This document shows positions 1 through 64,000 of a stretch of 64,000 nt of DNA, piece after piece. The notes below the pieces were generated by a model. It searched no databases, was not told the DNA's origin, and saw only the letters and a program-made list of their open reading frames with translations. The position numbers were made by a program, and so were the translations under genes. Numbering within the stretch: the first letter of the stretch is position 1; every line of letters begins with the position of its first letter. The stretch comes from Nocardioides sp. Soil774 (lineage in GTDB: Bacteria; Actinomycetota; Actinomycetes; Propionibacteriales; Nocardioidaceae). The stretch spans positions 311,306 to 375,305 of the forward strand of contig NZ_LMSM01000001.1 in the NCBI RefSeq assembly GCF_001428125.1. The letters are read 5' to 3'.

Positions 1-52
1 GCTCCTGCACTGCGGCGCGCAGCTCGTCGAGGTCGACGTCGAAGGCCGTCAT
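1..52 (-). CDS. N-terminus of a small WXG100-type protein (partial)
   Basis: Only the first 17 codons lie inside the window, beginning MTAFDVDLDELRAAVQE; the rest runs off the left edge. Its ATG overlaps the TGA of the next upstream gene by four bases (ATGA), so the two are translationally coupled. The acidic, helix-forming start and the pairing with a WXG100 protein suggest the second member of a WXG100 heterodimer, the small helical hairpin proteins handled by type VII (ESX) secretion systems. The identification rests on position and length of the visible part only, since the W-x-G turn is not in view. Confidence 0.45.
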   Translation of the reverse strand, partial: MTAFDVDLDELRAAVQE

Positions 53-366
53 CCGAGCCGGCCCGCCAGGTCGGCGGAGTGCACCTCGGCCGTCGCATCG
101 GTGTCGAGGAGGTCGCGACGAGCGAGGTCCACCGCGCCGAGCAGCGCCGACAGGGCGTCGACGACGTCGCACGCCGCACCGTCCCACTCCGCCCAGCGCG
201 ACGCGAAGTGGGTGGCGGCGTCGCCGCGCCACGACGAGAGCAGCGCGTCGACGCAGGCCTCGGCGGTGCGCCGGCGCTCGTCGAGCTCGGCCAGCCGGGC
301 GGACAGGGTGGACGACGCGGCCTGGTGTGCGGCGCGGTCGAGGGCGAGGTCTCCCGAGATGATCAT
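49..366 (-). CDS. WXG100 family protein (ESAT-6-like)
   Basis: A 105-residue, almost wholly helical protein with a central W-R-G turn (SSWRGDAATHF, about residues 44-54) flanked by two amphipathic helices. This is the architecture of WXG100/ESAT-6 proteins, which dimerise as four-helix bundles and are exported by ESX/type VII systems or serve as N-terminal docking modules. I chose the ATG at 366 because the upstream part of the same open frame has shadow-frame composition. It overlaps the next gene downstream by four bases. No EccC ATPase or other secretion component is in view, so whether it is secreted cannot be judged here. Confidence 0.75.
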   Translation of the reverse strand: MIISGDLALDRAAHQAASSTLSARLAELDERRRTAEACVDALLSSWRGDAATHFASRWAEWDGAACDVVDALSALLGAVDLARRDLLDTDATAEVHSADLAGRLG

Positions 367-430
367 GGGCTCGATCGTCGCGACCCCGACGCCGCGGCGA
401 CAGCCCCGCGCAGACATCTGTGGACAGCGC

Positions 431-919
431 TCAGTTGAGCACGACGATCCCTGCGTTGAGCGCCGTGGCGAAGCACGTCCACGCCAGGTAGGGCACGAGC
501 AGCCAGGCCGCGGTGCGGGACGTGCGCCACGCGAGGACGACGAGCGCGGCGACGAGCACGTCGAGGGCGACGATGTCGACGAGCGCCAGGACGTAACGGT
601 CGGCGGAGAAGAACAGCGGCGTCCACGCGAGGTTGAGCACGAGCTGCGCGGCCCACAGCCACAGCACGCCGTCCCAGCCACGGGCGCGCCACAGCAGCCA
701 CCCGGCGACCGCGATGAAGAGGTAGAGCACCGACCAGACCGGGCCGAAGAGCCACGGCGGCGGGGCGAAAGCCGGCAGCTCGAGGGCGCGATAGGTCGCC
801 TGGGCCGACGACGCCGCGAGCCCGCCGACACCCGCGACGACGGTGACCGCCACCAGGAACGGGAGCACCGTCCACCACTGGCGGGCGGGCCGCGCGAGGG
901 GCAGGTCCCGGGAGCTCAT
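431..919 (-). CDS. tspO: TspO/MBR family membrane protein
   Basis: A 162-residue protein with five predicted membrane helices and the TspO signature: an aromatic/proline-rich stretch (APPPWLFGPVWSVLYLF, about residues 51-67) followed by NLAWTPLFF (about 97-105). TspO/MBR proteins are tryptophan-rich membrane proteins that bind porphyrins and cholesterol and are linked to tetrapyrrole and redox stress control. Length is usual for the family. It stands alone between the WXG100 pair and a divergent DUF2945 gene. A second, more divergent TspO-like gene lies at 61.6 kb. The box CATGAT lies six bases before the ATG, a weak match to the leaderless promoters elsewhere in the window. Confidence 0.9.
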   Translation of the reverse strand: MSSRDLPLARPARQWWTVLPFLVAVTVVAGVGGLAASSAQATYRALELPAFAPPPWLFGPVWSVLYLFIAVAGWLLWRARGWDGVLWLWAAQLVLNLAWTPLFFSADRYVLALVDIVALDVLVAALVVLAWRTSRTAAWLLVPYLAWTCFATALNAGIVVLN

Positions 920-1072
920 GCGCCCATCATGCCCACCCGGCCCACGCAGGAGGCCGCGCTCAGGCGCGTCGTCGGGCCTTCAGCACGGTGACCCGCGGAT
1001 CCGCTCCAAGCGGATGCACGTCCGCTCCTGAAGGCCGGCCGATCCCTTGGCCCGCGGTGGCACGGTGGGTCC

Positions 1073-1285
1073 ATGGCGATCCGCACCGGCACCGACGTGA
1101 AGTGGAAGTGGGGCTCCTCGTGGGCCGAGGGCACGGTCAAGGAGGTGCACCACGAGGAGGTCTCCCGCACGACCAAGGGAGAGAAGGTGACCCGCAAGGG
1201 CTCCGACGACGACCCGGCCTACGTCATCGAGCAGGAGGACGGCACCACGGTCCTCAAGCTCCAGAGCGAGGTCGAGCGGGCCTGA
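1073..1285 (+). CDS. DUF2945 / HVA1 small basic protein
   Basis: A 70-residue hydrophilic, charged protein starting MAIRTGTDVKWKWG and containing the ETGxG-like small beta-barrel pattern of the DUF2945 (hypervirulence-associated protein, TUDOR-like) family: KWKWGSSWAEGTV, then a lysine/threonine-rich loop, then DDPAYVIEQEDGTTVLKLQSEV. The function of the family is unknown; the fold suggests a small SH3/TUDOR barrel. The start codon is the first ATG. CACGGT lies six bases before it, a weak match to the leaderless -10 rule. The gene ends 25 bases before the photolyase. Confidence 0.75.
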   Translation: MAIRTGTDVKWKWGSSWAEGTVKEVHHEEVSRTTKGEKVTRKGSDDDPAYVIEQEDGTTVLKLQSEVERA

Positions 1286-1297
1286 GGCCCGCCTGCC

Positions 1298-1303
1298 TAG
1301 GCT
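1298..1303 (+). promoter_or_regulatory. -10 box TAGGCT of a leaderless transcript (photolyase)
   Basis: TAGGCT followed by seven bases and then the ATG at 1311. The spacing predicts transcription starting at or next to the start codon. No Shine-Dalgarno sequence precedes the ATG. Confidence 0.65.
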
Positions 1304-1310
1304 GGCCGGC

Positions 1311-2780
1311 ATGACCACCCGCTGGCTCTTCGGCGACCAGCTGGGCCCGCACTTCGTCGACGACCACCGCGGCCCGCTGCTGATGGTCGAGTCCCTCGGC
1401 GTCTTCCGCCGCCGCCGGTTCCACCGCGCCAAGGCGCACCTCGTGCTGAGCGCGATGCGGCACCGTGCGGCCGAGCTCGAGCGGCTCACCTACGTCCGCG
1501 CCGAGACCTACGCCGAGGTCGTGGGCGAGGTCGACGACGTCGAGGTGCTGCACCCCACGTCGTACGCCGCCCTCGGGCTGGTCGAGCGCCTCGGCGCCAC
1601 CGTGCTCCCGGCGCGGGGGTTCGCCACGGCCCGCGACGACTTCGAGCGCTGGGCCGAGGGCCGCGGCCCCAAGCGCCTGCTCATGGAGGACTTCTACCGC
1701 CGCGCGCGGCTGGCCCACGGCGTGCTGCTCGACGGCGGCGAGCCCGCCGGCGGGAGGTGGAACTTCGACCACGACAACCGCGAGCCACCCCCGAAGGGCG
1801 CGACGTCGCTCGGCGTCACCGACCCGTGGTGGCCCACCGAGGACGACATCGACGCCGAGGTGCGCGACGACCTCGACCGCTGGGAGCGTGAGGAGGGCAT
1901 CGAGACGATCGGGCGCGACGGCCCGCGCCGCTTCGCCGCGACCCGGCGCGAGGCGCTGGCCGCCCTCGAGGTCTTCGTCGAGCACCGGCTGCCGGAGTTC
2001 GGCCGCCACGAGGACGCGATCCTCGAGGGCGACGACTGGATGGCCCACAGCCTGATCAGCGCGCCTCTCAACCTCGGCCTGCTCGACCCTCTCGAGGTCG
2101 TCGAGCGCGCGGAAGCGGCGTACCGCAGCGGTGCAGCGCCCATCGCCAGCGTCGAGGGCTTCGTCCGCCAGGTCATCGGCTGGCGCGACTACGTCTGGCA
2201 CCTCTACTGGCACCAGGGCGAGGGCTACCGCCGCGAGAACGCGTTGCGCGCCACCGAGCGGCTGCCGCAGTGGTTCGCCGAGCTCGACGCCGACGCCACC
2301 GATGCGCGGTGCCTGTCGCACACCCTCGACCGCGTCGCCGAGCACGGCTGGGTGCACCACATCCCGCGGCTGATGGTGCTGGGCTCGTACGCCCTCCAGC
2401 GCGGCTGGGCGCCGACGCAGGTGACCGACTGGTTCCACCGGGCCTTCGTCAACGGCTACGACTGGGTGATGGTGCCCAACATCGTGGGCATGTCGCAGCA
2501 CGCCGACGGCGGGGTGATGGCGACCAAGCCCTACACGTCGGGCGGCGCCTACATCAACACGATGTCCGACCACTGCGGCTCGTGCCGCTTCGACCCCAAG
2601 GTGCGCGTCGGTGACGACGCCTGCCCCTTCACCGCCGGCTACTGGTGGTTCCTCGACCGGCACCGCGAGACCTTCGCGGGCAACCACCGCATGGCACGCG
2701 CGGTCAACGGCCTCGACCGGCTCAAGGACCTCGATGCCCTCCTCGAGCAGGAGGACGCGCGGGGCAACCGCGCGCCGTGA
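1311..2780 (+). CDS. Fe-S cluster bacterial cryptochrome/photolyase (PhrB/CryB type)
   Basis: A 489-residue member of the deoxyribodipyrimidine photolyase-related family (FeS-BCP). These flavoproteins repair UV (6-4) photoproducts or act as light sensors, with FAD, a ribolumazine antenna and a 4Fe-4S cluster. The N-terminal antenna domain begins RWLFGDQLGPHF; the C-terminal FAD domain contains the WRDYVWHLYW and GYDWVMVPNIVGMSQHADGG stretches. Four cysteines at about residues 334, 422, 425 and 438 have spacings 88, 3 and 13, the same as I recall for the cluster ligands of Agrobacterium PhrB. The length is typical. The ATG is fixed by a TAGGCT box seven bases upstream. The gene stands alone; light- or UV-related partners are not adjacent. 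Confidence 0.93.
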   Translation: MTTRWLFGDQLGPHFVDDHRGPLLMVESLGVFRRRRFHRAKAHLVLSAMRHRAAELERLTYVRAETYAEVVGEVDDVEVLHPTSYAALGLVERLGATVLPARGFATARDDFERWAEGRGPKRLLMEDFYRRARLAHGVLLDGGEPAGGRWNFDHDNREPPPKGATSLGVTDPWWPTEDDIDAEVRDDLDRWEREEGIETIGRDGPRRFAATRREALAALEVFVEHRLPEFGRHEDAILEGDDWMAHSLISAPLNLGLLDPLEVVERAEAAYRSGAAPIASVEGFVRQVIGWRDYVWHLYWHQGEGYRRENALRATERLPQWFAELDADATDARCLSHTLDRVAEHGWVHHIPRLMVLGSYALQRGWAPTQVTDWFHRAFVNGYDWVMVPNIVGMSQHADGGVMATKPYTSGGAYINTMSDHCGSCRFDPKVRVGDDACPFTAGYWWFLDRHRETFAGNHRMARAVNGLDRLKDLDALLEQEDARGNRAP

Positions 2781-2808
2781 AGCACTGACCCCGGGCCGCG
2801 ACCAGCGA

Positions 2809-2814
2809 TAGCGT
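2809..2814 (+). promoter_or_regulatory. -10 box TAGCGT of a leaderless transcript
   Basis: TAGCGT, six bases, then ATG at 2821. It lies in the 40-base gap after the photolyase, so the downstream gene has its own promoter. Confidence 0.6.
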
Positions 2815-2820
2815 CCGCAC

Positions 2821-3369
2821 ATGGAGCTCCCCTTCGTCCTCAACGCCGTCCCCGGCCTGGTGCGCGTCGACTACCGCCGCAACACCGACCCGGCGTCGGT
2901 CGGGTGCCAGCCCGACACCGTCGACTACCCGATCTGCACGGCCACGGTCGAGCGGCCCTTCCGCGGCTACGACTCCCTGATGGGCTGGGTGCAGCTGGTG
3001 CGCTCCGACGACAACGAGAGCGGCGGGGAGCGGTTCGAGATGGACCCGCTCGCCTTCCTGGGCGACCAGGCGCTCCCCTACTGCTGGCTCGGGCTCAACC
3101 CCACGCTGTTCGACGCGCCGTCGCGCTCGCCGCGCGTCGACATGGACTGGATGGCCCACAGCTTCCTCTGCGTCCCCGACGACGTGGGCAACGGGCTGGA
3201 GGCGCGGCCGATGCTGGGCTTCTCGTGGGGCTTCGTCGCACGGGGCGGTGAGATCACGCTCGTCCCGCCGGCCGTGCTGGGCGACGCCGACTGGGACTCG
3301 CACCTCGACACCCTGCGCGAGCGCCACCCGCTGTGGCACTTCTCGCCGGGGCTCGCCGACCTGTCCTGA
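2821..3369 (+). CDS. Conserved hypothetical protein, beta-rich
   Basis: A 182-residue soluble protein, with no signal peptide or membrane segment. It has many aromatic residues and prolines and beta-strand-like stretches (FVLNAVPGLVRVDYRR, GYDSLMGWVQLVR, MDWMAHSFLCVPDD, MLGFSWGFVARGGEITL). I do not recognise the family and see no catalytic motif. Codon use matches its neighbours. The start is set by the TAGCGT box six bases before the ATG. It converges on the GH26-like gene with a nine-base gap, and a short inverted repeat spans the two stops. Confidence 0.6.
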   Translation: MELPFVLNAVPGLVRVDYRRNTDPASVGCQPDTVDYPICTATVERPFRGYDSLMGWVQLVRSDDNESGGERFEMDPLAFLGDQALPYCWLGLNPTLFDAPSRSPRVDMDWMAHSFLCVPDDVGNGLEARPMLGFSWGFVARGGEITLVPPAVLGDADWDSHLDTLRERHPLWHFSPGLADLS

Positions 3370-3383
3370 GGCCGCACCTCAGG
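3365..3383. terminator. Inverted repeat between convergent genes
   Basis: CCTGAGG and CCTCAGG separated by five bases, covering the stop codons of the two convergent genes. It could form a hairpin in either transcript. There is no T run, as is usual in GC-rich actinobacteria. Confidence 0.45.
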
Positions 3384-4737
3384 CCCGCTTGCGGGTGAGC
3401 CGCAGCGCCGCCCACGCCCCACCGACCAGCACCAGGCCGAGCGGGATCCAGCGCCACGCGACGGTGCCGTCGTCGGTCTTGCCCCCGCTGTCGTCGTCGC
3501 TCGCTGCCGGCCCGGCCGACGCGGTCTGCGCGGTGTCCGCCACGACGCGGGTGACCGGCCCGAGCCGGACCGTCGAGGCATCGAGGTCGTGGCGCAGCGC
3601 GCTGGCGAGCGCCGGGGTGTGCGTGGCGCGCCAGTCGGCGACGTCGTCGTCGATCTCGGCCTCGGGACGGGTGAGCTCCAACCAGCTGATCGCGCCGATC
3701 GCGGGATGGTCGGCGACCGCAGCCAGCACCTGGCGCCACCACGCGCGCTTGAGCCGCAGCTCGCCGGCGCCGCGCTCGCTGGCGGTGTCGTAGAGCGCGG
3801 AGGTCTCCACGAGCATCGGTCGACCCGACGTGGCGTAGCGGTCGTAGAACGACGTACGCCGCTGGCGCGTGCCGTAGCCGAAGCTGTCGTCGAGCCGGGC
3901 CTCGAGCTCGCCGGCGCCGGGGACCGCGTTGTTGCCGAAGTGCTGGCGGTCGCCGTAGTGGTAGAGCGAGAGGCCCACCCAGTCGACGTGGCGCTCGCCG
4001 GGGAAGTAGGGGGCGTAGGGGTCGTCGCCGTCGTCGACCGTGCCGTCGCGGTCGGTGTCGAGGACCCCGGCCACGCGCCCGCCGGCGGACTCGACCGCGC
4101 CGTAGGAGCGGCCGAACGGGTAGCCCGCGCCGTAGGCCGGCGCCCACACCATCTCCGCGTGGGGCGCGTCGCTGACCTCCGAGGCGTGCACGGCCTCGGC
4201 GACCGTGCGGAACGCGGAGACGTAGCGCTGGGGCTGCTGGCCCCAGATGGTCCACGAGCCGTTCATCTCCGGGGCGAAGCGCACCAGGAAGTGGGTGTCG
4301 AGATCGTCGTGCAGCGCGGCGAGGTCGGTGGCCAGCACCTCGGCGTCATCGCGGGTCAGCGAGGTGAGCGCGACCTGCGGCTCGAGGGTGAGCAGCGCGA
4401 CCGCGCCCTGGCCCGAGGCCGCCTCGGCGAACGACGCGAGGTAGCCGCGGTCGTCCTCGGTCAGCGGGTAGTGCACCCGCTGGGCGTAGAGCGAGGGCGT
4501 CTCCCCGAGCCGCTCCGCGTAGTCGGCGGGCCGGTCCTGCTCCCAGTCCAGTCCGGGGCCGAACCACGGCTCGCCGGCCATCGGGGACGGCGCCGCCTCG
4601 CCTGCCGGCCCGGCCACCGCCGGCGCGCCGGGTGCGGCGAGCGCGACCGCGGCCACCGCGGCCGCGAGGAGCCCGCGCGGGGACGGCGTACGCCAGCAGC
4701 GGCTCAGTCGGCGGTCCGCCGGCACACGAGCCTCCAC
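3379..4737 (-). CDS. Secreted, membrane-anchored GH26-like glycosidase
   Basis: About 452 residues: a basic start, a hydrophobic alanine-rich signal segment (about residues 19-42), a TIM-barrel-like catalytic domain, a low-complexity linker and a C-terminal membrane helix followed by RLTRKRA. RFAPEMNGSW (Glu about 157) and MLVETSAL (Glu about 311) match the acid/base and nucleophile strands of glycoside hydrolase family 26 (beta-mannanase clan). A loop at about 227-240 (DTDRDGTVDDGDDP) has the spacing of a dockerin/EF-hand calcium site. The GTG at 4737 overlaps the kinase gene by 34 bases; a GTG four codons later is also possible. It is last in the phosphatase-GT2-STAS-kinase operon and would act outside the cell on the polymer that the GT2 makes. 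Substrate is inferred. Confidence 0.75.
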   Translation of the reverse strand: MEARVPADRRLSRCWRTPSPRGLLAAAVAAVALAAPGAPAVAGPAGEAAPSPMAGEPWFGPGLDWEQDRPADYAERLGETPSLYAQRVHYPLTEDDRGYLASFAEAASGQGAVALLTLEPQVALTSLTRDDAEVLATDLAALHDDLDTHFLVRFAPEMNGSWTIWGQQPQRYVSAFRTVAEAVHASEVSDAPHAEMVWAPAYGAGYPFGRSYGAVESAGGRVAGVLDTDRDGTVDDGDDPYAPYFPGERHVDWVGLSLYHYGDRQHFGNNAVPGAGELEARLDDSFGYGTRQRRTSFYDRYATSGRPMLVETSALYDTASERGAGELRLKRAWWRQVLAAVADHPAIGAISWLELTRPEAEIDDDVADWRATHTPALASALRHDLDASTVRLGPVTRVVADTAQTASAGPAASDDDSGGKTDDGTVAWRWIPLGLVLVGGAWAALRLTRKRA

Positions 4738-5138
4738 TGGTTGCAGCCGTCGACCCGGTCGTAGCCGACCTCGTCGACGGCGGCGACGGCGAGCGCGAGG
4801 CCGCGGCCCGAGGTCGCGTCCGCGTCGGGCATGGTCACCGCGCCGAGGTCGAGCGACGCGGGCACGCCGTTGTCGGAGAGCACTGCCTCGACCCGGTCGG
4901 CGGACATGCTCAGCTCGACGGTCAGCATGCGGCCGCGACGGTCGGCGTCGAGGGCGAAGGCGTGCTCCACGATGTTGGCCACGACCTCCACGACCGCCAG
5001 CTCGAGGCGCAGCCGGTCGGCGGGCGAGACCGACTCGTCGTGGGCCCAGAAGGCAGCCAGCCGGTCCTGGACGAGGTCGAGGCTCTCCGGCTCGACGGGG
5101 GCCTCGAAGGTCTCGGAGACCACCTCGGCCTCAGCCAT
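4704..5138 (-). CDS. RsbW-like anti-sigma factor / STAS serine kinase
   Basis: A 144-residue GHKL ATPase of the RsbW/SpoIIAB type (HATPase_c_2). The N box is ELAVVEVVANIVEHAFA, the G1 box SDNGVPA and the G2 box GRGLALAVAAVDEVGYD. Such proteins bind either a sigma factor or a STAS antagonist, which they phosphorylate on serine. I chose the ATG at 5138 over the GTG at 5147; it overlaps the STAS stop by eight bases. The adjacent STAS and SpoIIE genes supply the antagonist and its phosphatase, making a full partner switch. No sigma factor gene is nearby, so the controlled partner may be a sigma factor elsewhere or the GT2 enzyme. That is inference. Confidence 0.88.
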   Translation of the reverse strand: MAEAEVVSETFEAPVEPESLDLVQDRLAAFWAHDESVSPADRLRLELAVVEVVANIVEHAFALDADRRGRMLTVELSMSADRVEAVLSDNGVPASLDLGAVTMPDADATSGRGLALAVAAVDEVGYDRVDGCNQWRLVCRRTAD

Positions 5139-5466
5139 GGAAGGCACTCTCCACGTCGTCGCGCGGGCGCAGCACCTTGTCGAGGTTGGTCAGCCTGAAG
5201 ACCGTCATGACCGACTCGGTGGGGCGCGCGATGCGCAGGTCGCCCCCGGCCTGCCGGGCGGTCTTGAGCCCGGCGACGAGCGCGCCGAGGGCGGAGGAGT
5301 CGAGGAAGGTGGTCTCGGCCAGGTCGACCACGATGCGCGGCGTGCCGCTGTCCACCAGCCCGGTGAGGGTCTCGCGCAGCTCGCGGGCGGCGACCATGTT
5401 GAGCCGGCCCCGCGGCACCACGACCCCGATGCCGTCGTCGGTCGTGCGGACGTCGAACTCGATCAT
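5131..5466 (-). CDS. STAS-domain anti-sigma factor antagonist (RsbV/SpoIIAA type)
   Basis: A 111-residue single STAS domain starting MIEFDVRTTDDGIGVVVPRG. The conserved helix-start loop FLDSSALGAL carries the serine that RsbW-type kinases phosphorylate. When dephosphorylated by a SpoIIE-type phosphatase such a protein binds the kinase and releases its partner. The ATG overlaps the TGA of the GT2 gene by four bases and its own end overlaps the kinase start by eight, so phosphatase, GT2, antagonist and kinase are made as one coupled set. The length is normal for the family. Confidence 0.9.
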   Translation of the reverse strand: MIEFDVRTTDDGIGVVVPRGRLNMVAARELRETLTGLVDSGTPRIVVDLAETTFLDSSALGALVAGLKTARQAGGDLRIARPTESVMTVFRLTNLDKVLRPRDDVESAFHG

Positions 5467-7454
5467 GCTGCTCCTTCTTCGGACGGACGGGGGGTGAGGA
5501 CGCGGGCGTCCGGCTCGGGCTCGAAGCCGCGGTAGCGCACGGCCTTGATGATGACCGAGAAGATGACCAGGTCGAACACGACCCAGACCATGTTGAAGAT
5601 CGTGCCGAACGGGCTCGCGTGACCCAGCGCGAGGCGTACGCCGCCGGCGACGAGCGCGAGGCACAGCAGGCCCATCGCCACGAGCTGCGGGCGGACCAGG
5701 TCCCACCGCGGGCCGGTGTGCTCCCGCTTCTCCTTCGGCGTCACCGCGAAGTCGAGCGAGCGCCCCAAGTAGACGTTGCCGAAGGCCGAGGTGAACGAGC
5801 GGATCCAGACCGGGAACAGCGCGAGGGAGTACTGCTGGCCGCGCCACGTGGGCCGGCCGTCGGCGACGACGAAGAACAGCAGCTGGTTGACGAGCAGGAA
5901 CGGCACCAGGCGGACGAAGAAGTCGGTGCTGAGGGCCTGCACCGGGAGCACGCCCAGGGTGAGGTAGGCGATGGGGGCCGCGATGTAGACGAGCGCGGCG
6001 AAGCCGGACAGGTAGGTCCACATCGTCGCGAAGTACATGAGCTTCTGCGCGAGGGTCAGGCCCTTCTGCACGAGCGGGTTCTCCCGGAACATCACCTGCG
6101 CCGTGCCCTGAGCCCAGCGCAGCCGCTGCGTGAGCATGGTCTGCAGGTCCTCCGGCGCGAGGCCCTCGGCGAGGATCTCGTCGTGGTAGGCCGAGCGCCA
6201 GCCCAGGCCGTGCATCCGCATGCAGGTGGCCATGTCCTCGGTCACCGAGATCGTGGCCATCGGCATGACCGGCTGGGCCTCGCCGCTGCGGTCGACGTCG
6301 ATCGCGCGGACCAGCGCCTCGACCGTCTCGACCGCGCCGAGCGGCGACCACTCGCGGTCGGCGAGCTGGCGCAGCGCGGTCTCGTCGATGGTGGCCAGGC
6401 TGATGTCGGGGGCCTCGGCGAGCTGGTCCAGCCCGGCGATGATCGCCAGGTCGTCGTGCAGGGCCTGCAGGTCGGAGTCGACCAGGGCGCGCCGGGTCGC
6501 CGCGACCCGCTTCTGGAAGCGGTAGGTGACGTCGAAGAGGGCCTCGCCGCGGTCGAGGTCGCGACGTGCGCGGGCGATGTCGTAGGCGATCTCCTCCAGC
6601 GCCCGGCGTACGCCGTCCTCGTCGGGGCCGAGGTCCTTGCGGGCCTGGCCGATCACGGCGTCGGCGGTCCTGAGCGCGCGGCGCACCCCGACCTCGATCT
6701 CCCCGGCGTAGCGGGCGATCCCGATCTGCATGAGCGCCTCGCGGCGGATGACGGCGTTGGACCCGCAGAAGAAGGCGGCGTTCCAGCCGTCCTTGCCCTC
6801 CTGGATGGGGCCGTAGAACAGGGGCGCCTGGCTGCCGAGCGGGTCGTCGTCGGGCACGTTGACGAAGTACTGCGGGGTCTGGACCAGACCCATCCGCTCG
6901 TCGCGGAAGTAACCGAGCGTGCGGTCGAGGATCTCGGGCTTGGGCACCATGTCGGCGTCGAGGATGAGGAGGAACTCGCCCTCGGTGGCCTCGAGCGCGT
7001 TGTTGAGGTTGCCGGCCTTGGCGTGGCGCGGCATGCCGGCCCAGTCGGCCGAGCGGGTGATCCAGCCGATCCCCTCGGCCTCGGCGCGGGCCCGCAGCTC
7101 GGCACGGTTGCCGTCGTCCAGGATCCACGTGCGGTGGGGGTAGGTGATGCGCTGCGCCGCGCGCGCGGTGTCGAGCACGAGGTCGAGGGGCTCGTTGTAG
7201 GTCGCGATGAAGACGTCGACGCTCAGCCCGGGCTCCGGCTCCGGGGGCTCGCCGCGGCCCTTGAGCCGCCACACGGTCATGCCGAAGAGGAGCGAGTCGA
7301 CGAGGCTGTAGGTCTCGGCGATGACGAGGGGGACCGCGATCCACCAGGCGTCCCAGTTGACCGAGAACAGCCACCGCCACACGACGTAGTTGACGCCGAG
7401 GACCGCCGTGACGAGCGCGACGACCCGGACGACGGCGCGGCGTGCTGGGCTCAC
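5463..7454 (-). CDS. Cellulose-synthase-like family 2 glycosyltransferase with a large insertion
   Basis: A 663-residue membrane processive glycosyltransferase. Two N-terminal membrane helices precede the GT2 domain: SVDVFIATYNEP, ILDDGNRAEL, LILDADM (metal-binding D-x-D, about residue 167), VTEDMA (catalytic TED, about 405-407) and QRLRWAQG (Q-x-x-R-W, about 438-442). Five or more membrane helices follow. Between NAVIRREAL (about 240) and TED lie about 160 residues, against about 20 in bacterial cellulose synthases; the extra part is charged and helix-rich. No PilZ domain is visible. The GTG at 7454 overlaps the phosphatase stop (GTGA). Its place inside a partner-switch operon suggests post-translational or expression control of exopolysaccharide synthesis. 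The polymer made is unknown. Confidence 0.88.
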   Translation of the reverse strand: MSPARRAVVRVVALVTAVLGVNYVVWRWLFSVNWDAWWIAVPLVIAETYSLVDSLLFGMTVWRLKGRGEPPEPEPGLSVDVFIATYNEPLDLVLDTARAAQRITYPHRTWILDDGNRAELRARAEAEGIGWITRSADWAGMPRHAKAGNLNNALEATEGEFLLILDADMVPKPEILDRTLGYFRDERMGLVQTPQYFVNVPDDDPLGSQAPLFYGPIQEGKDGWNAAFFCGSNAVIRREALMQIGIARYAGEIEVGVRRALRTADAVIGQARKDLGPDEDGVRRALEEIAYDIARARRDLDRGEALFDVTYRFQKRVAATRRALVDSDLQALHDDLAIIAGLDQLAEAPDISLATIDETALRQLADREWSPLGAVETVEALVRAIDVDRSGEAQPVMPMATISVTEDMATCMRMHGLGWRSAYHDEILAEGLAPEDLQTMLTQRLRWAQGTAQVMFRENPLVQKGLTLAQKLMYFATMWTYLSGFAALVYIAAPIAYLTLGVLPVQALSTDFFVRLVPFLLVNQLLFFVVADGRPTWRGQQYSLALFPVWIRSFTSAFGNVYLGRSLDFAVTPKEKREHTGPRWDLVRPQLVAMGLLCLALVAGGVRLALGHASPFGTIFNMVWVVFDLVIFSVIIKAVRYRGFEPEPDARVLTPRPSEEGAA

Positions 7455-8671
7455 CGCACGTCCTCGGAGGAGCGGTGCACCACCACGGCGGTGACGTCGT
7501 CGAGGTTGAGCCGCGACGTCGCCAGGTGGCGGACGGCGGCGAGGGTGCCGGCCGGGTCGTGGTGGTCGGCGACCAGCCGGCCGACCTCGCGCCACCACTC
7601 GCGCTGGTCCTCGAGCAGGTCGAAGAGCCCGTCGCTGAAGACGAGCATGCGGTCACCCGGGTCGAGGCGGGTGCGGTGCTCGGTCCACGTGTCGTCGTCG
7701 AGGATGCCGATCGGCCGGTCCTCGCTCACGAGGCGCTCGACCGAGTCGTCGGCGCGCACGATCACGCAGAGGCCGGCACCGGCGTCGACGTAGCGCACGG
7801 AGCCGTCCTCGACGTCGATGGCGCACTGGAAGAGCGTCACGAAGGACCCGCCGCGGTCGAGGTCGCTCTGCAGCGTGCGCGCCACGCGGTACGTCGTCGA
7901 GCCGAGGTCGGCGCCCGCCACCACCGCCGGGTGGGTGCTGCGCACGGCCGCGCGCACGCCCGCGCCGATCAGCGCCGCACCGGTGCCCTTGCCCATCACG
8001 TCACCCAGGCCGATGTGGACGATGCCGTTGGTGAGCTGGAAGTCGAAGAGGTCGCCGCCGACGCTGAGCGCCGGGAGGCAGATGCCCTCGACGTGCCAGC
8101 CGCGGTGCTCGATCGGAATGGCCGGCAGCATCGCGGTCTGCACGCGGCTCGCCCGCATCATCTCGCTCGACCCGACCAGCTCCTGCTGCGCCCAGGCGGC
8201 GAGGTCCTCCAGCGTCTGCAGCTCCTCGGCGTCGAGGGTGCGCGGGGCGGTGTCGAAGAGGCAGAAGGTGCCGACGACGTTGCCGAGCGGGTCGCGCAGC
8301 GGAGCGCCGGCGTAGAAGCGGATCCCTCCGTCGGCCACGATCGGCAGGTGGGCGTAGTGGGGGTCCCGCGTCGCGTCGGGCACGACCGTCACCTCGCCGA
8401 CGCGGTGGGTGCGGTCGCAGAACACGTCGTCGCGGGGGGTGACGGCGGGCTCGAAACCCTGCGCGCTGGGGAACCACGCGCACTCGCCGTCGAGGACGGT
8501 GATCGAGGCCAGCGGCGTGCGGAAGACGGTGCGGGCGAGGCGGGTGATGCGGTCGAAGCGCTCGTCACGGCGCTGCTCGAGCGGCACCCCGAGCCCCAGC
8601 GCGTCGATGGCGCGCTGCCGGCGGGACTCCACCGAGGACGCGTCGGCCGGCAGGCCTGTGTCGGTGCTCAT
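7451..8671 (-). CDS. GAF-SpoIIE PP2C-type phosphatase
   Basis: A 406-residue cytosolic signalling protein. Residues about 25-185 form a GAF sensor domain (TPLASITVLDGECAWFPS, YAGAPLRDPLGNVVGTFCL). The C-terminal PP2C/SpoIIE domain has SVGGDLFDF, GDVMGKGTGAAL, MLVFSDGLFD and DDVTAVVV, with the acidic residues that bind Mn2+/Mg2+. Such enzymes dephosphorylate STAS antagonists in answer to a small ligand or redox signal sensed by GAF. The ATG at 8671 is preceded by GGGAGGA at good spacing, and a TAGGTT box lies further upstream. It is first in the operon and would set the switch for the STAS and kinase genes behind it. Confidence 0.9.
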   Translation of the reverse strand: MSTDTGLPADASSVESRRQRAIDALGLGVPLEQRRDERFDRITRLARTVFRTPLASITVLDGECAWFPSAQGFEPAVTPRDDVFCDRTHRVGEVTVVPDATRDPHYAHLPIVADGGIRFYAGAPLRDPLGNVVGTFCLFDTAPRTLDAEELQTLEDLAAWAQQELVGSSEMMRASRVQTAMLPAIPIEHRGWHVEGICLPALSVGGDLFDFQLTNGIVHIGLGDVMGKGTGAALIGAGVRAAVRSTHPAVVAGADLGSTTYRVARTLQSDLDRGGSFVTLFQCAIDVEDGSVRYVDAGAGLCVIVRADDSVERLVSEDRPIGILDDDTWTEHRTRLDPGDRMLVFSDGLFDLLEDQREWWREVGRLVADHHDPAGTLAAVRHLATSRLNLDDVTAVVVHRSSEDVR

Positions 8672-8723
8672 GTGGTGGTCCTCCCGAGACTCCGGTGGCC
8701 CCAGGACCACAGTGACGCTCGTC

Positions 8724-8729
8724 AACCTA
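8724..8729 (-). promoter_or_regulatory. Probable -10 box TAGGTT of the phosphatase-GT2 operon
   Basis: TAGGTT on the minus strand about 52 bases before the ATG at 8671. Unlike most genes here this leaves a leader of roughly 45 bases with a good Shine-Dalgarno sequence. Confidence 0.45.
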
Positions 8730-8741
8730 TCGGGTCGGAGG

Positions 8742-8773
8742 TCGCGAGGAGACCGGTACCGGCCTCCTCGCGA
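8742..8773 (-). terminator. Strong hairpin after the secreted nuclease gene
   Basis: TCGCGAGGAG and CTCCTCGCGA form a perfect 10-base-pair stem whose loop (ACCGGTACCGGC) can pair further. It starts 15 bases after the nuclease stop, in the 116-base gap before the phosphatase operon. Confidence 0.55.
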
Positions 8774-8787
8774 GCGCTCGGTCCGCG

Positions 8788-9966
8788 TCAGTTCCAGATG
8801 GCCGCGGCCCACTCCGGGTGGTCGACGAACGGGTTGCGGTTGCCCTGCCACTGGGAGTGGATGCGGTCGTTGCGGCGCATCTCGAAAGCGTCGACCGGGT
8901 CGGCGGTGTTCCAGGCCAGGAGGATGTCGAGGTCGCCGATGCGCGGGACCGCGCTGCCGGAGACGGTGCTCAGCTCGAGGTTGGTGAAGCCGTCGTCGCC
9001 CTCGTAGCGCACCGCCATGTAGAAGAGCATCCGCGCCACGTCGCCCTTGACCGCGTCGCGCGGCTCGAAGGAGTCGGCGTCGGTCCAGCAGTCGGTGCAG
9101 CCCGACACGGCCGTGCCGCCGTTGTCGAAGTCCTTGTTGCCGCGGGTGCCGTTGACCGTCACGTCCTCGGCGCGCAGGTGGTGCAGGTCGGTGCCGGGCC
9201 CGGCGCTGGTGTCGAAGCCACCGCGCGACTGGGCGAAGACGTGCTCACGGTTCCACTGCCCGATGCCGCCACCGTTGTTGGACTTCGCGATGGAGCGGCC
9301 GGTGTAGAGCTCGATCACGTTGCTGGTGTTGTTGGGGTCCTGGTCGGTGTCCTTCAGCGCGGTCCACACCGTGTCGTAGGACAGCTTGGTGTTGTTGTCG
9401 ATGATGTCGTGCAGCGAGGTGCGCAGCGCGCTGCCGGTCTTGCCGATCGCGGGTGCGTAGTAGGTGGAGTCCCACGGGCTCGTGCCACCGCTGGGCGGCG
9501 GCTCGGTGGGCGTCGTGCCCCCGGCCAGCGCGAAGGCGGACGTGCTCGTCATCCCGGGGTGGGAGAAGTACGCCGACAGCGCACCGGTGACCTCGATCTG
9601 CTTGCCCATCAGCGACGGGTTGGTCTTCAGGCCCCACTGCGAGCGGAAGGCCGAGGGGATCTGGACGTAGAGCATCGAGGACGTGCTCGTCTGCGAGGCG
9701 GAGTCGGCGATCGCCAGGGCGTAGTCGCTGGGGAAGCCGGAGCGCACGACGGTGCTCGTCGCGGTGGGCTGGCCGACGACGTAACCGCGGACGGTCTGCG
9801 TCGCGCCGGTCTGCTGGCCGATCGCCTGGCTGACGGTGAGGGGGGTCGCGGCCGTCGCGGGCGGCGTGCTCGAGGGGAGCACGAGCAGGACGAGCGACAG
9901 GGCGAGGGCGAGGGAGAGGACAAGGGCGGACGCGTGCGACCGACCCTTCCCGAGATGAGGGGTCAT
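8788..9966 (-). CDS. Secreted endonuclease I family nuclease with OB-fold domain
   Basis: A 392-residue exported protein. The signal peptide is residues about 10-38 (long hydrophobic run ending PATAA). An OB-fold-like domain of the extracellular nuclease YhcR/DUF6359 type follows (LTVSQAIGQQ, TQTVRGYVVG, KQIEVTGALSAYF), then a threonine/proline linker, then an endonuclease I (EndA/BsnB) domain with WNREHVFAQS, DLHHLRAEDVTVNGTRGN and DSFEPRDAVKGDVARM, which carry the catalytic histidine/asparagine region. It probably degrades extracellular DNA or RNA for nutrition or biofilm turnover. The ATG at 9966 gives a clean signal peptide. It is divergent from the conservon and shares its 322-base upstream region. 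Confidence 0.88.
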   Translation of the reverse strand: MTPHLGKGRSHASALVLSLALALSLVLLVLPSSTPPATAATPLTVSQAIGQQTGATQTVRGYVVGQPTATSTVVRSGFPSDYALAIADSASQTSTSSMLYVQIPSAFRSQWGLKTNPSLMGKQIEVTGALSAYFSHPGMTSTSAFALAGGTTPTEPPPSGGTSPWDSTYYAPAIGKTGSALRTSLHDIIDNNTKLSYDTVWTALKDTDQDPNNTSNVIELYTGRSIAKSNNGGGIGQWNREHVFAQSRGGFDTSAGPGTDLHHLRAEDVTVNGTRGNKDFDNGGTAVSGCTDCWTDADSFEPRDAVKGDVARMLFYMAVRYEGDDGFTNLELSTVSGSAVPRIGDLDILLAWNTADPVDAFEMRRNDRIHSQWQGNRNPFVDHPEWAAAIWN

Positions 9967-10032
9967 GGCGGTGATCGTGCACCACGTCGGCGCTGCGCGG
10001 AAGAGAGGCGAGACGACGGCCGAGTGTCCAGA

Positions 10033-10129
10033 AAGTGTCTGCATCTGTCGAAGGCGGCCAGCACCACCCGTCCCACGACACTTCACCGCTCCCAGCTCTG
10101 GTGTGACCGGTGGTGCCGGTGGGACACTT
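10033..10129. promoter_or_regulatory. Three copies of AAGTGTC/GACACTT in the nuclease-conservon intergenic region
   Basis: AAGTGTC at 10033-10039 on the plus strand, and GACACTT (its complement) at 10077-10083 and 10123-10129. Each copy is preceded by A or G on its own strand, giving RAAGTGTC. The 322-base region separates two divergent genes and has no open reading frame I can support. Repeats of this spacing suggest an operator, but no regulator is implied by the neighbours. Confidence 0.35.
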
Positions 10130-10208
10130 CGCACGCTCAGCCGCAGTGCGCTAGACCCCTTTACACCCTCATCACCACAGTTCTGCCAAAACGCCACGGA
10201 ATGTCGCA

Positions 10209-10228
10209 AGACTCTTTAGGTTGAGTCT
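10209..10228 (+). promoter_or_regulatory. Dyad around a TAGGTT box upstream of cvnA
   Basis: AGACTC and GAGTCT flank TTTAGGTT in an AT-richer patch 60 bases before the conservon start. TAGGTT may be the -10 box, as in the phosphatase operon, and the dyad would then overlap it. Confidence 0.35.
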
Positions 10229-10288
10229 GCTCCGGTCCCCCCGGGGCACGTTTCGTCGTCGAAGACGCTCACCAATCGCGAGGCACAC

Positions 10289-13200
10289 ATGACTCAAGAT
10301 GCAGCCCAGCCCCGGAGGGGCGCGGGTATCTCGGTCGCAGGCTGGCCGCTGCGCCGCAAGATGGCGCTGGCGCTGGCGATCCCGCTGCTGCTGGCCGCCG
10401 TCCTCGGTGGCCTCCGCGTGTCGGGCGACCTCGTCGACTCCCGGCAGGCTGCGAGCAGTGCCAAGCAGGTCACGATCATCCAGCCCGCGATCGACTACCT
10501 GACCGCGTCGGAGTCGGCGATGGTGGCCGCGCAGTCCGACAGCGCCGCCAGCCAGGGTGACCTGATCGACGCGATCGACGACATCACGACCAACGCCGAG
10601 ACGCTGGTGCAGGCGCGCGACACCGCCGACCTCGACGCGGTGCAGACCGAGCACGTCGACGCCCTGCTCGACCTGAGCCAGGCCATGCGTGGCGAGGGCG
10701 CGGAGAACCTCGGCCCGGCGACCTGGATCGCCCTGGTGCGCCAGCTGGAGTCGAGCGTCTCCCAGCTCATCACGAGCGTGAACGCCGCCCAGGAGACCCC
10801 CGAGCCCCGCCTCGAGCAGCTCTCGCAGACCATGAGCGGCCGGCTCTCGCTGGCCCTGCAGCAGGGCCTCATCGCCACCGCGCTCTCGCAGTCGAGCTCG
10901 CAGGAGCTCTTCTCGGAGATCGGCGTGGAGGCGGCGGCCATCGACCGTCTCGCCGGATCCGTCGCGGGCGCCGAGGACCAGACGGCCCTGCTCCGCACGC
11001 AGAACACCCGTCACGCCGGCCAGATCCGTGACGACTCGGCCACCAACCTCGACGGCCGCGACGCCTACGCCCCCTACGACGAGATCACCCAGACGCTCGC
11101 CAGCGGCGTGACCGACACCCTCGACGAGGCGGCGTCCGACGCGCAGCGCAACGCGCTCGTCGGTGCCGTGCTCACCCTGCTCGCCCTCGCGGCCGCCGTC
11201 TTCCTGGCCCTGTTCGTGGCCCGCAGCCTGCTCGAGCCCATCGGCAAGGTGCGCGAGGGCGCGCTCGCGGTGGCTCGCCACCGCCTGCCCGACGCCGTCG
11301 CGCGGATCCGTGCCGGCCAGGAGCCGGAGCCGATCAAGACGATCGACGTCACCACCAACGAGGAGATCGGCCAGGTCGCGCGAGCGGTCGACGACCTCCA
11401 CCGGCAGGCCATCCACCTCGCCTCGGGTGAGGCCCAGCTGCGCCAGACCGTCAACGCGATGTTCGTGACGCTCTCGCGCCGCTCGACCTCGCTGGTCAAC
11501 CAGCAGCTCGCCCAGATCGAGCGCCTCGAGCACGACGAGGAAGACCCCAAGCGCCTCGAGTCGCTCTTCCGCCTCGACCACCTCGCCTCGCGCATGCGTC
11601 GTACGGCCGACTCGCTGCTCATCCTCGCCGACGCCCCGAACCGTGCCGCCGGCCAGTTCAGCCTCACCGTGGGTGAGGCCCTCCAGGCCGCGACCTCGGG
11701 CGTGCAGGACTACCAGCGCGTGCAGGTCCTGTCCCACCTCAGCACCCGTGTCGGTGACGACGCGGCGCCCGACGTGGTCCACCTGCTCACCGAGCTCGTC
11801 GACAACGCGCTCACGTACTCCCCGCCGGCCGAGCCGGTGCGCCTGGCCGCCAAGCTGGGGGCCGACGGCGTGACCATCACGATCACCGACTCCGGCCTGG
11901 GCGTGCCGCCCGCCGAGCTCGAGCAGCTCAACAGCGACCTGCAGCACGGTGCCGAGGCGACCCCCGACACCGCGCGCCGCATGGGCCTGTTCGTGGTCTC
12001 CCGGCTCGCCGAGCGCCACGGCATCCAGGCCCGCCTGGCCCGCAACCCCGGCGGCGGCATGACCGCGTCGGTGCTGCTGCCGCCGTCGGTGCTGCCCGAG
12101 CTGCCGCAGGTGGCCGCACCGGCCGCTGCCGCGGCTGCCGCCACTGCCACCCCCGCCGCCTCTGGCACGCTCGACACCGCCGCGGTGGCCGTTGCGGAGC
12201 CCAAGCGCGAGTCGCGCAGCCGCACCCGCTCGGAGAAGGCGGCCGAGAAGGCAGCTGAGAAGGCAGCCGAGAAGGACCGCGCCAAGGCTGCCGCCGAGGC
12301 GAAGAGCGCCGCGACCGAGGCGAAGGAAGCCCCCGTGGCCCCCGCCGCGTCGTCGGCCGTCACCGAGGACCGGCCGCCGCTCGAGAGCCTGCTCCCGCGC
12401 CGCGAGCCGGGAGCCAACATCCCCCGCACGGGTGCCGACGCGTTCCTGCCCCCGGAGACCTCCGGTGCGACCGGTCCGCTGTTCGGCAAGCGTGCCGAGC
12501 CGGCCGCCGCCGACGCCACCGCGAGCGACACCGCGGCGAGCGACCTCGCTCCCGAGGAGCCCAGCGTCTCGGAGAAGGTCGCGCCGGTCGTGCCGATCAC
12601 CGCCCTGGCCTCACGCCAGCGGGCGCAGGCCGTCGAGGAGGCGCGCGTCGCCGAGCCCGTCGCCGAGCCCGTCGCCGAGCCCGTCGCCGAGCCCGTCGTC
12701 GAGGAGCCCGTCGCGGAGCCCGTCGTCGAGGAGCCGGTCGCCGAGCCCGTACGCGCCCACGACCCGCTCTCGGACCCGCTGTCCGACCCGCTGTCCGACC
12801 CGCTGTCGGCCGACGCGTTCGGCGCGGCGGAGCAGGCCGAGGAGCCGCAGCCCGAGCCCGAGCCCGAGTTCGAGCCGGAGGCCGAGGCGGAGCCCGAGCC
12901 CGAGCGCCCGGCCGCCGCACGGCGCGACGACGTCGAGGTCGACGCCGACGACCCGCTGGGCCTCGGTGGTCCCCGCCGGTCCGCGCCCGTCGAGTCCGCG
13001 CCCGTCGCGGAACCCGTCTCCGAGCCGGTCGCCGAGCCCGTCGTCGTACCCGCCCCGGAGCCGGTCGTCGTGCCCGCCCCGGAGCCGGTCGCGGCCCCGG
13101 TCGCCGAGCCCGTCGCGGTCCCGGCCGCTGCGGCGCTCGCCACCGGCCATGTCGGCGACGCGGCCAACGGCCACGCGCACAACGGTGCGTCGAGCAACGG

Positions 13201-13573
13201 CCTCGCCGCCAACGGCACCGCGACCCGCACCGGGGGAGACTCCCCGATCTTCAAGTCGATGCGCTCGGGCTGGCTCGCCAGCGAGGGCGAGGGCGAGTTC
13301 CACCAGACCGAGGTGGACCGCGGCTGGGAGATCGCGGCCCAGAACGTCGTCGAGGACACCCCTGCCGCGGTCGTCGACACGTCCGTCACCGGACTTCCGC
13401 GACGCGCCCCCGGCGAGCGCCTCGTCCCGGGTAGCGTGACGCCGCCCGCGGCGGCCAAGACGCGCGACCCCGAAGCGATCCGACGCCGCCTCCAGGCACA
13501 CACCGCGGGAGTCTCCCGCGGTCGACGAGCAGCCCAAAGTTCCACACAGCACACGGAAGCAGGCCCCGCATGA
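10289..13573 (+). CDS. cvnA: Conservon histidine-kinase-like sensor CvnA with a very long disordered tail
   Basis: A 1094-residue membrane sensor. Membrane helices at about 25-45 and 290-312 enclose an extracytoplasmic helical domain of about 240 residues. HAMP and dimerisation helices ([13 protein letters not shown]) and a HATPase domain ([34 protein letters not shown]) follow, to about residue 610. The last 480 residues are low complexity: alanine, lysine, glutamate and proline, with tandem VAEP and DPLS units, ending in an arginine-rich segment. CvnA proteins head conservons, multi-component membrane complexes resembling eukaryotic GPCR/small GTPase systems and linked to development and antibiotic control in Streptomyces. 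The stop overlaps cvnB (ATGA). Confidence 0.93.
12648..12816 (+). repeat. In-frame tandem repeats in cvnA (VAEP and DPLS units)
   Basis: A 12-base unit encoding Val-Ala-Glu-Pro is repeated imperfectly from 12648 to about 12750, then a 12-base unit encoding Asp-Pro-Leu-Ser is repeated about four times to 12816. The reading frame is kept. Copy number may vary between strains. Confidence 0.7.
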
Positions 13574-14010
13574 GCTACGAATCCTCCGCCTCCGCCGCCG
13601 GCGTCAACACCGCTGGGGACGACCGCGACCTCGACTGGGTGATGTCGCGCTTCGTCGAGGAGGTCCCCGACGCCGCGCACGCCATCCTGGTGTCCGCCGA
13701 CGGTCTCCTGATGGCCTCGAGCACCAGCATCCCTGGTGAGCGGGCCGAGCAGGTCGCCGCGGTCTCCTCCGGGCTCGCCAGCCTCGCGGTCGGCGCCGCC
13801 CGCCTCTTCGAGGGCGGGTCGGTCATGCAGACGATCGTCGAGATGGAGATGGGCTTCCTCATGCTCATGAGCGTCGGCGACGGGTCGAACCTGACCGTGC
13901 TGACGACCGAGGAGGCCGACATCGGCCAGGTGGGCTACGAGATGGCCCTGCTGGTGGACCGTGTGGGACGTACCGTCGAGGCCCAGGCCCGCGTCGGTAC
14001 GGGCGGCTGA
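13570..14010 (+). CDS. cvnB: Roadblock/LC7 protein CvnB
   Basis: A 146-residue roadblock/LC7-domain protein ([61 protein letters not shown]). Roadblock proteins act with Ras-like GTPases of the MglA/Cvn type as structural or GTPase-activating partners. The gene overlaps the end of cvnA by four bases and is followed after 13 bases by the DUF742 gene, the standard conservon order. It has no signal or membrane segment and would sit on the inner face of the membrane with CvnA. Confidence 0.95.
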
Positions 14011-14023
14011 CCGGCCCACGGCC

Positions 14024-14392
14024 ATGACGCCCCCACACGAGCCGGACGACGAGGCCTACACCCCTCGCCTGATCCGGTCCTACACCATCACCGCTGGCCG
14101 GACGGCGACCTCCGTCGACCTGGCCATGGAGGCCACCTTGCGCCTCCAGGCTGGTGCGGAGGCGCCCGTCCTCAGCTATCCCGCCGCGCAGGTCCTCGAG
14201 GTCTGCGACAGGCGTTCCGTGGCCGAGGTGTCGGCCCTGACCAAGATGCCGATCGGCGTGACCCGGGTGCTGCTGGGTGACCTCATCGAGCAGGGCCTGG
14301 TCCGCATCCAGGCCACCATCACCGAGAAGACGTCGACAGATGAGCGTCTCGAGCTCATCGAAAGGACCCTCCGTGGACTTCGAAACTACTAA
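14024..14392 (+). CDS. cvnC: DUF742 protein CvnC
   Basis: A 122-residue DUF742 protein with the family hallmarks: LIRSYTITAGRTATS near the N-terminus and a winged-helix-like C-terminal half (AQVLEVCDRRSVAEVSALTKMPIGVTRVLLGDLIEQGLV). The C-terminal half suggests a winged-helix protein- or DNA-binding module. I chose the ATG at 14024 since an earlier start would run into cvnB. Its last 20 bases overlap the start of cvnD. Third gene of the conservon. Confidence 0.93.
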   Translation: MTPPHEPDDEAYTPRLIRSYTITAGRTATSVDLAMEATLRLQAGAEAPVLSYPAAQVLEVCDRRSVAEVSALTKMPIGVTRVLLGDLIEQGLVRIQATITEKTSTDERLELIERTLRGLRNY

Positions 14393-14969
14393 GGCACAGC
14401 GAGCCGCCGCATCGACGAAGATCGTCATCGCGGGCGGCTTCGGCGTCGGCAAGTCGACGCTCGTCGGCGCCGTCTCGGAGATCGACCCGCTGCGCACCGA
14501 GGCACTCGTGACCAACGAGTCCGAGGGTGTCGACGACCTCGCCGCCGTGCCCACCAAGGCCACCACGACGGTGGCCATGGACTTCGGCCGGCTCACGCTG
14601 GCCGAGGACCTGGTGCTCTACCTCTTCGGCACGCCCGGACAGCGACGCTTCTGGTTCATGTGGGACGACCTGTGCCGCGGCGCCATCGGCGCGATCGTGC
14701 TGGTCGACGTGGCCCGCCTCGACGAGTCGTTCTCGCCGCTGGACTACTTCGAGTCCAAGGGCATCCCCTTCATCGTCGCGGTCAACGAGTTCGACGGCGT
14801 CCCGCGCTACCCCGCCGAGGAGATCGCCGCCGCGCTGGCCCTGCCCGCCGACGTACCGATCATCAGCCTCGACGCCCGCGACCGCGAGCAGGCCAAGGGT
14901 GCGCTCGTGAAGATCACCGAATACTCGCTCATGCGGCTTCGTGAGTCGCTCACCGTGAATGCGAACTGA
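14373..14969 (+). CDS. cvnD: Conservon small GTPase CvnD
   Basis: A 198-residue Ras-like P-loop GTPase. G1 is GGFGVGKST (from about residue 20), a threonine-rich switch I follows (PTKATTTVAMDFG), G3 is FGTPGQRRFW, and G4 is the degenerate NEFD in place of NKxD, as is common in CvnD proteins. The start is the GTG at 14373, preceded by AAAGGA; it lies inside the end of cvnC. CvnB would be its partner and CvnA the membrane sensor. The optional fifth conservon gene, a cytochrome P450 (cvnE), is absent; an amino-acid binding lipoprotein gene follows five bases after the stop. Confidence 0.94.
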   Translation: MDFETTKAQRAAASTKIVIAGGFGVGKSTLVGAVSEIDPLRTEALVTNESEGVDDLAAVPTKATTTVAMDFGRLTLAEDLVLYLFGTPGQRRFWFMWDDLCRGAIGAIVLVDVARLDESFSPLDYFESKGIPFIVAVNEFDGVPRYPAEEIAAALALPADVPIISLDARDREQAKGALVKITEYSLMRLRESLTVNAN

Positions 14970-14973
14970 GACC

Positions 14974-15795
14974 ATGACCCGCTCGACCGGCCACCACGTG
15001 GCCCCCCTCGCCCGCACCGCCGGGGCCGTCCTGTCCTCCGTGGCGCTGATGGCCACGCTGGGTGCGTGCGGTGGTGCCGCCAGCGGCGAGTCCGCCGCCT
15101 CGCTCACCGAGGTCAGCCCCGTCTTCAAGGGTGTGCTGACGGTGTGCACCGACAGCCCGTACGCGCCGTTCGTCTACGAGCAGAAGGGCAAGCTCGTCGG
15201 CTTCGACGTCGACCTGGGCAAGGCGGTGGCCGACGCGCTGAAGGTCGACCTCGACGTCATCGACGTGGCCTTCGACGACATCACCTCCGGCGACTCGCTC
15301 AACAACGACGTGTGCGACGTGGCGATCTCCGCGATGACCATCACCGGCGAGCGCGCCCGCGTGCTCGACTTCTCCAGCCCCTACTTCGACGCCAAGCAGG
15401 CGCTCATCACGCCGCGCGGCTCGGGCCTGGACCAGCTGCCCGAGCTGGCCGGCAAGCGGGTCGGGGTCCAGAAGGACACCACCGGCGAGACCTACATGAG
15501 CGACTTCGCGCCCGACACCACCCAGGTGACGGCGTACGAAGACGCGGCCGGCCTCCAGGCCGCGCTGAACGCCGGCGAGCTCGACGCCGCGATGCTCGAC
15601 AACACCGTGTCGGGCCAGTTCGTCGCGGAGAACCCCAAGCTCAAGCTGTCGCAGGAGTTCGACACCGGCGAGCAGTACGGCATGGCGGTGAAGAAGGACG
15701 GCAACATCCCGCTGCTGCGCAAGATCAACGGCGTGCTGGCCAAGCTCCGCCAGGACGGCACCTACGACAAGATCTACGCCAAGTACTTCGGCTGA
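14974..15795 (+). CDS. Family 3 solute-binding lipoprotein (polar amino acids)
   Basis: A 273-residue lipoprotein: signal segment with the lipobox LGAC (Cys about 32) followed by an SBP_bac_3 domain (LTVCTDSPYAPFVYEQKGKL, GFDVDLGKAVADAL, CDVAISAMTITGERARVLDFS, GKRVGVQKDTTGETY). Such proteins capture amino acids outside the cell and pass them to an ABC permease. No permease or ATPase gene is adjacent. It follows cvnD by only five bases, so it is probably co-transcribed with the conservon and could supply a ligand signal to CvnA rather than feed a transporter; that is inference. An ATG at 14959 is an alternative start overlapping cvnD. Confidence 0.88.
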   Translation: MTRSTGHHVAPLARTAGAVLSSVALMATLGACGGAASGESAASLTEVSPVFKGVLTVCTDSPYAPFVYEQKGKLVGFDVDLGKAVADALKVDLDVIDVAFDDITSGDSLNNDVCDVAISAMTITGERARVLDFSSPYFDAKQALITPRGSGLDQLPELAGKRVGVQKDTTGETYMSDFAPDTTQVTAYEDAAGLQAALNAGELDAAMLDNTVSGQFVAENPKLKLSQEFDTGEQYGMAVKKDGNIPLLRKINGVLAKLRQDGTYDKIYAKYFG

Positions 15796-15808
15796 CGCAC
15801 CTGGTGCA

Positions 15809-15873
15809 CCGCTCGAGCGGTGATCCAGCCACCTTCCGCGACGACGGAACGTGGCTGGGTCACCGCTCGAGTG
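15809..15873. repeat. Long imperfect palindrome between convergent genes
   Basis: About 29 bases from 15812 (CTCGAGCGGTGA and on) pair with the complement ending near 15870, with three mismatches and a short loop. Each arm carries a CTCGAG core; the left arm includes the 12-base palindrome CCGCTCGAGCGG. It fills the gap between the binding-protein stop and the antiporter stop and probably ends both transcripts. Confidence 0.6.
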
Positions 15874-15886
15874 CGTCTGGGCCGGC

Positions 15887-17098
15887 TTACGGCGCGACCG
15901 TGAGGAACAGGAAGGCCGCGAGCAGCACCAGGTGGACGCCGCCCTGCAACGGCTTGGCACGGCCCGGCACCACGGTCAGGATCGAGACCGCTGCCGTGAG
16001 CAGCAGCAGCACCGTCTGGAGCTGGTCGAGCCCGAGCTCGAGGGGGCCGTCGAGCCAGATCGTGGCGACCGCGATCGCCGGGATGGTCAGACCGATGGAG
16101 GCCATCGCGGAGCCGAGCGCGAGGTTGAGGCTGACCTGCACGCGGTTGCGGGAGGCGGCTCGCACCGCGGCGATGGACTCAGGGGCGAGCACGAGGAGCG
16201 CGATGACGACGCCGACGACGGCGTGGGGGAAGCCGAGTGCCGCGACCCCGGACTCGATGGCCGGCGACTCGATCTTGGCCAGGCCCACGACGGCCACGAG
16301 GGACACCACGAGGAGCCCGAGGCTGGTCAGCGACGCGCGGTCGGTCGGCGGGTCGGCGTGGCCGTCGTCGTCGAGGTCGACGGGCTGGTGCTCGTAGCCG
16401 TCGGGAGCGGCGGCACGGTCGGCGGCGGCAGCACGGTCGGCTGCACGCTCGGTGGCCCGCTCGGACGCGGCGGCGGCGGCCTCGGCCCGGGTGGCGACCA
16501 TCGGGACGTGCTGCCCGGCCTCGACCGGCAGGAAGAAGTCGCGGTGGCGGATGGTCTGGGTGAAGACGAACATGCCGTAGAGCGCCAGCGAGGCGGCCGC
16601 GGCGAAGGCGAGCTGGGCGCCGGTGAACACCGGGCCGGGCTCGGAGGTGGTGACCGACGGGACGACGAGGCAGAGCACGGCCAGGGCGATGACGGTCGCC
16701 AGCGCCGCACCGGTGCCCTCGGGGTTGAAGACCGCGAGGTGGTGCTTGAGCGCGCCGACCAGCAGCGAGATGCCCACGATGCCGTTGACGGTGATCATCA
16801 CCGCGGCGAAGACGGTGTCGCGCGCCAGGCCTGCGGTGTCCTTGTCGGTGGTGACCATCAAGGTGACGATCAGGCCGACCTCGATGATCGTGACCGCCAC
16901 GGCGAGCACGAGGGAGCCGTAGGGCTCGCCGACGCGGTGCGCGACGACCTCGGCGTGGTGCACCGCCGCGAGCACGGCACCCACGAGCAGCACGGCCAGC
17001 AGGGCGAGCACGATCCCCTCGGGGTGCGCGAACCACGCGGGCACCAGCGCGGCGATGGCGAGGAGGGGAGTGACAGTCGTCCAGGAAGGGCGGCTCAT
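15887..17098 (-). CDS. Ca2+/H+ antiporter (ChaA/CaCA family)
   Basis: A 403-residue membrane protein with about eleven helices in two repeats. Each repeat carries a CaCA ion-binding motif: GEPYGSLVLAVAVTIIEVGL near residue 60 and VIALLVLAPESIAAVR near residue 290. A hydrophilic, alanine- and aspartate-rich loop of about 60 residues separates the halves. This is the pattern of ChaA-type calcium (or sodium/potassium)/proton antiporters, which expel cations using the proton gradient. The ATG has a TAGGGT box six bases upstream and no ribosome binding site, so it is probably leaderless. No partner genes are close. Confidence 0.88.
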   Translation of the reverse strand: MSRPSWTTVTPLLAIAALVPAWFAHPEGIVLALLAVLLVGAVLAAVHHAEVVAHRVGEPYGSLVLAVAVTIIEVGLIVTLMVTTDKDTAGLARDTVFAAVMITVNGIVGISLLVGALKHHLAVFNPEGTGAALATVIALAVLCLVVPSVTTSEPGPVFTGAQLAFAAAASLALYGMFVFTQTIRHRDFFLPVEAGQHVPMVATRAEAAAAASERATERAADRAAAADRAAAPDGYEHQPVDLDDDGHADPPTDRASLTSLGLLVVSLVAVVGLAKIESPAIESGVAALGFPHAVVGVVIALLVLAPESIAAVRAASRNRVQVSLNLALGSAMASIGLTIPAIAVATIWLDGPLELGLDQLQTVLLLLTAAVSILTVVPGRAKPLQGGVHLVLLAAFLFLTVAP

Positions 17099-17104
17099 GT
17101 CCCA

Positions 17105-17110
17105 ACCCTA
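17105..17110 (-). promoter_or_regulatory. -10 box TAGGGT of a leaderless transcript (antiporter)
   Basis: TAGGGT, six bases, ATG at 17098 on the minus strand. Confidence 0.6.
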
Positions 17111-17133
17111 GGGGCCGCGCCTGAGGCGCACCC

Positions 17134-18120
17134 TCAGCTCTCGGGCGTGGTCAGCTTCTCCAGCCGCGCCCGCAGCAGCGGGACCCGGTGGCTGTTGCCG
17201 GCGAGGGCGACGTACTGCTCGCCGAAGATGGCGAGCAGCGCGTCGTCGAGGCGGCGTACGGCCCCGGCGGGGTAGCGGTAGCCCATGCGGCGGATCACCG
17301 CGTCGGCGTCCACGGACGTGAGCAGGTCGGCGAGGTCGTCGATGGTGTCGATGCCGAGCTCGGCGAGCAGGCCGGCGATCCAGTCGTAGTGGTCTGTGTG
17401 CGACCACCCGGCGTCGCTGTAGTGGCCGGCGAGGAAGGTGGCGAGGTCCTGGCCGACGATGCGGTCGGCCTGCAGCTCGGTGGTGCTGCCCGGCGCGGCG
17501 GCCTGGATCCGCTCGCGGATGGTCGCGAACTCCCGGTCGGCGAGCTCGATCAGCCCGGCGGCGAGGGTGAAGCGCCGGTCGAGGTCGGCGGCGGCGTCCT
17601 CGGGGACGTTGCCCTTGTAGCGGATGTCGTGCTCGAACTCGGCCCACGCGTGCTGCAGCACGGTGCGCACCTGCACGCTGGCGCGGTGGCCCTCGAGGAC
17701 CGGCAGCTCCGCGCCCGGCCGGGTCTCGACCAGCAGGTGGCGGCTGGCGTAGCCGAAGCGCCCCGAGCGCGCCGTCTCCTCGCCGAGGTCGCGGTCGTCG
17801 AGCAGGACCAGCTCGTCGTCGAGCACCTCCGCGACCGCCGCGACGTCGCTGTGGACGTAGGTGATGACCCGTACGCCGACCTGGTCGGTGATCTGCCGCA
17901 GCGGGTCGGGGTAGAGCGGCACGCCGCCCTCGGTGCGGTTGGCCTTGGCGGCGAACGACGCGACGCTCTTGGTGCGCCCGGTGACGCTGAGGTAGTCGAT
18001 GCCGGCGTCGTCGAGCACGACCTGGATGAGCGCGACGTAGGCCTGGGTGGCGGCGACGAGCTGCGGCTGGCGGGCGGCATAGGCGCGTACGGCCTCGCGC
18101 ACCGGCTCCTGCTCGCTCAT
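17134..18120 (-). CDS. Small alarmone synthetase-like RelA/SpoT-domain protein
   Basis: A 328-residue protein with a RelA_SpoT nucleotidyltransferase domain and no HD hydrolase, TGS or ACT domain. Motifs: VTGRTKSVASF (about 46-56), YPDPLRQITDQVGVRVITYV, GYASRHLLV and VQVRTVLQHAWAEFEHDIRY (about 148-167), which carries the conserved E-x-x-H-D segment. Such proteins make pppGpp/ppGpp or pGpp from GTP/GDP/GMP and ATP. The C-terminal 130 residues are helical and not recognised. I chose the ATG at 18120 because an 8-codon upstream reading frame ends on it (ATGA); a start at 18171 would lengthen it by 17 codons of shadow composition. Confidence 0.88.
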   Translation of the reverse strand: MSEQEPVREAVRAYAARQPQLVAATQAYVALIQVVLDDAGIDYLSVTGRTKSVASFAAKANRTEGGVPLYPDPLRQITDQVGVRVITYVHSDVAAVAEVLDDELVLLDDRDLGEETARSGRFGYASRHLLVETRPGAELPVLEGHRASVQVRTVLQHAWAEFEHDIRYKGNVPEDAAADLDRRFTLAAGLIELADREFATIRERIQAAAPGSTTELQADRIVGQDLATFLAGHYSDAGWSHTDHYDWIAGLLAELGIDTIDDLADLLTSVDADAVIRRMGYRYPAGAVRRLDDALLAIFGEQYVALAGNSHRVPLLRARLEKLTTPES

Positions 18121-18143
18121 GCGGCCTCGACCCAGGTGTCCAT
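18117..18143 (-). CDS. Eight-codon upstream reading frame overlapping the alarmone synthetase start
   Basis: The frame reads MDTWVEAA and stops at a TGA that shares ATGA with the start of the alarmone synthetase gene. CAGGGT lies exactly six bases before its ATG, the spacing seen for the leaderless promoters of this genome, with C in place of T at the first position. The synthetase start has no clear ribosome binding site of its own (GGTCGAGGCCGC precedes it), so translation of this small frame and restart at ATGA could be how the enzyme is made. It is too short for composition tests. Confidence 0.45.
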   Translation of the reverse strand: MDTWVEAA

Positions 18144-18230
18144 GCGCCCACCCTGCCAGTCGCGAGGCCACCGCGCGACGCCGCGTCCGGCGCGCCGCGC
18201 CGCCGGACGCGGGAGCCGTCCGGCGATGGC

Positions 18231-18236
18231 TATCGT
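18231..18236 (+). promoter_or_regulatory. -10 box TATCGT upstream of a lipoprotein gene
   Basis: TATCGT followed by nine bases and ATG at 18246, giving a leader of only about two to three bases if transcription begins six or seven bases after the box. Confidence 0.45.
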
Positions 18237-18245
18237 CGAACCATC

Positions 18246-18809
18246 ATGACTACGTCGACCCGCCGCCCCGTGACCGCCCTCGTCCTCGCCCTCGGCCTGT
18301 CGACCGCGCTGGCGGCCTGCGGTGACGAGGAGAGCCGGGCGACCGACCCCGTGCCGTCGACCAGCTCGTCGAGCCCGTCGGAGACCCCGTCCGAGACTCC
18401 GTCGGAGACTCCGTCCGAGACCACCCCGGCCCCGACCGGGCAGCAGCTGTCGATCCCGGCCACCGGCTCCGCCGGGGTGACCGAGGCGACGGTCGTGAGC
18501 GCCACCGAGGGTGGCGGCTCGGTGTCGACGATGGCCTTCGCGCTCGACAGCAAGCGGGCCGTCAAGGACTTCACCGGCGACCTCGAGGCGGGGCTGGCCG
18601 ACAGCGTCCGGGCCGTGGTCGTCGACACCGCCGAGCCCGGGACGACGACCTACGGCACGGTCCCCGTGATCGGTTGCGAGCCGCCGCGCAGCGTGGCGGT
18701 CGAGGCCGGCGAGGCCGGCTTCGAGGTCGTGCCGCAGGTGCCGAAGAGCACCGTGCAGTGCCTGGCTCCAGTGACGTACGTCGTGGTGTTCGCAGCGCCC
18801 GACGCCTGA
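18246..18809 (+). CDS. Lipoprotein with SETP repeats, function unknown
   Basis: A 187-residue predicted lipoprotein: signal segment ending LAAC (Cys about 25), a serine/proline/threonine linker with four tandem SETP units (about residues 43-58), then a mixed alpha/beta domain of about 120 residues (ATGSAGVTEATVVSATEGG, GTTTYGTVPVIGCEPPRSV). Two cysteines in the domain may form a disulphide. I do not recognise the family. The 12-base repeat encoding SETP could change in copy number. It converges on the phosphodiester glycosidase with a 16-base gap. Confidence 0.7.
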   Translation: MTTSTRRPVTALVLALGLSTALAACGDEESRATDPVPSTSSSSPSETPSETPSETPSETTPAPTGQQLSIPATGSAGVTEATVVSATEGGGSVSTMAFALDSKRAVKDFTGDLEAGLADSVRAVVVDTAEPGTTTYGTVPVIGCEPPRSVAVEAGEAGFEVVPQVPKSTVQCLAPVTYVVVFAAPDA

Positions 18810-18825
18810 GGCGCCGGGCCGCCGG

Positions 18826-20247
18826 TCACGGCGTCGGCGTGACCGTCGGCGTCGGCGTCGGCGTGGGGGTCGGGGTCGGCGTGGGGGTCGGGGTCGGCGT
18901 GGGGGTGGGCGGCAGGATCGGCACCACCGGCGGCAGCACCCCGTGGTAGACCACCCCGAACGAGTTGGCGACCTGGCGCTCGCCGCCGTCGGACGGCTCG
19001 TTGACGACCCCCATCGCACCCGAGGCGGTGCGGGTGTACATCGCAGAGGAGCCGCCGCCGTCGAGGTTGATGGCGTTCTCCGCGCCGAGCGCGGTCATGA
19101 TGTCGGCGAGCTCGACCATCGTGTAGCCGCGGCTGACCGCGGAGCGGCCGTCGACGACGAGGATGAGCAGCTTGCGACCGTCGGCGTCGATCCCCACCGC
19201 CGTACGCGGGTGGGCGATGGTGTTGTTGACGACGGCGCGGGCGCCGTTGACGAGCAGCGGCCGGTCGCCGCTGATCGCGACGGTGGGGCGACCGCCCTCG
19301 ATGCGCTGCGACAGCGTGATCTTCTTGCCGCGCTTGAGCGTCTTGAGCTTGGCGGCGGCGCTGCCCACGCCGATCAGCACGCGCTCCTTCTTGTGGATCT
19401 TGCGGCCGTCGGAGAGCTTGGGGCGGTTGGAGATGACGCGGTTGTTGCGGAGCACGACCTCGCGGGCCCGCTTCTTGCCGCCGGTGACCTGGTAGCCCTC
19501 GGTGCGGTGCCACTCGGAGGTGTAGACGCCGATCTGGCCGACCGGGACGCGGTAGTGGTTGAGGCCGCTGACGGTCCAAGCCCGACGCTGGCGGATCGTG
19601 TACTGCAGGCTCAGCGGGCTGACGTGGGGCCCGGCGGTGTCGAACCACAGCGTCGAGTTCACGCCGGGGATCCAGCCGTCGCGCGAGCCGCCGAGGACGC
19701 CCTGGTCGCGGTTGACCGTCACGCCGAGCGGCGAGTCGGTGTTGCCGATGTCGAAGAAGTCGCCGTTGACGGCCGCGAGGGCACCGTTCCAGGCGCCGAA
19801 CTGGCTGACCTTCTTGCGGCTGGTGACGTAGGTGGGGGAGAGCTCCTCGAAGGTGAGGTCGGGCGCGTCGAGGCTGACCGTCACCAGGTTCATCCGCACC
19901 TGGCCCACGGGCTGGCGGCCGTCGACCTGGTCCCACTCACGCAGCACGACGCCGGGCGCGATCTCGTAGCTCACGTCGTTCTTGACCTGGGCGGCGCGGC
20001 CGCGCAGGTTCGGCGGCGGGCCGACCAGCGTGCCCGGCTTGCCGTCGGAGGTCTGGTTGCGGCCGCGGTAGCCGCTCGTCGCGCCCCAGGTGCCCGCCTG
20101 CCGGCCGGCGGTGTCGCCGCTGCCCCCGTCGTCGGCCACCGAGGGGCCGACACCCAGACCGGCGACGAGCACGGCCGTGGTGGCGATCGTCAGGGCGCGA
20201 GTGCGGGTCGGCTGGGAGGGCACGGGACGGCGCGTGGAGGAAGGCAC
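18826..20247 (-). CDS. Secreted phosphodiester glycosidase (NAGPA/DUF2233) with PT-repeat tail
   Basis: A 473-residue exported protein. The signal segment (about 18-38, ending SVADD) is followed by a NAGPA domain, seen in the beta-rich region VNGDFFDIGN, GDRPLLVNG, RTAVGIDADGRKLLILVVDGR and the closing LGAENAINLDGGGSSAMY. This domain cleaves phosphodiester-linked sugars in uncovering enzymes and spore or cell-wall proteins. The C-terminus is a run of about 16 proline-threonine pairs, a typical wall-spanning or glycosylated linker, with no membrane helix after it. The GTG at 20247 gives the best signal peptide. Expected outside the cell, acting on wall polymer or exopolysaccharide. Confidence 0.85.
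   Translation of the reverse strand: MPSSTRRPVPSQPTRTRALTIATTAVLVAGLGVGPSVADDGGSGDTAGRQAGTWGATSGYRGRNQTSDGKPGTLVGPPPNLRGRAAQVKNDVSYEIAPGVVLREWDQVDGRQPVGQVRMNLVTVSLDAPDLTFEELSPTYVTSRKKVSQFGAWNGALAAVNGDFFDIGNTDSPLGVTVNRDQGVLGGSRDGWIPGVNSTLWFDTAGPHVSPLSLQYTIRQRRAWTVSGLNHYRVPVGQIGVYTSEWHRTEGYQVTGGKKRAREVVLRNNRVISNRPKLSDGRKIHKKERVLIGVGSAAAKLKTLKRGKKITLSQRIEGGRPTVAISGDRPLLVNGARAVVNNTIAHPRTAVGIDADGRKLLILVVDGRSAVSRGYTMVELADIMTALGAENAINLDGGGSSAMYTRTASGAMGVVNEPSDGGERQVANSFGVVYHGVLPPVVPILPPTPTPTPTPTPTPTPTPTPTPTVTPTP
18834..18910 (-). repeat. Microsatellite encoding the Pro-Thr tail
   Basis: A 6-base unit (GTCGGC/GTGGGG type on the plus strand) repeated about a dozen times at the 3' end of the glycosidase gene, encoding Pro-Thr. 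Copy number is likely to vary by slippage without breaking the frame. Confidence 0.75.
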
Positions 20248-20314
20248 GCGCTCCAGAGTAAAGGACGTCGTGGGGCTGGTGGGAAAATTGGGACAGACGG
20301 CCCGGCGTGCCGCC

Positions 20315-20320
20315 TAGGCT
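20315..20320 (+). promoter_or_regulatory. -10 box TAGGCT of a leaderless transcript (methyltransferase)
   Basis: TAGGCT, seven bases, GTG at 20328. This decides the start in favour of that GTG over the one at 20307, which lies before the box. Confidence 0.65.
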
Positions 20321-20327
20321 GCGGGTC

Positions 20328-21539
20328 GTGCCCGTCGAGCCCGAGACCGTCGTGTGGAACACGCTGCACGCCGCCGACAACCTCGACGTGCTGCCGCTGC
20401 TCGCACCGGGCTCGGTCGACGTCGTCTACACCGACCCGCCCTACAACACCGGCAACGACTTCGCCTACGCCGACCGCTTCCGCGACGGCTCCCACGCCGA
20501 CCCCCACGCCGGGCGGCACGCCGCCTGGACCGCGATGATGCGACCGCGGCTCGAGGCGGTGCGCGAGGTGCTCGCGCCGCACGGCGCGGTCTTCGTGAGC
20601 ATCGACGACAACGAGGCGGCCCACCTGCGGCTGCTGATGGACGAGGTCTTCGGCGAGGCCAACTTCATGGCGCAGATCGTGGTCAACCTCAACCCCAAGG
20701 GCCGCCAGCTCGGTCGCGGGTTCGCCACCAGCCACGAGTACGTCCTGGCGTACGCCCGTCACCTCCCGTCGTGCCTCGTCGACGGCAGCACCACCGACTC
20801 GGTCGACGAGGCCGACTTCCCGCTCAGCACCCCCGACGGGCGTCGCTTCCGCTACCTGCCGCTGCGCAACACCAACAAGAAGTTCAACCCCGTCACCGCG
20901 CCCACGCTGCACTTCCCGCTGCACGGCGACCCGGAGACCGGACGCGTGGCCACCACGGAGTTCCCCGGCAGCCGGCCACTCACGCCCGTCTTCGGCGACG
21001 GCCGCCCGGCCGTGTGGCGGTGGTCGCGGCCCCGCGTCGACGAGCGTCCCGACGACCTCGAGTGCCGGGTGATCCGCGGTCGGACCGGCGAGCGCGCCGA
21101 CATCTTCCAGCGCGACTGGCTGCACCGCGAGGGCGGGCGCCGCAAGAAGCTGCGCACCATCTGGCTGGCCGAGGAGATCGGCTCGACCGACTCCGCGGTC
21201 GCCGAGCTCAAGGCGCTCGTCGGGCACGTCTTCGAGTCGCCCAAGCCCACCGGGCTCGTACGCCGCATCCTCGCCACGCTGCCCGACGACGTCCTCGTGC
21301 TCGACCCGTTCGCCGGCAGCGGCACGACTGGCCACGCCGTCGCGCTCGCCAACCTCGCCGACGGCGGCACGCGGCGCTGCATCAGCATCAACTCCACTGA
21401 ACCGACCCGGGTGGGCTCCAACGCCCACCTCGCCGGCCTCGCCACGGTCGCCGACATCACCCGCGCCCGGCTCGCCGCCGTCGCCGAGCGGCTGGGCGGG
21501 GGGCTCGAGGTCGTCGCGGAGTCCCCGGATATCCGGTGA
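20328..21539 (+). CDS. Orphan beta-class DNA adenine methyltransferase (type III Mod-like)
   Basis: A 403-residue S-adenosylmethionine-dependent DNA methyltransferase. The catalytic motif DPPYNTGN (from about residue 36) precedes the cofactor motif FAGSGTTGHAVALAN (from about 328), the beta-class order of type III Mod subunits and related N6-adenine/N4-cytosine enzymes. The variable region between (HFPLHGDPETGR, RIRG-like ECRVIRGRTGERADIFQRDW) would hold target recognition. It is shorter than typical Mod subunits (about 550-650 residues). No Res helicase-nuclease gene lies beside it, so it is probably a solitary methylase. The GTG at 20328 is set by the TAGGCT box. Its stop lies inside a palindrome. 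Confidence 0.87.
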   Translation: MPVEPETVVWNTLHAADNLDVLPLLAPGSVDVVYTDPPYNTGNDFAYADRFRDGSHADPHAGRHAAWTAMMRPRLEAVREVLAPHGAVFVSIDDNEAAHLRLLMDEVFGEANFMAQIVVNLNPKGRQLGRGFATSHEYVLAYARHLPSCLVDGSTTDSVDEADFPLSTPDGRRFRYLPLRNTNKKFNPVTAPTLHFPLHGDPETGRVATTEFPGSRPLTPVFGDGRPAVWRWSRPRVDERPDDLECRVIRGRTGERADIFQRDWLHREGGRRKKLRTIWLAEEIGSTDSAVAELKALVGHVFESPKPTGLVRRILATLPDDVLVLDPFAGSGTTGHAVALANLADGGTRRCISINSTEPTRVGSNAHLAGLATVADITRARLAAVAERLGGGLEVVAESPDIR

Positions 21540-21606
21540 CTTTCGGGGTTGTCACACCAGATCTCGGGTGACAACCGTGAGACTCCCCGGATATCCGGGG
21601 ACTTCC
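21520..21606. repeat. Nested palindromes between convergent genes
   Basis: Two copies of CCCCGGATATCCGG (near 21523 and 21585), the second a full CCCCGGATATCCGGGG palindrome, flank an inner hairpin with stem GTTGTCAC and GTGACAAC. The first copy includes the methyltransferase stop codon; the last reaches the WS/DGAT stop. It probably serves as a two-way terminator. Confidence 0.6.
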
Positions 21607-21613
21607 GGCGAGG

Positions 21614-23017
21614 TCAGACCCCGGCGGCGCGCTCGAGGGCCTCGAGCTCGTCGTCGAGGTACTGCAGGAGGACCTGGAGGCGCGGGACCGTACGCCGGCA
21701 GCCGGTGAGGCCGAAGCACATCTTGCCGTCGTACGACGTGCAGGTGATGTTGAGCGCCATGCCGTTGATCGGGATGGAGAGCGGGTAGGTGCCGACCAGC
21801 CGGGCGCCGTTCCAGTAGTGGGTGGTGCGCGGGCCGGGGACGTTGCTGACGATGAGGTTGTAGGGCGGGCGCACGATGCCCTGCATCCGGAGGATCGGGC
21901 CGAGGATCGCCGGCGCCTGGCCGAGCGCGCTCATCGCGAGGATCTGCGCCGGGGTCATCGCCGAGAGGCTCTGCTTGCCGTCGAGCATCGAGCGGTGGAT
22001 CGCGGCGAGCCGGTCGGCCGGATCGGGCAGGTGGGTGCCGAGCTGCACCATCACCGAGCCGACGGCGTTGCCGCCGTCGCCGGAGGCGAGCTGCGACTGC
22101 TTGGCGTTGAGGCCCACCGGGACCATCGAGACGAGCGTGGTCTCGGGCAGGGCGTCGAGCTCGGCGAGGTAGGTGCGCATCGCCCCGCTGACCATGGCGA
22201 GCACGACGTCATTGATCGTCGTGCCGGTCGCCTTGCCCACTGCACGGAGGCGCTCGACGGGCCAGTCCTGCGCGGCGAAGCGCCGCGAGCCGGTGATGCT
22301 CTGGTTGAGGATGGTGCGCGGGGCATAGAGCGAGAGCGCGGACGTCTCGTTGCGCACGCTCTTGTTGAGGGTGCGGATCAGCGCGGCCGGCATCCCGGCG
22401 GCCTCGGACGCGATCGCGAGCGCCGTGCGGACGGTGGCGGCGGAGACGTCGGCGAGCGAGGCCCCACCGTCGTCGGTCGGCTCGGCGCGCGGGGGGCGCG
22501 GCCGCATCGCCCACGGCGCGGGCATGTCGCGCTCGTCGGGGTCGGTGGACAGCACGCTGGCCAGCAGGCGCATCGCCGAGACGCCGTCGACGAGCGCGTG
22601 GTGGGTCTTGGTGTACATCGCGACGCGGCCGTCGCGCAGGCCCTCGATGACGTGGGCCTCCCACAGGGGGCGCTCCCACGCCAGACGGGTGCTGTGCAGG
22701 CGCGAGCACAGCTCGAGCAGCTCGCGGATGCGCCCGGGCCTGGGCAGCGCGCTGTGGCGCACGTGGTGCTCGATGTCGAAGGCCTCGTCGGGCTGCCACA
22801 CCAGCTGGCCCGCCGTACGCGCGGAACGGTGCGGGTGCTTGAGGAAGAGCGGGGCGATCTGGTCGACGTCGCGCATCTGCTCGTACATCTCGCGGACGTA
22901 GCCGCGCCCGGCGCCCTCGGGCTTCTCGAAGAGCTGCAGGCCGCCGACGTGCATCGGCATGTTGCGGTTCTCGGCGAGCAGGAAGCCGGTCGCAGTCGGG
23001 TCGATCGGGTCCACCAC
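21614..23017 (-). CDS. Wax ester synthase / diacylglycerol acyltransferase (WS/DGAT)
   Basis: A 467-residue acyltransferase that joins acyl-CoA to diacylglycerol or fatty alcohols, giving storage lipid. The catalytic HHALVDG (HHxxxDG) motif is at about residue 138. Other family marks are WERPLWEAHVIEGL, TTINDVVLAMVSGAMRTYL, NLIVSNVPGPR and the C-terminal NITCTSYDGKMCFGLTGCR. The length is standard. I chose the GTG at 23017 because AGGAGA stands seven bases before it and the protein then begins just before PIDPTATGFLLAENRNMPMHVGG, the usual N-terminus. Likely membrane- or lipid-droplet-associated. It is a single gene. Confidence 0.93.
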   Translation of the reverse strand: MVDPIDPTATGFLLAENRNMPMHVGGLQLFEKPEGAGRGYVREMYEQMRDVDQIAPLFLKHPHRSARTAGQLVWQPDEAFDIEHHVRHSALPRPGRIRELLELCSRLHSTRLAWERPLWEAHVIEGLRDGRVAMYTKTHHALVDGVSAMRLLASVLSTDPDERDMPAPWAMRPRPPRAEPTDDGGASLADVSAATVRTALAIASEAAGMPAALIRTLNKSVRNETSALSLYAPRTILNQSITGSRRFAAQDWPVERLRAVGKATGTTINDVVLAMVSGAMRTYLAELDALPETTLVSMVPVGLNAKQSQLASGDGGNAVGSVMVQLGTHLPDPADRLAAIHRSMLDGKQSLSAMTPAQILAMSALGQAPAILGPILRMQGIVRPPYNLIVSNVPGPRTTHYWNGARLVGTYPLSIPINGMALNITCTSYDGKMCFGLTGCRRTVPRLQVLLQYLDDELEALERAAGV

Positions 23018-23129
23018 TGGGTTCTCCTCCGCGTCCGCCTCGTCCCCCGGGGCGAGGGCGTCCGGGCATCCTCTCGTCCCGGTGACGACAGCCACAAGGG
23101 CCTACGTCACGCCGCGGACCGCGCGCCGC

Positions 23130-24263
23130 TCAGGCCTGCAGCGAGTGGGTGAGCTCGGCGACGAGGGCGTCGACGACGGCGACCAGGTCACCGCCCGACT
23201 CGTGCGCGACGGCGCGCTGGCGCTGGTAGGACGCGCCGCGCGTCGGGATGTCGGCGACGCTGCGCAGCTCGGCCTCGCAGCCGAGCCGGCGCGCGACGGG
23301 CGTGAGCCGCTCGAGCAGGTCGTCGAGGTCGTCGGTGACCAGCCGCTCACGGTTGCTGTCGTCGAGGATGATGATCGCGTCGAGGCCGTAGCGCGCGGCG
23401 CGCCACTTGTTCTCCTGCACCTGCCACGGCGGCAGCGTCGGCAGCTGCTCGCCCGCGGCCAGGCGGGTGTCGAGGTCGACGACGAGGCAGTGGACGAGCG
23501 CGGTCAGCGCAGCCAGCTCGCCGAGGTCGGACATGCTGTCGCAGACGCGGTGCTCGAGGGTGCCGATGTGCGGCGCGGGGCGCACGTCCCAGCGCACGTC
23601 GGCCATCGAGTCGATGATCCCGGTCGTCGTCTGGTCGGCGATGCACTTCTCGAACTCGGCCCACGTGTCGAAGGTGAAGGGCAGCCCGGCGGTCGGCAGC
23701 TGCTGGAACATCAGCGCCCGGTTGGAGGCGTAGCCGGTGTCCTGCCCGGCCCACACCGGCGAGCTCGCGGACAGCGCGAGCAGGTGGGGGTACGTCGTCA
23801 GCATCGAGGCCAGGACCGGCATGACCCGGTCGCGCTCGGGCATCCCGACGTGCACGTGGACGCCCCAGATGAGCATCTGGCGGCCCCACCACTGGGTGCG
23901 GTTGATCAGCTCGGCGTAGCGGTGGCCCTCGGTGAGCTGCTGGTGCGACCAGTCGGCGAACGGGTGCGAGCCCGCGCCGAGGAGGTCGACGCCGAGCTCG
24001 TGGGCGGCCGGCAGCACCACGGCGAGGGTGTCGCGCAGGTCGGCCGCGGCCTCGCCGGCGGTGTCGCAGATGCCGGTGACGACCTCGACGGTGTTGCGCA
24101 GCAGCTCCTTGTGCAGCCGCTCGGGCCGCTCGAGCCGGCCGCCGGCCAGCTCGTGCACCTCGGAGGCGGTGCTGGACAGGTCGCGACTGACCCGGTCGAT
24201 GAGGGCGAGCTCCCACTCGACACCCAGCGTGGGCCGCGGCGACGAGTGGAAGTCGATGCGCAT
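23130..24263 (-). CDS. Carboxylate-amine ligase, YbdK/GCS2 family
   Basis: A 377-residue member of glutamate-cysteine ligase family 2 (YbdK-like). It opens with TLGVEWELALID, holds the central WGVHVHVGMPERDR and GTLEHRVCDSM, and ends with the ENKWRAARYGLDA stretch. These ATP-grasp-like enzymes couple a carboxylate to an amine with ATP; E. coli YbdK has weak gamma-glutamylcysteine synthetase activity. In actinobacteria lacking glutathione the true substrate is unsettled. The ATG is set by TAGAGT six bases before it. It stands alone, divergent from the ThrE-like exporter. Confidence 0.9.
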   Translation of the reverse strand: MRIDFHSSPRPTLGVEWELALIDRVSRDLSSTASEVHELAGGRLERPERLHKELLRNTVEVVTGICDTAGEAAADLRDTLAVVLPAAHELGVDLLGAGSHPFADWSHQQLTEGHRYAELINRTQWWGRQMLIWGVHVHVGMPERDRVMPVLASMLTTYPHLLALSASSPVWAGQDTGYASNRALMFQQLPTAGLPFTFDTWAEFEKCIADQTTTGIIDSMADVRWDVRPAPHIGTLEHRVCDSMSDLGELAALTALVHCLVVDLDTRLAAGEQLPTLPPWQVQENKWRAARYGLDAIIILDDSNRERLVTDDLDDLLERLTPVARRLGCEAELRSVADIPTRGASYQRQRAVAHESGGDLVAVVDALVAELTHSLQA

Positions 24264-24269
24264 GCGACC

Positions 24270-24275
24270 ACTCTA
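24270..24275 (-). promoter_or_regulatory. -10 box TAGAGT of a leaderless transcript (YbdK-like ligase)
   Basis: TAGAGT, six bases, ATG at 24263 on the minus strand. Confidence 0.6.
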
Positions 24276-24351
24276 GGGAGCGGCCCGCGCGCCAGCCTCA
24301 CCCCTGCGACCCCTGTGCCGTGGGTCCCGGCACCGGTGCGAGCATGGCCGC

Positions 24352-25764
24352 GTGGACCAGCGTGACGGGCAGGCGTACGACGACGAGGCCGAGGCGGAGG
24401 CCCGGGCGGAGGCGGCCGCGGAGCGGACCCGCGAGGTCCACCTGACGATGGACCTGTGCCTGCGCATCGGCGAGATGCTGCTCTCCTCGGGCGCCGGCGC
24501 GGCCGACGTCACCGCCACCATGCGCTCGGTCGCCGACCACCTCGGGCTGCGCCAGGCCGAGATCGACGTGACCTTCACGGCCCTGTCGATGAGCCACCAG
24601 CGCTCGGCCGACGACGTACCGATGCTGATGCTGCGCCACGTGCAGCAGCGCGACATCGACTACGAGGACCTCACCGCCGTCGACCACCTCGTGCGCGACG
24701 TGCTCACCGACCGCGCCGACCTCTACCTCGCGCGCACCCGGATGGCGACCATCGTCTCCCTCGGCCACGCCTTCCCCCGCTGGGCGGTGACGGTCGCGTG
24801 GGCCGTGATGGCCGCGGCCGTCGGCGTCTTCCTGGGCGGAGGGCCGGTGGTCTCCGCGGTGGCCGCGGTGGCGGCGGTGCTGATCGACCGCGTGCAGATG
24901 GCGCTGGCCCGGCGCCGGCTGCCGTTCTTCTACCTCCAGGTCGCGGGCGGAGCGATCGCCACCCTGCTCGCGGCCGCGGTGGCCGCCAGCCCGGTCGAGG
25001 TCGACCCGTCGCTCGTCGTGACCGCCAACATCATCATGCTGCTCGCCGGCATCGGGCTGATGGGTGCCGTGCAGGACGCGCTCACCGGCTTCTACCTCAC
25101 CGCCAGCGCCCGCCTCATCGAGGCGATGATGGCGACGGCGGGCATCATCGCCGGGGTCGGCCTGGGCATCTCGGTCGCCGACGGGCTGGGCCTCGAGCTC
25201 GGCCAGCTGGTGCCCGGCCAGCTCGGCTACTCCGCGCTGCCCACCGTCATCGCGGGGGCGGCGCTCTCGGCGGCCGCCTTCAGCGTCGCGTCGTACGCCC
25301 CGCGCCGCGCCGTCGTGCCGGTCGCCGCGATCACGGCCGTCGCCGCGCTGGTCTCGCAGCTGGTCACCGTGGGCGGCTTCGGCCGGGCCGCGGCGGCGGG
25401 TGCGGCCGCCTTCTTCATCGGCCTCGTGGCCTACGCCGTGGCCGGGCGGGTGCGGGTGCCGCCGCTGGTGGTGGCGGTCCCGGCGATCGTGCCGTTCCTG
25501 CCGGGCCTGTCGATCTATCGCGGCCTGACCTTCCTGGCCGACGGGGGCTACTTCGTGTCCCAGGGGATCTTGGCGCTGATGACCGCGATCTCGACCGCGA
25601 TCGCGCTGGCCTCCGGGGTGATCCTGGGGGAGTACGTCGCCCAGCCGCTCAAGCGCGAGGCCCGCAGGCTGGAGGGCCGGCTCGCCGGGCCGCGGCTGGT
25701 GGGACCGTTCCGGGCGTTGACGCGCGCGGAGCGGCGGGCGCTCAGGAAGCAGACAGACGGCTGA
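24352..25764 (+). CDS. ThrE-family threonine/serine exporter
   Basis: A 470-residue membrane protein. The cytosolic N-terminal domain (about residues 30-140; LRIGEMLLSSGAGAADVTATM, a mark of the DUF1212/ThrE domain) is followed by about ten membrane helices in two halves, including NIIMLLAGIGLMGAVQDALTGFY and VVAVPAIVPFLPGLSIYRGL. ThrE of Corynebacterium exports threonine and serine with the proton gradient. Both halves are present in one chain. The GTG at 24352 gives the first in-frame start. Its last 23 bases overlap the end of the convergent DUF402 gene. Confidence 0.9.
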   Translation: MDQRDGQAYDDEAEAEARAEAAAERTREVHLTMDLCLRIGEMLLSSGAGAADVTATMRSVADHLGLRQAEIDVTFTALSMSHQRSADDVPMLMLRHVQQRDIDYEDLTAVDHLVRDVLTDRADLYLARTRMATIVSLGHAFPRWAVTVAWAVMAAAVGVFLGGGPVVSAVAAVAAVLIDRVQMALARRRLPFFYLQVAGGAIATLLAAAVAASPVEVDPSLVVTANIIMLLAGIGLMGAVQDALTGFYLTASARLIEAMMATAGIIAGVGLGISVADGLGLELGQLVPGQLGYSALPTVIAGAALSAAAFSVASYAPRRAVVPVAAITAVAALVSQLVTVGGFGRAAAAGAAAFFIGLVAYAVAGRVRVPPLVVAVPAIVPFLPGLSIYRGLTFLADGGYFVSQGILALMTAISTAIALASGVILGEYVAQPLKREARRLEGRLAGPRLVGPFRALTRAERRALRKQTDG

Positions 25765-26311
25765 GCTCGGCGAGCCAGCGCGCGTGCGCACCGTCGTACG
25801 GCGCCGCGCCGGCGCGCACCGCGGCGAGCACCTCGTCGCAGCTGGCCCGCGCGGTCTCGACGACGTCGGCGGGGTAGCGGTAGGCCACCTGGTGCTCGGC
25901 GAACTCGTCCTCGTCGTCGACGAAGACCTCGCCGGGGCCGGCGGGCGCGACCTCCCACGGCGCCGACGCGGCAGGCGGGAGCTCGTCGGGGAGCCGGATC
26001 ACGTCGAGGTCGAGGTCGACCGCGCGGAGCACGTGCCCGTCCCAGGTGGCGGGCGTGGTGACGTCGACGTAGAGGTCGCACCAGATGCCGGGCGCCTGGA
26101 ACGTCGGCAGGTGCCACCTGCCGGGCTGGACGAGGGTGACGCAGTCGACCGCGGAGTGGAACTCGTGCCCCGGGCGGTGGTTGTGCGTCCCTCGCGGGTA
26201 GCCGAGCCACTCGCCGTGCTCGTCCTCGCCGAGGTAGAGCCCGACGGACTGCCAGTGCGGGCGGTCGCCCCACTTCGTCATCTCGCAGCGGATCAGGGTC
26301 CCGGGCTCCAT
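25742..26311 (-). CDS. DUF402 protein
   Basis: A 189-residue soluble protein of the DUF402/FomD-like family: HFRVD-type barrel with WCDLYVDVTTPATWDGHVLRAVDLDLDV and the acidic EVFVDDEDEFAEHQVAY, the part that in FomD-like proteins binds divalent metal and hydrolyses nucleotide or CMP-linked phosphonate substrates. The activity of this member is not known. The ATG at 26311 is chosen over the TTG at 26320 because TAGGTT lies seven bases upstream of it. Convergent overlap of 23 bases with the exporter gene. Confidence 0.82.
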   Translation of the reverse strand: MEPGTLIRCEMTKWGDRPHWQSVGLYLGEDEHGEWLGYPRGTHNHRPGHEFHSAVDCVTLVQPGRWHLPTFQAPGIWCDLYVDVTTPATWDGHVLRAVDLDLDVIRLPDELPPAASAPWEVAPAGPGEVFVDDEDEFAEHQVAYRYPADVVETARASCDEVLAAVRAGAAPYDGAHARWLAELSRLSAS

Positions 26312-26318
26312 GCCCGAC

Positions 26319-26324
26319 AACCTA
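26319..26324 (-). promoter_or_regulatory. -10 box TAGGTT of a leaderless transcript (DUF402)
   Basis: TAGGTT, seven bases, ATG at 26311 on the minus strand. The upstream TTG alternative would lie inside the box. Confidence 0.6.
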
Positions 26325-26352
26325 GGCGACGAAGTGCCCTCTCACGTGCAGC

Positions 26353-27780
26353 TCAGCGGGGGAGGGTGACGGTGACCGTGGTGTCGCCCGGCGCGCTGGC
26401 CAGGTCGACCCGGCCGCCGTGCGCGGCCACGATCGCCTCGACGAGCGAGAGCCCGAGACCGGCGCCGCCGGCGCGGGTGCGGGCGGTGTCGCCGCGCACG
26501 AAGCGCTCGAAGGCGCGCGGGGCGAGGTCGGGCGGGAAGCCGGGGCCGTCGTCGTGGACGCTGAAGCCCACCGGTGTCCCGGTGACGGTGACGGTGCTCC
26601 CGGCGGGGGTGTACTTCCGGGCGTTGGTGAGCAGGTTGGTGAGCACCTGGTGCAGCCGCGCGGCGTCGCCGGTCACGGTCAGCGGGGCGTCGGGCAGCGA
26701 GAGCCGCCACTGGTGGTCGGCACCGGTGACGCGGGCGTCGTTGACGGCCTCGAGCAGGAGGCGCGACAGGTCGACCGGCTCGCGCTCGAGCGGCCGGCCC
26801 GCGTCGAGGCGGGCCAGCAGGAGCAGGTCCTCGACGAGCGCGGTCATCCGCGCCGACTCGGTCTCCACCTTGTCCAGCGCGGTGCCGGTCGTCTCGGGCC
26901 GGCGACGGGCGAGCTCGGTGTAGCCGGCGATGGTGGCCAGCGGCGTGCGCAGCTCGTGCGAGGCGTCGGCGACGAACTGGCGCACCTGCTGCTCGCTGCG
27001 GTGGCGCTGCTCGAGGGAGCCCTCGACGTGGTCGAGCATGGTGTTGAGCGCCGAGCCGACCTGCCCGATCTCGGTGCGCTCGTCGGTGAGCCGCGCCGGC
27101 ACCCGCTCGCTGATGTCGATGGCGCCCGAGGCGAGCGGCAGCTCGGCGACGTGGTGGGCCGTGGCCGCGACGTCGCGCAGCGGCGCGAGCTGGCGGCGTA
27201 CGACCCAGGTGCCCGCACCCGCGGCGGCGAGCACGCCGAGCAGCGTGGCGAGCAGCTCGAGGCGGATGAGGTCCTCGAGGGTCCGGTCGAGCTCGTCGGT
27301 GGGGAGCGCGGCGAGGTCGTAGCCCCCGCGCGTGCTGGGCTGGGACAGCACCCGGTAGCTGCCGAGGTCGGCGAGCGTGACGGTGCGCGGCTCGGCCTCG
27401 CCGGCCACGTCGATCAGCGGGCGCACCTGGGCGGCGTCGAGGCTGCGCGGGCCGACGTCACCCTCGTCGCCGGCGACCACGCCTGCGTAGCCGGTGCCGT
27501 CGGCGGCCACGTGCCCGAGCACCGCGCCGTAGCCCTGGCCGAGGAAGGGACGGTCGTCGCCGTCGTCGTCGAAGTGCTCCGGCGGCAGCTCGCCGCGACG
27601 CGGGCCGCCGAAGCCGCGCCCGATGCTGGCCCGCAGCTCGTCGTCGAGCTGCTGGGTCAGCTGCGAGCGCATCGCGAGCGTGGTGGCCGTGCCGATGAGC
27701 AGCCCCGCGAGCGCGACCAGGAGCACCGAGACGGCGACGAGCCGAGCGGTCAGGGTGCGCGGGAGCCGGAGAGTGGTCAT
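26353..27780 (-). CDS. Two-component sensor histidine kinase
   Basis: A 475-residue membrane kinase: helix 1 at about 14-36, an extracytoplasmic domain of about 130 residues rich in Asp and Gly, helix 2 at about 180-200, HAMP, then the phosphoacceptor box DASHELRTPLA (His about 275) and an ATPase domain with NLLTNARKYTP (N), DDGPGFPP (G1) and GGAGLGLSLVEAIV (G2). It is of the type paired with OmpR-family regulators. The ATG overlaps the response regulator stop by four bases. The acidic sensor loop and the His/Asp-rich divergent target gene suggest cation or envelope-stress sensing, which is speculation. Confidence 0.93.
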   Translation of the reverse strand: MTTLRLPRTLTARLVAVSVLLVALAGLLIGTATTLAMRSQLTQQLDDELRASIGRGFGGPRRGELPPEHFDDDGDDRPFLGQGYGAVLGHVAADGTGYAGVVAGDEGDVGPRSLDAAQVRPLIDVAGEAEPRTVTLADLGSYRVLSQPSTRGGYDLAALPTDELDRTLEDLIRLELLATLLGVLAAAGAGTWVVRRQLAPLRDVAATAHHVAELPLASGAIDISERVPARLTDERTEIGQVGSALNTMLDHVEGSLEQRHRSEQQVRQFVADASHELRTPLATIAGYTELARRRPETTGTALDKVETESARMTALVEDLLLLARLDAGRPLEREPVDLSRLLLEAVNDARVTGADHQWRLSLPDAPLTVTGDAARLHQVLTNLLTNARKYTPAGSTVTVTGTPVGFSVHDDGPGFPPDLAPRAFERFVRGDTARTRAGGAGLGLSLVEAIVAAHGGRVDLASAPGDTTVTVTLPR

Positions 27781-28499
27781 CCGGCCGGCTTCAGGACGTA
27801 GCCCGCGCCGCGCATCGTGTGGATCATCGGCTCGCGGCCGGCGTCGACCTTCTTGCGGAGGTAGGAGATGTAGAGCTCGACGACGTTGGCCTGCCCGCCG
27901 AAGTCGTACTGCCAGACGCGGTCGAGGATCTGCGCCTTGCTCAGCACGCGGCGCGGGTTGCGCATCAGGAAGCGCAGCAGCTCGAACTCGGTGGCGGTCA
28001 GGGCGATCTCGTCGCCGCCGCGGTGCACCTCGTGGCTGTCCTCGTCGAGGGTCAGGTCGCCGACGACGAGCACGTTGCCGGCGTCGGCCTGCGCCGCGGT
28101 GCCGCCGCGCCGGATCAGCCCGCGCAGCCGCGCCACGACCTCCTCGAGCGAGAAGGGCTTGGTGACGTAGTCGTCGCCGCCCGCGGTCAGCCCGGCGATG
28201 CGGTCCTCGACCGCGTCCCTGGCGGTGAGGAACAGCACCGGCACGTCGCTGCCGTCGGCGCGCATGCGGCGCAGCACCTCGAGGCCGTCGAAGTCGGGCA
28301 GCATGATGTCGAGCACGACCGCGTCGGGGCGGAAGTCGCGGGCGGTGGCGACGGCGTCGGTCCCGGTGTGCGCCACCTGGAGGTCCCAGCCCTCGTAGCG
28401 CAGCGCCATGGCCAGCAGCTCGGCGATGTTGACCTCGTCGTCGACGACGAGCACGCGCACGGGGGAGCCGTCGGGGCGGGTGAGCTGCATGGGAGGCAT
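27777..28499 (-). CDS. OmpR-family response regulator
   Basis: About 240 residues. The receiver domain has VLVVDDEVNIAELL, the phosphoacceptor in VVLDIMLPDFDG (Asp about 64) and LTARDA and KPFSLEE switch residues. The C-terminal winged helix (LTATEFELLRFLMRNPRRVLS, VELYISYLRKKVD, TMRGAGYVLKP) binds DNA. It is upstream of and coupled to the kinase. Starts at 28499 and 28490 are both possible, neither with a clear ribosome binding site. The 142-base region to the divergent membrane protein gene probably holds its binding site. Confidence 0.93.
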   Translation of the reverse strand: MPPMQLTRPDGSPVRVLVVDDEVNIAELLAMALRYEGWDLQVAHTGTDAVATARDFRPDAVVLDIMLPDFDGLEVLRRMRADGSDVPVLFLTARDAVEDRIAGLTAGGDDYVTKPFSLEEVVARLRGLIRRGGTAAQADAGNVLVVGDLTLDEDSHEVHRGGDEIALTATEFELLRFLMRNPRRVLSKAQILDRVWQYDFGGQANVVELYISYLRKKVDAGREPMIHTMRGAGYVLKPAG

Positions 28500-28641
28500 C
28501 CTGCCCCGGATTGCTGTGTGGTGGCTGTGCGGATCCTGTCCGCTGCTCCTCAGCCAGGCCCGGCACGGCGCCCCCACGAGTCTGGGCGAGCTCAGGGGTC
28601 GCGCACAGGTCGCTCACAGGCCGGGGTCGGAGGCTCGGGCC

Positions 28642-29157
28642 ATGAGCGACGACAAGCCCCGTGACCTCCCCAACGACCACCCCCACGACCACCCCCACGA
28701 CCACCCTGCCGACCAGACCCAGCCGGTGCGACCCGGCGCCGCACTGCCGCCCGCGCCGGGCGCCGCCCCCGACCCGGCACCTGCAGCGGCGGCATCGGCG
28801 TACGAGCCGGGTGTGGCGCATCAGGCTGCGCGCCGTGGCTTCTGCGACCGGTTCCGCTCGCTGCGCAGCACCGACGGGAGCCGTACGTTCGGGCTGGCCG
28901 CGCTGGTCGCCTCTGCGCTCGCGGGGGTGATCGTGGGCGGCCTCGGGGGCGCCGTGGTGCACGCGGTCACCGACGGCCACGACCGGGGCGGGTGGATGGA
29001 GCAGCGCGGACCGGGCGGGCGGTTCGAGGGGGACCGCGACGGCGACCGGGGTCCCGGGCCGATGTTCGGCGGTCCCGGCGGCCCCGGCGGCCCCGGCGGC
29101 CCCGGGCAGGTCCAGCCGACGACGCCGCCGGACGACGACGACAGTTCCGAGGGCTGA
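28642..29157 (+). CDS. Single-pass membrane protein with His-Asp-Pro repeat
   Basis: A 171-residue protein: a cytosolic N-terminus with tandem HPHD units (about residues 11-22), a proline/alanine linker, one membrane helix (FGLAALVASALAGVIVGGLGGAVVHAV, about 95-121) and a charged extracytoplasmic tail rich in Gly, Arg and Asp with GGP repeats and a final DDDDSSEG. The clustered histidines could bind Zn2+, Ni2+ or Cu2+. I do not recognise a family. It is divergent from the two-component system and is its likely target. The ATG at 28642 lacks a good ribosome binding site. Confidence 0.65.
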   Translation: MSDDKPRDLPNDHPHDHPHDHPADQTQPVRPGAALPPAPGAAPDPAPAAAASAYEPGVAHQAARRGFCDRFRSLRSTDGSRTFGLAALVASALAGVIVGGLGGAVVHAVTDGHDRGGWMEQRGPGGRFEGDRDGDRGPGPMFGGPGGPGGPGGPGQVQPTTPPDDDDSSEG

Positions 29158-29186
29158 GGGGCTCGGTCCGGGGCCCCGGCGGCCGG

Positions 29187-29262
29187 GTTGTCGGGCCCTC
29201 CCTGACGTTGTCAGGCGTTGCAAGGGCCGACAACGTCAGGGATCCCCGGCCGACCGGGGATC
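29187..29262 (+). promoter_or_regulatory. Alternative hairpins upstream of hrpA
   Basis: GTTGTCGGGCCCT (29187) can pair with AGGGCCGACAAC (29223), and TCCCTGACGTTGTC (29199) can pair with GACAACGTCAGGGA (29229). The two pairings share the GACAAC segment and cannot form together. A third hairpin, GATCCCCGG/CCGGGGATC with a four-base loop, follows at 29241-29262. The region may end the previous transcript, or form a switching leader for the helicase gene 50 bases on. Confidence 0.45.
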
Positions 29263-29311
29263 CCGCGTTCCGGGACCGCAGGTGCGAAAGCGGTTGTGGC
29301 AGTGGGCGAGA

Positions 29312-32300
29312 ATGTCGATCGTTGTGAAGATCACCTACCCGCCGGAGCTCCCGGTCTCCGCGCGCCGCGACGACATCGCCGCGGCCATCCGCGACCACCA
29401 GGTCGTGATCGTCGCCGGCGAGACCGGGTCGGGCAAGACCACCCAGCTGCCGAAGATCTGCCTCGAGCTGGGCCGCGGGCAGGGCGCGGCCGACGGCGGC
29501 AAGCTGATCGGCCACACCCAGCCCCGGCGGATCGCGGCCCGCTCGGTGGCCGAGCGCATCGCCGAGGAGCTGGACACCGAGCTCGGCGACGTCGTGGGCT
29601 ACCAGGTGCGCTTCACCGACCGCACCAGCCGCGCGAGCCGGGTCAAGCTGATGACCGACGGCATCCTGCTCGCCGAGCTGCAGCGCGACCGCGACCTGCG
29701 CAAGTACGACACGATCATCATCGACGAGGCCCACGAGCGCAGCCTCAACATCGACTTCCTGCTCGGCTACCTGAGGCGGCTCCTGCCGCGCCGCCCCGAC
29801 CTCAAGGTGATCATCACCAGCGCCACGATCGACGTCGACCGCTTCGCCGCCCACTTCCAGGCGCCCGTCGTCGAGGTGTCGGGGCGCACGTATCCCGTCG
29901 AGGTCCGCTACCGCCCGCTCCTCGAGCTGCCGGAGGACGACGAGGAGGGCGAGCCGGTCCAGCGCGACCAGACCGAGGCGATCGTCGACGCGGTGCGCGA
30001 GCTGTCGGCCGAGGGGCCGGGCGACGTGCTGGTCTTCCTGCCCGGCGAGCGCGAGATCCGCGACACCGCCGACGCCTTCGAGGCGCTGAAGAGTGACCGC
30101 CTCGAGATCGTCCCGCTCTACTCGCGCCTCAGCGCCGCCGACCAGCACAAGGTCTTCTCCTCGCACTCCTCGCTGGTGCGCCGCGTCGTGCTGGCCACCA
30201 ACGTCGCCGAGACGTCGCTGACCGTGCCCGGCATCAGGTACGTCGTCGACACCGGCGTCGCGCGCATCAGCCGCTACTCGGTGCGCACCAAGGTGCAGCG
30301 CCTGCCCATCGAGCCGATCAGCCAGGCCTCCGCCAACCAGCGCTCCGGGCGCTGCGGGCGCGTGTCGGAGGGCATCGCGATCCGGCTCTACTCGCAAGAA
30401 GACTTCGAGGGCCGCCCGGAGTTCACCGACCCCGAGATCCTGCGCACCAACCTCGCCAGCGTCATCCTGCAGATGGCCTCGCTGCGCCTCGGCGACATCG
30501 CCCGCTTCCCCTTCGTCGAGCCGCCCGACCGGCGCAACGTCAAGGCCGGCACCGACCTGCTCGAGGAGCTCGGCGCGCTCGCGGCGGCGAACGACCGGCC
30601 CGGCGTACGCCTCACCGCCGTCGGCAAGCGGCTGGCCCGCCTGCCGATCGACCCGCGCCTGGGCCGGATGATCCTCGAGGCCGAGCGCCTGGGCTGCGTG
30701 CGCGACGTGCTCGTCATCGCCGCGGCCCTCTCGATCCAGGACCCGCGCGAGCGCCCCGAGGAGCAGCGCGCGCAGGCCGACCAGCTGCACGCCCGCTTCA
30801 CCCACGAGACCAGCGACTTCCTCACCTGGCTCAACCTGTGGCGCCACCTCAAGCAGCAGCAGAAGGAGCTGTCGTCGAGCGCGTTCCGCCGCATGTGCAA
30901 GCGCGAGCACCTCAACTACCTCCGCATCCGCGAGTGGCAGGACTACGAGTCCCAGCTGCGCCAGGTCGCCAAGGAGATGAAGCTGGAGGTCGGGCACCCC
31001 TCCGACACCCCCGACGAGGACGGCATCCACCAGGCGCTGCTGTCCGGCCTGCTGAGCCACATCGGCGCGCTCGAGGAGCGCGAGAAGCCCAGGGCGGGGG
31101 AGCGACGCCCGATGCGGGAGTACGTCGGCGCCCGCAACGCGCGCTTCGCGATCTTCCCCGGCAGCGTGCTCAAGCGTCGCAACCCGGCCTTCCTGATGAG
31201 CGCCGAGCTCGTCGAGACCTCGCGTCTGTGGGCCCGCCAGAACGCCGCGATCGACCCCGAGTGGGCCGAGCGGCTGGGCGCCCACCTGGTCAAGCGCACC
31301 TACTCCGAGCCGCACTGGTCGCGCAAGCGCGCCGCGGTCATGGCCCGCGAGCGGGTCACGCTCTACGGCGTGCCGCTGGTGGCCGACCGGCTCGTGCAGT
31401 ACGGCAGGATCGACGCGCCCCTGGCTCGCGAGCTGTTCATCCGCCACGCGCTCGTGCAGCGCGAGTGGGACTCCCGCCACAGGTTCCTCGCCGAGAACAC
31501 CCGCCTGCTCGAGGAGGCCGAGGAGCTCGAGCACCGGGCCCGGCGCCGCGACATCGTGGTCGACGAGGAGACGCTCTTCGAGTTCTACGACCGGCGCGTG
31601 GGTGCCGACGTCGTCAGCGGGCAGCACTTCGACCAGTGGTGGAAGCGGGCGCGGCAGAAGAAGCCCGACCTGCTCACCTTCGACCCGGCGATGCTCACCC
31701 ACGACACCGCGGGGGAGGTGCGGGCCAACGACTTCCCGACCCAGTGGCACGACAGCGACGAGGCCGGGCTCACCTTCCCGATCAGCTATCACTTCGAGCC
31801 CGGCGCGGCCGACGACGGCCTCACCATCGACGTACCGGTCGCGACCCTCAACCGCATCGAGGCCGACGACTTCTCCTGGCTGGTCCCGGGCCTGCGCGAG
31901 GAGCTCGTCACCGAGCTGATCCGCTCCCTGCCCAAGAACCTGCGGGTCGCGATGGTGCCGGCGCCCAACACCGCACGCGAGTTCCTCGCCGCGACCCCGC
32001 CCGGAGCCGAGCCGCTGCTCGACGCGCTCGAGCGCTTCGCGCGCAGCACCCGCAGCCTGGTCATCGACCGCGACGCGTGGGACTGGTCGAAGGTCCCCGC
32101 CCACCTGCGCCCGACCTACCGCGTCGTCACCGAGGAGGGCGCGGTCGCCGGTCACGGCAAGGACCTCGACGCCCTCAAGGAGCCGCTGCGGCCCACCTTC
32201 GAGCAGGCGATGGCCGACGTCGCCGCCGACTCGGGCGTGACCGCGACGGGGCAGACGACGTGGACCTTCGGCGCCATCGAGGAGTCGTTCGTCCAGCGCC

Positions 32301-33109
32301 GCGCCGGCCACGAGGTGCGCGGCTTCCCGGCGCTCGTCGACGAGGGCGCCACGGTGGGCCTGCGCGTGCTCGCCACCGCGGACGAGGCCGCGGCCCAGCA
32401 CCGGCTCGGCGTACGCCGCCTGGTGCTGCTCGCGCTCGGGCCCGCGCGGTCGGCCGACGACGTGCTCGCGACCGCCGGCCTCGACCAGCGGGCCAAGCTC
32501 GCGCTCGTCGGCTCGCCCTACGCCTCGGTGGGCGAGCTGCTCGACGACCTGCGCGCAGGCATCGTCGGCGAGGTCGTCGACGCGCGACCGGCCGTCCGTG
32601 ACGAGGCGGCGTACGACGCAGTGGTCACGGCGGCCCGCCGGGCCGTCGCCGAGCGGACGCCCAGCGCGGTGCACGAGGTGATGCGCGTGCTGGAGGCGTG
32701 GCGCGCGTGCGACAAGGCGATCTCCGGCCGCGCCGACCTCGTCACGTTGCCGGCCCTCACCGACATGCGCGCGCAGGTCGGCAGGCTCATGGCGCCGGGC
32801 TTCATCGGGGAGGCGGGAGTCGCGCGGCTGCGCGACTACCCGCGCTACCTCGCCGCCGTCGCGCACCGCCGCGAGCGTCTCGACGGACAGGTCGCCCGCG
32901 ACCGCCAGCTCATGGACCAGCTCGCCGGCCTGCAGGAGGCGTGGCTGCACGCGGTGGCCGCGCTGCCCGACGGCCAGCCCCAGCCGGCGCACCTGCGCGA
33001 GGCCAGGTGGCTGCTCGAGGAGTACCGCGTCTCGCTCTTCGCCCAGCAGCTCGGCACCGCGACCAAGGTCAGCGACCAGCGCATCCGCAAGGTCATGGGC
33101 ACGACCTAG
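29312..33109 (+). CDS. hrpA: ATP-dependent RNA helicase HrpA
   Basis: A 1265-residue DEAH-box helicase. The N-terminal helicase core has GETGSGKTT (from about residue 36), TQPRRIAARSVAERIAEEL, TDGILLAEL, DEAH (from about 138), SATID and the C-terminal QRSGRCGRVSEG motif VI. HA2 and OB-fold domains and a long DUF3418 C-terminal region follow. E. coli HrpA is about 1300 residues and unwinds mRNA structure and rescues stalled or collided ribosomes. I chose the ATG at 29312; a GTG at 29282 is possible. The stop codon TAG at 33107 is also the start of the next gene's -10 box. Confidence 0.95.
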   Translation: MSIVVKITYPPELPVSARRDDIAAAIRDHQVVIVAGETGSGKTTQLPKICLELGRGQGAADGGKLIGHTQPRRIAARSVAERIAEELDTELGDVVGYQVRFTDRTSRASRVKLMTDGILLAELQRDRDLRKYDTIIIDEAHERSLNIDFLLGYLRRLLPRRPDLKVIITSATIDVDRFAAHFQAPVVEVSGRTYPVEVRYRPLLELPEDDEEGEPVQRDQTEAIVDAVRELSAEGPGDVLVFLPGEREIRDTADAFEALKSDRLEIVPLYSRLSAADQHKVFSSHSSLVRRVVLATNVAETSLTVPGIRYVVDTGVARISRYSVRTKVQRLPIEPISQASANQRSGRCGRVSEGIAIRLYSQEDFEGRPEFTDPEILRTNLASVILQMASLRLGDIARFPFVEPPDRRNVKAGTDLLEELGALAAANDRPGVRLTAVGKRLARLPIDPRLGRMILEAERLGCVRDVLVIAAALSIQDPRERPEEQRAQADQLHARFTHETSDFLTWLNLWRHLKQQQKELSSSAFRRMCKREHLNYLRIREWQDYESQLRQVAKEMKLEVGHPSDTPDEDGIHQALLSGLLSHIGALEEREKPRAGERRPMREYVGARNARFAIFPGSVLKRRNPAFLMSAELVETSRLWARQNAAIDPEWAERLGAHLVKRTYSEPHWSRKRAAVMARERVTLYGVPLVADRLVQYGRIDAPLARELFIRHALVQREWDSRHRFLAENTRLLEEAEELEHRARRRDIVVDEETLFEFYDRRVGADVVSGQHFDQWWKRARQKKPDLLTFDPAMLTHDTAGEVRANDFPTQWHDSDEAGLTFPISYHFEPGAADDGLTIDVPVATLNRIEADDFSWLVPGLREELVTELIRSLPKNLRVAMVPAPNTAREFLAATPPGAEPLLDALERFARSTRSLVIDRDAWDWSKVPAHLRPTYRVVTEEGAVAGHGKDLDALKEPLRPTFEQAMADVAADSGVTATGQTTWTFGAIEESFVQRRAGHEVRGFPALVDEGATVGLRVLATADEAAAQHRLGVRRLVLLALGPARSADDVLATAGLDQRAKLALVGSPYASVGELLDDLRAGIVGEVVDARPAVRDEAAYDAVVTAARRAVAERTPSAVHEVMRVLEAWRACDKAISGRADLVTLPALTDMRAQVGRLMAPGFIGEAGVARLRDYPRYLAAVAHRRERLDGQVARDRQLMDQLAGLQEAWLHAVAALPDGQPQPAHLREARWLLEEYRVSLFAQQLGTATKVSDQRIRKVMGTT

Positions 33110-33112
33110 GCT
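33107..33112 (+). promoter_or_regulatory. -10 box TAGGCT overlapping the hrpA stop codon
   Basis: TAGGCT begins with the TAG stop of hrpA, then six bases and the GTG at 33119. Confidence 0.6.
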
Positions 33113-33118
33113 GGGTCG

Positions 33119-33715
33119 GTGAGCGATCGCACCCACCACCGTCCGATGACCCCCGGCGACGGGTTCTTCGCCGAGATCGCGGGTGGCACCGACCCGGCGA
33201 TGCTGCGCGAGGCCGGCGACCTGGCCGCGACCGTGCTGGTCCGCGGGGCGCGGGAGTCCGAGGACCCCGCGCTGGCCGAGCGCGTCGTGCACCTCGCCGA
33301 GAGCGAGGGCCTCGAGACGCTCGCCGAGGTCTGGTCGGGCGCGCCCGCCGACACCCTCGCCGGCAGCCTGTGGCGGCTGTTCCTGCTGCGCTCGTGGGTG
33401 CACGCCGACCCCGAGCGAGTCGCGCGCGAGTACGACGCCGGCCAGCGCCGCGTCGACGTGGCGCGCGTGGTCGCTGGAGTCGCCGACCCGCCAGGCCCCG
33501 ACGAGCTGCGCCGGATGGTCGACGAGGTGCTGCGCGGGATCGCGCGGGGCGACTTCGCGGTCACCCTGTTCCGCGCCGCGGCCTTCGCCCGGATCGTCGC
33601 CGCCGGGCGCGCGGCGCTCGGCCGGTCGTCGCACGACGAGATCACCCGGATGCTCGCGCTGTCGGAGCAGCTGGAGGCGGCCGGTCTGGGGGAAATGCGC
33701 GACGCGCTGGGATGA
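33119..33715 (+). CDS. Conserved actinobacterial protein, function unknown
   Basis: A 198-residue helical protein without signal or membrane segments. It contains MLREAGDLAATVLVRGARESEDP, ETLAEVWSGAPADTLAGSLWRLFLLRSWV and DPERVAREYDAG. I recall similar proteins in many actinobacteria, some misnamed as an RNA polymerase subunit, without a known role. The all-helical repeat-like make-up could serve as a scaffold. The GTG at 33119 is set by the TAGGCT box. It is followed directly by the putative structured RNA. Confidence 0.65.
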   Translation: MSDRTHHRPMTPGDGFFAEIAGGTDPAMLREAGDLAATVLVRGARESEDPALAERVVHLAESEGLETLAEVWSGAPADTLAGSLWRLFLLRSWVHADPERVAREYDAGQRRVDVARVVAGVADPPGPDELRRMVDEVLRGIARGDFAVTLFRAAAFARIVAAGRAALGRSSHDEITRMLALSEQLEAAGLGEMRDALG

Positions 33716-33720
33716 GCCGT

Positions 33721-33726
33721 TAAAAT
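33721..33726 (+). promoter_or_regulatory. -10 box TAAAAT in front of a putative structured RNA
   Basis: TAAAAT in an otherwise GC-rich region, six bases before 33733. By the spacing of the other promoters here, transcription would begin at the first base of the 10-base-pair closing helix. No convincing -35 box is seen. Confidence 0.55.
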
Positions 33727-33732
33727 GGGCCC

Positions 33733-33827
33733 TGCGAGTGCGTCGGGCTGTGGCAGCCCCGGGTCCCAAAATAAGCCGCTACGAGCGGCCACGCGCCGTG
33801 AGGCGCTCCCGGTCCGGCGCACTCGCA
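33733..33827 (+). ncRNA. Putative structured non-coding RNA with four or five stems
   Basis: A 95-base element. A perfect 10-base-pair helix P1 (TGCGAGTGCG at 33733, CGCACTCGCA at 33818) closes three perfect hairpins: GGGCTG/CAGCCC with loop TGG (33745-33759), GCCGCT/AGCGGC with loop ACG (33775-33789), and GCGCC/GGCGC with the GNRA loop GTGA (33793-33806). CGGG at 33760 can also pair with CCCG at 33808, enclosing the last two. An A-rich single strand (CCCAAAATAA) lies between. A TAAAAT box puts the start exactly at P1. It has no open frame and does not match an RNA family I know (not 4.5S, 6S, tmRNA or a riboswitch I recognise). It could act alone or as a leader of the PemK-like gene. Confidence 0.5.
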
Positions 33828-33844
33828 CATCTCTCCGGGGCCTC

Positions 33845-33850
33845 TAGGCT
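33845..33850 (+). promoter_or_regulatory. -10 box TAGGCT of a leaderless transcript (PemK-like)
   Basis: TAGGCT, six bases, ATG at 33857. The PemK-like gene can therefore be transcribed without the RNA element upstream. Confidence 0.6.
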
Positions 33851-33856
33851 CGGGAG

Positions 33857-34288
33857 ATGACGTTGCGCCGCCGGATCGCCGGTCTGTTCTCGGGCTCCAC
33901 CGCCGGTGAGGTCTCCTCGACCTATGCCCCGGAGGTCGACGGCGAGCCCGACCCGGGCGAGGTCGTGTGGGCCTGGGTGCCCTACGAGGACGACCCGAGC
34001 CAGGGCAAGGACCGGCCCGTGCTGGTGCTCGACACCGAGGACGAGGGCTGGACCGGGCTGATGCTGAGCAGCCAGGACCACGACCGAGACGCCGCCGACG
34101 AGGCCCGCCACGGACGCCACTGGATGGACGTCGGCTCCGGTGGCTGGGACCCGCAGGGCCGGCCGAGCGAGGTGCGCCTCGACCGGCTGCTCCACCTGCG
34201 GCGCGACGGCGTACGCCGTGAGGGTGCGGCGCTGGACCCCCGGATCTTCGAGGAGGTCGTCGCCGCGGTGCGCGGGCTCTCCCGTTAG
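33857..34288 (+). CDS. PemK/MazF-like protein
   Basis: A 143-residue protein whose central part (GEVVWAWVPYEDDP, GKDRPVLVLDT, GWTGLMLSSQDHDRD) fits the SH3-like barrel of PemK/MazF (CcdB-fold) proteins, toxins that cut RNA or poison gyrase. An N-terminal segment of about 40 residues and the C-terminal WMDVGSGGWDPQGRPSEVRLDRLLHLRRDGV are as in actinobacterial chromosomal homologues. No small antitoxin gene adjoins it, so a housekeeping role is as likely as a toxin. Its TAG stop forms the first half of the next -10 box. The start is set by the TAGGCT box. Confidence 0.7.
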   Translation: MTLRRRIAGLFSGSTAGEVSSTYAPEVDGEPDPGEVVWAWVPYEDDPSQGKDRPVLVLDTEDEGWTGLMLSSQDHDRDAADEARHGRHWMDVGSGGWDPQGRPSEVRLDRLLHLRRDGVRREGAALDPRIFEEVVAAVRGLSR

Positions 34289-34291
34289 GGT
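34286..34291 (+). promoter_or_regulatory. -10 box TAGGGT overlapping a stop codon
   Basis: TAGGGT begins with the TAG stop of the PemK-like gene, then six bases and GTG at 34298. Confidence 0.6.
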
Positions 34292-34297
34292 TTCGGC

Positions 34298-35740
34298 GTG
34301 TCCGGACCCCGTGCTGCCCGCTCCGCCCCCCGCGCGAACCCTCGCGCGACGCTGCGACGCAGCGCTCTCGTCGGCTGCGCGCTGACGATCGGCATGGGGC
34401 TCGCGGCGTGCACCGTCGACGGCGAGCCGGAGCCCGGCCCGACCTCGTCGCCGACCCAGGGCCAGACCGGCGGCGCCTCCGACAAGCCGCGCCGGATCAC
34501 CTTCGGCGCCTACGGCAGCGAGGAGGAGGTCGCGGCCTTCCAGCGCGTCGTCGACTCCTTCAACGCCTCCTCGACGACCCGCCAGGTCACCTTGAAGTCG
34601 TGGCCCGACCACGAGTCGGCGCTCGAGGACGTGCTCGCGGGCAACGCGCCCGACGCCTTCCTCACCTCGCGCATCGACCTGGGCCAGCTGGTCGGCGCCG
34701 ACGCGCTCCAGCCGGTCAGCCTGCTGCTCGACGAGCGCGGCGTCGACTTCGGTGACCGCTTCTCGCGCGACGCCGTCGACGCCTTCGCGATGGACGACGA
34801 GCTGCAGTGCATGGCGTACTCGGTGTCGCCGATGGTCGTCTACTACAACACCGACATCGTCGACTTCGACAAGATGGAGCGGCGCGGGCTCGACGTGCCG
34901 ACGGCCAACGACGAGGGCGTGCGCGAGCGGTGGACGCTCGCCCAGTTCGAGGCGGCGGCGCGGTTCGCGTCGCGGCGCGGCGACCCACGAGGTGTGTGGA
35001 TCGACCCGACGCTGCAGGGCCTCGCGCCCTTCATCTACTCCGGCGGCGGCCAGGTCTTCGACGACGACCGCGACCCCACGTCGCTGGCCTTCTCCGACGA
35101 CTCCACCCGCGAGGCGCTCAACCAGACGCTGGCGATCCTGCGCGACCCGACCCTGACGCCGACCAACGCCCAGCTCGCGCGGGCCACGCCCCTGCAGCTC
35201 TTCAAGCGCGGCGAGCTGGCGATGATCGCCGGGTTCCGCAACCTCGTCCCCGAGCTGCGCGCCACCGAGGGCCTGGACTTCGACGTGCTCCCGATGCCGG
35301 TCATCGAGGACCGTGCCACCGTGGGCGACATCAACGGCCTCTGCATCTCCGCCGACTCCGACTACTCCGGTGACGCAGCGGACTTCATCGCCTACGCCGT
35401 CTCCGACGCGGCGATCGCGACCGTCTCCTCCACCGGCTACATCGTGCCGGCCAACACGGAGGTCGCCGCCTCCGACGACTTCCTCGCACCCGGGGAGGAG
35501 CCGGCCAACGCGGCGGCGTTCAGCCAGGGCATCCGCTACATGGTCGTGCCGCCGTTCATCGACCAGCGCGTGGAGCTCAACGACGCGGTCACCCCGCTCC
35601 TCGAGCGCCTCGTCACCGCGCCGGGCGTGCTGGACCTCGAGCAGGTCACCGACGAGATCGACCAGGTCTCGCGCACGATCCTCTCGCCGGAGGAGACCGA
35701 GTCGCCCTCGGAGTCGCCGAGCGAGAGTCCCTCGGAGTAG
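34298..35740 (+). CDS. Family 1 solute-binding lipoprotein (sugar-type)
   Basis: A 480-residue lipoprotein: twin-arginine-poor basic start, signal helix and lipobox LAAC (Cys about 38), a low-complexity linker and an SBP_bac_1 domain (ITFGAYGSEEEVAAFQRVVDSFN, PDAFLTSRIDLGQL, MVVYYNTDIVDFDKM, GELAMIAGFRNLVPELR). Such proteins bind sugars or glycosides for ABC importers. No permease or ATPase gene is adjacent, so it is an orphan subunit. The C-terminus ends in four SPSE repeats. The GTG start is set by TAGGGT six bases before it. It converges on the RNase D gene with a ten-base gap. Confidence 0.87.
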   Translation: MSGPRAARSAPRANPRATLRRSALVGCALTIGMGLAACTVDGEPEPGPTSSPTQGQTGGASDKPRRITFGAYGSEEEVAAFQRVVDSFNASSTTRQVTLKSWPDHESALEDVLAGNAPDAFLTSRIDLGQLVGADALQPVSLLLDERGVDFGDRFSRDAVDAFAMDDELQCMAYSVSPMVVYYNTDIVDFDKMERRGLDVPTANDEGVRERWTLAQFEAAARFASRRGDPRGVWIDPTLQGLAPFIYSGGGQVFDDDRDPTSLAFSDDSTREALNQTLAILRDPTLTPTNAQLARATPLQLFKRGELAMIAGFRNLVPELRATEGLDFDVLPMPVIEDRATVGDINGLCISADSDYSGDAADFIAYAVSDAAIATVSSTGYIVPANTEVAASDDFLAPGEEPANAAAFSQGIRYMVVPPFIDQRVELNDAVTPLLERLVTAPGVLDLEQVTDEIDQVSRTILSPEETESPSESPSESPSE

Positions 35741-35750
35741 GGCTCTTCCC

Positions 35751-37043
35751 CTACCCCGCGTCGGCCGCCAGGATCGCGCCGACGAGCGCGCCGGTGACGA
35801 GCTCGGCCTGCCACTGCCGCGCGCCGTAGGACGCGAGCTGGGCGCGTACGGCGTCGGCGAGCTCGGCCGGCTCCCGGGTCTCCGGCGGCGCCCACATCAG
35901 GCGGCGGAGGTAGTCGGGGGTGAGGAGGTTCTCCACCGGCAGGTGGTGGACCTCGGCGAGGTTGAGCATCGACTCGCGGGCGGCCTTGAAGCGCCGGTCG
36001 GCCACCGGGTCGCGCTCGGCCCAGGTGCGCGGGTGCGGGGGGCCGTCGCCGCGGGGGGCGCGGGAGGGCAGCTCGTCCTCGGACATCTCGCGCACCCGCT
36101 GGAGCGCCTCGACCCAGGCGGCGGAGTAGCGGCTGGCGCCGCGGCCGTGGAAGCCCTGCGTCGCGAGCAGGGCGCGGCGGTCGGAGGGCATCGTGGTGGC
36201 GGCGACGACGATGGCCGAGTCGGGCAGGATCCGGCCCGGGGTCACGTCGCGCTCGGCGGCGATCGCGTCGCGCGCCTCCCACAGCGCCTTCGCGGCGCCC
36301 AGGGACCGGCGTCCGCGTAACCGGTGCACGCCCGACGTACGTCGCCAGGCGTCGACGCGGACGGCGGGCTCGAAGCCCAGCAGGTGCTCGAACTCCTGGC
36401 GGGCCCACTCGGCCTTGCCGGCCTTCTCGAGCTCGGTGGCCATGTGCTCGCGCAGCTCGAGGAGCACCTCGACGTCGAGGGCGGCGTAGTCGAGCCAGGC
36501 CTCGGGGAGCGGCCGGGTGGACCAGTCGGCCGCGGAGTGCTCCTTGCGCATGCGCTGGCCCAGCACGGTCTCGACGAGGGTGGCGAGACCGACGCGCGGG
36601 TAGCCGAGCAGGCGGCCGGCGAGCTCGGTGTCGAAGAGGCTGGTCGGGGTGAGGCCGATCTCGCGCAGGCAGGGGAGGTCCTGCGTGGCGGCGTGCAGGA
36701 TCCACTCCGAGCCGACCAGGGCGTCCTGCAACGGGGCGAGCGTGGTCAGCGGGATCGGGTCGATCAGCCAGGTGCCGGCGCCCTCGCGACGCAGCTGGAT
36801 GAGGTAGGCGCGGTTGGAGTAGCGGTAGCCCGACGCCCGTTCGGCGTCGATGGCCACCGGACCGGTCGCGGCGGCCAGCGCGGCGCACGCCTCGAGGAGC
36901 CCGGCGTCGGTGTCGACGATCTCGGGCAGGCCGTCGCGCAGCTCGAGCAGCGGCGCCGGGGGAGCCTCGGGCTCCGCCACGGGCTCCTTCACGGGCTCTG
37001 CCGGCTCGGCGGGGACCTGTTCGGTCTCGGGGGTGTCGGTCAT
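35751..37043 (-). CDS. rnd: Ribonuclease D family 3'-5' exonuclease with HRDC domain
   Basis: A 430-residue protein: an acidic, proline-rich N-terminal 40 residues, a DEDD exonuclease domain (VAIDAERASGYRYSN, LHAATQDLPCLREIG, LFDTELAGRLLG, WLDYAALDVEVLLEL) and an HRDC domain (about 240-320), then a C-terminal helical part. RNase D trims tRNA and other small RNA 3' ends. The order RNase D, DUF3000, hemE (divergent) is typical of actinobacteria. The ATG at 37043 is four bases after the DUF3000 stop, so the two genes form one operon. Confidence 0.92.
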   Translation of the reverse strand: MTDTPETEQVPAEPAEPVKEPVAEPEAPPAPLLELRDGLPEIVDTDAGLLEACAALAAATGPVAIDAERASGYRYSNRAYLIQLRREGAGTWLIDPIPLTTLAPLQDALVGSEWILHAATQDLPCLREIGLTPTSLFDTELAGRLLGYPRVGLATLVETVLGQRMRKEHSAADWSTRPLPEAWLDYAALDVEVLLELREHMATELEKAGKAEWARQEFEHLLGFEPAVRVDAWRRTSGVHRLRGRRSLGAAKALWEARDAIAAERDVTPGRILPDSAIVVAATTMPSDRRALLATQGFHGRGASRYSAAWVEALQRVREMSEDELPSRAPRGDGPPHPRTWAERDPVADRRFKAARESMLNLAEVHHLPVENLLTPDYLRRLMWAPPETREPAELADAVRAQLASYGARQWQAELVTGALVGAILAADAG

Positions 37044-37047
37044 CAGG

Positions 37048-37668
37048 TCAGGGGCCGCGCTGTCCGCGTCGGCTCGGGATGGCGATGACGCCCTCGGGCA
37101 CCGGGGGCAGCCCCACGGCGGTGCACATCAGCTCGCCCCACGCCTCGACGTGGGGGGTCATGTCGAGGCCGTCGGCGTCGTCGACGTCGGGGGTCCACGA
37201 GGCGCGGATCTCGACCTGGGCGGTGCCCTCCTCGTCGGCCATGCCGCCGAAGCTCTCGGTGGTCACGCACGTCACGGTGCCGGACGCGGCGTGGAAGGCG
37301 GCGCCGTGGGCCTCGAGCGCCTCGGTGAGCCACGACCAGCCGACGGCGGCCAGCATCGGGTCGGCGCCGAGCTCGGGGTCGATGTCGGCGCGGGCGTAGG
37401 CCACGCAGCGGTAGGTGCCGTCCCACGCGTCGTTGCCGGCCGGGTCGTGCAGCAGGATCAGCCGGCCGGTGCCGAGGTCGTCGTCGTCGACGGTGACGTC
37501 GGCGCTGAGCGCGGACGACCACGGCGCGATGCGCTGCGGCGCCGGCATCTCCTCGCAGAAGACCTCCGGGCGCAGCGAGGCCCGACGCATCGTCTCCACG
37601 GCCGCGCGGAACTCCGCGGGTCCAGCCGCGGCAGCACTGCCCGGGTGGGTCTCGTGACGGGCCACCAT
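37048..37668 (-). CDS. DUF3000 protein
   Basis: A 206-residue protein of the actinobacterial DUF3000 family: FRAAVETMRRASLRPEVFCEE, IAPWSSALSADV, GTGRLILLHDPAGNDAWDGTYRCVAYARAD, GWSWLTEALEAHGA, EIRASWTP. The family lies beside hemE and RNase D in many actinobacteria; its job is unknown. The start is the ATG at 37668, set by TACTCT six bases upstream. It is divergent from hemE with a 72-base gap that must hold both promoters. Confidence 0.85.
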   Translation of the reverse strand: MVARHETHPGSAAAAGPAEFRAAVETMRRASLRPEVFCEEMPAPQRIAPWSSALSADVTVDDDDLGTGRLILLHDPAGNDAWDGTYRCVAYARADIDPELGADPMLAAVGWSWLTEALEAHGAAFHAASGTVTCVTTESFGGMADEEGTAQVEIRASWTPDVDDADGLDMTPHVEAWGELMCTAVGLPPVPEGVIAIPSRRGQRGP

Positions 37669-37674
37669 GGGGCC

Positions 37675-37680
37675 AGAGTA
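37675..37680 (-). promoter_or_regulatory. -10 box TACTCT of a leaderless transcript (DUF3000-rnd)
   Basis: TACTCT, six bases, ATG at 37668 on the minus strand. Confidence 0.55.
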
Positions 37681-37740
37681 GGCCAGTGCCGGCATCCGGC
37701 GATGTGCCGCCACGCCGCCTGACCTGCGAAGATTCGGGGC

Positions 37741-38787
37741 GTGACCGACGCCTCCGCCGCCCCGCACCCCGGACTGTCCCGGAGCCCGTTCCTCCGGGCC
37801 GCCCGCGGCGAGCAGCCGTCGCACACGCCGGTGTGGTTCATGCGGCAGGCCGGGCGCTCCCTCCCGGAGTACCTCGAGGTGCGCGAGGGCATCGGCATGC
37901 TCGAGTCCTGCATGGACGCCGACCTCGTCACCGAGATCACCCTCCAGCCCGTACGCCGCTACGGCGTGGACGCTGCGATCTTCTTCTCCGACATCGTGCT
38001 GCCGCTGAAGGCCGTCGGCGTCGACCTCGACATCTTGCCCGGTGTCGGGCCGGTCGTGGCCTCCCCGGTGCGCACCCTCGCCGACGTCGAGGCGATCCCC
38101 GACCTCACCGCCGAGCACGTGCCCTACATCAGCCGGGCGGTGCGCCAGCTGGTCACCGAGCTCGGCGCGACCCCGCTCATCGGCTTCGCCGGGGCGCCGT
38201 TCACGGTCGCCTCCTACCTCGTCGAGGGCGGTCCCTCCAAGGAGCACGCGAAGACCAAGGCGATGATGTTCGGCGCCCCCGACGTGTGGGACGCGCTGAT
38301 GCGCAAGATCGCCGGCATCGCCGCGACGTACCTCCGCATCCAGGTCGAGGCCGGCGCCTCCGCCGTCCAGCTCTTCGACTCCTGGGCCGGCGCGCTCACC
38401 CCGGCCGACTACCGCGCGTCCGTCATGCCCCACTCCCAGCGGGTGCTCGCCGCGGCCGGCGAGCTCGGCGTGCCGCGGATCCACTTCGGGGTCGGCACCA
38501 CCAACCTGCTCGGCCTGATGGGCGAGGCCGGCGCCGACGTGGTCGGCGTCGACTGGCGTACGCCGCTGGAGCTGGCGATCCCGCTCGTGGGCGACCGCGC
38601 GGTGCAGGGCAACCTCGACCCCACGCTGGTCTTCGCCCCCACCGAGGTGATGACCGCCCGTGCGGCCGAGGTCATCGAGGCCGGTCGCGCCGCCAGGGGC
38701 CACATCTTCAACCTCGGTCACGGGGTCATCCCCTCGACCGACCCCGGTCAGCTGAAGGCGCTCACGGAGTTCGTGCAGGCGTACTGA
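37741..38787 (+). CDS. hemE: Uroporphyrinogen decarboxylase
   Basis: A 348-residue enzyme that removes four carboxyl groups from uroporphyrinogen III to give coproporphyrinogen III. Family marks are [86 protein letters not shown] and [11 protein letters not shown]. The GTG at 37741 is preceded by AAGATT and six bases, a weaker leaderless-type box. In this genome hemE is separated from hemY and hemQ, which usually follow, by a 6-kb sulfonate cassette. Its last 40 bases overlap the convergent LysR gene. Confidence 0.97.
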
Positions 38788-39728
38788 CCAGCGCCCAGCG
38801 CGGTGACCACAGGCTCTGCTGAGGCGAGGTAGGACCGTGCCTGGCGCACCAGCGCGGTCTGCAGGTCGCGCAGCGGCTCGGGCACGCGCTCGGCGTGGCG
38901 GCGCACCATCAGCAGCGTGACCGTCGTCAGCCCCTGGCCGGTCAGGATCGGCCGGGTGGTGAGCACCCCGGCGCGCACCAGCGGGTCGGCGGCGATGGAG
39001 AAGTCGGGCAGGATCGAGATCCCCAGCCCGGCCGCCACCATGGCCTTGCCCATCTCGGCGCCGTCGGTGGCGTACGTCGTCGGCGGCAGCGCGCCGCCGA
39101 AGACCCGGTGGGCGTAGCGGTGCATCACGAATCCCGGGCGCATCAGCACGTGGGGCTCCGCGCGGAGGTCGTCGACGCTGAGCCGCACCTTGGCCGCCAG
39201 CGGGTGGTCGGCACGCAGGCAGGCGACCGGCGTGCCCTCGATGAGCCGGTCGGCGACCAGCGTGGACGGCACCTCGTCGCCCGGGAGCACGTTGACCAGC
39301 CCCAGGTCGAGCGAGCCCTCGCCGAGCCCCTGCTGGATGTCGGCCTGCCGACCCGTGACGACCTCGACGCCGCCGGACCCGTGCCGGGCGTGCAGGTCGC
39401 GCAGCGCCGGGGCCAGCAGGCTGGAGGAGGCGGTGCTGACCGTGCCGATGCGCAGGACGCGACGGCGTACGGACTGCTGGCCCGCCGCGCGGCGCAGCCG
39501 GTCGACGGCCTCGAGCACCTCGGTCATGTTCTGCAGCAGGTCGAGCCCCTGCCGGCTGATGCGCGATCCCGTGCGGCGCCGGTCGAGCAGGGTCGCGCCG
39601 AGCTCCTTCTCGAGCTTGGTCACCGCCTCGCTCAGGGCGGGTTGCGAGATGTGCATGGCCTCGCTCGCCCGTCGCAGCGAGCCGTGCTCGGTCACCGCCG
39701 CGAGGTACTCCAGCTGTTCGATCCGCAC
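38748..39728 (-). CDS. LysR-family regulator of the sulfonate cassette
   Basis: A 326-residue LysR-type regulator: N-terminal winged helix ([45 protein letters not shown]) and a type 2 periplasmic-binding-like sensor domain. It is divergent from the SfnB/SsuD operon and is its likely regulator, in the way that Cbl/CysB act on sulfonate genes. Its 3' end overlaps hemE by 40 bases, which suggests the cassette was inserted right at the hemE end. A start farther in is not needed; the ATG at 39728 begins a standard DNA-binding domain. Confidence 0.92.
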
Positions 39729-39805
39729 CCGTTGCTCCTGGTCTCGTGTCGCGGGGTGGTCGGCAAAACCTGCTGCCGCCCTGTCGTGGTCCGGCGCCCC
39801 GACTG

Positions 39806-39847
39806 CTTAAAGTCTACTAAGTAACTATACAAAACGGGAGGAACCCA
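39806..39847 (+). promoter_or_regulatory. AT-rich promoter and operator region of the sulfonate operon
   Basis: An AT-rich island (CTTAAAGTCTACTAAGT, then AACTATACAAAA) in GC-rich surroundings, with the ribosome binding sequence GGGAGGA eight bases before the ATG at 39851. GTCTAC followed by AAG recurs before the SsuD-like gene at 41354. The element is a likely target of the divergent LysR regulator. Confidence 0.5.
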
Positions 39848-39850
39848 CCC

Positions 39851-41221
39851 ATGACCACCCTGCGTGTCCGACCCACCCCCAGTCGCACCAGCCGCAGCGG
39901 CCGCACTCCCGACCGCCACGCCGCCACCCCCGGCGGGACCGGGGCGCACGCCCACCGCCCCGGGGCCGACGACCTCCTGGCCGAGTGGGCGCCCGTCCTG
40001 GCCGCCGTCGGCGAGGGGGCGCTCGAGCGCGAGCTCGCCGGCGAGCTGCCGGTCGAGGCGGTCCGCCTGCTCAAGGCCGAGGGGTTCGGTGCGCTGCGCG
40101 TGCCCGCGGCCCTCGGCGGCGGTGGTGTCGACGTCGTCGGGCTCACGCGGCTGTGGGTCGAGCTCGCCGCGGTGGACGCCAACCTGCCGCAGGTGTTCCG
40201 GGGCCACTTCGCCCTCGTCGAGGACCGGCTCTGGCACCACGCGCGCTCGAGCGACCAGCGGGTGTGGTTCGACCGGTTCGTCGCCGGGGAGATCGCCGGC
40301 AACGCGTGGTCGGAGGTGGGCTCCGACATCGACCTGCCCCGCACCGTCCTGCGCCCGCGCGCCGACGGGTCCTACCGCCTCGACGGCACGAAGTACTACA
40401 CGACCGGCACCATCTTCGCCGAGTGGGCCGACGTCCACGCCCGCGTCGCCCGTCCCGGTCACCCCGACGAGGTGGAGGAGCCGACCGCGATCGCGCTCGT
40501 CGACACCCGGGACGCCGGCGTGCGGGTCACCGACGACTGGAACGGCTTCGGGCAGAGGGGCACCGGCAGCGGCACCACGACCTTCGACAACGTCGGCGTG
40601 CCCGCCGACCACGTGCTGGCCTTCGAGGACCGCTTCCCCCACCAGACGGCGTTCTACCAGCTCAACCTCCTCGCCACCCTGACCGGCATCGCGAGGGCGG
40701 CCCTCGCCGACGTGGTCGAGGCGGCGCGGAAGCGCACCCGCAACTTCTCCCACGCCAACGCGCCACGGGTCCGCGACGACGCCCAGGTGCTGGCCCGCGT
40801 CGGCGAGATCGCTGCCGCGGTCTACGCCGCGGAGGCCGCCACCCTGCGCGCCGCCGCCAGCGTGCAGGCGGTCGCAGACGCCGCCACCGCGACGCCCGAC
40901 GTGGTGGCCGCGCTGGTCGAGGCCGCCGAGGTGGAGGCGTCGACCGCGCAGGTGGTCGTCTCCGAGCTCGTCCTGCGTGCCACCTCCGACCTCTTCGACG
41001 TGCTCGGCGCCTCGGCGACCGCGCGACCGCTCGCCCTCGACCGCCACTGGCGCAACGCGCGCACGGTCGCCTCGCACAACCCGCGGATGCTCAAGGCGCG
41101 CGTCGTGGGGGCGTACGCCGTCAACGGCACGCCGCCGCCCTATGCCTGGTCGATCGGCGGCACCCGCCGTCGCCAGGAGTGGGTCGACCCCCGGGCGCCG
41201 CACGAGGGTGCCACCAGCTGA
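39851..41221 (+). CDS. SfnB/DszC-like flavin-dependent monooxygenase (acyl-CoA dehydrogenase fold)
   Basis: A 456-residue protein of the acyl-CoA dehydrogenase superfamily, closest in style to SfnB/DszC sulfur-compound monooxygenases: EAVRLLKAEGFGALRVPAALGG, GEIAGNAWSEVGSDI, YRLDGTKYYTTGTIFAEW, RGTGSGTTTFDNVGVP and SDLFDVLGASATARPLALDRHWRNARTVASHNP. It lacks the catalytic glutamate context of true acyl-CoA dehydrogenases as far as can be judged. It would oxidise sulfones or related compounds with reduced FMN from the reductases downstream. The first 35 residues are a variable, basic extension. First gene of the sulfonate operon. Confidence 0.82.
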   Translation: MTTLRVRPTPSRTSRSGRTPDRHAATPGGTGAHAHRPGADDLLAEWAPVLAAVGEGALERELAGELPVEAVRLLKAEGFGALRVPAALGGGGVDVVGLTRLWVELAAVDANLPQVFRGHFALVEDRLWHHARSSDQRVWFDRFVAGEIAGNAWSEVGSDIDLPRTVLRPRADGSYRLDGTKYYTTGTIFAEWADVHARVARPGHPDEVEEPTAIALVDTRDAGVRVTDDWNGFGQRGTGSGTTTFDNVGVPADHVLAFEDRFPHQTAFYQLNLLATLTGIARAALADVVEAARKRTRNFSHANAPRVRDDAQVLARVGEIAAAVYAAEAATLRAAASVQAVADAATATPDVVAALVEAAEVEASTAQVVVSELVLRATSDLFDVLGASATARPLALDRHWRNARTVASHNPRMLKARVVGAYAVNGTPPPYAWSIGGTRRRQEWVDPRAPHEGATS

Positions 41222-41245
41222 CCGGTCACGCACCGGCTCCGGGAA

Positions 41246-41298
41246 GGGGGTGGCGGGCAGTGCCCCGCCCTGCCTGCAAGGCACTGCCTGCCACCCCC
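41246..41298 (+). terminator. Very strong hairpin between the two monooxygenase genes
   Basis: GGGGGTGGCGGGCAGTGCC at 41246 pairs with 41280-41298 over 19 positions with a single G-U pair and a 15-base loop. It lies 25 bases after the SfnB-like stop and 108 before the SsuD-like start. It can end or attenuate the first transcript, or protect its 3' end. Confidence 0.6.
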
Positions 41299-41346
41299 TC
41301 GACATCCCCGCGTCACGTCGTGCCCGGGTCGGGCGCCAGGCGCTGC

Positions 41347-41378
41347 TAGGTTTGTCTACAAGATCGATAGAGATTAAG
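41347..41378 (+). promoter_or_regulatory. Second AT-rich promoter element, before the SsuD-like gene
   Basis: TAGGTT is followed by TGTCTACAAGATCGATAG and AGATTAAGAA. GTCTAC-(T)-AAG is shared with the element before the SfnB-like gene. A purine-rich GGGAAAGGA lies 12 bases before the ATG at 41406. Confidence 0.45.
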
Positions 41379-41405
41379 AACCTTGGGAAAGGACTCACCA
41401 CCGAC

Positions 41406-42548
41406 ATGAAGTTCCACTGGTTCCTGCCCACCAACGGCGGCGACGGCCGCCAGGTCGTCAGCGGAGGCCACGGCGTCTCGCACGGCGCCGGCGGCCGGCC
41501 GGCGAGCGTCCCCTACCTCGGCCAGGTCGCGCGCAGCGCCGAGCAGCTCGGCTTCGAGGCTGCGCTGACCCCCACGGGGGCCTGGTGCGAGGACGCCTGG
41601 CTGACGACCGCGATGCTCGCCCCGCTGTCGGAGCGGCTCAAGTTCCTGGTGGCGTTCCGTCCCGGCATGACCTCGCCGACCCTCGCCGCGCAGATGGCCG
41701 CCACCTTCCAGAACCTCTCGGGCGGGCGGCTCCTGCTCAACGTCGTGACCGGAGGGGAGTCGCACGAGCAGCGGGCCTACGGCGACTTCCTCGACAAGGA
41801 CGCGCGCTACCAGCGCTGCGACGAGTTCCTCGACATCGTGCGCCGGCTCTGGGCGGGGGAGCAGGTCACCCACGCCGGGCGCCACCTGCGCGTCGAGCAG
41901 GCCCAGCTCCAGCAGCTGCCCGACCCGGTGCCGGAGATCTACTTCGGCGGCTCCTCGCCCGCAGCAGGGGAGGTGGCGGCCAGGCACGCCGACGTCTACC
42001 TCACCTGGGGCGAGCCACCGGCGGCCGTCGCGCGCAAGATCGCGTGGATCCGCGAGCTCGCCGAGACCCAGGGCCGCGAGGTCCGCTTCGGCATCCGCAT
42101 GCACACCATCAACCGGGACACCTCCGAGGAGGCCTGGCGTGAGGCGGACCGCCTGTTGGAGGGCATCGACGACGCCGAGATCCGGCGCGTGCAGGAGGGC
42201 CTGCGGCGCTCGGAGTCGGTGGGCCAGCAGAACATGCTCGCCCTCAACAACGGCTCGCGCGAGGGCCTGGAGATCCACCCCAACGTCTGGGCCGGCGTCG
42301 GCCTCGTGCGCGGCGGGGCCGGCACCGCGCTGGTCGGCAGCCACGAGGAGGTCGCCGACCGCGTCGAGGAGTACGCCGCGCTCGGCATCGAGGAGTTCGT
42401 GCTCTCGGCCTACCCCCACCTCGAGGGTGCCTACCACTTCGGCGAGGGCGTGCTGCCGCTGCTGGAGAAGCGCGGGCTGTGGACCAACCCGGCTCCCGTC
42501 GGCGCCCGCGCGTCGGTGCCCTTCGGCGGCCAGCGGGCCGCCTCATGA
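41406..42548 (+). CDS. FMNH2-dependent alkanesulfonate monooxygenase, SsuD-like
   Basis: A 380-residue luciferase-like (LLM class) monooxygenase. It begins MKFHWFLPTNGGDGR, and holds GFEAALTPTGAWCEDAWL, FLVAFRPGMTSPTLAAQM, LLLNVVTGGES and EIYFGGSSPAAGEVAARHADVYLTWGEP, all as in SsuD/SfnG/MsuD. It splits alkanesulfonates or dimethyl sulfone/methanesulfonate to sulfite and an aldehyde with FMNH2 and O2. The length is that of SsuD. Its stop overlaps the reductase start (ATGA). There is an AT-rich regulatory element upstream. The exact substrate cannot be told from sequence. Confidence 0.92.
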   Translation: MKFHWFLPTNGGDGRQVVSGGHGVSHGAGGRPASVPYLGQVARSAEQLGFEAALTPTGAWCEDAWLTTAMLAPLSERLKFLVAFRPGMTSPTLAAQMAATFQNLSGGRLLLNVVTGGESHEQRAYGDFLDKDARYQRCDEFLDIVRRLWAGEQVTHAGRHLRVEQAQLQQLPDPVPEIYFGGSSPAAGEVAARHADVYLTWGEPPAAVARKIAWIRELAETQGREVRFGIRMHTINRDTSEEAWREADRLLEGIDDAEIRRVQEGLRRSESVGQQNMLALNNGSREGLEIHPNVWAGVGLVRGGAGTALVGSHEEVADRVEEYAALGIEEFVLSAYPHLEGAYHFGEGVLPLLEKRGLWTNPAPVGARASVPFGGQRAAS

Positions 42549-43087
42549 ACACCCCCGTGAGTGCCCGTGTCGCCGTGGTGGTCGGCAACCCCAAGCCCCG
42601 CTCCCGGACGTACGACTCCGCGCTGGCGCTCGCCGACCGGCTCGGCGGGGCCGACCTGGTGGTCGACCTGGCCGACCACGCCGCCGACCTCTTCGACCAC
42701 GAGGCCGCGAGCGTCGACGACCTCGTCGAGCAGGTCTGCGGCAGCCTCGTCGTGATCGTCGCCAGCCCGACCTACAAGGCGACCTACACGGGCCTGCTCA
42801 AGGCGTTCCTCGACCGCTTCCCGCACCAGGGCCTGGGCGGGGTGACCGCCGTGCCGCTGATGCTCGGCGGCGCCGAGACCCACGCGCTCGCGGTGGAGCA
42901 CGCGCTGCGCCCGCTGCTCGTCGAGCTCGGCGCCTCGGTGCCGACCCCAGGGCTGTTCGTCCTCGACTCCGCACACGCCGACCCGGCGCCGTACGACGCG
43001 TGGTTCACCACCGCGCAGCAGCTCCTGCCCGCGCTCCCGGCCCCGGCCGCGAGCACCCCCGAGACCCCCCAGGCGGTGTCCGCATGA
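42545..43087 (+). CDS. NAD(P)H-dependent FMN reductase, SsuE/MsuE-like
   Basis: A 180-residue flavodoxin-like reductase: VAVVVGNPKPRSRTYDSALALAD (phosphate-binding turn), VIVASPTYKATYTGLLKAFLDRFP and the closing AVPLMLGGAETHALAVEHALRPLLVELGA, as in MsuE/SsuE proteins. It would supply reduced FMN to the SsuD-like and SfnB-like monooxygenases. It overlaps both neighbours by four bases (ATGA), so the four genes from 41406 are strongly coupled. The last 15 residues are a proline/alanine tail. Confidence 0.9.
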   Translation: MNTPVSARVAVVVGNPKPRSRTYDSALALADRLGGADLVVDLADHAADLFDHEAASVDDLVEQVCGSLVVIVASPTYKATYTGLLKAFLDRFPHQGLGGVTAVPLMLGGAETHALAVEHALRPLLVELGASVPTPGLFVLDSAHADPAPYDAWFTTAQQLLPALPAPAASTPETPQAVSA

Positions 43088-43680
43088 CCTCCCACCCCGT
43101 CCTCCAGCAGCCCGCGCTCGACCAGCGCACGCTGCGCGACGCCTTCGGTGCCTTCCCGTCCGGCGTCGTCGCCGTGGCCGCGTCGGTCAAGGGCCAGCTC
43201 ACCGGCATCGCTGCGTCGTCGTTCACCTCGGTGAGCATCGACCCGCCGCTGGTGTCGTTCTCCGTCGCGACCACGAGCTCGACGTGGCCCCTGCTGCGCG
43301 AGGCCGACCGCCTCGGCCTCAGCGTGCTCGCCGACCACCACGACGTGGTGTGCCGCCAGCTCGCCGGCCCGCGCGAGGAGCGTTTCGCCGGCCTGCCCTT
43401 CAAGGTCACCGGCAACGGAGCGGTCCTGCTCGACGAGGCGGTCGCGACCTATGACTGCTCGATCCACGAGGAGGTCGTCGCCGGCGACCACGTCATCGTG
43501 CTGCTGGAGGTGCACGAGGTCGGCAGCGGCGACGGCGAGCACCCGCTGGTCTTCCACCGCTCCGCCTTCGCCAAGCTGCACCGCGACGACCTCGACCCGG
43601 CCCGCCTCGACGGGCGGATCAACGGCGCCGACGTGGACCGCGGCAGCGACCACTCCGAGAGCAAGGAGGACGCAGCATGA
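43084..43680 (+). CDS. Flavin reductase-like protein (HpaC/DszD-type split barrel)
   Basis: A 198-residue split-barrel flavin reductase: LRDAFGAFPSGVVAVAASV, GIAASSFTSVSIDPPLVSFSVATTSSTWPLLR, ERFAGLPFKV, and DHVIVLLEVHEV. These enzymes reduce FMN or FAD with NAD(P)H and pass the product to a monooxygenase. It is a second, unrelated reductase fold in the same operon, so the two monooxygenases may use different partners. ATGA overlaps on both sides. Confidence 0.9.
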   Translation: MTSHPVLQQPALDQRTLRDAFGAFPSGVVAVAASVKGQLTGIAASSFTSVSIDPPLVSFSVATTSSTWPLLREADRLGLSVLADHHDVVCRQLAGPREERFAGLPFKVTGNGAVLLDEAVATYDCSIHEEVVAGDHVIVLLEVHEVGSGDGEHPLVFHRSAFAKLHRDDLDPARLDGRINGADVDRGSDHSESKEDAA

Positions 43681-45089
43681 ACCTCACCCCACGACGTTCT
43701 TCGACTCCCCCGCTTCGCTCCTCCGCCGAACAACGCCGCGGGGACCCCGAGAACAGCGAGCACCTCACCCAGGCCGCACCCTCCCCGCGCCGGGTCGCCC
43801 TGGCCTCGGCGGTCGGCGCCACCATCGAGTGGTACGACTTCTTCCTCTACGGCACGGCCGCGGCCGTCGTCTTCGACAAGCTCTACTTCAACGGCCTCGA
43901 CGGCCCCGCCGCGCAGTTCGCGGCCTTCGCCACCTTCGCCGTCGGCTTCTTCGCCCGCCCCGTCGGTGGCCTCATCTTCGGTCACTTCGGCGACCGCATC
44001 GGGCGCAAGCAGATGCTGTTGCTGACGCTGGTCATCATGGGCGTCGGCACGGCCCTGATCGGCCTGCTCCCGACCTACGACTCGATCGGTGTCTGGGCGC
44101 CCATCGCCCTGGTGGTGCTGCGGGTGCTGCAGGGCATCGGCGTCGGAGGGGAGTACGGCGGCGCCGTGCTGCTGGCCGTCGAGTACGCCCCGCCCGGGCG
44201 CCGCGGCTTCTACGGCAGCTTCGCGCACATCGGCGTGCCCGGTGGGCTCGTGCTGGCCGCCGGCGCGTTCTCGCTCGCCGGGCTGCTGCCGGAGGAGGCG
44301 TTCCTGGCGTGGGGATGGCGCGCGTGCTTCCTGGTGAGCATCATCCTGCTCGGCATCGGCGCCTACATCCGCCTCTCGGTGATGGAGACGCCCGAGTTCG
44401 CCAAGGTGCAGGAGCGCAAGGAGATCTCGCGGCTGCCGCTGCGCGACCTGCTCCGCGAGCAGAGGCGTCCGCTCCTGCTCGGGATGGGCACCCGCTTCAT
44501 CGAGGGCTTCACCTTCAACCTGTTCTCGGTCTACCTGCTGGCCTACGTCGCGACCAACCTCGAGCTGCCGCGCGCCTGGGCGCTCGACGCGATCATCGTC
44601 GGCGCGGCGCTCGGTGTCGTGCTGGTGCCGGTCGCGGGTGCGTTGTCGGACAAGGTCGGCCGCAAGCCGGTCTACCGCGTCGGCGCCTGGGTCGGCCTGC
44701 TGTTCGCCTTCCCTGCGGCCTGGCTGGTGCAGACGGAGAGCAGGTGGGCGATCTCGCTCGTCTTCGTGGTGGGCCTGGGCGTCGTCTACGGCACGGTCTA
44801 CGGACCCCTGGCCGCGTTCTGGTCCGAGCTGTTCGACACCCGCTACCGCTACACCGCGCTCAGCACGCTCTACCAGGTGTCCGGGATCCTCGCCTCCGGC
44901 CTGACGCCGCTGATCGCGGCGTGGCTGGTCACGAAGGGGGACGGCACCCTGTGGTGGGTCGCGGGATACAACGTGCTGGTCGCGGCGATCTCGCTGGTGA
45001 GCGCCCGCTTCCTGCCCGAGACCCGGGGCCGCGGGCTCGACCGCGTGGACGCGGCCGCCCGCGCGGACCGGGAGCCCGTCACGGTCTGA
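43677..45089 (+). CDS. MHS-family major facilitator transporter
   Basis: A 470-residue, 12-helix transporter of the metabolite:H+ symporter family (ShiA/ProP-like): GATIEWYDFFLYGTAAAVVF, GFFARPVGGLIFGHFGDRIGRKQ, GEYGGAVLLAVEYAP and the 8/9 loop GALSDKVGRKPVYRVG. The N-terminal 38 residues are hydrophilic. Being last in the sulfonate operon it is the likely importer of the organosulfur substrate, a role usually filled by SsuABC. It ends one base from the convergent NYN gene. The start overlaps the reductase stop (ATGA). Confidence 0.9.
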   Translation: MNLTPRRSSTPPLRSSAEQRRGDPENSEHLTQAAPSPRRVALASAVGATIEWYDFFLYGTAAAVVFDKLYFNGLDGPAAQFAAFATFAVGFFARPVGGLIFGHFGDRIGRKQMLLLTLVIMGVGTALIGLLPTYDSIGVWAPIALVVLRVLQGIGVGGEYGGAVLLAVEYAPPGRRGFYGSFAHIGVPGGLVLAAGAFSLAGLLPEEAFLAWGWRACFLVSIILLGIGAYIRLSVMETPEFAKVQERKEISRLPLRDLLREQRRPLLLGMGTRFIEGFTFNLFSVYLLAYVATNLELPRAWALDAIIVGAALGVVLVPVAGALSDKVGRKPVYRVGAWVGLLFAFPAAWLVQTESRWAISLVFVVGLGVVYGTVYGPLAAFWSELFDTRYRYTALSTLYQVSGILASGLTPLIAAWLVTKGDGTLWWVAGYNVLVAAISLVSARFLPETRGRGLDRVDAAARADREPVTV

Positions 45090-45090
45090 T

Positions 45091-45882
45091 CTACGTGGTC
45101 TTCTTGGCGGCCCGCTTGCGCGTCGTCGTCTTGACGGCCGGCTTGCTCGCCCCCTGGCCCTTCACCCGGAACCGCATCAGCCCGTCGTCGGTGCTGGTCT
45201 CGAGGTAGGGCTGGGCGGCGAGCAGGCCCTGGAGGCCGCGGTGCTCGTAGTTGCGGGGGTCGAGCGAGGGGTGCGTGCGGCTGAGGTGCTGGCCGATCGC
45301 CCCCGGCGCAGCCCAGCCGTCGTCGCCGGCCACCGCGTTGACCGCCTTGGTCAGCGCGCTCGGCAGGTTGATCTCCGGCACGGGGTCGGCCTCGGCCGAG
45401 GCCGTCTCGGCGTCGGGGTCGTCGCTGCCGGTCGCGGGGTCACCGAGCGACTCGAGGCGGATGAACTTGTCGCACGCGTTCTGCAGCGACGCCGGCGTCT
45501 TCTTCTCGCCGAGGCCGTAGACGACCTTGCCCGACTCGCGCAGCCGCAGCGCCAGGCTGGTGAAGTCGCTGTCGCTCGTGACGAGCGCGAAGGCCTCGAC
45601 GTTGCCGGCGTAGAGCAGGTCCATCGCGTCGATGATCATCGCGGAGTCGGTGGAGTTCTTGCCGCGGGTGAAGGCGCCCTGGTGCATGCCGCGGATGGCG
45701 CGGACGTTGAGCTCGTTGCTCCAGCCCTTGAGCCGGTCCGACGACCAGTCGCCGTAGGCGCGCTTGATGGTCGGGTTGCCGAACTTGGCGACCTCGTCGA
45801 GCAGCGCCTCGGCGTAGGAGTAGGAGGTGTTGTCGGCGTCGATCAGCACGGCGATGCGGTCAGAGCTCACGTTGGCGTCCAC
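45091..45882 (-). CDS. NYN-domain (PIN-like) ribonuclease with LOTUS/OST-HTH domain
   Basis: A 263-residue protein. Residues about 8-150 form a NYN/LabA-like nuclease domain with IAVLIDADNTSYSYAEALLDE and LVTSDSDFTSLALRLRESGK, which carry the metal-binding aspartates. Residues about 175-245 (ALTKAVNAVAGDDGWAAPGAIGQHL to DDGLMRFRVKG) fit an OST-HTH/LOTUS winged helix, an RNA-binding module. The tail is lysine/threonine-rich (RKRAAKKTT). It probably binds and cuts RNA. The GTG at 45882 is set by TAGGCT seven bases upstream, a box that overlaps the hemY promoter. Confidence 0.85.
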   Translation of the reverse strand: MDANVSSDRIAVLIDADNTSYSYAEALLDEVAKFGNPTIKRAYGDWSSDRLKGWSNELNVRAIRGMHQGAFTRGKNSTDSAMIIDAMDLLYAGNVEAFALVTSDSDFTSLALRLRESGKVVYGLGEKKTPASLQNACDKFIRLESLGDPATGSDDPDAETASAEADPVPEINLPSALTKAVNAVAGDDGWAAPGAIGQHLSRTHPSLDPRNYEHRGLQGLLAAQPYLETSTDDGLMRFRVKGQGASKPAVKTTTRKRAAKKTT

Positions 45883-45889
45883 ACCCAGC

Positions 45890-45895
45890 AGCCTA
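45890..45895 (-). promoter_or_regulatory. -10 box TAGGCT of the NYN gene
   Basis: TAGGCT on the minus strand, seven bases before GTG at 45882. It shares two base pairs with the plus-strand box at 45894-45899. Confidence 0.6.
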
Positions 45896-45899
45896 GGGT
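45894..45899 (+). promoter_or_regulatory. -10 box TAGGGT of hemY
   Basis: TAGGGT, six bases, GTG at 45906. The central CCTAGG is shared with the opposing box, so one 23-base interval serves two leaderless genes. Confidence 0.6.
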
Positions 45900-45905
45900 G
45901 GTGGC

Positions 45906-47252
45906 GTGCGGGACGTGGTGGTGATCGGTGGTGGCGTGGCCGGCCTGGTCGCCGCCCGCGACCTCGCCGCAGCCGGACGCGACGTGCTGCTGCTCGAGGC
46001 GTCGCCGGAGGTCGGTGGCAAGCTGCGCCGCGACGAGGTCGCCGGGCTCACCGTCGACGTCGGCGCCGAGGCGATGCTGGCGCGACGGCCCGAGGGCGTC
46101 GACCTGGCCGCCGAGCTCGGCGCCGAGCTGGTGCACCCGACCTCCGCCGCCTCCGCGGTGTGGTCGCGCGGCGCGCTCCGCACGATGCCGCGCTCGCTGA
46201 TGGGCGTGCCCTTCGACCTCGACCAGCTCGCCGCGAGCGGGGTGCTCAGCGCCCAGGGCCTCGACCGTGCGCGGCACGAGAGCGTGACCGACGTCGGTGA
46301 CGACGTCTCGGTGGGCGACCTCGTGGCCGCCCGGCTCGGCGACGAGCTCGTCGACCGGCTCGTCGAGCCGCTGCTCGGCGGGGTGTACGCCGGCCACGCC
46401 CGGCGCCTCTCCGCGGCCGCGGCCGTGCCCCAGCTGCTCGCGATGGCGCGCCGCGGGAGCCTGCTCGAGCAGGCCGCCGCCGTCCCCGTCTCCTCCACCC
46501 CGGTGTTCGCCTCCCTGCCCGGCGGGATGGGGCGCCTGCCCGGCCTGCTCCGCGACGGCGGCGGCTTCGAGGTGCGCACCTCGGCGACCGTCCGCGCGCT
46601 GCGGCGTACGGCGTCGGGCTGGTCGCTCACCGTCGGCCCCACCACCCACCCCGAGACCATCGAGGCGGCCGCGGTCGTGCTGGCCACGCCGGCCGCGCCG
46701 GCCGCCCGCCTGCTGGCGGACGTCGCGCCGGAGGCAGCCTCCGACCTCGCCACCATCGAGACCGCCAGCGTCGCCGTCGTGACGCTGGCCTTCCGGGCCC
46801 AGGACGTGCCCGACGCGCTGTTCGAGCGCTCGGGCTTCCTCGTGCCGCCGGTGGAGCAGCGCGCGATCAAGGCCTCGACCTTCTCCTTCGCCAAGTGGGC
46901 GTGGGTGCGCGACCTCGACCCCGACGTCATCGTCCTGCGCACCTCGCTCGGCCGCCAGGGCGAGGAGGCGACGCTGCAGGCCGCCGACGAGGGCCTGGTG
47001 CGGGTCTCGCTCGCCGACCTGTCGTCGCTGGCCGGCATCACCGCCCGGCCCCTCGACTCGCACGTGCAGCGGTGGGGCGGCGGGCTCCCGCAGTACGCCG
47101 TGGGCCACGTCGACCGGGTCGCGCGCATCCGTGCCGCCGTCGACCGGCACCCGGGGCTCGCGGTCTGCGGGGCGGCGTACGACGGCGTGGGCATCCCCGC
47201 GGTCATCGGCTCGGCCCGCCGCGCTGTGGCCTCGGTCACCCGGGCAGAATGA
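45906..47252 (+). CDS. hemY: Protoporphyrinogen/coproporphyrinogen III oxidase
   Basis: A 448-residue FAD enzyme (HemY/CgoX). The dinucleotide-binding motif [30 protein letters not shown] opens the chain; [22 protein letters not shown] and the C-terminal [23 protein letters not shown] complete the FAD site. In actinobacteria it oxidises coproporphyrinogen III to coproporphyrin III in the coproporphyrin-dependent haem route. The hemQ gene four bases downstream supports that route. The GTG start is fixed by a TAGGGT box. It is also called cgoX or hemG in annotation. Confidence 0.93.
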
Positions 47253-47256
47253 GGTC

Positions 47257-47979
47257 ATGAGCACGGACTCCGACCAGGCGACGAAGACCAACGCCGCGCG
47301 CACGCGCGAGCTCAACGACACGATCCGCTACACCATGTGGTCGGTCTTCCGGCTGCGCGACGTCCTCGGCGACGCCGACCGCGACGCCGAGGCCGCCGAC
47401 CTCGAAGCGCTCCTCGAGGTGCTCGCCGAGCAGGACGTCAAGGTCCGCGGGATCTACGACGTCAGCGGCCTGCGCGCCGACGCCGACCTGATGGTGTGGT
47501 GGCACGCCGCCGACTCCGAGCAGCTCCAGGGCGCCTACAACGCGCTGCGCCGCACCGCCTTCGGCCGACGGCTCGAGCCGGTCTGGTCGCAGATGGCGCT
47601 GCACCGCCCCGCCGAGTTCAACAAGTCGCACATCCCGGCCTTCCTCGCCGACGAGGAGCCGCGCGCCCACGTGTGCGTCTACCCGTTCGTGCGGTCCTAC
47701 GAGTGGTACCTCCTCGAGGACGCCGAGCGCCGCGCGATGCTCGCCGAGCACGGCAAGATGGCCCGCGGCTACGCCGACGTGCGCGCCAACACCGTGGCGT
47801 CGTTCGCCCTCGGTGACTACGAGTGGATGCTGGCCTTCGAGGCCGACGAGCTGCACCGCATCGTCGACCTCATGCGCGACCTGCGCGCCTCGACCGCGCG
47901 CCGCCACGTGCGCGAGGAGGTGCCGTTCTACACCGGCTCCCGCGTGACGCCGGCCGAGCTCCTGGCCCGCCTGCCCTGA
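47257..47979 (+). CDS. hemQ: Coproheme decarboxylase (HemQ/ChdC)
   Basis: A 240-residue chlorite dismutase-family enzyme that turns coproheme III into haem b using hydrogen peroxide. Typical parts: [67 protein letters not shown] (with the haem-ligand histidine in the EHG segment near the end) and [28 protein letters not shown]. The ATG follows hemY by four bases, with GAGG close before it. Together with hemE and hemY it supports coproporphyrin-dependent haem synthesis; the copper- or iron-inserting cpfC (hemH) is not in the window. Confidence 0.95.
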
Positions 47980-48056
47980 CCCGGCAGCCCTGACCCGCCT
48001 GCCCTGACCCGCAAGGGTCGGGGGAACGCGGCACCGGCCCACGGCGTCCCACCACC

Positions 48057-48923
48057 ATGAGCACCGCCACGAGACTGCGACCCCTCCGCGCCGCCCTCGC
48101 CGCCCTTGCCCTGACCCTGCCTCTCGCCGCCTGCTCCACCGAGGCCGAGATGCGTGCCGTGGACCCCGCGGCCGCCGGCGACCCGGCGGCGGCTGTGTCG
48201 AGCGACGCCGCGCCCCGGCCGGTCCCGGAGGGCAGGGTCACGACCAACGGGCTGGTGACCTTGCTCGACGACGGCGGCGGCCCGGAGCTCTGCCTCGGCC
48301 CCGTCGCGGAGTCCTACCCGCCCCAGTGCGGCGGCCCGGCGGTCGACGGCTTCGACTTCGGCGACGTCGGCGCCGAGCGCGCCTCGGGGGTCACGTGGGG
48401 CTCGTACGCCCTCATCGGGACCTACGACGGCACCACCTTCACCGTCACCGACTCGACCCCCGCCGCGCTCTACGACCCCATGGCCGCGCCGCCGGTCGAC
48501 GGGCTGGACGCCGCCTGCTCCACCCCGGGCGGCTCGGGGGCCGGCCGGACCTCGCCCGAGGACCTCGACGCCACCCTGGCCGCCGCCTCCGCGCTGCCAG
48601 GCTACGCCACGTCCTGGCTGAGCGGCGACACCATCAACGTCGCCGTCACGGAGGACGCCGCGGGCGCCGAGGCCACGCTGCGCCAGACCTGGGACGGCGG
48701 GTTGTGCGTCACCACGGTCGAGCGGACCGACGCCGACCTCACCGCCATCAACACCGAGCTGCAGGCCGCGCTCGGCGACCAGCTGCTGACCAGCGGGTCG
48801 ACCGCGCCGGACACCCTCGACGCCCATGTCGTGTTCGACGACGGATCGATCCAGGACTGGGCCGACGCGACGTACGGCGCCGGGCTGGTGCGCGTCACCT
48901 CGGCGCTCGTCCCCGCCGGGTGA
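48057..48923 (+). CDS. Lipoprotein of unknown function
   Basis: A 288-residue predicted lipoprotein with lipobox LAAC (Cys about 26). The mature part includes ELCLGPVAESYPPQCGGPAVDGF and GVTWGSYALIGTYDGTTFTVT, with several cysteines (about 78, 88, 140 and 219) that may form disulphides. The C-terminal half is alpha/beta (DLDATLAAASALPG, LTAINTELQAALGDQLL). I do not recognise a family. It follows hemQ by 77 bases, which contain three short CCTGACCCG repeats, and converges on msrB with a three-base gap. Confidence 0.7.
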   Translation: MSTATRLRPLRAALAALALTLPLAACSTEAEMRAVDPAAAGDPAAAVSSDAAPRPVPEGRVTTNGLVTLLDDGGGPELCLGPVAESYPPQCGGPAVDGFDFGDVGAERASGVTWGSYALIGTYDGTTFTVTDSTPAALYDPMAAPPVDGLDAACSTPGGSGAGRTSPEDLDATLAAASALPGYATSWLSGDTINVAVTEDAAGAEATLRQTWDGGLCVTTVERTDADLTAINTELQAALGDQLLTSGSTAPDTLDAHVVFDDGSIQDWADATYGAGLVRVTSALVPAG

Positions 48924-48926
48924 GGG

Positions 48927-49325
48927 CTACTTCTTCTCGCTGAGCGTGATGCTGATCGAGTTGATGCAGTAGCGGTCGCCGGTGGGCGTGCCGAAGCCGT
49001 CGGGGAAGACGTGCCCGAGGTGGGAGCCGCACTTCGCGCAGCGCACCTCAACGCGCTTCATGCCGTGCGAGGTGTCCTCGATGTACTCCACCGTGTCGGT
49101 CATCGGCTGGTAGAAGCTCGGCCAGCCGCAGCCCGAGTGGAACTTGGTGTCGCTGGTGAACAGCTCCGAGCCGCACGCCTTGCACGAGTAGGTGCCCTCG
49201 GTCTCGGTGTCGGTGTACTCACCGGTGAACGCGCGCTCGGTGCCGGCCTGGCGGAGCACGGCGTACTCCTCGGGGCTCAGCTCCTCGCGCCACTGCTCGT
49301 CGGTCTTCTGCACGTCGTAGGCCAT
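48927..49325 (-). CDS. msrB: Peptide methionine-R-sulfoxide reductase
   Basis: A 132-residue MsrB that reduces methionine-R-sulfoxide in proteins. Two CxxC pairs (SCKACGSEL and RCAKCGSHLGHVF) bind structural zinc, the substrate site includes FHSGCGWPSFY, and the catalytic cysteine is in DRYCINSISI. The length is standard for a single-domain MsrB. TAAACT lies seven bases before the ATG. It is near the haem genes as often seen in actinobacteria. Confidence 0.96.
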   Translation of the reverse strand: MAYDVQKTDEQWREELSPEEYAVLRQAGTERAFTGEYTDTETEGTYSCKACGSELFTSDTKFHSGCGWPSFYQPMTDTVEYIEDTSHGMKRVEVRCAKCGSHLGHVFPDGFGTPTGDRYCINSISITLSEKK

Positions 49326-49332
49326 GGGCCCG

Positions 49333-49338
49333 AGTTTA
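49333..49338 (-). promoter_or_regulatory. -10 box TAAACT of a leaderless transcript (msrB)
   Basis: TAAACT, seven bases, ATG at 49325 on the minus strand. Confidence 0.6.
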
Positions 49339-49399
49339 GTGGGGCGGTGGCTGCCGCCCGGCGTCCGGTGGGCACCGGGCGGCTGGCACTGTGGTCGGC

Positions 49400-50416
49400 A
49401 TGGAGACCACCCAGATCCGCCTCGCCCGCCGGCCCGAGGGCGAGCCCGACGACACGACGTTCACGACCGCCACCGAGACGCTGCCCGAGCTGCAGGACGG
49501 CCAGGTCGCGCTCGCGATCCGCTACCTCTCCCTCGACCCCTACATGCGCGGTCGCCTCAGCACCGCCAAGTCCTACGCCGACCCGGTGGAGATCGGCGAC
49601 GTCATGGTCGGCGGCACTGTCGGCGAGGTCGTCGAGTCGCGCTTCGAGGGCCTGGCTCCCGGCGACTTCGTGCTCTCCTACTCCGGCTGGCAGAGCGCCG
49701 CGGTCGTCGACGGGCGGCAGGTCCGCAAGCTCGACCCGTCGCTCGCCCCGGTGACCACCGCGCTCGGCCTGCTGGGCATGCCCGGCTTCACGGCGTACGC
49801 CGGCCTGCTCGAGATCGGGCGCCCCCAGGAGGGCGAGACCGTGGTCGTCGCCGCCGCCACCGGTCCGGTCGGCAGCGCGGTCGGGCAGATCGCGCAGATC
49901 AAGGGCGCCCGCGCCGTCGGCATCGCGGGCGGGCCCGACAAGGTGCGCGCGCTCACCGAGGAGTTCGGCTTCGACGCCGCCCTCGACCACCGTGCGCCGG
50001 ACTTCGCCGAGCAGCTCGCCGCGGCCACGCCGGACGGCGTCGACGTCTACTTCGAGAACGTCGGCGGCAAGGTCTTCGACGCCGTGCGCCGGCGCTTCAA
50101 CACCTACGCCCGCATCCCCGTGTGCGGTCTGGTCGCCAACTACAACCTCACGGGCCAGCCTGAGGGCCCCGACCGGATGCCGGGGCTGATGGGCCAGGTG
50201 CTCACCCAGAGCCTCACCGTGCGCGGCTTCATCCAGAGCGAGTTCACGCAGAGCCACGGTCGCGACTTCGTGCGCGACATGGGGGAGTGGGTCGCCAGCG
50301 GCCGCGTGCGCTACCGCGAGGACGTCGTCGACGGGCTGGAGAACGCGCCCGCCGCCTTCGCCGGGATGCTGCGCGGGGAGAACTTCGGCAAGCTCGTCGT
50401 CCGCGTCAGCGGCTGA
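49400..50416 (+). CDS. Zinc-free NADP-dependent oxidoreductase (CurA/leukotriene B4 dehydrogenase type)
   Basis: A 338-residue medium-chain reductase without zinc ligands: IRLARRPEGEPD, IRYLSLDPYMRGRLS, LGLLGMPGFTAYAGLLEIG, VVVAAATGPVGSAVGQIAQIKGARAVGIAGGPDK (NADP-binding) and YFENVGGKVFDAV. These enzymes reduce the double bond of enones such as curcumin, prostaglandin or aldehyde substrates. The ATG at 49400 gives the usual N-terminus. It is followed after 20 bases by the NHEJ primase gene, which has its own promoter. Confidence 0.92.
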   Translation: METTQIRLARRPEGEPDDTTFTTATETLPELQDGQVALAIRYLSLDPYMRGRLSTAKSYADPVEIGDVMVGGTVGEVVESRFEGLAPGDFVLSYSGWQSAAVVDGRQVRKLDPSLAPVTTALGLLGMPGFTAYAGLLEIGRPQEGETVVVAAATGPVGSAVGQIAQIKGARAVGIAGGPDKVRALTEEFGFDAALDHRAPDFAEQLAAATPDGVDVYFENVGGKVFDAVRRRFNTYARIPVCGLVANYNLTGQPEGPDRMPGLMGQVLTQSLTVRGFIQSEFTQSHGRDFVRDMGEWVASGRVRYREDVVDGLENAPAAFAGMLRGENFGKLVVRVSG

Positions 50417-50424
50417 CCCCCGGC

Positions 50425-50430
50425 TAGGGT
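50425..50430 (+). promoter_or_regulatory. -10 box TAGGGT of a leaderless transcript (NHEJ primase)
   Basis: TAGGGT, six bases, ATG at 50437. Confidence 0.6.
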
Positions 50431-50436
50431 CGCGTC

Positions 50437-51519
50437 ATGGCGAAGGCGTCGGAGGCGTACGTCCGCGCGGGGGAGCGCGAGGTCAGGATCTCCTCCCCCG
50501 AGCGGGTCATCTACGAGGCGACCGAGCGGACCCCCGAGGTCACCAAGCTCATGGTCGCGGAGTACTTCACGAGCGTCGAGGAGGGCCTGATGCGTGCGCT
50601 GCGCGACCGGCCCACGGCGCTCGAGCGGTGGACCTCCGGCGTACGGCCGGGGATGAAGCTCGCGACCGGACCGCAGGACCGCAACGCCGACGCGTTCTAC
50701 CAGAAGCGCGTGCCGAAGGGCGCTCCCGACTACCTCGAGTCCGTCGAGATCACCTTCCCGTCGGGACGCACGGCCGAGGAGATCTGCCCCACCGAGATCG
50801 CAGTGCCGGTGTGGTGCGCGCAGATGGGCGCGCTGACGTTCCACCCCTGGCCGGTGCGGCGCGACGATGTCGACCACCCCGACGAGCTGCGCATCGACCT
50901 CGACCCGCAGCCGGGCACGTCGTTCGCCGACGCGGTGCGGGTCGCGGGCGTGGCGCGCGAGCTGCTGGCGGACCTCGGCATGACCGGTTTCGCCAAGACC
51001 TCGGGCAACCGTGGCATCCACGTCTACGTCCGCATCGAGCCGCGGTGGGACTTCGGCGACGTACGCCACGCGGCGATCGCGTTCGGCCGCGAGCTGGAGA
51101 AGCGCGACGACGGCGTGACGACCGCGTGGTGGAAGGAGGAGCGCGGGGAGCGGATCTTCGTCGACTTCAACCAGAACACCCGCGACCGCACGATCGCCTC
51201 GGCGTACTCCCTGCGCCCCATCCCCGGCGCCCCGGTGTCCACGCCGGTGACCTGGGACGAGCTGGCCACGCTCGAGTCGCCCACGGACCTCAACCTCTTC
51301 GCCGTGCCGTCCCGGCTTGCCGTCGACGGCGACCCCTGGGCGACGATCGACGACGTGCACCACTCGCTCCAGCCCCTGATCGACCTGTGGGAGGAGCACC
51401 CCGTCGAGCTCAACTACCCGCCCGACCACCCCAAGATGCCCGGCGAGCCGCCGCGCGTGCAGCCGAGCAAGAAGGTCGAGGCGCACTGGGACGCCGAGGG
51501 CAACCGGATCCCCGACTGA
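50437..51519 (+). CDS. NHEJ polymerase/primase (LigD polymerase domain protein)
   Basis: A 360-residue archaeo-eukaryotic primase-type enzyme, equal to the polymerase domain of LigD but free-standing. Conserved parts: ISSPERVIYEATERTP, FYQKRVPKGAPDYLE, LRIDLDPQPGTSFADAV with catalytic Asp at about 154 and 156, KTSGNRGIHVYVRI, and RIFVDFNQNTRDRTIASAYSLRP. It fills gaps at double-strand breaks with Ku and an ATP-dependent ligase. A LigC/D-type ligase gene is 5 kb away on the other strand; Ku is not in the window. The gene ends just before two tandem hairpin repeats. Confidence 0.93.
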   Translation: MAKASEAYVRAGEREVRISSPERVIYEATERTPEVTKLMVAEYFTSVEEGLMRALRDRPTALERWTSGVRPGMKLATGPQDRNADAFYQKRVPKGAPDYLESVEITFPSGRTAEEICPTEIAVPVWCAQMGALTFHPWPVRRDDVDHPDELRIDLDPQPGTSFADAVRVAGVARELLADLGMTGFAKTSGNRGIHVYVRIEPRWDFGDVRHAAIAFGRELEKRDDGVTTAWWKEERGERIFVDFNQNTRDRTIASAYSLRPIPGAPVSTPVTWDELATLESPTDLNLFAVPSRLAVDGDPWATIDDVHHSLQPLIDLWEEHPVELNYPPDHPKMPGEPPRVQPSKKVEAHWDAEGNRIPD

Positions 51520-51632
51520 GCGGCGCGTGAGGCGGGTTTCGCCGGCTCGGAAGTCGCCTCACGCACCGCTCGATCGGGCAGCGGTGCGTGAGGCGGGTTT
51601 CGCCGGCTCGGAACTCGCCTCACGCACCGCTC
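51520..51632. repeat. Tandem pair of near-identical 52-base hairpin repeats
   Basis: Two copies (51520-51571 and 51581-51632) differ at about three positions. Each has arms GTGAGGCG and CGCCTCAC around the sequence GGTTTCGCCGGCTCGGA. They fill the space between the convergent primase and glycosyltransferase stops; the second copy includes the glycosyltransferase stop codon. They probably act as two-way terminators. The duplication suggests a mobile or slipping palindromic element. Confidence 0.65.
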
Positions 51633-54399
51633 AGCCGAGCTCCCAGGGCGCGGCGACCGGGTAGTACTCCTGCAGGAAGTCCATCAGCAGGGCGTCCGCG
51701 CTCTCGGAGTCGAAGGCCGAGACCAGGTTGTCGGCGACGCAGAAGAAGTCGCGGTCGCGCTTGAGCATCTGCCGCAGCTGGACGGGCAGCTGCTGGTGGC
51801 CGAGGTCGACGTAGCCGTGGTGGGCGCCCGCGCGGAACGCCTGGCCGGTGACGAGGCCATAGCTCTGCGCGAACGACGACAGCAGCGACAGGTCGGTCGA
51901 CGACCGGAACGGTGCGTGGGTGGTGCGCTCGACCTCGGCGGGGAACCGGGCCGCGATCTCCTCCAGGGTCGTACGCCGCTGCGGGTGCGGGCTGTGCATC
52001 ATCGTGTGGGTCAGCGTCACGCCGAACGCCTCGGCCAGCGCGCGGCGGTTGTTGTGCGCCGCGGTGAGGTAGGGGCGGTCGTCGGTGCCGGGCAGGCCCA
52101 CGGCGCGGTGGTCGGCGACGAACGCGGCGAACTGACCGCCCGGGGCGAAGAAGTGCTCCGGGCGACGCGGCCGGCCGAGGAAGACGTCGTCGTTGACGTA
52201 GACGAAGTGCTCGGCCAGGTCGGGCACGACGTGGAGCCGGGTCTCGATGGCGTGCGAGCTGAAGGTCGGCAGCGCCGAGGCCGGGAGGATGTCGCGGTGG
52301 TCGACGACGCGCACCCGGTCGTGGGTGGTGTCGAGCCACGACGGCACCTGGCCGGCGGTGACGAGGTGGATGCGGCGCACCCACGGCGCGAAGAGGTGGA
52401 TGCTGCGCATGGAGTAGCGGAGCTCGTCGCGGCTGCGGTAGCGCGAGGCACCCCCGGCGCGGGCGCTGGGCGTGCCGCCGAGGTCGGTGGTGCGGGCGTC
52501 GCGAGCGGCGAGCCAGTCCTCGTCGTCGCCGTCTACCCAGGTGTAGACGACGTCGACGTCGAAGCGGACGTCGTCGACCGTCGGCAGCGCCATCGCCTCG
52601 AGGGTGGGGACGGAGACGCCCTCGACGTCGATCGTGGTGCGCGGCGAGCCGGCCGGCACCCGGTCGCCGAAGCGGTTGTGCGACGGCGCGAGCAGGTCGC
52701 CGTCGGGCGACTCCTCCCAGAACTGCACACCGATCTCACAGCCCTCGGTGAGGAGGCCGCCGTGCCCGCCGCGCATCGGCCAGGGCTCGAGGAAGAGCGA
52801 GGCGGTGCGGGTGCGGGCGAGGTCGTCGGTCATCGCCGCGACCGTGCCGCGCCGCTCGTGCCAGCCGCGCTCGGCCGGGTCGCGCACCGAGAGCCAGTCG
52901 GGCACCGGGGCCGCGGCCAGCGCGGCGAGGAATTCGCCGCGGCGTGAGGACGGCACGACCACGACCGGGTGCGGGTCGCGGCCGCGGGCGGGCATGACGA
53001 ACCACCCGTCCCCGGTCGCCGCCGCGGCGGTGGTCAGCACCTCGAGCGCGGTCGTACGCGCCTGGGCGGGCGTGGTGCCGGCGGCACCGTCGGTCTCGGG
53101 CAGGTCGCCGAGCGGCCCGGGGCGCAGCCCGTGCAGCACGCGGCGCGGCGCCAGCGGGTCGGCGCGGCGGGCCACGGCGTCGCGGAAGACCGAGACCCAC
53201 TGGCGAGCCAGCGCAGCGCCGTCCCACCGCCGCGAGCGCTCGAGCGCGGCCGCACCGAGGCGGGCGCGCAGCTCGTCGTCGGTCGCCACGCGCAGCATCG
53301 CGGCGGCCAGCGCGGCCTTCGAGGCCGGCGGCACGAGGAGGCCGTCGACGTCGTGGGTGATGATCTCGCGCGGCCCCGACGGGCAGTCGTACGACACCGG
53401 CGGGACGCCGGCCGACATCGCCTCCTGGAGCACGAGGGGGTAGCCCTCGCCGCGCGAGGCCAGCACGGCGACGCTCGTGCGCGCCCACTCGGCGGCCAGG
53501 TCGTCGGTCGAGCCGGGCAGCCGCACGCGGTCCTCGAGGCCGAGCTTGCGCACCTGCGCGGCGAGGTTGTCGGCGCGCGGGCCGTCGCCCCAGATCGTGA
53601 GCGTCCAGCCCGGCAGCTGCTCGTGGATGCGCCAGAAGGCGTCGACGACGTGCTCGAACTGCTTCTCCGGCGCGAGCCGGCCGGCGGTGACGAAGGTCTT
53701 CTGGTCGAGCGGCGAGCGCTCCTGCGGGTGCGAGGGCAGCGGGTTGGGGATGACGAGCAGCTCGGGCGCGGCGCCGCCGAGCCGCCCGGCCAGCCAGCGC
53801 GACATCGACTCGGTCAGCGACACCACGATGTCGGCGCGTGGCGCGAACTCCAGCAGCGCGCCCATGTCGTTGACCCGGCTCGAGGAGGCGCGGTGCTCCT
53901 GGTGGACCAGCGCGACGTCGGCGGGCGCGAGCTGGGCCACCACGGCGAGCAGCTCGGGGGTGGTGGTGACGAGCACGTCGGCGTCGACGCGCGGCAGCGC
54001 CTCGCGCAGGGCCGCGTCGGTGAGCCCGTTGTAGAGCGCGTCCCAGCTGCGCGGCACGATGACCGACTCGCGCTCGGCGAGCTCGGCCGGGTGCGTGCCG
54101 CCGATCGCGGCGGGTCGCTCACCGCGTACGTCGACGAGGTAGTCGACCTCGATCCCGTCGGCCAGCGGGTAGTGGGTCGTGGCGCCGCTGCGCGTCACGC
54201 TCAGGATGCGGACCCGGTGGCCCTCGCCGAGCCCGACCAGCGCGTTGGCCTGCTCGATCCCCGACCGCGCGGTGCCGCCCATGCCGTCGGCGTTGAAGAG
54301 GACGAAGACGATGTCGAGCGGGCCGTCGAGCGGGCCGTCGCGGCGGGTGCGGCGCACGGCCGCGCGCACCTTCCCCCCGAGCTTGTCGGTGAGTGCCAC
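51631..54399 (-). CDS. GT4 glycosyltransferase fused to a Stealth-family hexose-1-phosphate transferase
   Basis: A 922-residue, two-enzyme protein. Residues about 25-420 are a GT-B family 4 glycosyltransferase (VFVLFNADGMGGTARSGIEQANALV, TAGRLAPEKQFEHVVDAF, SRGEGYPLVLQEAMSAGVPPVSYDC). Residues about 610-880 carry the four Stealth regions: CR1 VDVVYTWVDGDDEDW, CR2 YRSRDELRYSMRSIHLFAPW, CR3 FVYVNDDVFLGRP and CR4 HTMMHSPHPQRR. Stealth proteins move sugar-1-phosphate onto capsular polymer. The middle 180 residues are not recognised. It would add phosphodiester-linked sugars to a surface glycan. I chose the GTG at 54399 at the start of the helical pre-domain. It is divergent from a sulfotransferase gene. 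Confidence 0.88.
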   Translation of the reverse strand: MALTDKLGGKVRAAVRRTRRDGPLDGPLDIVFVLFNADGMGGTARSGIEQANALVGLGEGHRVRILSVTRSGATTHYPLADGIEVDYLVDVRGERPAAIGGTHPAELAERESVIVPRSWDALYNGLTDAALREALPRVDADVLVTTTPELLAVVAQLAPADVALVHQEHRASSSRVNDMGALLEFAPRADIVVSLTESMSRWLAGRLGGAAPELLVIPNPLPSHPQERSPLDQKTFVTAGRLAPEKQFEHVVDAFWRIHEQLPGWTLTIWGDGPRADNLAAQVRKLGLEDRVRLPGSTDDLAAEWARTSVAVLASRGEGYPLVLQEAMSAGVPPVSYDCPSGPREIITHDVDGLLVPPASKAALAAAMLRVATDDELRARLGAAALERSRRWDGAALARQWVSVFRDAVARRADPLAPRRVLHGLRPGPLGDLPETDGAAGTTPAQARTTALEVLTTAAAATGDGWFVMPARGRDPHPVVVVPSSRRGEFLAALAAAPVPDWLSVRDPAERGWHERRGTVAAMTDDLARTRTASLFLEPWPMRGGHGGLLTEGCEIGVQFWEESPDGDLLAPSHNRFGDRVPAGSPRTTIDVEGVSVPTLEAMALPTVDDVRFDVDVVYTWVDGDDEDWLAARDARTTDLGGTPSARAGGASRYRSRDELRYSMRSIHLFAPWVRRIHLVTAGQVPSWLDTTHDRVRVVDHRDILPASALPTFSSHAIETRLHVVPDLAEHFVYVNDDVFLGRPRRPEHFFAPGGQFAAFVADHRAVGLPGTDDRPYLTAAHNNRRALAEAFGVTLTHTMMHSPHPQRRTTLEEIAARFPAEVERTTHAPFRSSTDLSLLSSFAQSYGLVTGQAFRAGAHHGYVDLGHQQLPVQLRQMLKRDRDFFCVADNLVSAFDSESADALLMDFLQEYYPVAAPWELG

Positions 54400-54486
54400 G
54401 TGTCGAGGGTCCTGTCCGGTGGAGGTCGCGGGAGCTGGTGTCTGGAGATGGGGTCGGCACGATCCTAGGGCCCGGCGCGTGGCCGA

Positions 54487-54492
54487 TAGGGT
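54487..54492 (+). promoter_or_regulatory. -10 box TAGGGT of a leaderless transcript (sulfotransferase)
   Basis: TAGGGT, seven bases, ATG at 54500. This fixes the start of the sulfotransferase. Confidence 0.65.
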
Positions 54493-54499
54493 GACCCGC

Positions 54500-55600
54500 A
54501 TGCCGACGCCCCCCACCCCGCTGGTCCTGGTCTCCGGTTCCGGACGCAGTGGCACCAGCTCGCTGGCGGGCACGCTCAAGCGGCTCGGCCTGCACGTGCC
54601 GCAGCCGGAGGTCGAGGCGTCGGAGACCAACCCGCGCGGGTTCTACGAGCCGCAGTGGGTCATCGACTTCCACAAGCGCCACCTCAAGGAGCTCGCGCTG
54701 TTCAACATCGACAGCCGCCCGGCGGCCGTCGACCTGGTCGCTCACTACGTCGAGTCAGGCGTCCCCACGGTCGAGCTGCACGAGTGGCTGTCGGACCAGC
54801 TCACGGCGCAGCGGCTCGCCGGGGAGCAGGTCGTGATCAAGGACCCGCACGCGTTCTGGTTCGCGCAGGTCTGGGAGCAGGTGACCGCCGAGCTCGACGT
54901 CGACCTGCGCTGGCTCACCGCGCTGCGCCACCCCGCCGAGGTGGTCGGCTCGCGCGACATCGCCTACCTCTCCAGCCAGTCCGACGACCTGCGCCTGACC
55001 AAGGAGACCTCCAACGTCGCCGGCTGGGTGCACGCCGCGCTGCTGACCGAGCGGGCCGGCCGGGGTGGCAAGCGCTCCTTCGTGAAGTACGTCGACCTGC
55101 TCGCCGACTGGCGCTCCGCGCTGGTGCCGGTCCAGCAGCAGCTCGGGCTCGACTTCAACACTGATCTCACGTCGCGCGACCACCACGACGTCGACGACTT
55201 CATCGAGCCCTCGATGCGCAAGTCGCAGCTCACCTGGGACGACGTGCGCACCCCCGCCTGGCTGCAGGAGGTGGCCGAGGAGGTCTGGCAGCTGCTCGGT
55301 GTGCTCACCACCTCCCCGCACGACGAGGCCACGCAGGCGCGCCTCGACGCCATCCACGACGACTACACCGCGCGCTACGCCGACGCGGTGGCGCTCACCT
55401 TCGACCACACCCGCGCCGAGTCGGTGCTCGCCGCCCGCGAGGCGCGCGACGCCCAGCGCGCCACCGTCCAGCAGCTGCGCCGCGACCTCGAGGAGGCCCG
55501 CCGTGCCCGCTCGGGCGACGCCCCCGCCGTCGGCGGCCGCGAGGCGGCCCGCATCCTGCAGCGCGCTGTCGTACGCCGCGTGCGTCACCCGCGCGGCTGA
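54500..55600 (+). CDS. Sulfotransferase-family protein
   Basis: A 366-residue P-loop protein. The 5'-phosphosulfate-binding loop VSGSGRSGTSSLAGTLKRLG opens it, and WLTALRHPAEVVGSRDIAYLSS resembles the 3'-phosphate-binding strand (R-x-P, then S) of PAPS-dependent sulfotransferases. A long helix and coiled coil (EARDAQRATVQQLRRDLEEARRARSG) ends the chain, with a basic tail. It probably sulfates a glycan, perhaps the one built by the divergent GT4-Stealth fusion 100 bases away. The substrate is not shown by sequence. Confidence 0.78.
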   Translation: MPTPPTPLVLVSGSGRSGTSSLAGTLKRLGLHVPQPEVEASETNPRGFYEPQWVIDFHKRHLKELALFNIDSRPAAVDLVAHYVESGVPTVELHEWLSDQLTAQRLAGEQVVIKDPHAFWFAQVWEQVTAELDVDLRWLTALRHPAEVVGSRDIAYLSSQSDDLRLTKETSNVAGWVHAALLTERAGRGGKRSFVKYVDLLADWRSALVPVQQQLGLDFNTDLTSRDHHDVDDFIEPSMRKSQLTWDDVRTPAWLQEVAEEVWQLLGVLTTSPHDEATQARLDAIHDDYTARYADAVALTFDHTRAESVLAAREARDAQRATVQQLRRDLEEARRARSGDAPAVGGREAARILQRAVVRRVRHPRG

Positions 55601-55605
55601 GCACT

Positions 55606-55691
55606 CGTTGGTCGAGGAAGGCGCCCCGGCGCCTGTCACGAGACCTGGATCCGGTTTCGTGACGGTCGCTGCGCGACCTCCTCAACCAGCG
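55606..55691. repeat. REP-like cruciform repeat
   Basis: CGTTGGTCGAGGA pairs with TCCTCAACCAGCG over 86 bases. Inside are GGCGCC/GGCGCC, GTCACGAGACC/GGTTTCGTGAC and GGTCG/CGACC hairpins. I recognise the style (GGTCGAGGA, TCACGAGACC, GGTCGCTGCGCGACC) from intergenic repeats common in Nocardioides-like genomes. It sits between the convergent sulfotransferase and ligase operons. Confidence 0.65.
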
Positions 55692-55701
55692 GTGGTGGCG
55701 C

Positions 55702-56307
55702 TCAGAGGCCGGTGACGCCCTCGCCGCCGGAGCCGGCCTGCTCGTCGAAGTTCTCGTGCTCGATCAGGTGCAGCACCGGTACGCCGATCTTGCGCCGCGC
55801 GCGGGAGGTCCAGTCGACGTGGAAGAACTCGGCCACCACGTGGGGCCGGGTGAGGATGATCGCCTCGCGGGCATCGACGGCGGCGACGAGCGCGGCTAGC
55901 GCGTCGACGGGCGGCTCGGAGGTCACCTTGCCCGTCGCGGTGCCACCGGCGGCGCGGATGGCGGCCAGGGTCTGCTGGAGCTCCGACGACGAGCTCTCCT
56001 CGCACTCGCGGCGCAGCGCCTCGATGTCGACGTCGTTCATCGCCAGCGCGGGCGCGGCCATCAGGTCGCCCGCGCCGAGGGTGCCGAGCGAGGCCTCGAC
56101 CCGGGCCGCGGCGTCCTCGAGCGGCAGCAGGACGTGGTAGACGACCGGGTCCTCGATCTCGGCGTGCAGCGAGCGCACCTGGGCCGCGTCGGCGGCGGTG
56201 AGGGCCTGCTCGACGAGCAGCACGACGTCGTAGGTGCCCTGGCCGTCGTGGATGGTCTCGTCGCCGTCGGGATCAGGGACGGACGCGTGGGGGGTGTTGT
56301 CGGTCAT
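55702..56307 (-). CDS. Hypothetical protein coupled to the NHEJ-type ligase
   Basis: A 201-residue acidic soluble protein: TYDVVLLVEQALTAADAAQVRSLHAEI, VYHVLLPLEDAAARVEASLG, ALRRECEESSSSELQQTLAAIRAAGG, REAIILTRPHVVAEFFHVDWTSRARRKIGVPVLHLIEHENF. Two repeated alpha/beta halves (each with a VVYHVLLPLE- or AIILTRPH-like strand) suggest a universal-stress-protein-like fold, but I do not recognise the family. The ATG at 56307 overlaps the ligase stop by four bases, so it is co-translated with the ligase. Confidence 0.65.
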   Translation of the reverse strand: MTDNTPHASVPDPDGDETIHDGQGTYDVVLLVEQALTAADAAQVRSLHAEIEDPVVYHVLLPLEDAAARVEASLGTLGAGDLMAAPALAMNDVDIEALRRECEESSSSELQQTLAAIRAAGGTATGKVTSEPPVDALAALVAAVDAREAIILTRPHVVAEFFHVDWTSRARRKIGVPVLHLIEHENFDEQAGSGGEGVTGL

Positions 56308-57425
56308 CGGGTGCCTCCGGTGTCGGTGCTGAGGATGTGGGCGAGGTCGTAGCCCGCGGGCTCGTCGAGCTGGTCGTAGCCGCAGCTCTGCGGGTCGCGG
56401 TCGGTGCGCCATCTCTTGAAGTGCGCAGTGTGCCGGAAGCGCCGGCCCTCCATGTGGTCGTACTTCACCTCCAGCACCCGCTCGGGGCGCAGCGCGGTGA
56501 AGCCGAGGTCCTTCCCGGCGCTCCAGCGGCTCTGGGTGCCGGGCACGCGGTCGGGGTTGGCGGTGAGGAACTCCTGCCAGCGCCCCCACGGGTGCTCCGC
56601 GACGTCGCAGACCAGCGGCTGCAGCTCCTGCCACAGCGACGCCCGCTTGGCGGCGGTGAAGCTGGCCGAGACCCCGATGTGCTGCAGCTCGCCGGCGTCG
56701 TCGTAGAGCCCGAGGAGCAGCGAGCCGATCAACGGCTCGTCGGGGGTGGAGGTCTTGTGCTCGCGGTAGCCGGCGAGCACGACGTCGGCGGTGCGCTCGT
56801 GCTTGATCTTGAGCATGGTGCGCTTGTTGGGCTCGTAGGGCGCACCCAGCGGCTTCGCGACCACCCCGTCGAGCCCGGCGCCCTCGAACTCCTCGAACCA
56901 CCGCTCGGCCTCGGCCGGGTCCTCGGTGGTGCGGGTGAGGAAGCACGGCCCGGTGCCGTCGAGGTGCCCCAGCGCGTCGACGAGGGCGGCACGGCGCTCG
57001 GACAGCGGGCGGTCCATGAAGGACTCCTCGCCCAGCGCCAGCAGGTCGAAGGCGACGAAGCCGGCGGGCGTCTCGGCGGCGAGCTTGTCGACGCGGCTCG
57101 CGGCGGGGTGGATGCGCTCCTGCAGCGTCTCGAACTCCAGCCGCCACCCGTCGGGCCCCTGCAGGCCGACGAAGATCTCGCCGTCGAGCACGACGCGGTC
57201 GGGCAGCTGTGCGCGACAGGCCTCGACGACCTCGGGGAAGTAGCGGGTGAGCGGCTTGGTGTTGCGGCTGGCGAGCTCGACCTCGTCGCCGTCCTTGAAG
57301 ACCAGGCAGCGGAAGCCGTCCCACTTCGGCTCGAAGCTCAGACCACCGTGCTTGCCCGGGTCCGGCACGCCGCTGACGCTCTTGGCGAGCATCGGCTGCA
57401 CGGGCGGCATCACGGGGAGGTCCAC
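56304..57425 (-). CDS. ATP-dependent DNA ligase (LigC/LigD type)
   Basis: A 373-residue ATP-dependent ligase. The nucleotidyl-lysine motif I is EPKWDGFRC (Lys about 34), motif III is FVAFDLLALG, motif IV GLDGVVAKPLG and motif V RTMLKIKHERTADVVLAGY; the OB-fold C-terminal domain follows. It resembles LigC and the ligase domain of LigD and would seal breaks or repair nicks with the primase at 50.4 kb and an unlinked Ku. The GTG at 57425 is set by TAGGCT seven bases before it. Confidence 0.93.
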   Translation of the reverse strand: MDLPVMPPVQPMLAKSVSGVPDPGKHGGLSFEPKWDGFRCLVFKDGDEVELASRNTKPLTRYFPEVVEACRAQLPDRVVLDGEIFVGLQGPDGWRLEFETLQERIHPAASRVDKLAAETPAGFVAFDLLALGEESFMDRPLSERRAALVDALGHLDGTGPCFLTRTTEDPAEAERWFEEFEGAGLDGVVAKPLGAPYEPNKRTMLKIKHERTADVVLAGYREHKTSTPDEPLIGSLLLGLYDDAGELQHIGVSASFTAAKRASLWQELQPLVCDVAEHPWGRWQEFLTANPDRVPGTQSRWSAGKDLGFTALRPERVLEVKYDHMEGRRFRHTAHFKRWRTDRDPQSCGYDQLDEPAGYDLAHILSTDTGGTR

Positions 57426-57432
57426 GAGATCG

Positions 57433-57438
57433 AGCCTA
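57433..57438 (-). promoter_or_regulatory. -10 box TAGGCT of a leaderless transcript (DNA ligase)
   Basis: TAGGCT, seven bases, GTG at 57425 on the minus strand. Confidence 0.6.
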
Positions 57439-57461
57439 GTGCGCCGTCGCCGGTCGGGCGC

Positions 57462-58160
57462 TCAGTCCTCGCCGCGGAGGGTGAACGACCGCAGCCGGTC
57501 ACCGGCGAACCACACGCCGACCACCGTCACCACGAGGCTGGCGCCGATCGCCCACGGCAGGCTGGCCGGGTCGGGGAGCTGGTCGGAGAGCTCGTGGCCG
57601 ACCCGCAGGCCCCACTGGCCGATGCTCAGCCAGGCGATGCCGGTGAAGAGGTTGCCGAGCAGGCTCTCCCAGATCAGCACGAACATCAGCGAGGCGATGA
57701 CCGCGTGGCGGGTGACCGCCGAGATGGCCAGGAACAGCGCGGAGTACGCCGTCCCGGCCACGACCGCGCCCACGAAGAGCGCCCACGCCCGGCCGGCGTC
57801 CCCGGTGAGGAGGGCGGCCAGGAGGATCGGCAGCGACCCCGCAGCCAGCGTGGCGGCCAGCGCGACCAGCCACTTGCTGAACGCCACCGCGTAGCGGTTC
57901 ACCGGCTTGGCGAGCAGGTAGACGATCGAGCCGTCGTCGACCTCGGGGCCGAGCACGGACGAGGCGGCGAGGATGGCGACCAGCGGCAGCACGAGCGGGT
58001 AGCCGAGGCCGGGCAGGAGCTCGAAGGCCGCCTCGCCGTCGGTGAGCGCGGTGACCAGCGCGACCAGCCCGACCAGGAGCACCGGGAAGGCGAGCAGCAG
58101 GAAGAAGCGCCGGCGTCCCAGCAGGGCCTGGAGGGCGAGCTTGGCAATGGTCGCGTTCAT
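57462..58160 (-). CDS. ABC-2 type permease
   Basis: A 232-residue protein with six membrane helices (RFFLLLAFPVLLVGLVALV, LVLPLVAILAASSVLGPEVDDGSIVYLLAKP, ALFVGAVVAGTAYSALFLAI, SLVVTVVGVWFAG). The GSIVYLLAKPVNR segment is typical of ABC-2 permeases of the NatB/ABC2_membrane type. It is last in the four-gene ABC operon, 16 bases after the second ATPase, which is its likely partner. The exported compound is unknown. Confidence 0.85.
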   Translation of the reverse strand: MNATIAKLALQALLGRRRFFLLLAFPVLLVGLVALVTALTDGEAAFELLPGLGYPLVLPLVAILAASSVLGPEVDDGSIVYLLAKPVNRYAVAFSKWLVALAATLAAGSLPILLAALLTGDAGRAWALFVGAVVAGTAYSALFLAISAVTRHAVIASLMFVLIWESLLGNLFTGIAWLSIGQWGLRVGHELSDQLPDPASLPWAIGASLVVTVVGVWFAGDRLRSFTLRGED

Positions 58161-58176
58161 CAGGAGGCTCCCGTGG

Positions 58177-59088
58177 TCATCGGGCCACCAGGTAGGCGAA
58201 CACGCTCTCCAGCGACTCGTCGCTGGGGGAGAGCTCGAAGATGGTCAGGTCGTGACGTCGGGCCAGCTCGGGCAGCCCGACGGCGAAGCTGCCCAGGTCG
58301 TCGACCTGGACGTCGAGGTGGTCGCCGCGCAGGGCCACCGCGCGCACCGACACCTGCTCCATGAGCAGCGCGGCCAGGGTGCGGTTGTCGCTGGACTGCA
58401 CGGCGTACTGCACCGGGCGGTCGGTCATCAGCTGCCGGATCGCGCCGAAGTCGCCCGAGGCCGCGTGGCGCCCGGAGACGACCACCTCGATGTGGCGGGC
58501 CAGGCGCTCGACCTCCTCGAGGATGTGCGAGCTGAAGAGCACCGTGCGGCCCTCGTCGCCGAGGCGGCGGAGCAGGTCCATCAGGTGCATGCGCTGGCGC
58601 GGGTCGACGCCGTTGAAGGGCTCGTCGAGCAGCAGCACCGACGGGTCGTGGACCAGCGCGGCGGCGATCTTGACCCGCTGCCGCATGCCCTTGGAGTAGG
58701 TGTCGAGGCGCCGCCCGGCGGGCTCGACCATGTCGACGACGCCGAGGATGCGCTCGGTCGCGGCGGCCGCGTCGGGCAGGCGGTGCAGGTCGGCGTTGGC
58801 GCGGACGAACTGTCGACCGGTGAGGTAGCCGAAGCTGAGCTCGCGCTCGGGCACCAGCCCGATCCGGCGGTAGATCTCGGTGTTGCGCCACACCGGGCGG
58901 CCGTCGAGCGTGACGTGTCCCGACGACGGGGCGAGGAAGCCCGACATCATCGCCAGCAGCGTGGTCTTGCCCGCGCCGTTCGGGCCGAGCAGGCCGGTGA
59001 CGCCGGGGCCGATCGTCAGCGAGACGTCGTTGACCGCGACGACGTTGCCGAACCAGCGCGACGCGGAGTCGAGGACCAGGGTGCTCAT
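58177..59088 (-). CDS. ABC transporter ATP-binding protein
   Basis: A 303-residue ABC ATPase: Walker A GPNGAGKTT, signature YSKGMRQR, Walker B VLLLDEPFNGVDP, H-loop SSHILEEVE. The C-terminal 80 residues (VQYAVQSSDNRTLAALLMEQ and on) are the usual extension of NatA/CcmA-like exporters. The ATG overlaps the upstream permease stop by four bases. Likely partner of the permeases on either side. Confidence 0.93.
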   Translation of the reverse strand: MSTLVLDSASRWFGNVVAVNDVSLTIGPGVTGLLGPNGAGKTTLLAMMSGFLAPSSGHVTLDGRPVWRNTEIYRRIGLVPERELSFGYLTGRQFVRANADLHRLPDAAAATERILGVVDMVEPAGRRLDTYSKGMRQRVKIAAALVHDPSVLLLDEPFNGVDPRQRMHLMDLLRRLGDEGRTVLFSSHILEEVERLARHIEVVVSGRHAASGDFGAIRQLMTDRPVQYAVQSSDNRTLAALLMEQVSVRAVALRGDHLDVQVDDLGSFAVGLPELARRHDLTIFELSPSDESLESVFAYLVAR

Positions 59089-59966
59089 CGCGTGCCCACC
59101 TTCCGGAAGCGGGCCACCAGCCCGAGCAGGCAGCCGCCGATGAGCAGCAGCGCCACCAGGACGTACGCCGGCACCCACGCGCCGTCGACCGGGGCCGGGG
59201 TGTCGAGGCCTGCGCCCCACGCGTTGGCGAGCCCGTTGTGCAGCGACCAGGGGGAGACCAGGCCGACGCCGACGGACGCCGGGTCCTCGCCCTCGGCGGA
59301 CGCGATGTTCTGGACCGCCGTGACCACCCCGGAGAGCACGATCAGCGCCATCACCGAGCCGACGACCGCGAAGCCGCGGCGCAGGGAGACCGACGAGATC
59401 AGCCCGGTCACGCCGGCGATCAGTGCGGCCAGGCCGGCCTGCAGGACCAGGGCCTTGAGCGCGTCGGTGGTCTGGTCGCTCTTGTCGAGCCCTGCCAGCA
59501 TCGCGCCGAGGTAGAGCAGCACCGTGGGAAGCGCCGTGAACAGCCACATCGCGACGGCCAGCGAGGCCCAGCGCACCAGCGCGAAGACGGTCGCGGGGAG
59601 CGGGCGGGCCAGGTAGAGCACGATCGAGCGGTGGCGCAGGTCGCGCGAGAACAGCACCGGGGCCTGCGAGGCCGCGAAGAGGCTGACCAGGAGCTGGGTC
59701 TGGTTGGTGTAGGCGGCGTACGACACCGGCAGCGAGCGCAGGCCGGTGAGGACGACGAAGCCCACCACGACCGCGGCCGGCAGCAGCGACATGCCGAGCA
59801 GGAGGAACGGCATGACCTTCGACCTGCCCGAGCGGCCCAGGCCGTAGGCGTGGCGCAGGCCGGTGACGAAGAGCGTGCGGGCGATCGTCGCGGTGCCGTC
59901 GCGCGGGCCGTCGTAGCGGCGGTAGCCGAGGTCGTGGATGACCCCGGAGCGGGGAGCCTCAGGCAC
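59085..59966 (-). CDS. ABC-2 type permease
   Basis: A 293-residue permease of six membrane helices after an N-terminal cytosolic stretch with IHDLGYRRYDGPRDG, a motif found in many actinobacterial ABC-2 permeases of this kind. FSRDLRHRSIVLYLARPLPATVFALVRW is the ABC-2 coupling region. It overlaps the first ATPase gene by eight bases and the second by four, so each permease lies directly after an ATPase. Confidence 0.88.
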   Translation of the reverse strand: MPEAPRSGVIHDLGYRRYDGPRDGTATIARTLFVTGLRHAYGLGRSGRSKVMPFLLLGMSLLPAAVVVGFVVLTGLRSLPVSYAAYTNQTQLLVSLFAASQAPVLFSRDLRHRSIVLYLARPLPATVFALVRWASLAVAMWLFTALPTVLLYLGAMLAGLDKSDQTTDALKALVLQAGLAALIAGVTGLISSVSLRRGFAVVGSVMALIVLSGVVTAVQNIASAEGEDPASVGVGLVSPWSLHNGLANAWGAGLDTPAPVDGAWVPAYVLVALLLIGGCLLGLVARFRKVGTR

Positions 59967-60915
59967 GGGCGCCTCCTTCCAGGAAGACGTCCTCGAGGTG
60001 GCGGCGGTCGGGCTGCAGGCGCATCAGCCCCAGGCCGAGCTCGGCGGCGACGTCGCGGATGAGGTCGTGCGCGACCCCCTCGGCGGCGAGCTCGGGCGGG
60101 GGCGGGTCGATGGCGACCATCGCCCCGCGCGGGCGGCAGGTGAGCCCGCGGCGGGCGAGCGCCTCGCCGAGCAGGTCGCGCTCGGTCTCGGTGCCGACGA
60201 CCTCGACCAGCAGGCTGCCGGTGCGCTGGAGGAAGTCGCCGGTCGCGCTCGAGCGCAGCAGGTGGCCGCCGTCCAGGACGATCACGTGGTCGCTGACCTG
60301 CTCGAGCTCGCCGAGCAGGTGCGAGGTGACGAGGACGGCGATGCCGAAGTCGCTGCCGATGCGCTGCACCAGCCGCAGCATGTCGGTGCGCGCGGCCGGG
60401 TCGAGGCCGTTGGTGGGCTCGTCGAGGAAGACCAGCTGCGGGTCGTGGGCCAGCGCCTGGGCGAGCTTGGCGCGCTGCTTCATGCCGGTGGAGTAGCCAC
60501 CCATCGGCCGGTAGCGCTCCTCGTCGAGCCCCACGTGGCGCAGCACGTCGGCCGAGCGCTCACGAGCGGCGCTGGCGCCGAGGCCCGACATCCGCGCCAT
60601 GTGCACCACGAAGTCGCTGGCGCTGACGTCGGGCGGCAGGCAGTCGTGCTCGGGCATGTAGCCCACGACGCGCCGGATCTCCTGCCCTCCGTGGTCGATG
60701 TCGTGGCCGAGCACCGTGGCGTGGCCGGCAGTCGGCTCGAGCAGCCCGAGCAGGATCTTGATCAGGGTCGACTTGCCGGCGCCGTTGGCGCCCACGAGGC
60801 CCGTGACGCCCGCGCCGACGTCGACCGTGAGGTCGGTCAGCGCATGGACCGTCCCGTAGTGCTTGGTGAGGCCCGCGGTCGCGATGACCGGCGGGCCGGT
60901 GTGTTCCCCCGTCAC
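59959..60915 (-). CDS. ABC transporter ATP-binding protein (first gene of the operon)
   Basis: A 318-residue ABC ATPase: Walker A GANGAGKST, signature YSTGMKQR, Walker B LVFLDEPTNGLDP, H-loop TSHLLGELE. I chose the GTG at 60915 over the ATG at 60942 because TAGCGT lies seven bases before it, matching the leaderless rule seen across the window; the ATG would put the box inside the gene. A C-terminal domain (LLVEVVGTETERDLLGEAL and on) follows the nucleotide-binding domain. First of a four-gene operon of two ATPases and two permeases. Confidence 0.92.
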   Translation of the reverse strand: MTGEHTGPPVIATAGLTKHYGTVHALTDLTVDVGAGVTGLVGANGAGKSTLIKILLGLLEPTAGHATVLGHDIDHGGQEIRRVVGYMPEHDCLPPDVSASDFVVHMARMSGLGASAARERSADVLRHVGLDEERYRPMGGYSTGMKQRAKLAQALAHDPQLVFLDEPTNGLDPAARTDMLRLVQRIGSDFGIAVLVTSHLLGELEQVSDHVIVLDGGHLLRSSATGDFLQRTGSLLVEVVGTETERDLLGEALARRGLTCRPRGAMVAIDPPPPELAAEGVAHDLIRDVAAELGLGLMRLQPDRRHLEDVFLEGGARA

Positions 60916-60922
60916 GGTCGTC

Positions 60923-60928
60923 ACGCTA
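60923..60928 (-). promoter_or_regulatory. -10 box TAGCGT of a leaderless transcript (ABC operon)
   Basis: TAGCGT, seven bases, GTG at 60915 on the minus strand. Confidence 0.6.
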
Positions 60929-61012
60929 GCGGTCGCGGCCATGCCAGGGCATCAGGGATCGCCCGGACCTGCGTGGAGGTCCTGTGGAGGTCCGTCCGTC
61001 ACACCTGAGGGG

Positions 61013-61062
61013 GATCCGTCATCCGGTGCCGACGTCATGGGTGCGCGTTCGTATGACGGATC
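61013..61062. promoter_or_regulatory. Inverted repeat upstream of the tRNA promoter
   Basis: GATCCGTCAT at 61013 and ATGACGGATC at 61053 form a perfect 10-base inverted repeat with a 30-base spacer. The right arm ends 10 bases before the TAGGCT box of the tRNA, over the expected -35 position. It may be an operator or a hairpin. Confidence 0.4.
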
Positions 61063-61072
61063 GCGCAGACCC

Positions 61073-61078
61073 TAGGCT
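61073..61078 (+). promoter_or_regulatory. -10 box TAGGCT of the tRNA gene
   Basis: TAGGCT followed by 11 bases before the mature tRNA 5' end at 61090, giving a leader of about four or five bases to be removed by RNase P. Confidence 0.5.
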
Positions 61079-61089
61079 GTTCCGCACAT

Positions 61090-61171
61090 TCCCCGGTTGG
61101 TCTGCCGGCAGGGCCCGCCTGACTTTGAATCAGGACTAGCGACGTAGGTTCGACTCCTACCCGGGGAGCCA
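61090..61171 (+). tRNA. tRNA-Gln (anticodon TTG) with an atypical variable loop
   Basis: The acceptor stem is TCCCCGG/CCGGGGA, followed by G and an encoded CCA (61169-61171). The T arm is GTAGG, TTCGACT, CCTAC. The anticodon arm is CCTGA, CTTTGAA, TCAGG, giving anticodon TTG (glutamine). The first pair T1-A72 and base G73 fit tRNA-Gln. The D stem GGTC/GGCC has one G-U pair and leaves one extra base; the loop holds the conserved GG. The variable region ACTAGCGAC is nine bases, not the usual four or five of class I tRNAs, nor a true class II arm. It may be a divergent copy. Confidence 0.82.
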
Positions 61172-61192
61172 GTCCGTCGAGGTGTGTCCCGA

Positions 61193-61198
61193 TAGCGT
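61193..61198 (+). promoter_or_regulatory. -10 box TAGCGT of a leaderless transcript
   Basis: TAGCGT, six bases, ATG at 61205, just after the tRNA. Confidence 0.6.
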
Positions 61199-61204
61199 CG
61201 CGGT

Positions 61205-61582
61205 ATGCCCGTCATCGAGATCGTCGGCGTCTACGACGCGGACGCCGGCCTGCTCGGGGAGGCGGCGTACGTCTGGGGGAAGCTGCGCGGCACCCACCAC
61301 TGCGGGCTCTGCGACATCACGCACGGGACCGTACGGCGCAAGCCGGCGTGGGACGCGATGGCGGCGAGCCTGCCGGTGCCGGTGCGGCTGCTCCACCTCA
61401 ACGAGCTCGACGACGAGCTGCGGTCGGTCGTCGCGGTCGCCGGGGCACCGGTCGTGCTCGCACGCGACGACGAGGGGTGGCGTGCGCTGGTCGGAGGGGG
61501 CGAGCTCGACGCGATGGCGGGCTCGGTCGATGCCCTCGAGGCCGTCCTCGTCCGGCACCTCGGCGAGGTCGGCACCCCGTGA
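61205..61582 (+). CDS. Conserved hypothetical protein with a CxxC motif
   Basis: A 125-residue soluble protein. HHCGLCDITHG (about residues 31-41) holds a C-x-x-C pair, followed by RKPAWDAMAASLPVPVRLLHLNELDDEL and APVVLARDDEGW. The pattern G-x-x-HH-C-x-L-C-D-I-T-HG recurs, as I recall, in small proteins of many bacteria with no known role; a thiol or metal site is likely. It is set by TAGCGT six bases upstream and overlaps the TspO-like gene (GTGA). Confidence 0.65.
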   Translation: MPVIEIVGVYDADAGLLGEAAYVWGKLRGTHHCGLCDITHGTVRRKPAWDAMAASLPVPVRLLHLNELDDELRSVVAVAGAPVVLARDDEGWRALVGGGELDAMAGSVDALEAVLVRHLGEVGTP

Positions 61583-62043
61583 CGACGTGGGCCCCGACGC
61601 TCGCCTGGTGCGCGCTGGTGGTCGTCTTCGCCGCGCTCGCCAACGTGTGGAACGGCCACGACCCGGGCTGGTACGACGCGCTGCGCCGCCCGTCGTTCCA
61701 GCCGCCCGACGTGGTCTTCGGCCTGATGTGGCCGCTCAGCTTCGCGCTGCTGCTGGTCGTCGGCCTGACGGCCGTCCGCACCGCGCCCACCGACGCGGCG
61801 TGGACCGCGACCGGCGTGCTCGCGGCCTCGGTCGTGCTGGCGCTCGGCTGGGCGTGGCTGTTCTACGTGCCCCACCACCTGGCCGGCGCCGCGGCCTGCC
61901 TGGCCGGAGCGGCGGCGCTGACGTGGGCGCTGCTCGTCGTGGTGGCGCGGCTCGAGCCGTGGGCCGGCCTCGCGCTCGCGCCGTACGCGCTGTGGTTGAC
62001 CGTGGCGACCGCGCTGTCGGTGTCCTACGCGAAGCTCGGCTGA
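61579..62043 (+). CDS. TspO/MBR-related membrane protein
   Basis: A 154-residue protein with five membrane helices, starting at the GTG that overlaps the previous stop. WYDALRRPSFQPPDVVFGLMWPLSFALLLV matches the TspO loop-and-helix pattern (proline-rich loop, then W-x-L), and LGWAWLFYVPH stands where typical members have N-x-x-W-x-P-x-F. It is a more divergent paralogue of the gene at 431-919. The coupling to a CxxC protein suggests redox or tetrapyrrole-linked work, which is inference. Confidence 0.72.
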   Translation: MTTWAPTLAWCALVVVFAALANVWNGHDPGWYDALRRPSFQPPDVVFGLMWPLSFALLLVVGLTAVRTAPTDAAWTATGVLAASVVLALGWAWLFYVPHHLAGAAACLAGAAALTWALLVVVARLEPWAGLALAPYALWLTVATALSVSYAKLG

Positions 62044-62097
62044 CGTCAGCCCAATTCGCTGGCGCACCTCCCCTGCCGACCACCACGATGGCGCGTG

Positions 62098-62688
62098 ATG
62101 GCCACCACGACGACGAACGACGACCTGCTGTCGCGCGTGCGCACCCTCGCCACGACCGGTGACCGGGTGCCGGTCGTCGGCATCAGCGGGCACGGAGGGG
62201 CCGGCAAGTCGACGCTGGCGGAGAGGCTCGCACAGGACCTGGGGCTCACGCCGGAGCAGGTCGTCGGCACCGACTCCTGCTACGCCACGACCTGCGGCCC
62301 CGGCGCCGGGATGTGGGAGCAGCACGACTGGGCGCTCGTCGAGGCCGTCGTCGCTCGGGCGAGGGCCGGTGCGGACCGGCTGTCCTACGACTACCGCTGG
62401 TGGCTCGGCGAGACCGGCGTGAGCGACGAGCCGATGCCGTCGGTGCTGATCGTGGAGGGGATCCGGCTGTTCCACGAGCGCAGCGACGGGTGGTTCGACC
62501 TGTCGGTGTGGATCGACCTGGACGCCGGCGCGGCCGGCGCCCGGGCCAAGGCGCGCAACGTGCTGCAGGGCGACGACCGGTCCGAGCTCGACCTCTGGGA
62601 CACCAAGTGGATCCCCGAGGGCCACCTCTACGAGCAGCTCGCCCGTCCGCGCGAGCGCGCCGACCTCGTGCTCGCCGCCGAGGGCTGA
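62098..62688 (+). CDS. Uridine kinase-like P-loop kinase
   Basis: A 196-residue P-loop kinase: Walker A GISGHGGAGKSTLAERLA, an aspartate after the second strand (VVGTDSCYATTC), LSYDYRWWLGETG, IVEGIRLFHERSDGWFDLSVWIDLDA (Walker B-like and lid). It has the layout of uridine kinase/phosphoribulokinase-like enzymes. The substrate is unknown; a nucleoside or small sugar is likely. The ATG at 62098 follows a GTG that could also start it. A strong hairpin follows the stop. Confidence 0.78.
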   Translation: MATTTTNDDLLSRVRTLATTGDRVPVVGISGHGGAGKSTLAERLAQDLGLTPEQVVGTDSCYATTCGPGAGMWEQHDWALVEAVVARARAGADRLSYDYRWWLGETGVSDEPMPSVLIVEGIRLFHERSDGWFDLSVWIDLDAGAAGARAKARNVLQGDDRSELDLWDTKWIPEGHLYEQLARPRERADLVLAAEG

Positions 62689-62700
62689 GCCCCGCAGGGG

Positions 62701-62725
62701 TGGTCCCGGCTCGGGGCCGGGACCA
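62701..62725 (+). terminator. GC-rich hairpin after the kinase gene
   Basis: TGGTCCCGGC and GCCGGGACCA form a perfect 10-base-pair stem with the loop TCGGG, 12 bases after the kinase stop. There is no T run. Confidence 0.55.
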
Positions 62726-62789
62726 ACGACCCTGTGCGGACGGGCGGGTCGCGATGAGACTCGACGGTGAGACCTCGAGGAGATCACCG

Positions 62790-63119
62790 ATGCACCCTGG
62801 CCCCACCCACGCCTCCACCTCTTCTGCCCGTGCCTCCGCCCAGCACTCTGCCGCCCGCCCGAGCGACCCCGTCCGGGTCCTGGTCGACGACGTGCCCGAG
62901 CTCGGCGAGCGCGTGCGGGAGGCCGCGCGACGCGCCCGCGAGACCGACCGCGCCGTCGAGCTCGTCGAGCCCGACCTGGCCGTGGACGACCACGAGGGGC
63001 GGGCGCGGCGGTGCCGGCGGATGGACGAGGCGCTCGCGGCGGTGCGGGACGCGGCGCCCGGCGTCGAGGTGAGGGTGGCGGTCGCGGTCGACCTGCCCCG
63101 ACCGCGGAGCCCGCGATGA
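62790..63119 (+). CDS. Small hypothetical protein coupled to the TreT-like gene
   Basis: A 109-residue protein with a serine/alanine-rich start and the helix-rich part VLVDDVPELGERVREAARRARETDRAVELVEPDLAVDDHEGRARRCRRMDEALAAVRDAAPGVEVRVAVAVDLP. I do not recognise it. GGAG stands seven bases before the ATG at 62790; an ATG at 62755 would lengthen it. Its TGA overlaps the start of the TreT-like gene (ATGA), so the two are co-translated, and a role with that enzyme is likely. Confidence 0.55.
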   Translation: MHPGPTHASTSSARASAQHSAARPSDPVRVLVDDVPELGERVREAARRARETDRAVELVEPDLAVDDHEGRARRCRRMDEALAAVRDAAPGVEVRVAVAVDLPRPRSPR

Positions 63120-64000
63120 CCCGGCAGACGACCGAGCTGGCGCCAGGGGTGTTCGACGTCGACGTCGTGCCGGTGGCGCTGGAGCGCCTCGCGCCCCTGC
63201 TCAGCCCCGAGCGCGTCGCCCGCATGCGGGCCTACGCCGCGGCCGGCAACGAGCTGCTGGGCGGCCGGACGGTGTGGTGCGTGAACTCGACGGCGCGCGG
63301 CGGCGGGGTCGCGGAGATGCTGCACACCCTGGTCGCCTACGCCGCGGGGACCGGCGTCGACATCCGGTGGCTGGTGCTGGGCGGCGACCCGGAGTTCTTC
63401 GCGGTGACCAAGCGCCTGCACAACCGGCTGCACGGCGTCGCCGGCGACGCGGGGCCGCTCGACGCCGGCGCGCGGGCGACGTACGACGCCACACTGGCGC
63501 GGCACCGCGACGAGGTGGCCGCGCGGGTGCGGGCCGGCGACATCGTGCTGCTGCACGACCCGCAGACCGCCGGGCTCGTCGAGTGCCTGCGCGAGCGCGG
63601 CGCCCTCGTGGTGTGGCGCTGCCACATCGGCCTCGACGAGCGCAACGCCCACACCTCGGAGGGCTGGGCGTTCCTGCGACCGATGCTCGAGCCGGCAGCC
63701 GCGTTCATCTTCTCGCGGACGCAGTTCGCCCCCGAGTGGGTCGGCCGCGACCGGTTGTGGATCATCCCGCCGTCGCTGGACCCCTTCAGCCAGAAGAACG
63801 TCGACCTGTCCGCGCACGACGTCGACGACCTCGTGCACCGCGACGGCCTCGTGGTCGAGGGCGGCCCGCTGCCGCGCGAGGGCCGCGCGGTGCTGCAGGT
63901 GAGCCGGTGGGACCGCCTCAAGGACATGGCCGGCGTGCAGGCGGCGTTCGCCGAGCACCTGGGCGAGCTGCCCGCCGACGTCCACCTGGTCCTCGCCGGC
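63116..64000 (+). CDS. TreT-like (trehalose synthase-type) GT4 glycosyltransferase, 5' part
   Basis: The first 295 codons of a GT-B protein that runs off the right edge. VWCVNSTARGGGVAEMLHTLVAYAAGTGVDIRWLVLGGDPEFFAVTKRLHNRLHG is the N-terminal mark of trehalose-forming glycosyltransferase TreT and related trehalose phosphorylases. It is followed by DIVLLHDPQTAGLVECLRERGALVVWRCHIGLDERN and the linker VLQVSRWDRLKDMAGV, where the UDP/ADP-glucose-binding domain begins. It would join glucose from a nucleotide sugar to glucose. No stop is in the window. Confidence 0.82.
   Translation, partial: MTRQTTELAPGVFDVDVVPVALERLAPLLSPERVARMRAYAAAGNELLGGRTVWCVNSTARGGGVAEMLHTLVAYAAGTGVDIRWLVLGGDPEFFAVTKRLHNRLHGVAGDAGPLDAGARATYDATLARHRDEVAARVRAGDIVLLHDPQTAGLVECLRERGALVVWRCHIGLDERNAHTSEGWAFLRPMLEPAAAFIFSRTQFAPEWVGRDRLWIIPPSLDPFSQKNVDLSAHDVDDLVHRDGLVVEGGPLPREGRAVLQVSRWDRLKDMAGVQAAFAEHLGELPADVHLVLAG

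Follow-up and report, generated by a model that had tools for sequence, protein, structure and literature searches.

A predicted free-standing RNA gene of about 95 nt, folding as a three-way junction, lies between two protein genes of Nocardioides sp. Soil774 and appears to be one copy of a structured RNA class spread through the Actinomycetes. On balance, we consider that this class is undescribed and trans-acting, probably stress-induced in many lineages and constitutive here; no transcript has been shown here, and the partner and action of the RNA are unidentified. The strongest argument is the class-wide conservation with covariation, rather than the fold of a single sequence.

In the window (the whole stretch of 64,000 nt that was analysed), a gap of 141 bases separates the stop of the open reading frame 33119-33715, which encodes a protein of an all-helical family referred to here as A3, from the PemK-like ATG at 33857 (Table 1). 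An earlier note, made from the sequence alone, had proposed that this gap holds a novel structured RNA transcribed from a promoter of its own, and this proposal is now supported by covariation, by the absence of a matching Rfam family and by the promoter-like boxes of related copies. The perfect 10-bp helix (33733-33742/33818-33827) on which it was based is present, and the TAAAAT box does stand six bases (33727-33732) before the first helix base at 33733. Of its three perfect hairpins, those at 33775-33789 and 33793-33806 (the latter with the GTGA loop) were retained, whereas the first (33745-33759, GGGCT/AGCCC) was given up, because in the comparative data its bases pair with the 3' strand; the closing helix was thus extended to 18 bp, followed by the inner helix P1b. 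Base 33806 of P3 has 33756 as an alternative partner. The 5' and 3' ends of the gene were predicted from the promoter spacing and the helix limits and were not mapped. On the PemK side, a TAGGCT box (33845-33850) stands six bases before the ATG, as in a leaderless-type start, and is spanned by an inverted repeat, CATCTC...GAGATG (in the stretch 33828-33859).

Table 1 Features of the RNA locus and its neighbours (positions in the window)
Feature	Position	Strand	Basis
-10 box TAAAAT, sigma-A type	33721..33726	+	Direct reading
Structured RNA gene (predicted)	33733..33827	+	Fold z -4.15, homologues, covariation
P1, 5' strand	33733..33750	+	18 bp with 33810-33827
P1b, 5' strand (inner helix, mismatch or bulge)	33752..33756	+	Partner 33806-33809
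J1/2, single strand CCCCGGGTCCCAAAATAA	33757..33774	+	CCCGG conservation in the class-wide alignment
P2 hairpin GCCGC-TACGA-GCGGC	33775..33789	+	Compensatory second pair
P3 hairpin, GNRA-type loop GTGA	33793..33806	+	Inner pairs 100% paired
P1b, 3' strand	33806..33809	+	Mutual information, double changes
P1, 3' strand	33810..33827	+	Fold and covariation
Neighbour gene, A3 all-helical protein family	33119..33715	+	No Pfam/NCBIfam match above cut-off
PemK/MazF-like neighbour gene	33857..34288	+	PF02452, E 9.4e-09

The predicted RNA has a minimum free energy of -57.9 kcal/mol, and one of 200 shuffled sequences folded equally well. Fourteen members folded singly were weaker on average (mean z -2.9, range -1.35 to -4.98, mononucleotide shuffles). 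The architecture is a three-way junction composed of P1 with its inner helix P1b, P2, and P3 with a GNRA-type loop. In an alignment of 57 family members, from which one of 58 regular-expression hits (L085:699-795) was excluded as not being the RNA, the core is near-invariant and the closing helix variable, with 10 of 17 P1 pairs changed on both sides. A second alignment of 83 class-wide sequences, whose sources were chosen by us, was fitted to the P1/P2/P3 model and hence leans towards it. It gave 270 double-change cells against 84.5 +/- 9.7 after shuffling, with both-side changes in 16 of the 17 modelled P1 pairs, and the covariation score of 0.346 fell to at most 0.069 when the partners were slid by one column. 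The top three pairs of a mutual-information scan (151 distinct sequences) comprised one known P2 pair and two pairs that were not in the model, and the inner helix P1b was defined from these two. All four P1b pairs show double changes, with 85.6% of cells paired. When P1b was included (30 pairs, 83 sequences), 306 double-change cells were counted against 92.8 +/- 9.6 after shuffling; covariation in relatives, a check which the earlier note had proposed, is therefore strong.

The second pair of P2 changes from C-G to U-A in 16 of the 83 class-wide sequences, with pairing maintained in all of them, and the four inner pairs of P3 are 100% paired. Most other pairs of P2 and P3 are invariant, so that covariation is no test of them. 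The junction strand has the near-invariant consensus CCCCGGGYYCC: CCCGG is found in all 83 sequences and CCCGGG in 81, and the P3 loop is GNGA in 81/83. These figures were counted on the class-wide alignment; sequences gathered by regular expression would partly impose such invariance, and the search models also somewhat favour it.

It is possible that the conserved strand acts by base pairing, i.e. that the RNA is a trans-acting sRNA whose C-rich CCCCGGGYYCC seed pairs with G-rich ribosome-binding sites while the hairpins only stabilise it. C-rich single strands are a usual seed type in Gram-positive bacteria, and J1/2 is unpaired in the comparative model as well as constant in its CCCGG. However, a seed would have no need for constant helices, yet the paired bases of P2 and P3 vary as little as the strand does; moreover, CCCGGG is self-complementary and thus a poor seed. 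Base-pairing action is not excluded, and we regard this alternative as unlikely though worth keeping in play beside our preferred reading, an RNA whose folded core is recognised by a partner.

The comparison with other Nocardioidaceae that had been suggested earlier found homologues in 184 of 198 family genomes and 20 of 26 genera (blastn), and its scope proved too narrow, as the RNA spans the class. A covariance model (R1) matched 213 of 394 class genomes in 69 of 137 genera, and a wider model (R2) matched 218 of 364 genomes in 74 of 130 genera, mostly with one copy per genome. The remaining 146 of these 364 genomes had no R2 match at E<=0.01; thus, either the RNA is not universal or diverged copies were missed. 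The latter may occur, since the searches were built on models of the core. In a phylum sample of 376 genomes, 29 had a match, all within the class. The named carriers in one pattern scan (29 stretches) were mostly Mycolicibacterium and other Mycobacterium, together with Nocardia carnea, Rhodococcus rhodnii and a metagenome bin labelled Rhodobiaceae.

Matches to the core were also seen on two Rhodococcus fascians plasmids, NZ_CP015221.1 (8001-8052) and NZ_CP015237.1, with no annotated feature beneath them. One IMG/VR contig and two fecal records entered as 'Bacteriophage sp.' (unverified) also contain copies; bacterial contamination may account for these.

Promoter-like boxes of two different forms stand before the RNA. 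In the family, TANNNT starts 6-20 nt upstream of 56 of 57 members, the window copy included, against 3.7 expected. Upstream of 40 class loci (from 38 genomes, selected for diversity before the promoters were examined), GGAA[TC]-N17-19-GTT was found in 22, against 0.15-0.25 expected, the lower value coming from mononucleotide shuffling. The same motif occurred in 101 of 16,000 random 100-nt windows of these loci and in none of the 40 windows on the antisense side. A scan of spacings from 10 to 26 gave 16 loci at 18, six at 19, two each at 14 and 15, and none elsewhere. In a wider set the motif preceded 36 of 58 class rows, 24 of the 26 rows that came from the mycobacterial scan and, among second-copy rows, 7 of 8; the last two groups each include one miss resembling a chance regular-expression hit more than an RNA copy. 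Within the family it was rare (2/57 members; 10/87 rows by a wider search), and it was absent before the window copy and before 18 of the 40 class loci. At some class loci the sigma-R-type and sigma-A-type boxes overlap, e.g. GTTAGCCT at locus L119. A longer leader is expected at five loci (L120, L129, L136, L150 and L154), where the first model base follows the GTT of the sigma-R-type motif at a distance of 31-34 nt.

In the accessible part of a published study, the SigR motif is given as GGAAT-N18-19-GTT (PMC9205884). In the window genome itself, the gene of a SigH_actino equivalog (359.5 bits, cut-off 251.55) is next to that of an RsrA (82.8, cut-off 62.5), and GGAAT-N18-GTT is found upstream of its sigR gene. 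Similar motifs are also read by other ECF sigma factors. SigR control of the expression of the RNA in many lineages is an inference from the motif only, and the same holds for the second copy of the window genome.

This second, diverged copy lies at C5:395280-395360 on the minus strand, behind GGAAT-N18-GTT (loci L223 and L257 are this one place). An R2 search at E<=0.1 of 61 family genomes gave a match in 48, eight of which had two; L255 and L256 gave no regular-expression match and stand outside the second-copy count.

The genes around the RNA offer two candidate partners, of which the A3 protein is the better supported. It was found in 114 of the 394 class genomes, 112 of which also have the RNA. 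Outside the family, 77 class genomes encode the protein, and distances were obtained for the 74 of them that had a listed RNA place (one RNA place each). The RNA lies within 500 bp of the A3 gene in 52 of the 74, always at the 3' end of the gene, on the same strand in 43 and on the opposite strand in nine; in the others it lies at 0.5-6 kb (13 genomes), farther away (two) or on another contig (seven). In genus g93 (for example G550 compared with G335, G491, G418 and G442), the orientation of the RNA is flipped while it remains at the 3' end of the A3 gene; recombination between the P1 arms could have produced such a flip, by inference. This proximity in either orientation would suit a two-gene module in which the A3 protein (33119-33715) binds the RNA part. 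Against such a module, the RNA is frequent without the protein (213 of the 394 genomes have the RNA and 114 the protein; families f20 and f5 are among those with the RNA alone), and the adjacency can be explained by shared synteny alone. The protein gave nothing above the cut-offs in Pfam and NCBIfam. Its AlphaFold model is helical (pLDDT 79), and neither a relative nor an RNA-binding fold could be recognised convincingly: the best PDB sequence match had E 0.025, Foldseek found none at E<=0.001, and the best VIA-align hit, at Z 6.6, may for helical bundles reflect a common arrangement only. A dedicated A3 partner is, in our judgement, rather improbable.

The other candidate is the PemK-like toxin gene, whose start lies 29 nt downstream and for which the RNA could be an RNA antitoxin or another RNA regulator. 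Of the 117 family genomes compared, 64 have a PemK relative no more than 500 nt from the RNA, among them 46 of 53 in the genus of the window and 18 of 18 in genus g5, and a further 13, from other genera, have it within 6 kb. In the remaining 40, however, including all 22 compared of g19 and all five of g21, it is more than 6 kb away or on another contig, and the g19 and g21 genomes keep the RNA; the RNA thus does not stay adjacent to the toxin gene, as a dedicated regulator should. In addition, none of the 40 class loci (with home-made gene calls) fell in the PemK neighbour cluster, which consists of 27 loci all in the family, and both the RNA and PemK are preceded by a promoter-like box of their own. 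Regulation of PemK is therefore a very weak candidate for the function of the RNA.

Outside the family the neighbours are of other kinds. At L119, labelled Streptomyces-like by inference from its neighbours, the RNA is flanked by genes for a HelD-type protein and a malic enzyme, and by blastp clustering both neighbours recur at four more loci; at a mycobacterial-like locus the neighbours are WhiB-, EspM- and AccD-like genes. As the neighbours vary in this way (PemK, malic enzyme, AccD-like and others), no single downstream gene accompanies the RNA throughout. A cis element of a neighbouring gene (riboswitch, attenuator or terminator) could be read into its place shortly before the PemK start codon and, in many genomes, close behind the A3 gene. 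Such an element should keep a consistent downstream gene on its own strand, but the neighbours differ among families and nine of the 52 close A3 placements have the RNA on the other strand; moreover, the RNA has its own promoter-like boxes and PemK has the TAGGCT box described above. We see very little room for a cis element. That the locus is a mobile or repeated DNA palindrome instead of an RNA gene, as the second copies, the Rhodococcus plasmids and the flipped orientations might suggest, is scarcely credible against mostly one copy per genome, often syntenic, compensatory changes that keep the pairing and promoter boxes at a fixed distance.

The differing neighbours among families, together with the 43 same-strand and nine opposite-strand placements at the A3 3' end, are the reasons why action in trans is inferred. 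In our preferred reading, a trans-acting RNA of a class shared across the Actinomycetes, P1 would serve as a clamp whose sequence is free to vary, while the invariant core (J1/2, P2 and the P3 loop) would be read by a conserved partner. This partner would most likely be a protein that belongs to the machinery of transcription, translation or RNA decay, both its reading of the core and protein binding being inferred. The level of the RNA would set the activity of the partner: a copy with a sigma-A promoter would give a constant level, and with a sigma-R promoter, thiol oxidation would release sigma-R from RsrA and raise it. A further-reaching version, which is plausible to us without being probable, holds that the class is ancient and undescribed, that its near-invariant junction core serves as the receptor of a central machine of the cell, and that some genomes pair a constant sigma-A copy (that of the window) with a sigma-R copy induced by thiol stress. 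On this further-reaching version, the sigma-R/RsrA response would gain a new effector in the form of a structured RNA. The response to thiol-oxidative stress would then include a structured RNA, and Rfam would gain a new family for which models are ready. That the core hardly varies suggests that the partner matters, and through the promoters of sigma-R type the link can be tested at once in a standard laboratory organism.

No known family was recognised in the Rfam scan, which had also been proposed earlier: with Rfam 15, the RNA of the window reached the gathering score of no family, and the sole match in the window was a tRNA elsewhere. Ten matches in 20 distant class loci did not overlap the RNA, 18 further loci gave no family, and at E<=10 the gaps of the window and of L119 gave noise only. 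An Rfam sRNA, Ms_IGR-5, was matched at L143 3387-3577 on the minus strand, about 260 nt from the RNA copy there. SRP RNA (RF00169) was rejected as an identity, the genome having its own at C6:432375-432464 (61.5 bits), away from the window locus.

The literature on sRNAs of Streptomyces, mycobacteria and corynebacteria, as far as it was available, came near the RNA only with scr2952, and the RNA was not found there as a class. In the accessible passages of one paper, scr2952 is an expression-confirmed sRNA of S. coelicolor, conserved in more than half of the tested Streptomyces and said to be included in Rfam, and these passages state no class-wide family, fold or sigma-R link for it (PMC8388888). 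The scr names refer to the right-flanking gene, according to the part of another paper that was available (PMC3765725); scr2952 would thus adjoin SCO2952, on the assumption that the earlier study used the same naming rule. In similarly partial sources SCO2952 is HelD (PMC8655204) and SCO2951 is malic enzyme (PMC7494193), in agreement with the neighbour types of L119; SCO5261, considered at first as the neighbouring malic enzyme, was dropped for SCO2951. The Streptomyces copy of the RNA may therefore be scr2952, as inferred from position and name without a comparison of sequences. However, scr2952 is reported, in what was available, to be in Rfam, while the L119 gap matches no Rfam family, and this conflict stands.

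Three known systems resemble the RNA in part. 6C RNA (RF01066) is likewise an actinomycete sRNA with C-rich conserved segments, and the available part of its description describes two stem-loops that each contain at least six C (PMC8388888). The window RNA, in contrast, has no RF01066 match and forms a three-way junction with the hairpin loops UACGA and GUGA. Ms1 and the 6S-like RNAs are also free-standing, structured and widespread in Actinobacteria, and Ms1 is about 300 nt long in mycobacteria. For S. coelicolor, the accessible part of one paper gives a length of about 230 nt and a link to a HAD hydrolase gene (PMC9130861). Compared with these RNAs, for which about 160 nt or more would be expected, the window RNA is shorter at about 95 nt, has other annotated neighbours and has no Rfam match. 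The third is the SigR/SigH regulon, for which no structured RNA of this class was found in the portions of the literature available. Its promoter type, GGAAT-N18-19-GTT, precedes the RNA in many lineages, whereas a box of sigma-A type stands before the window copy.
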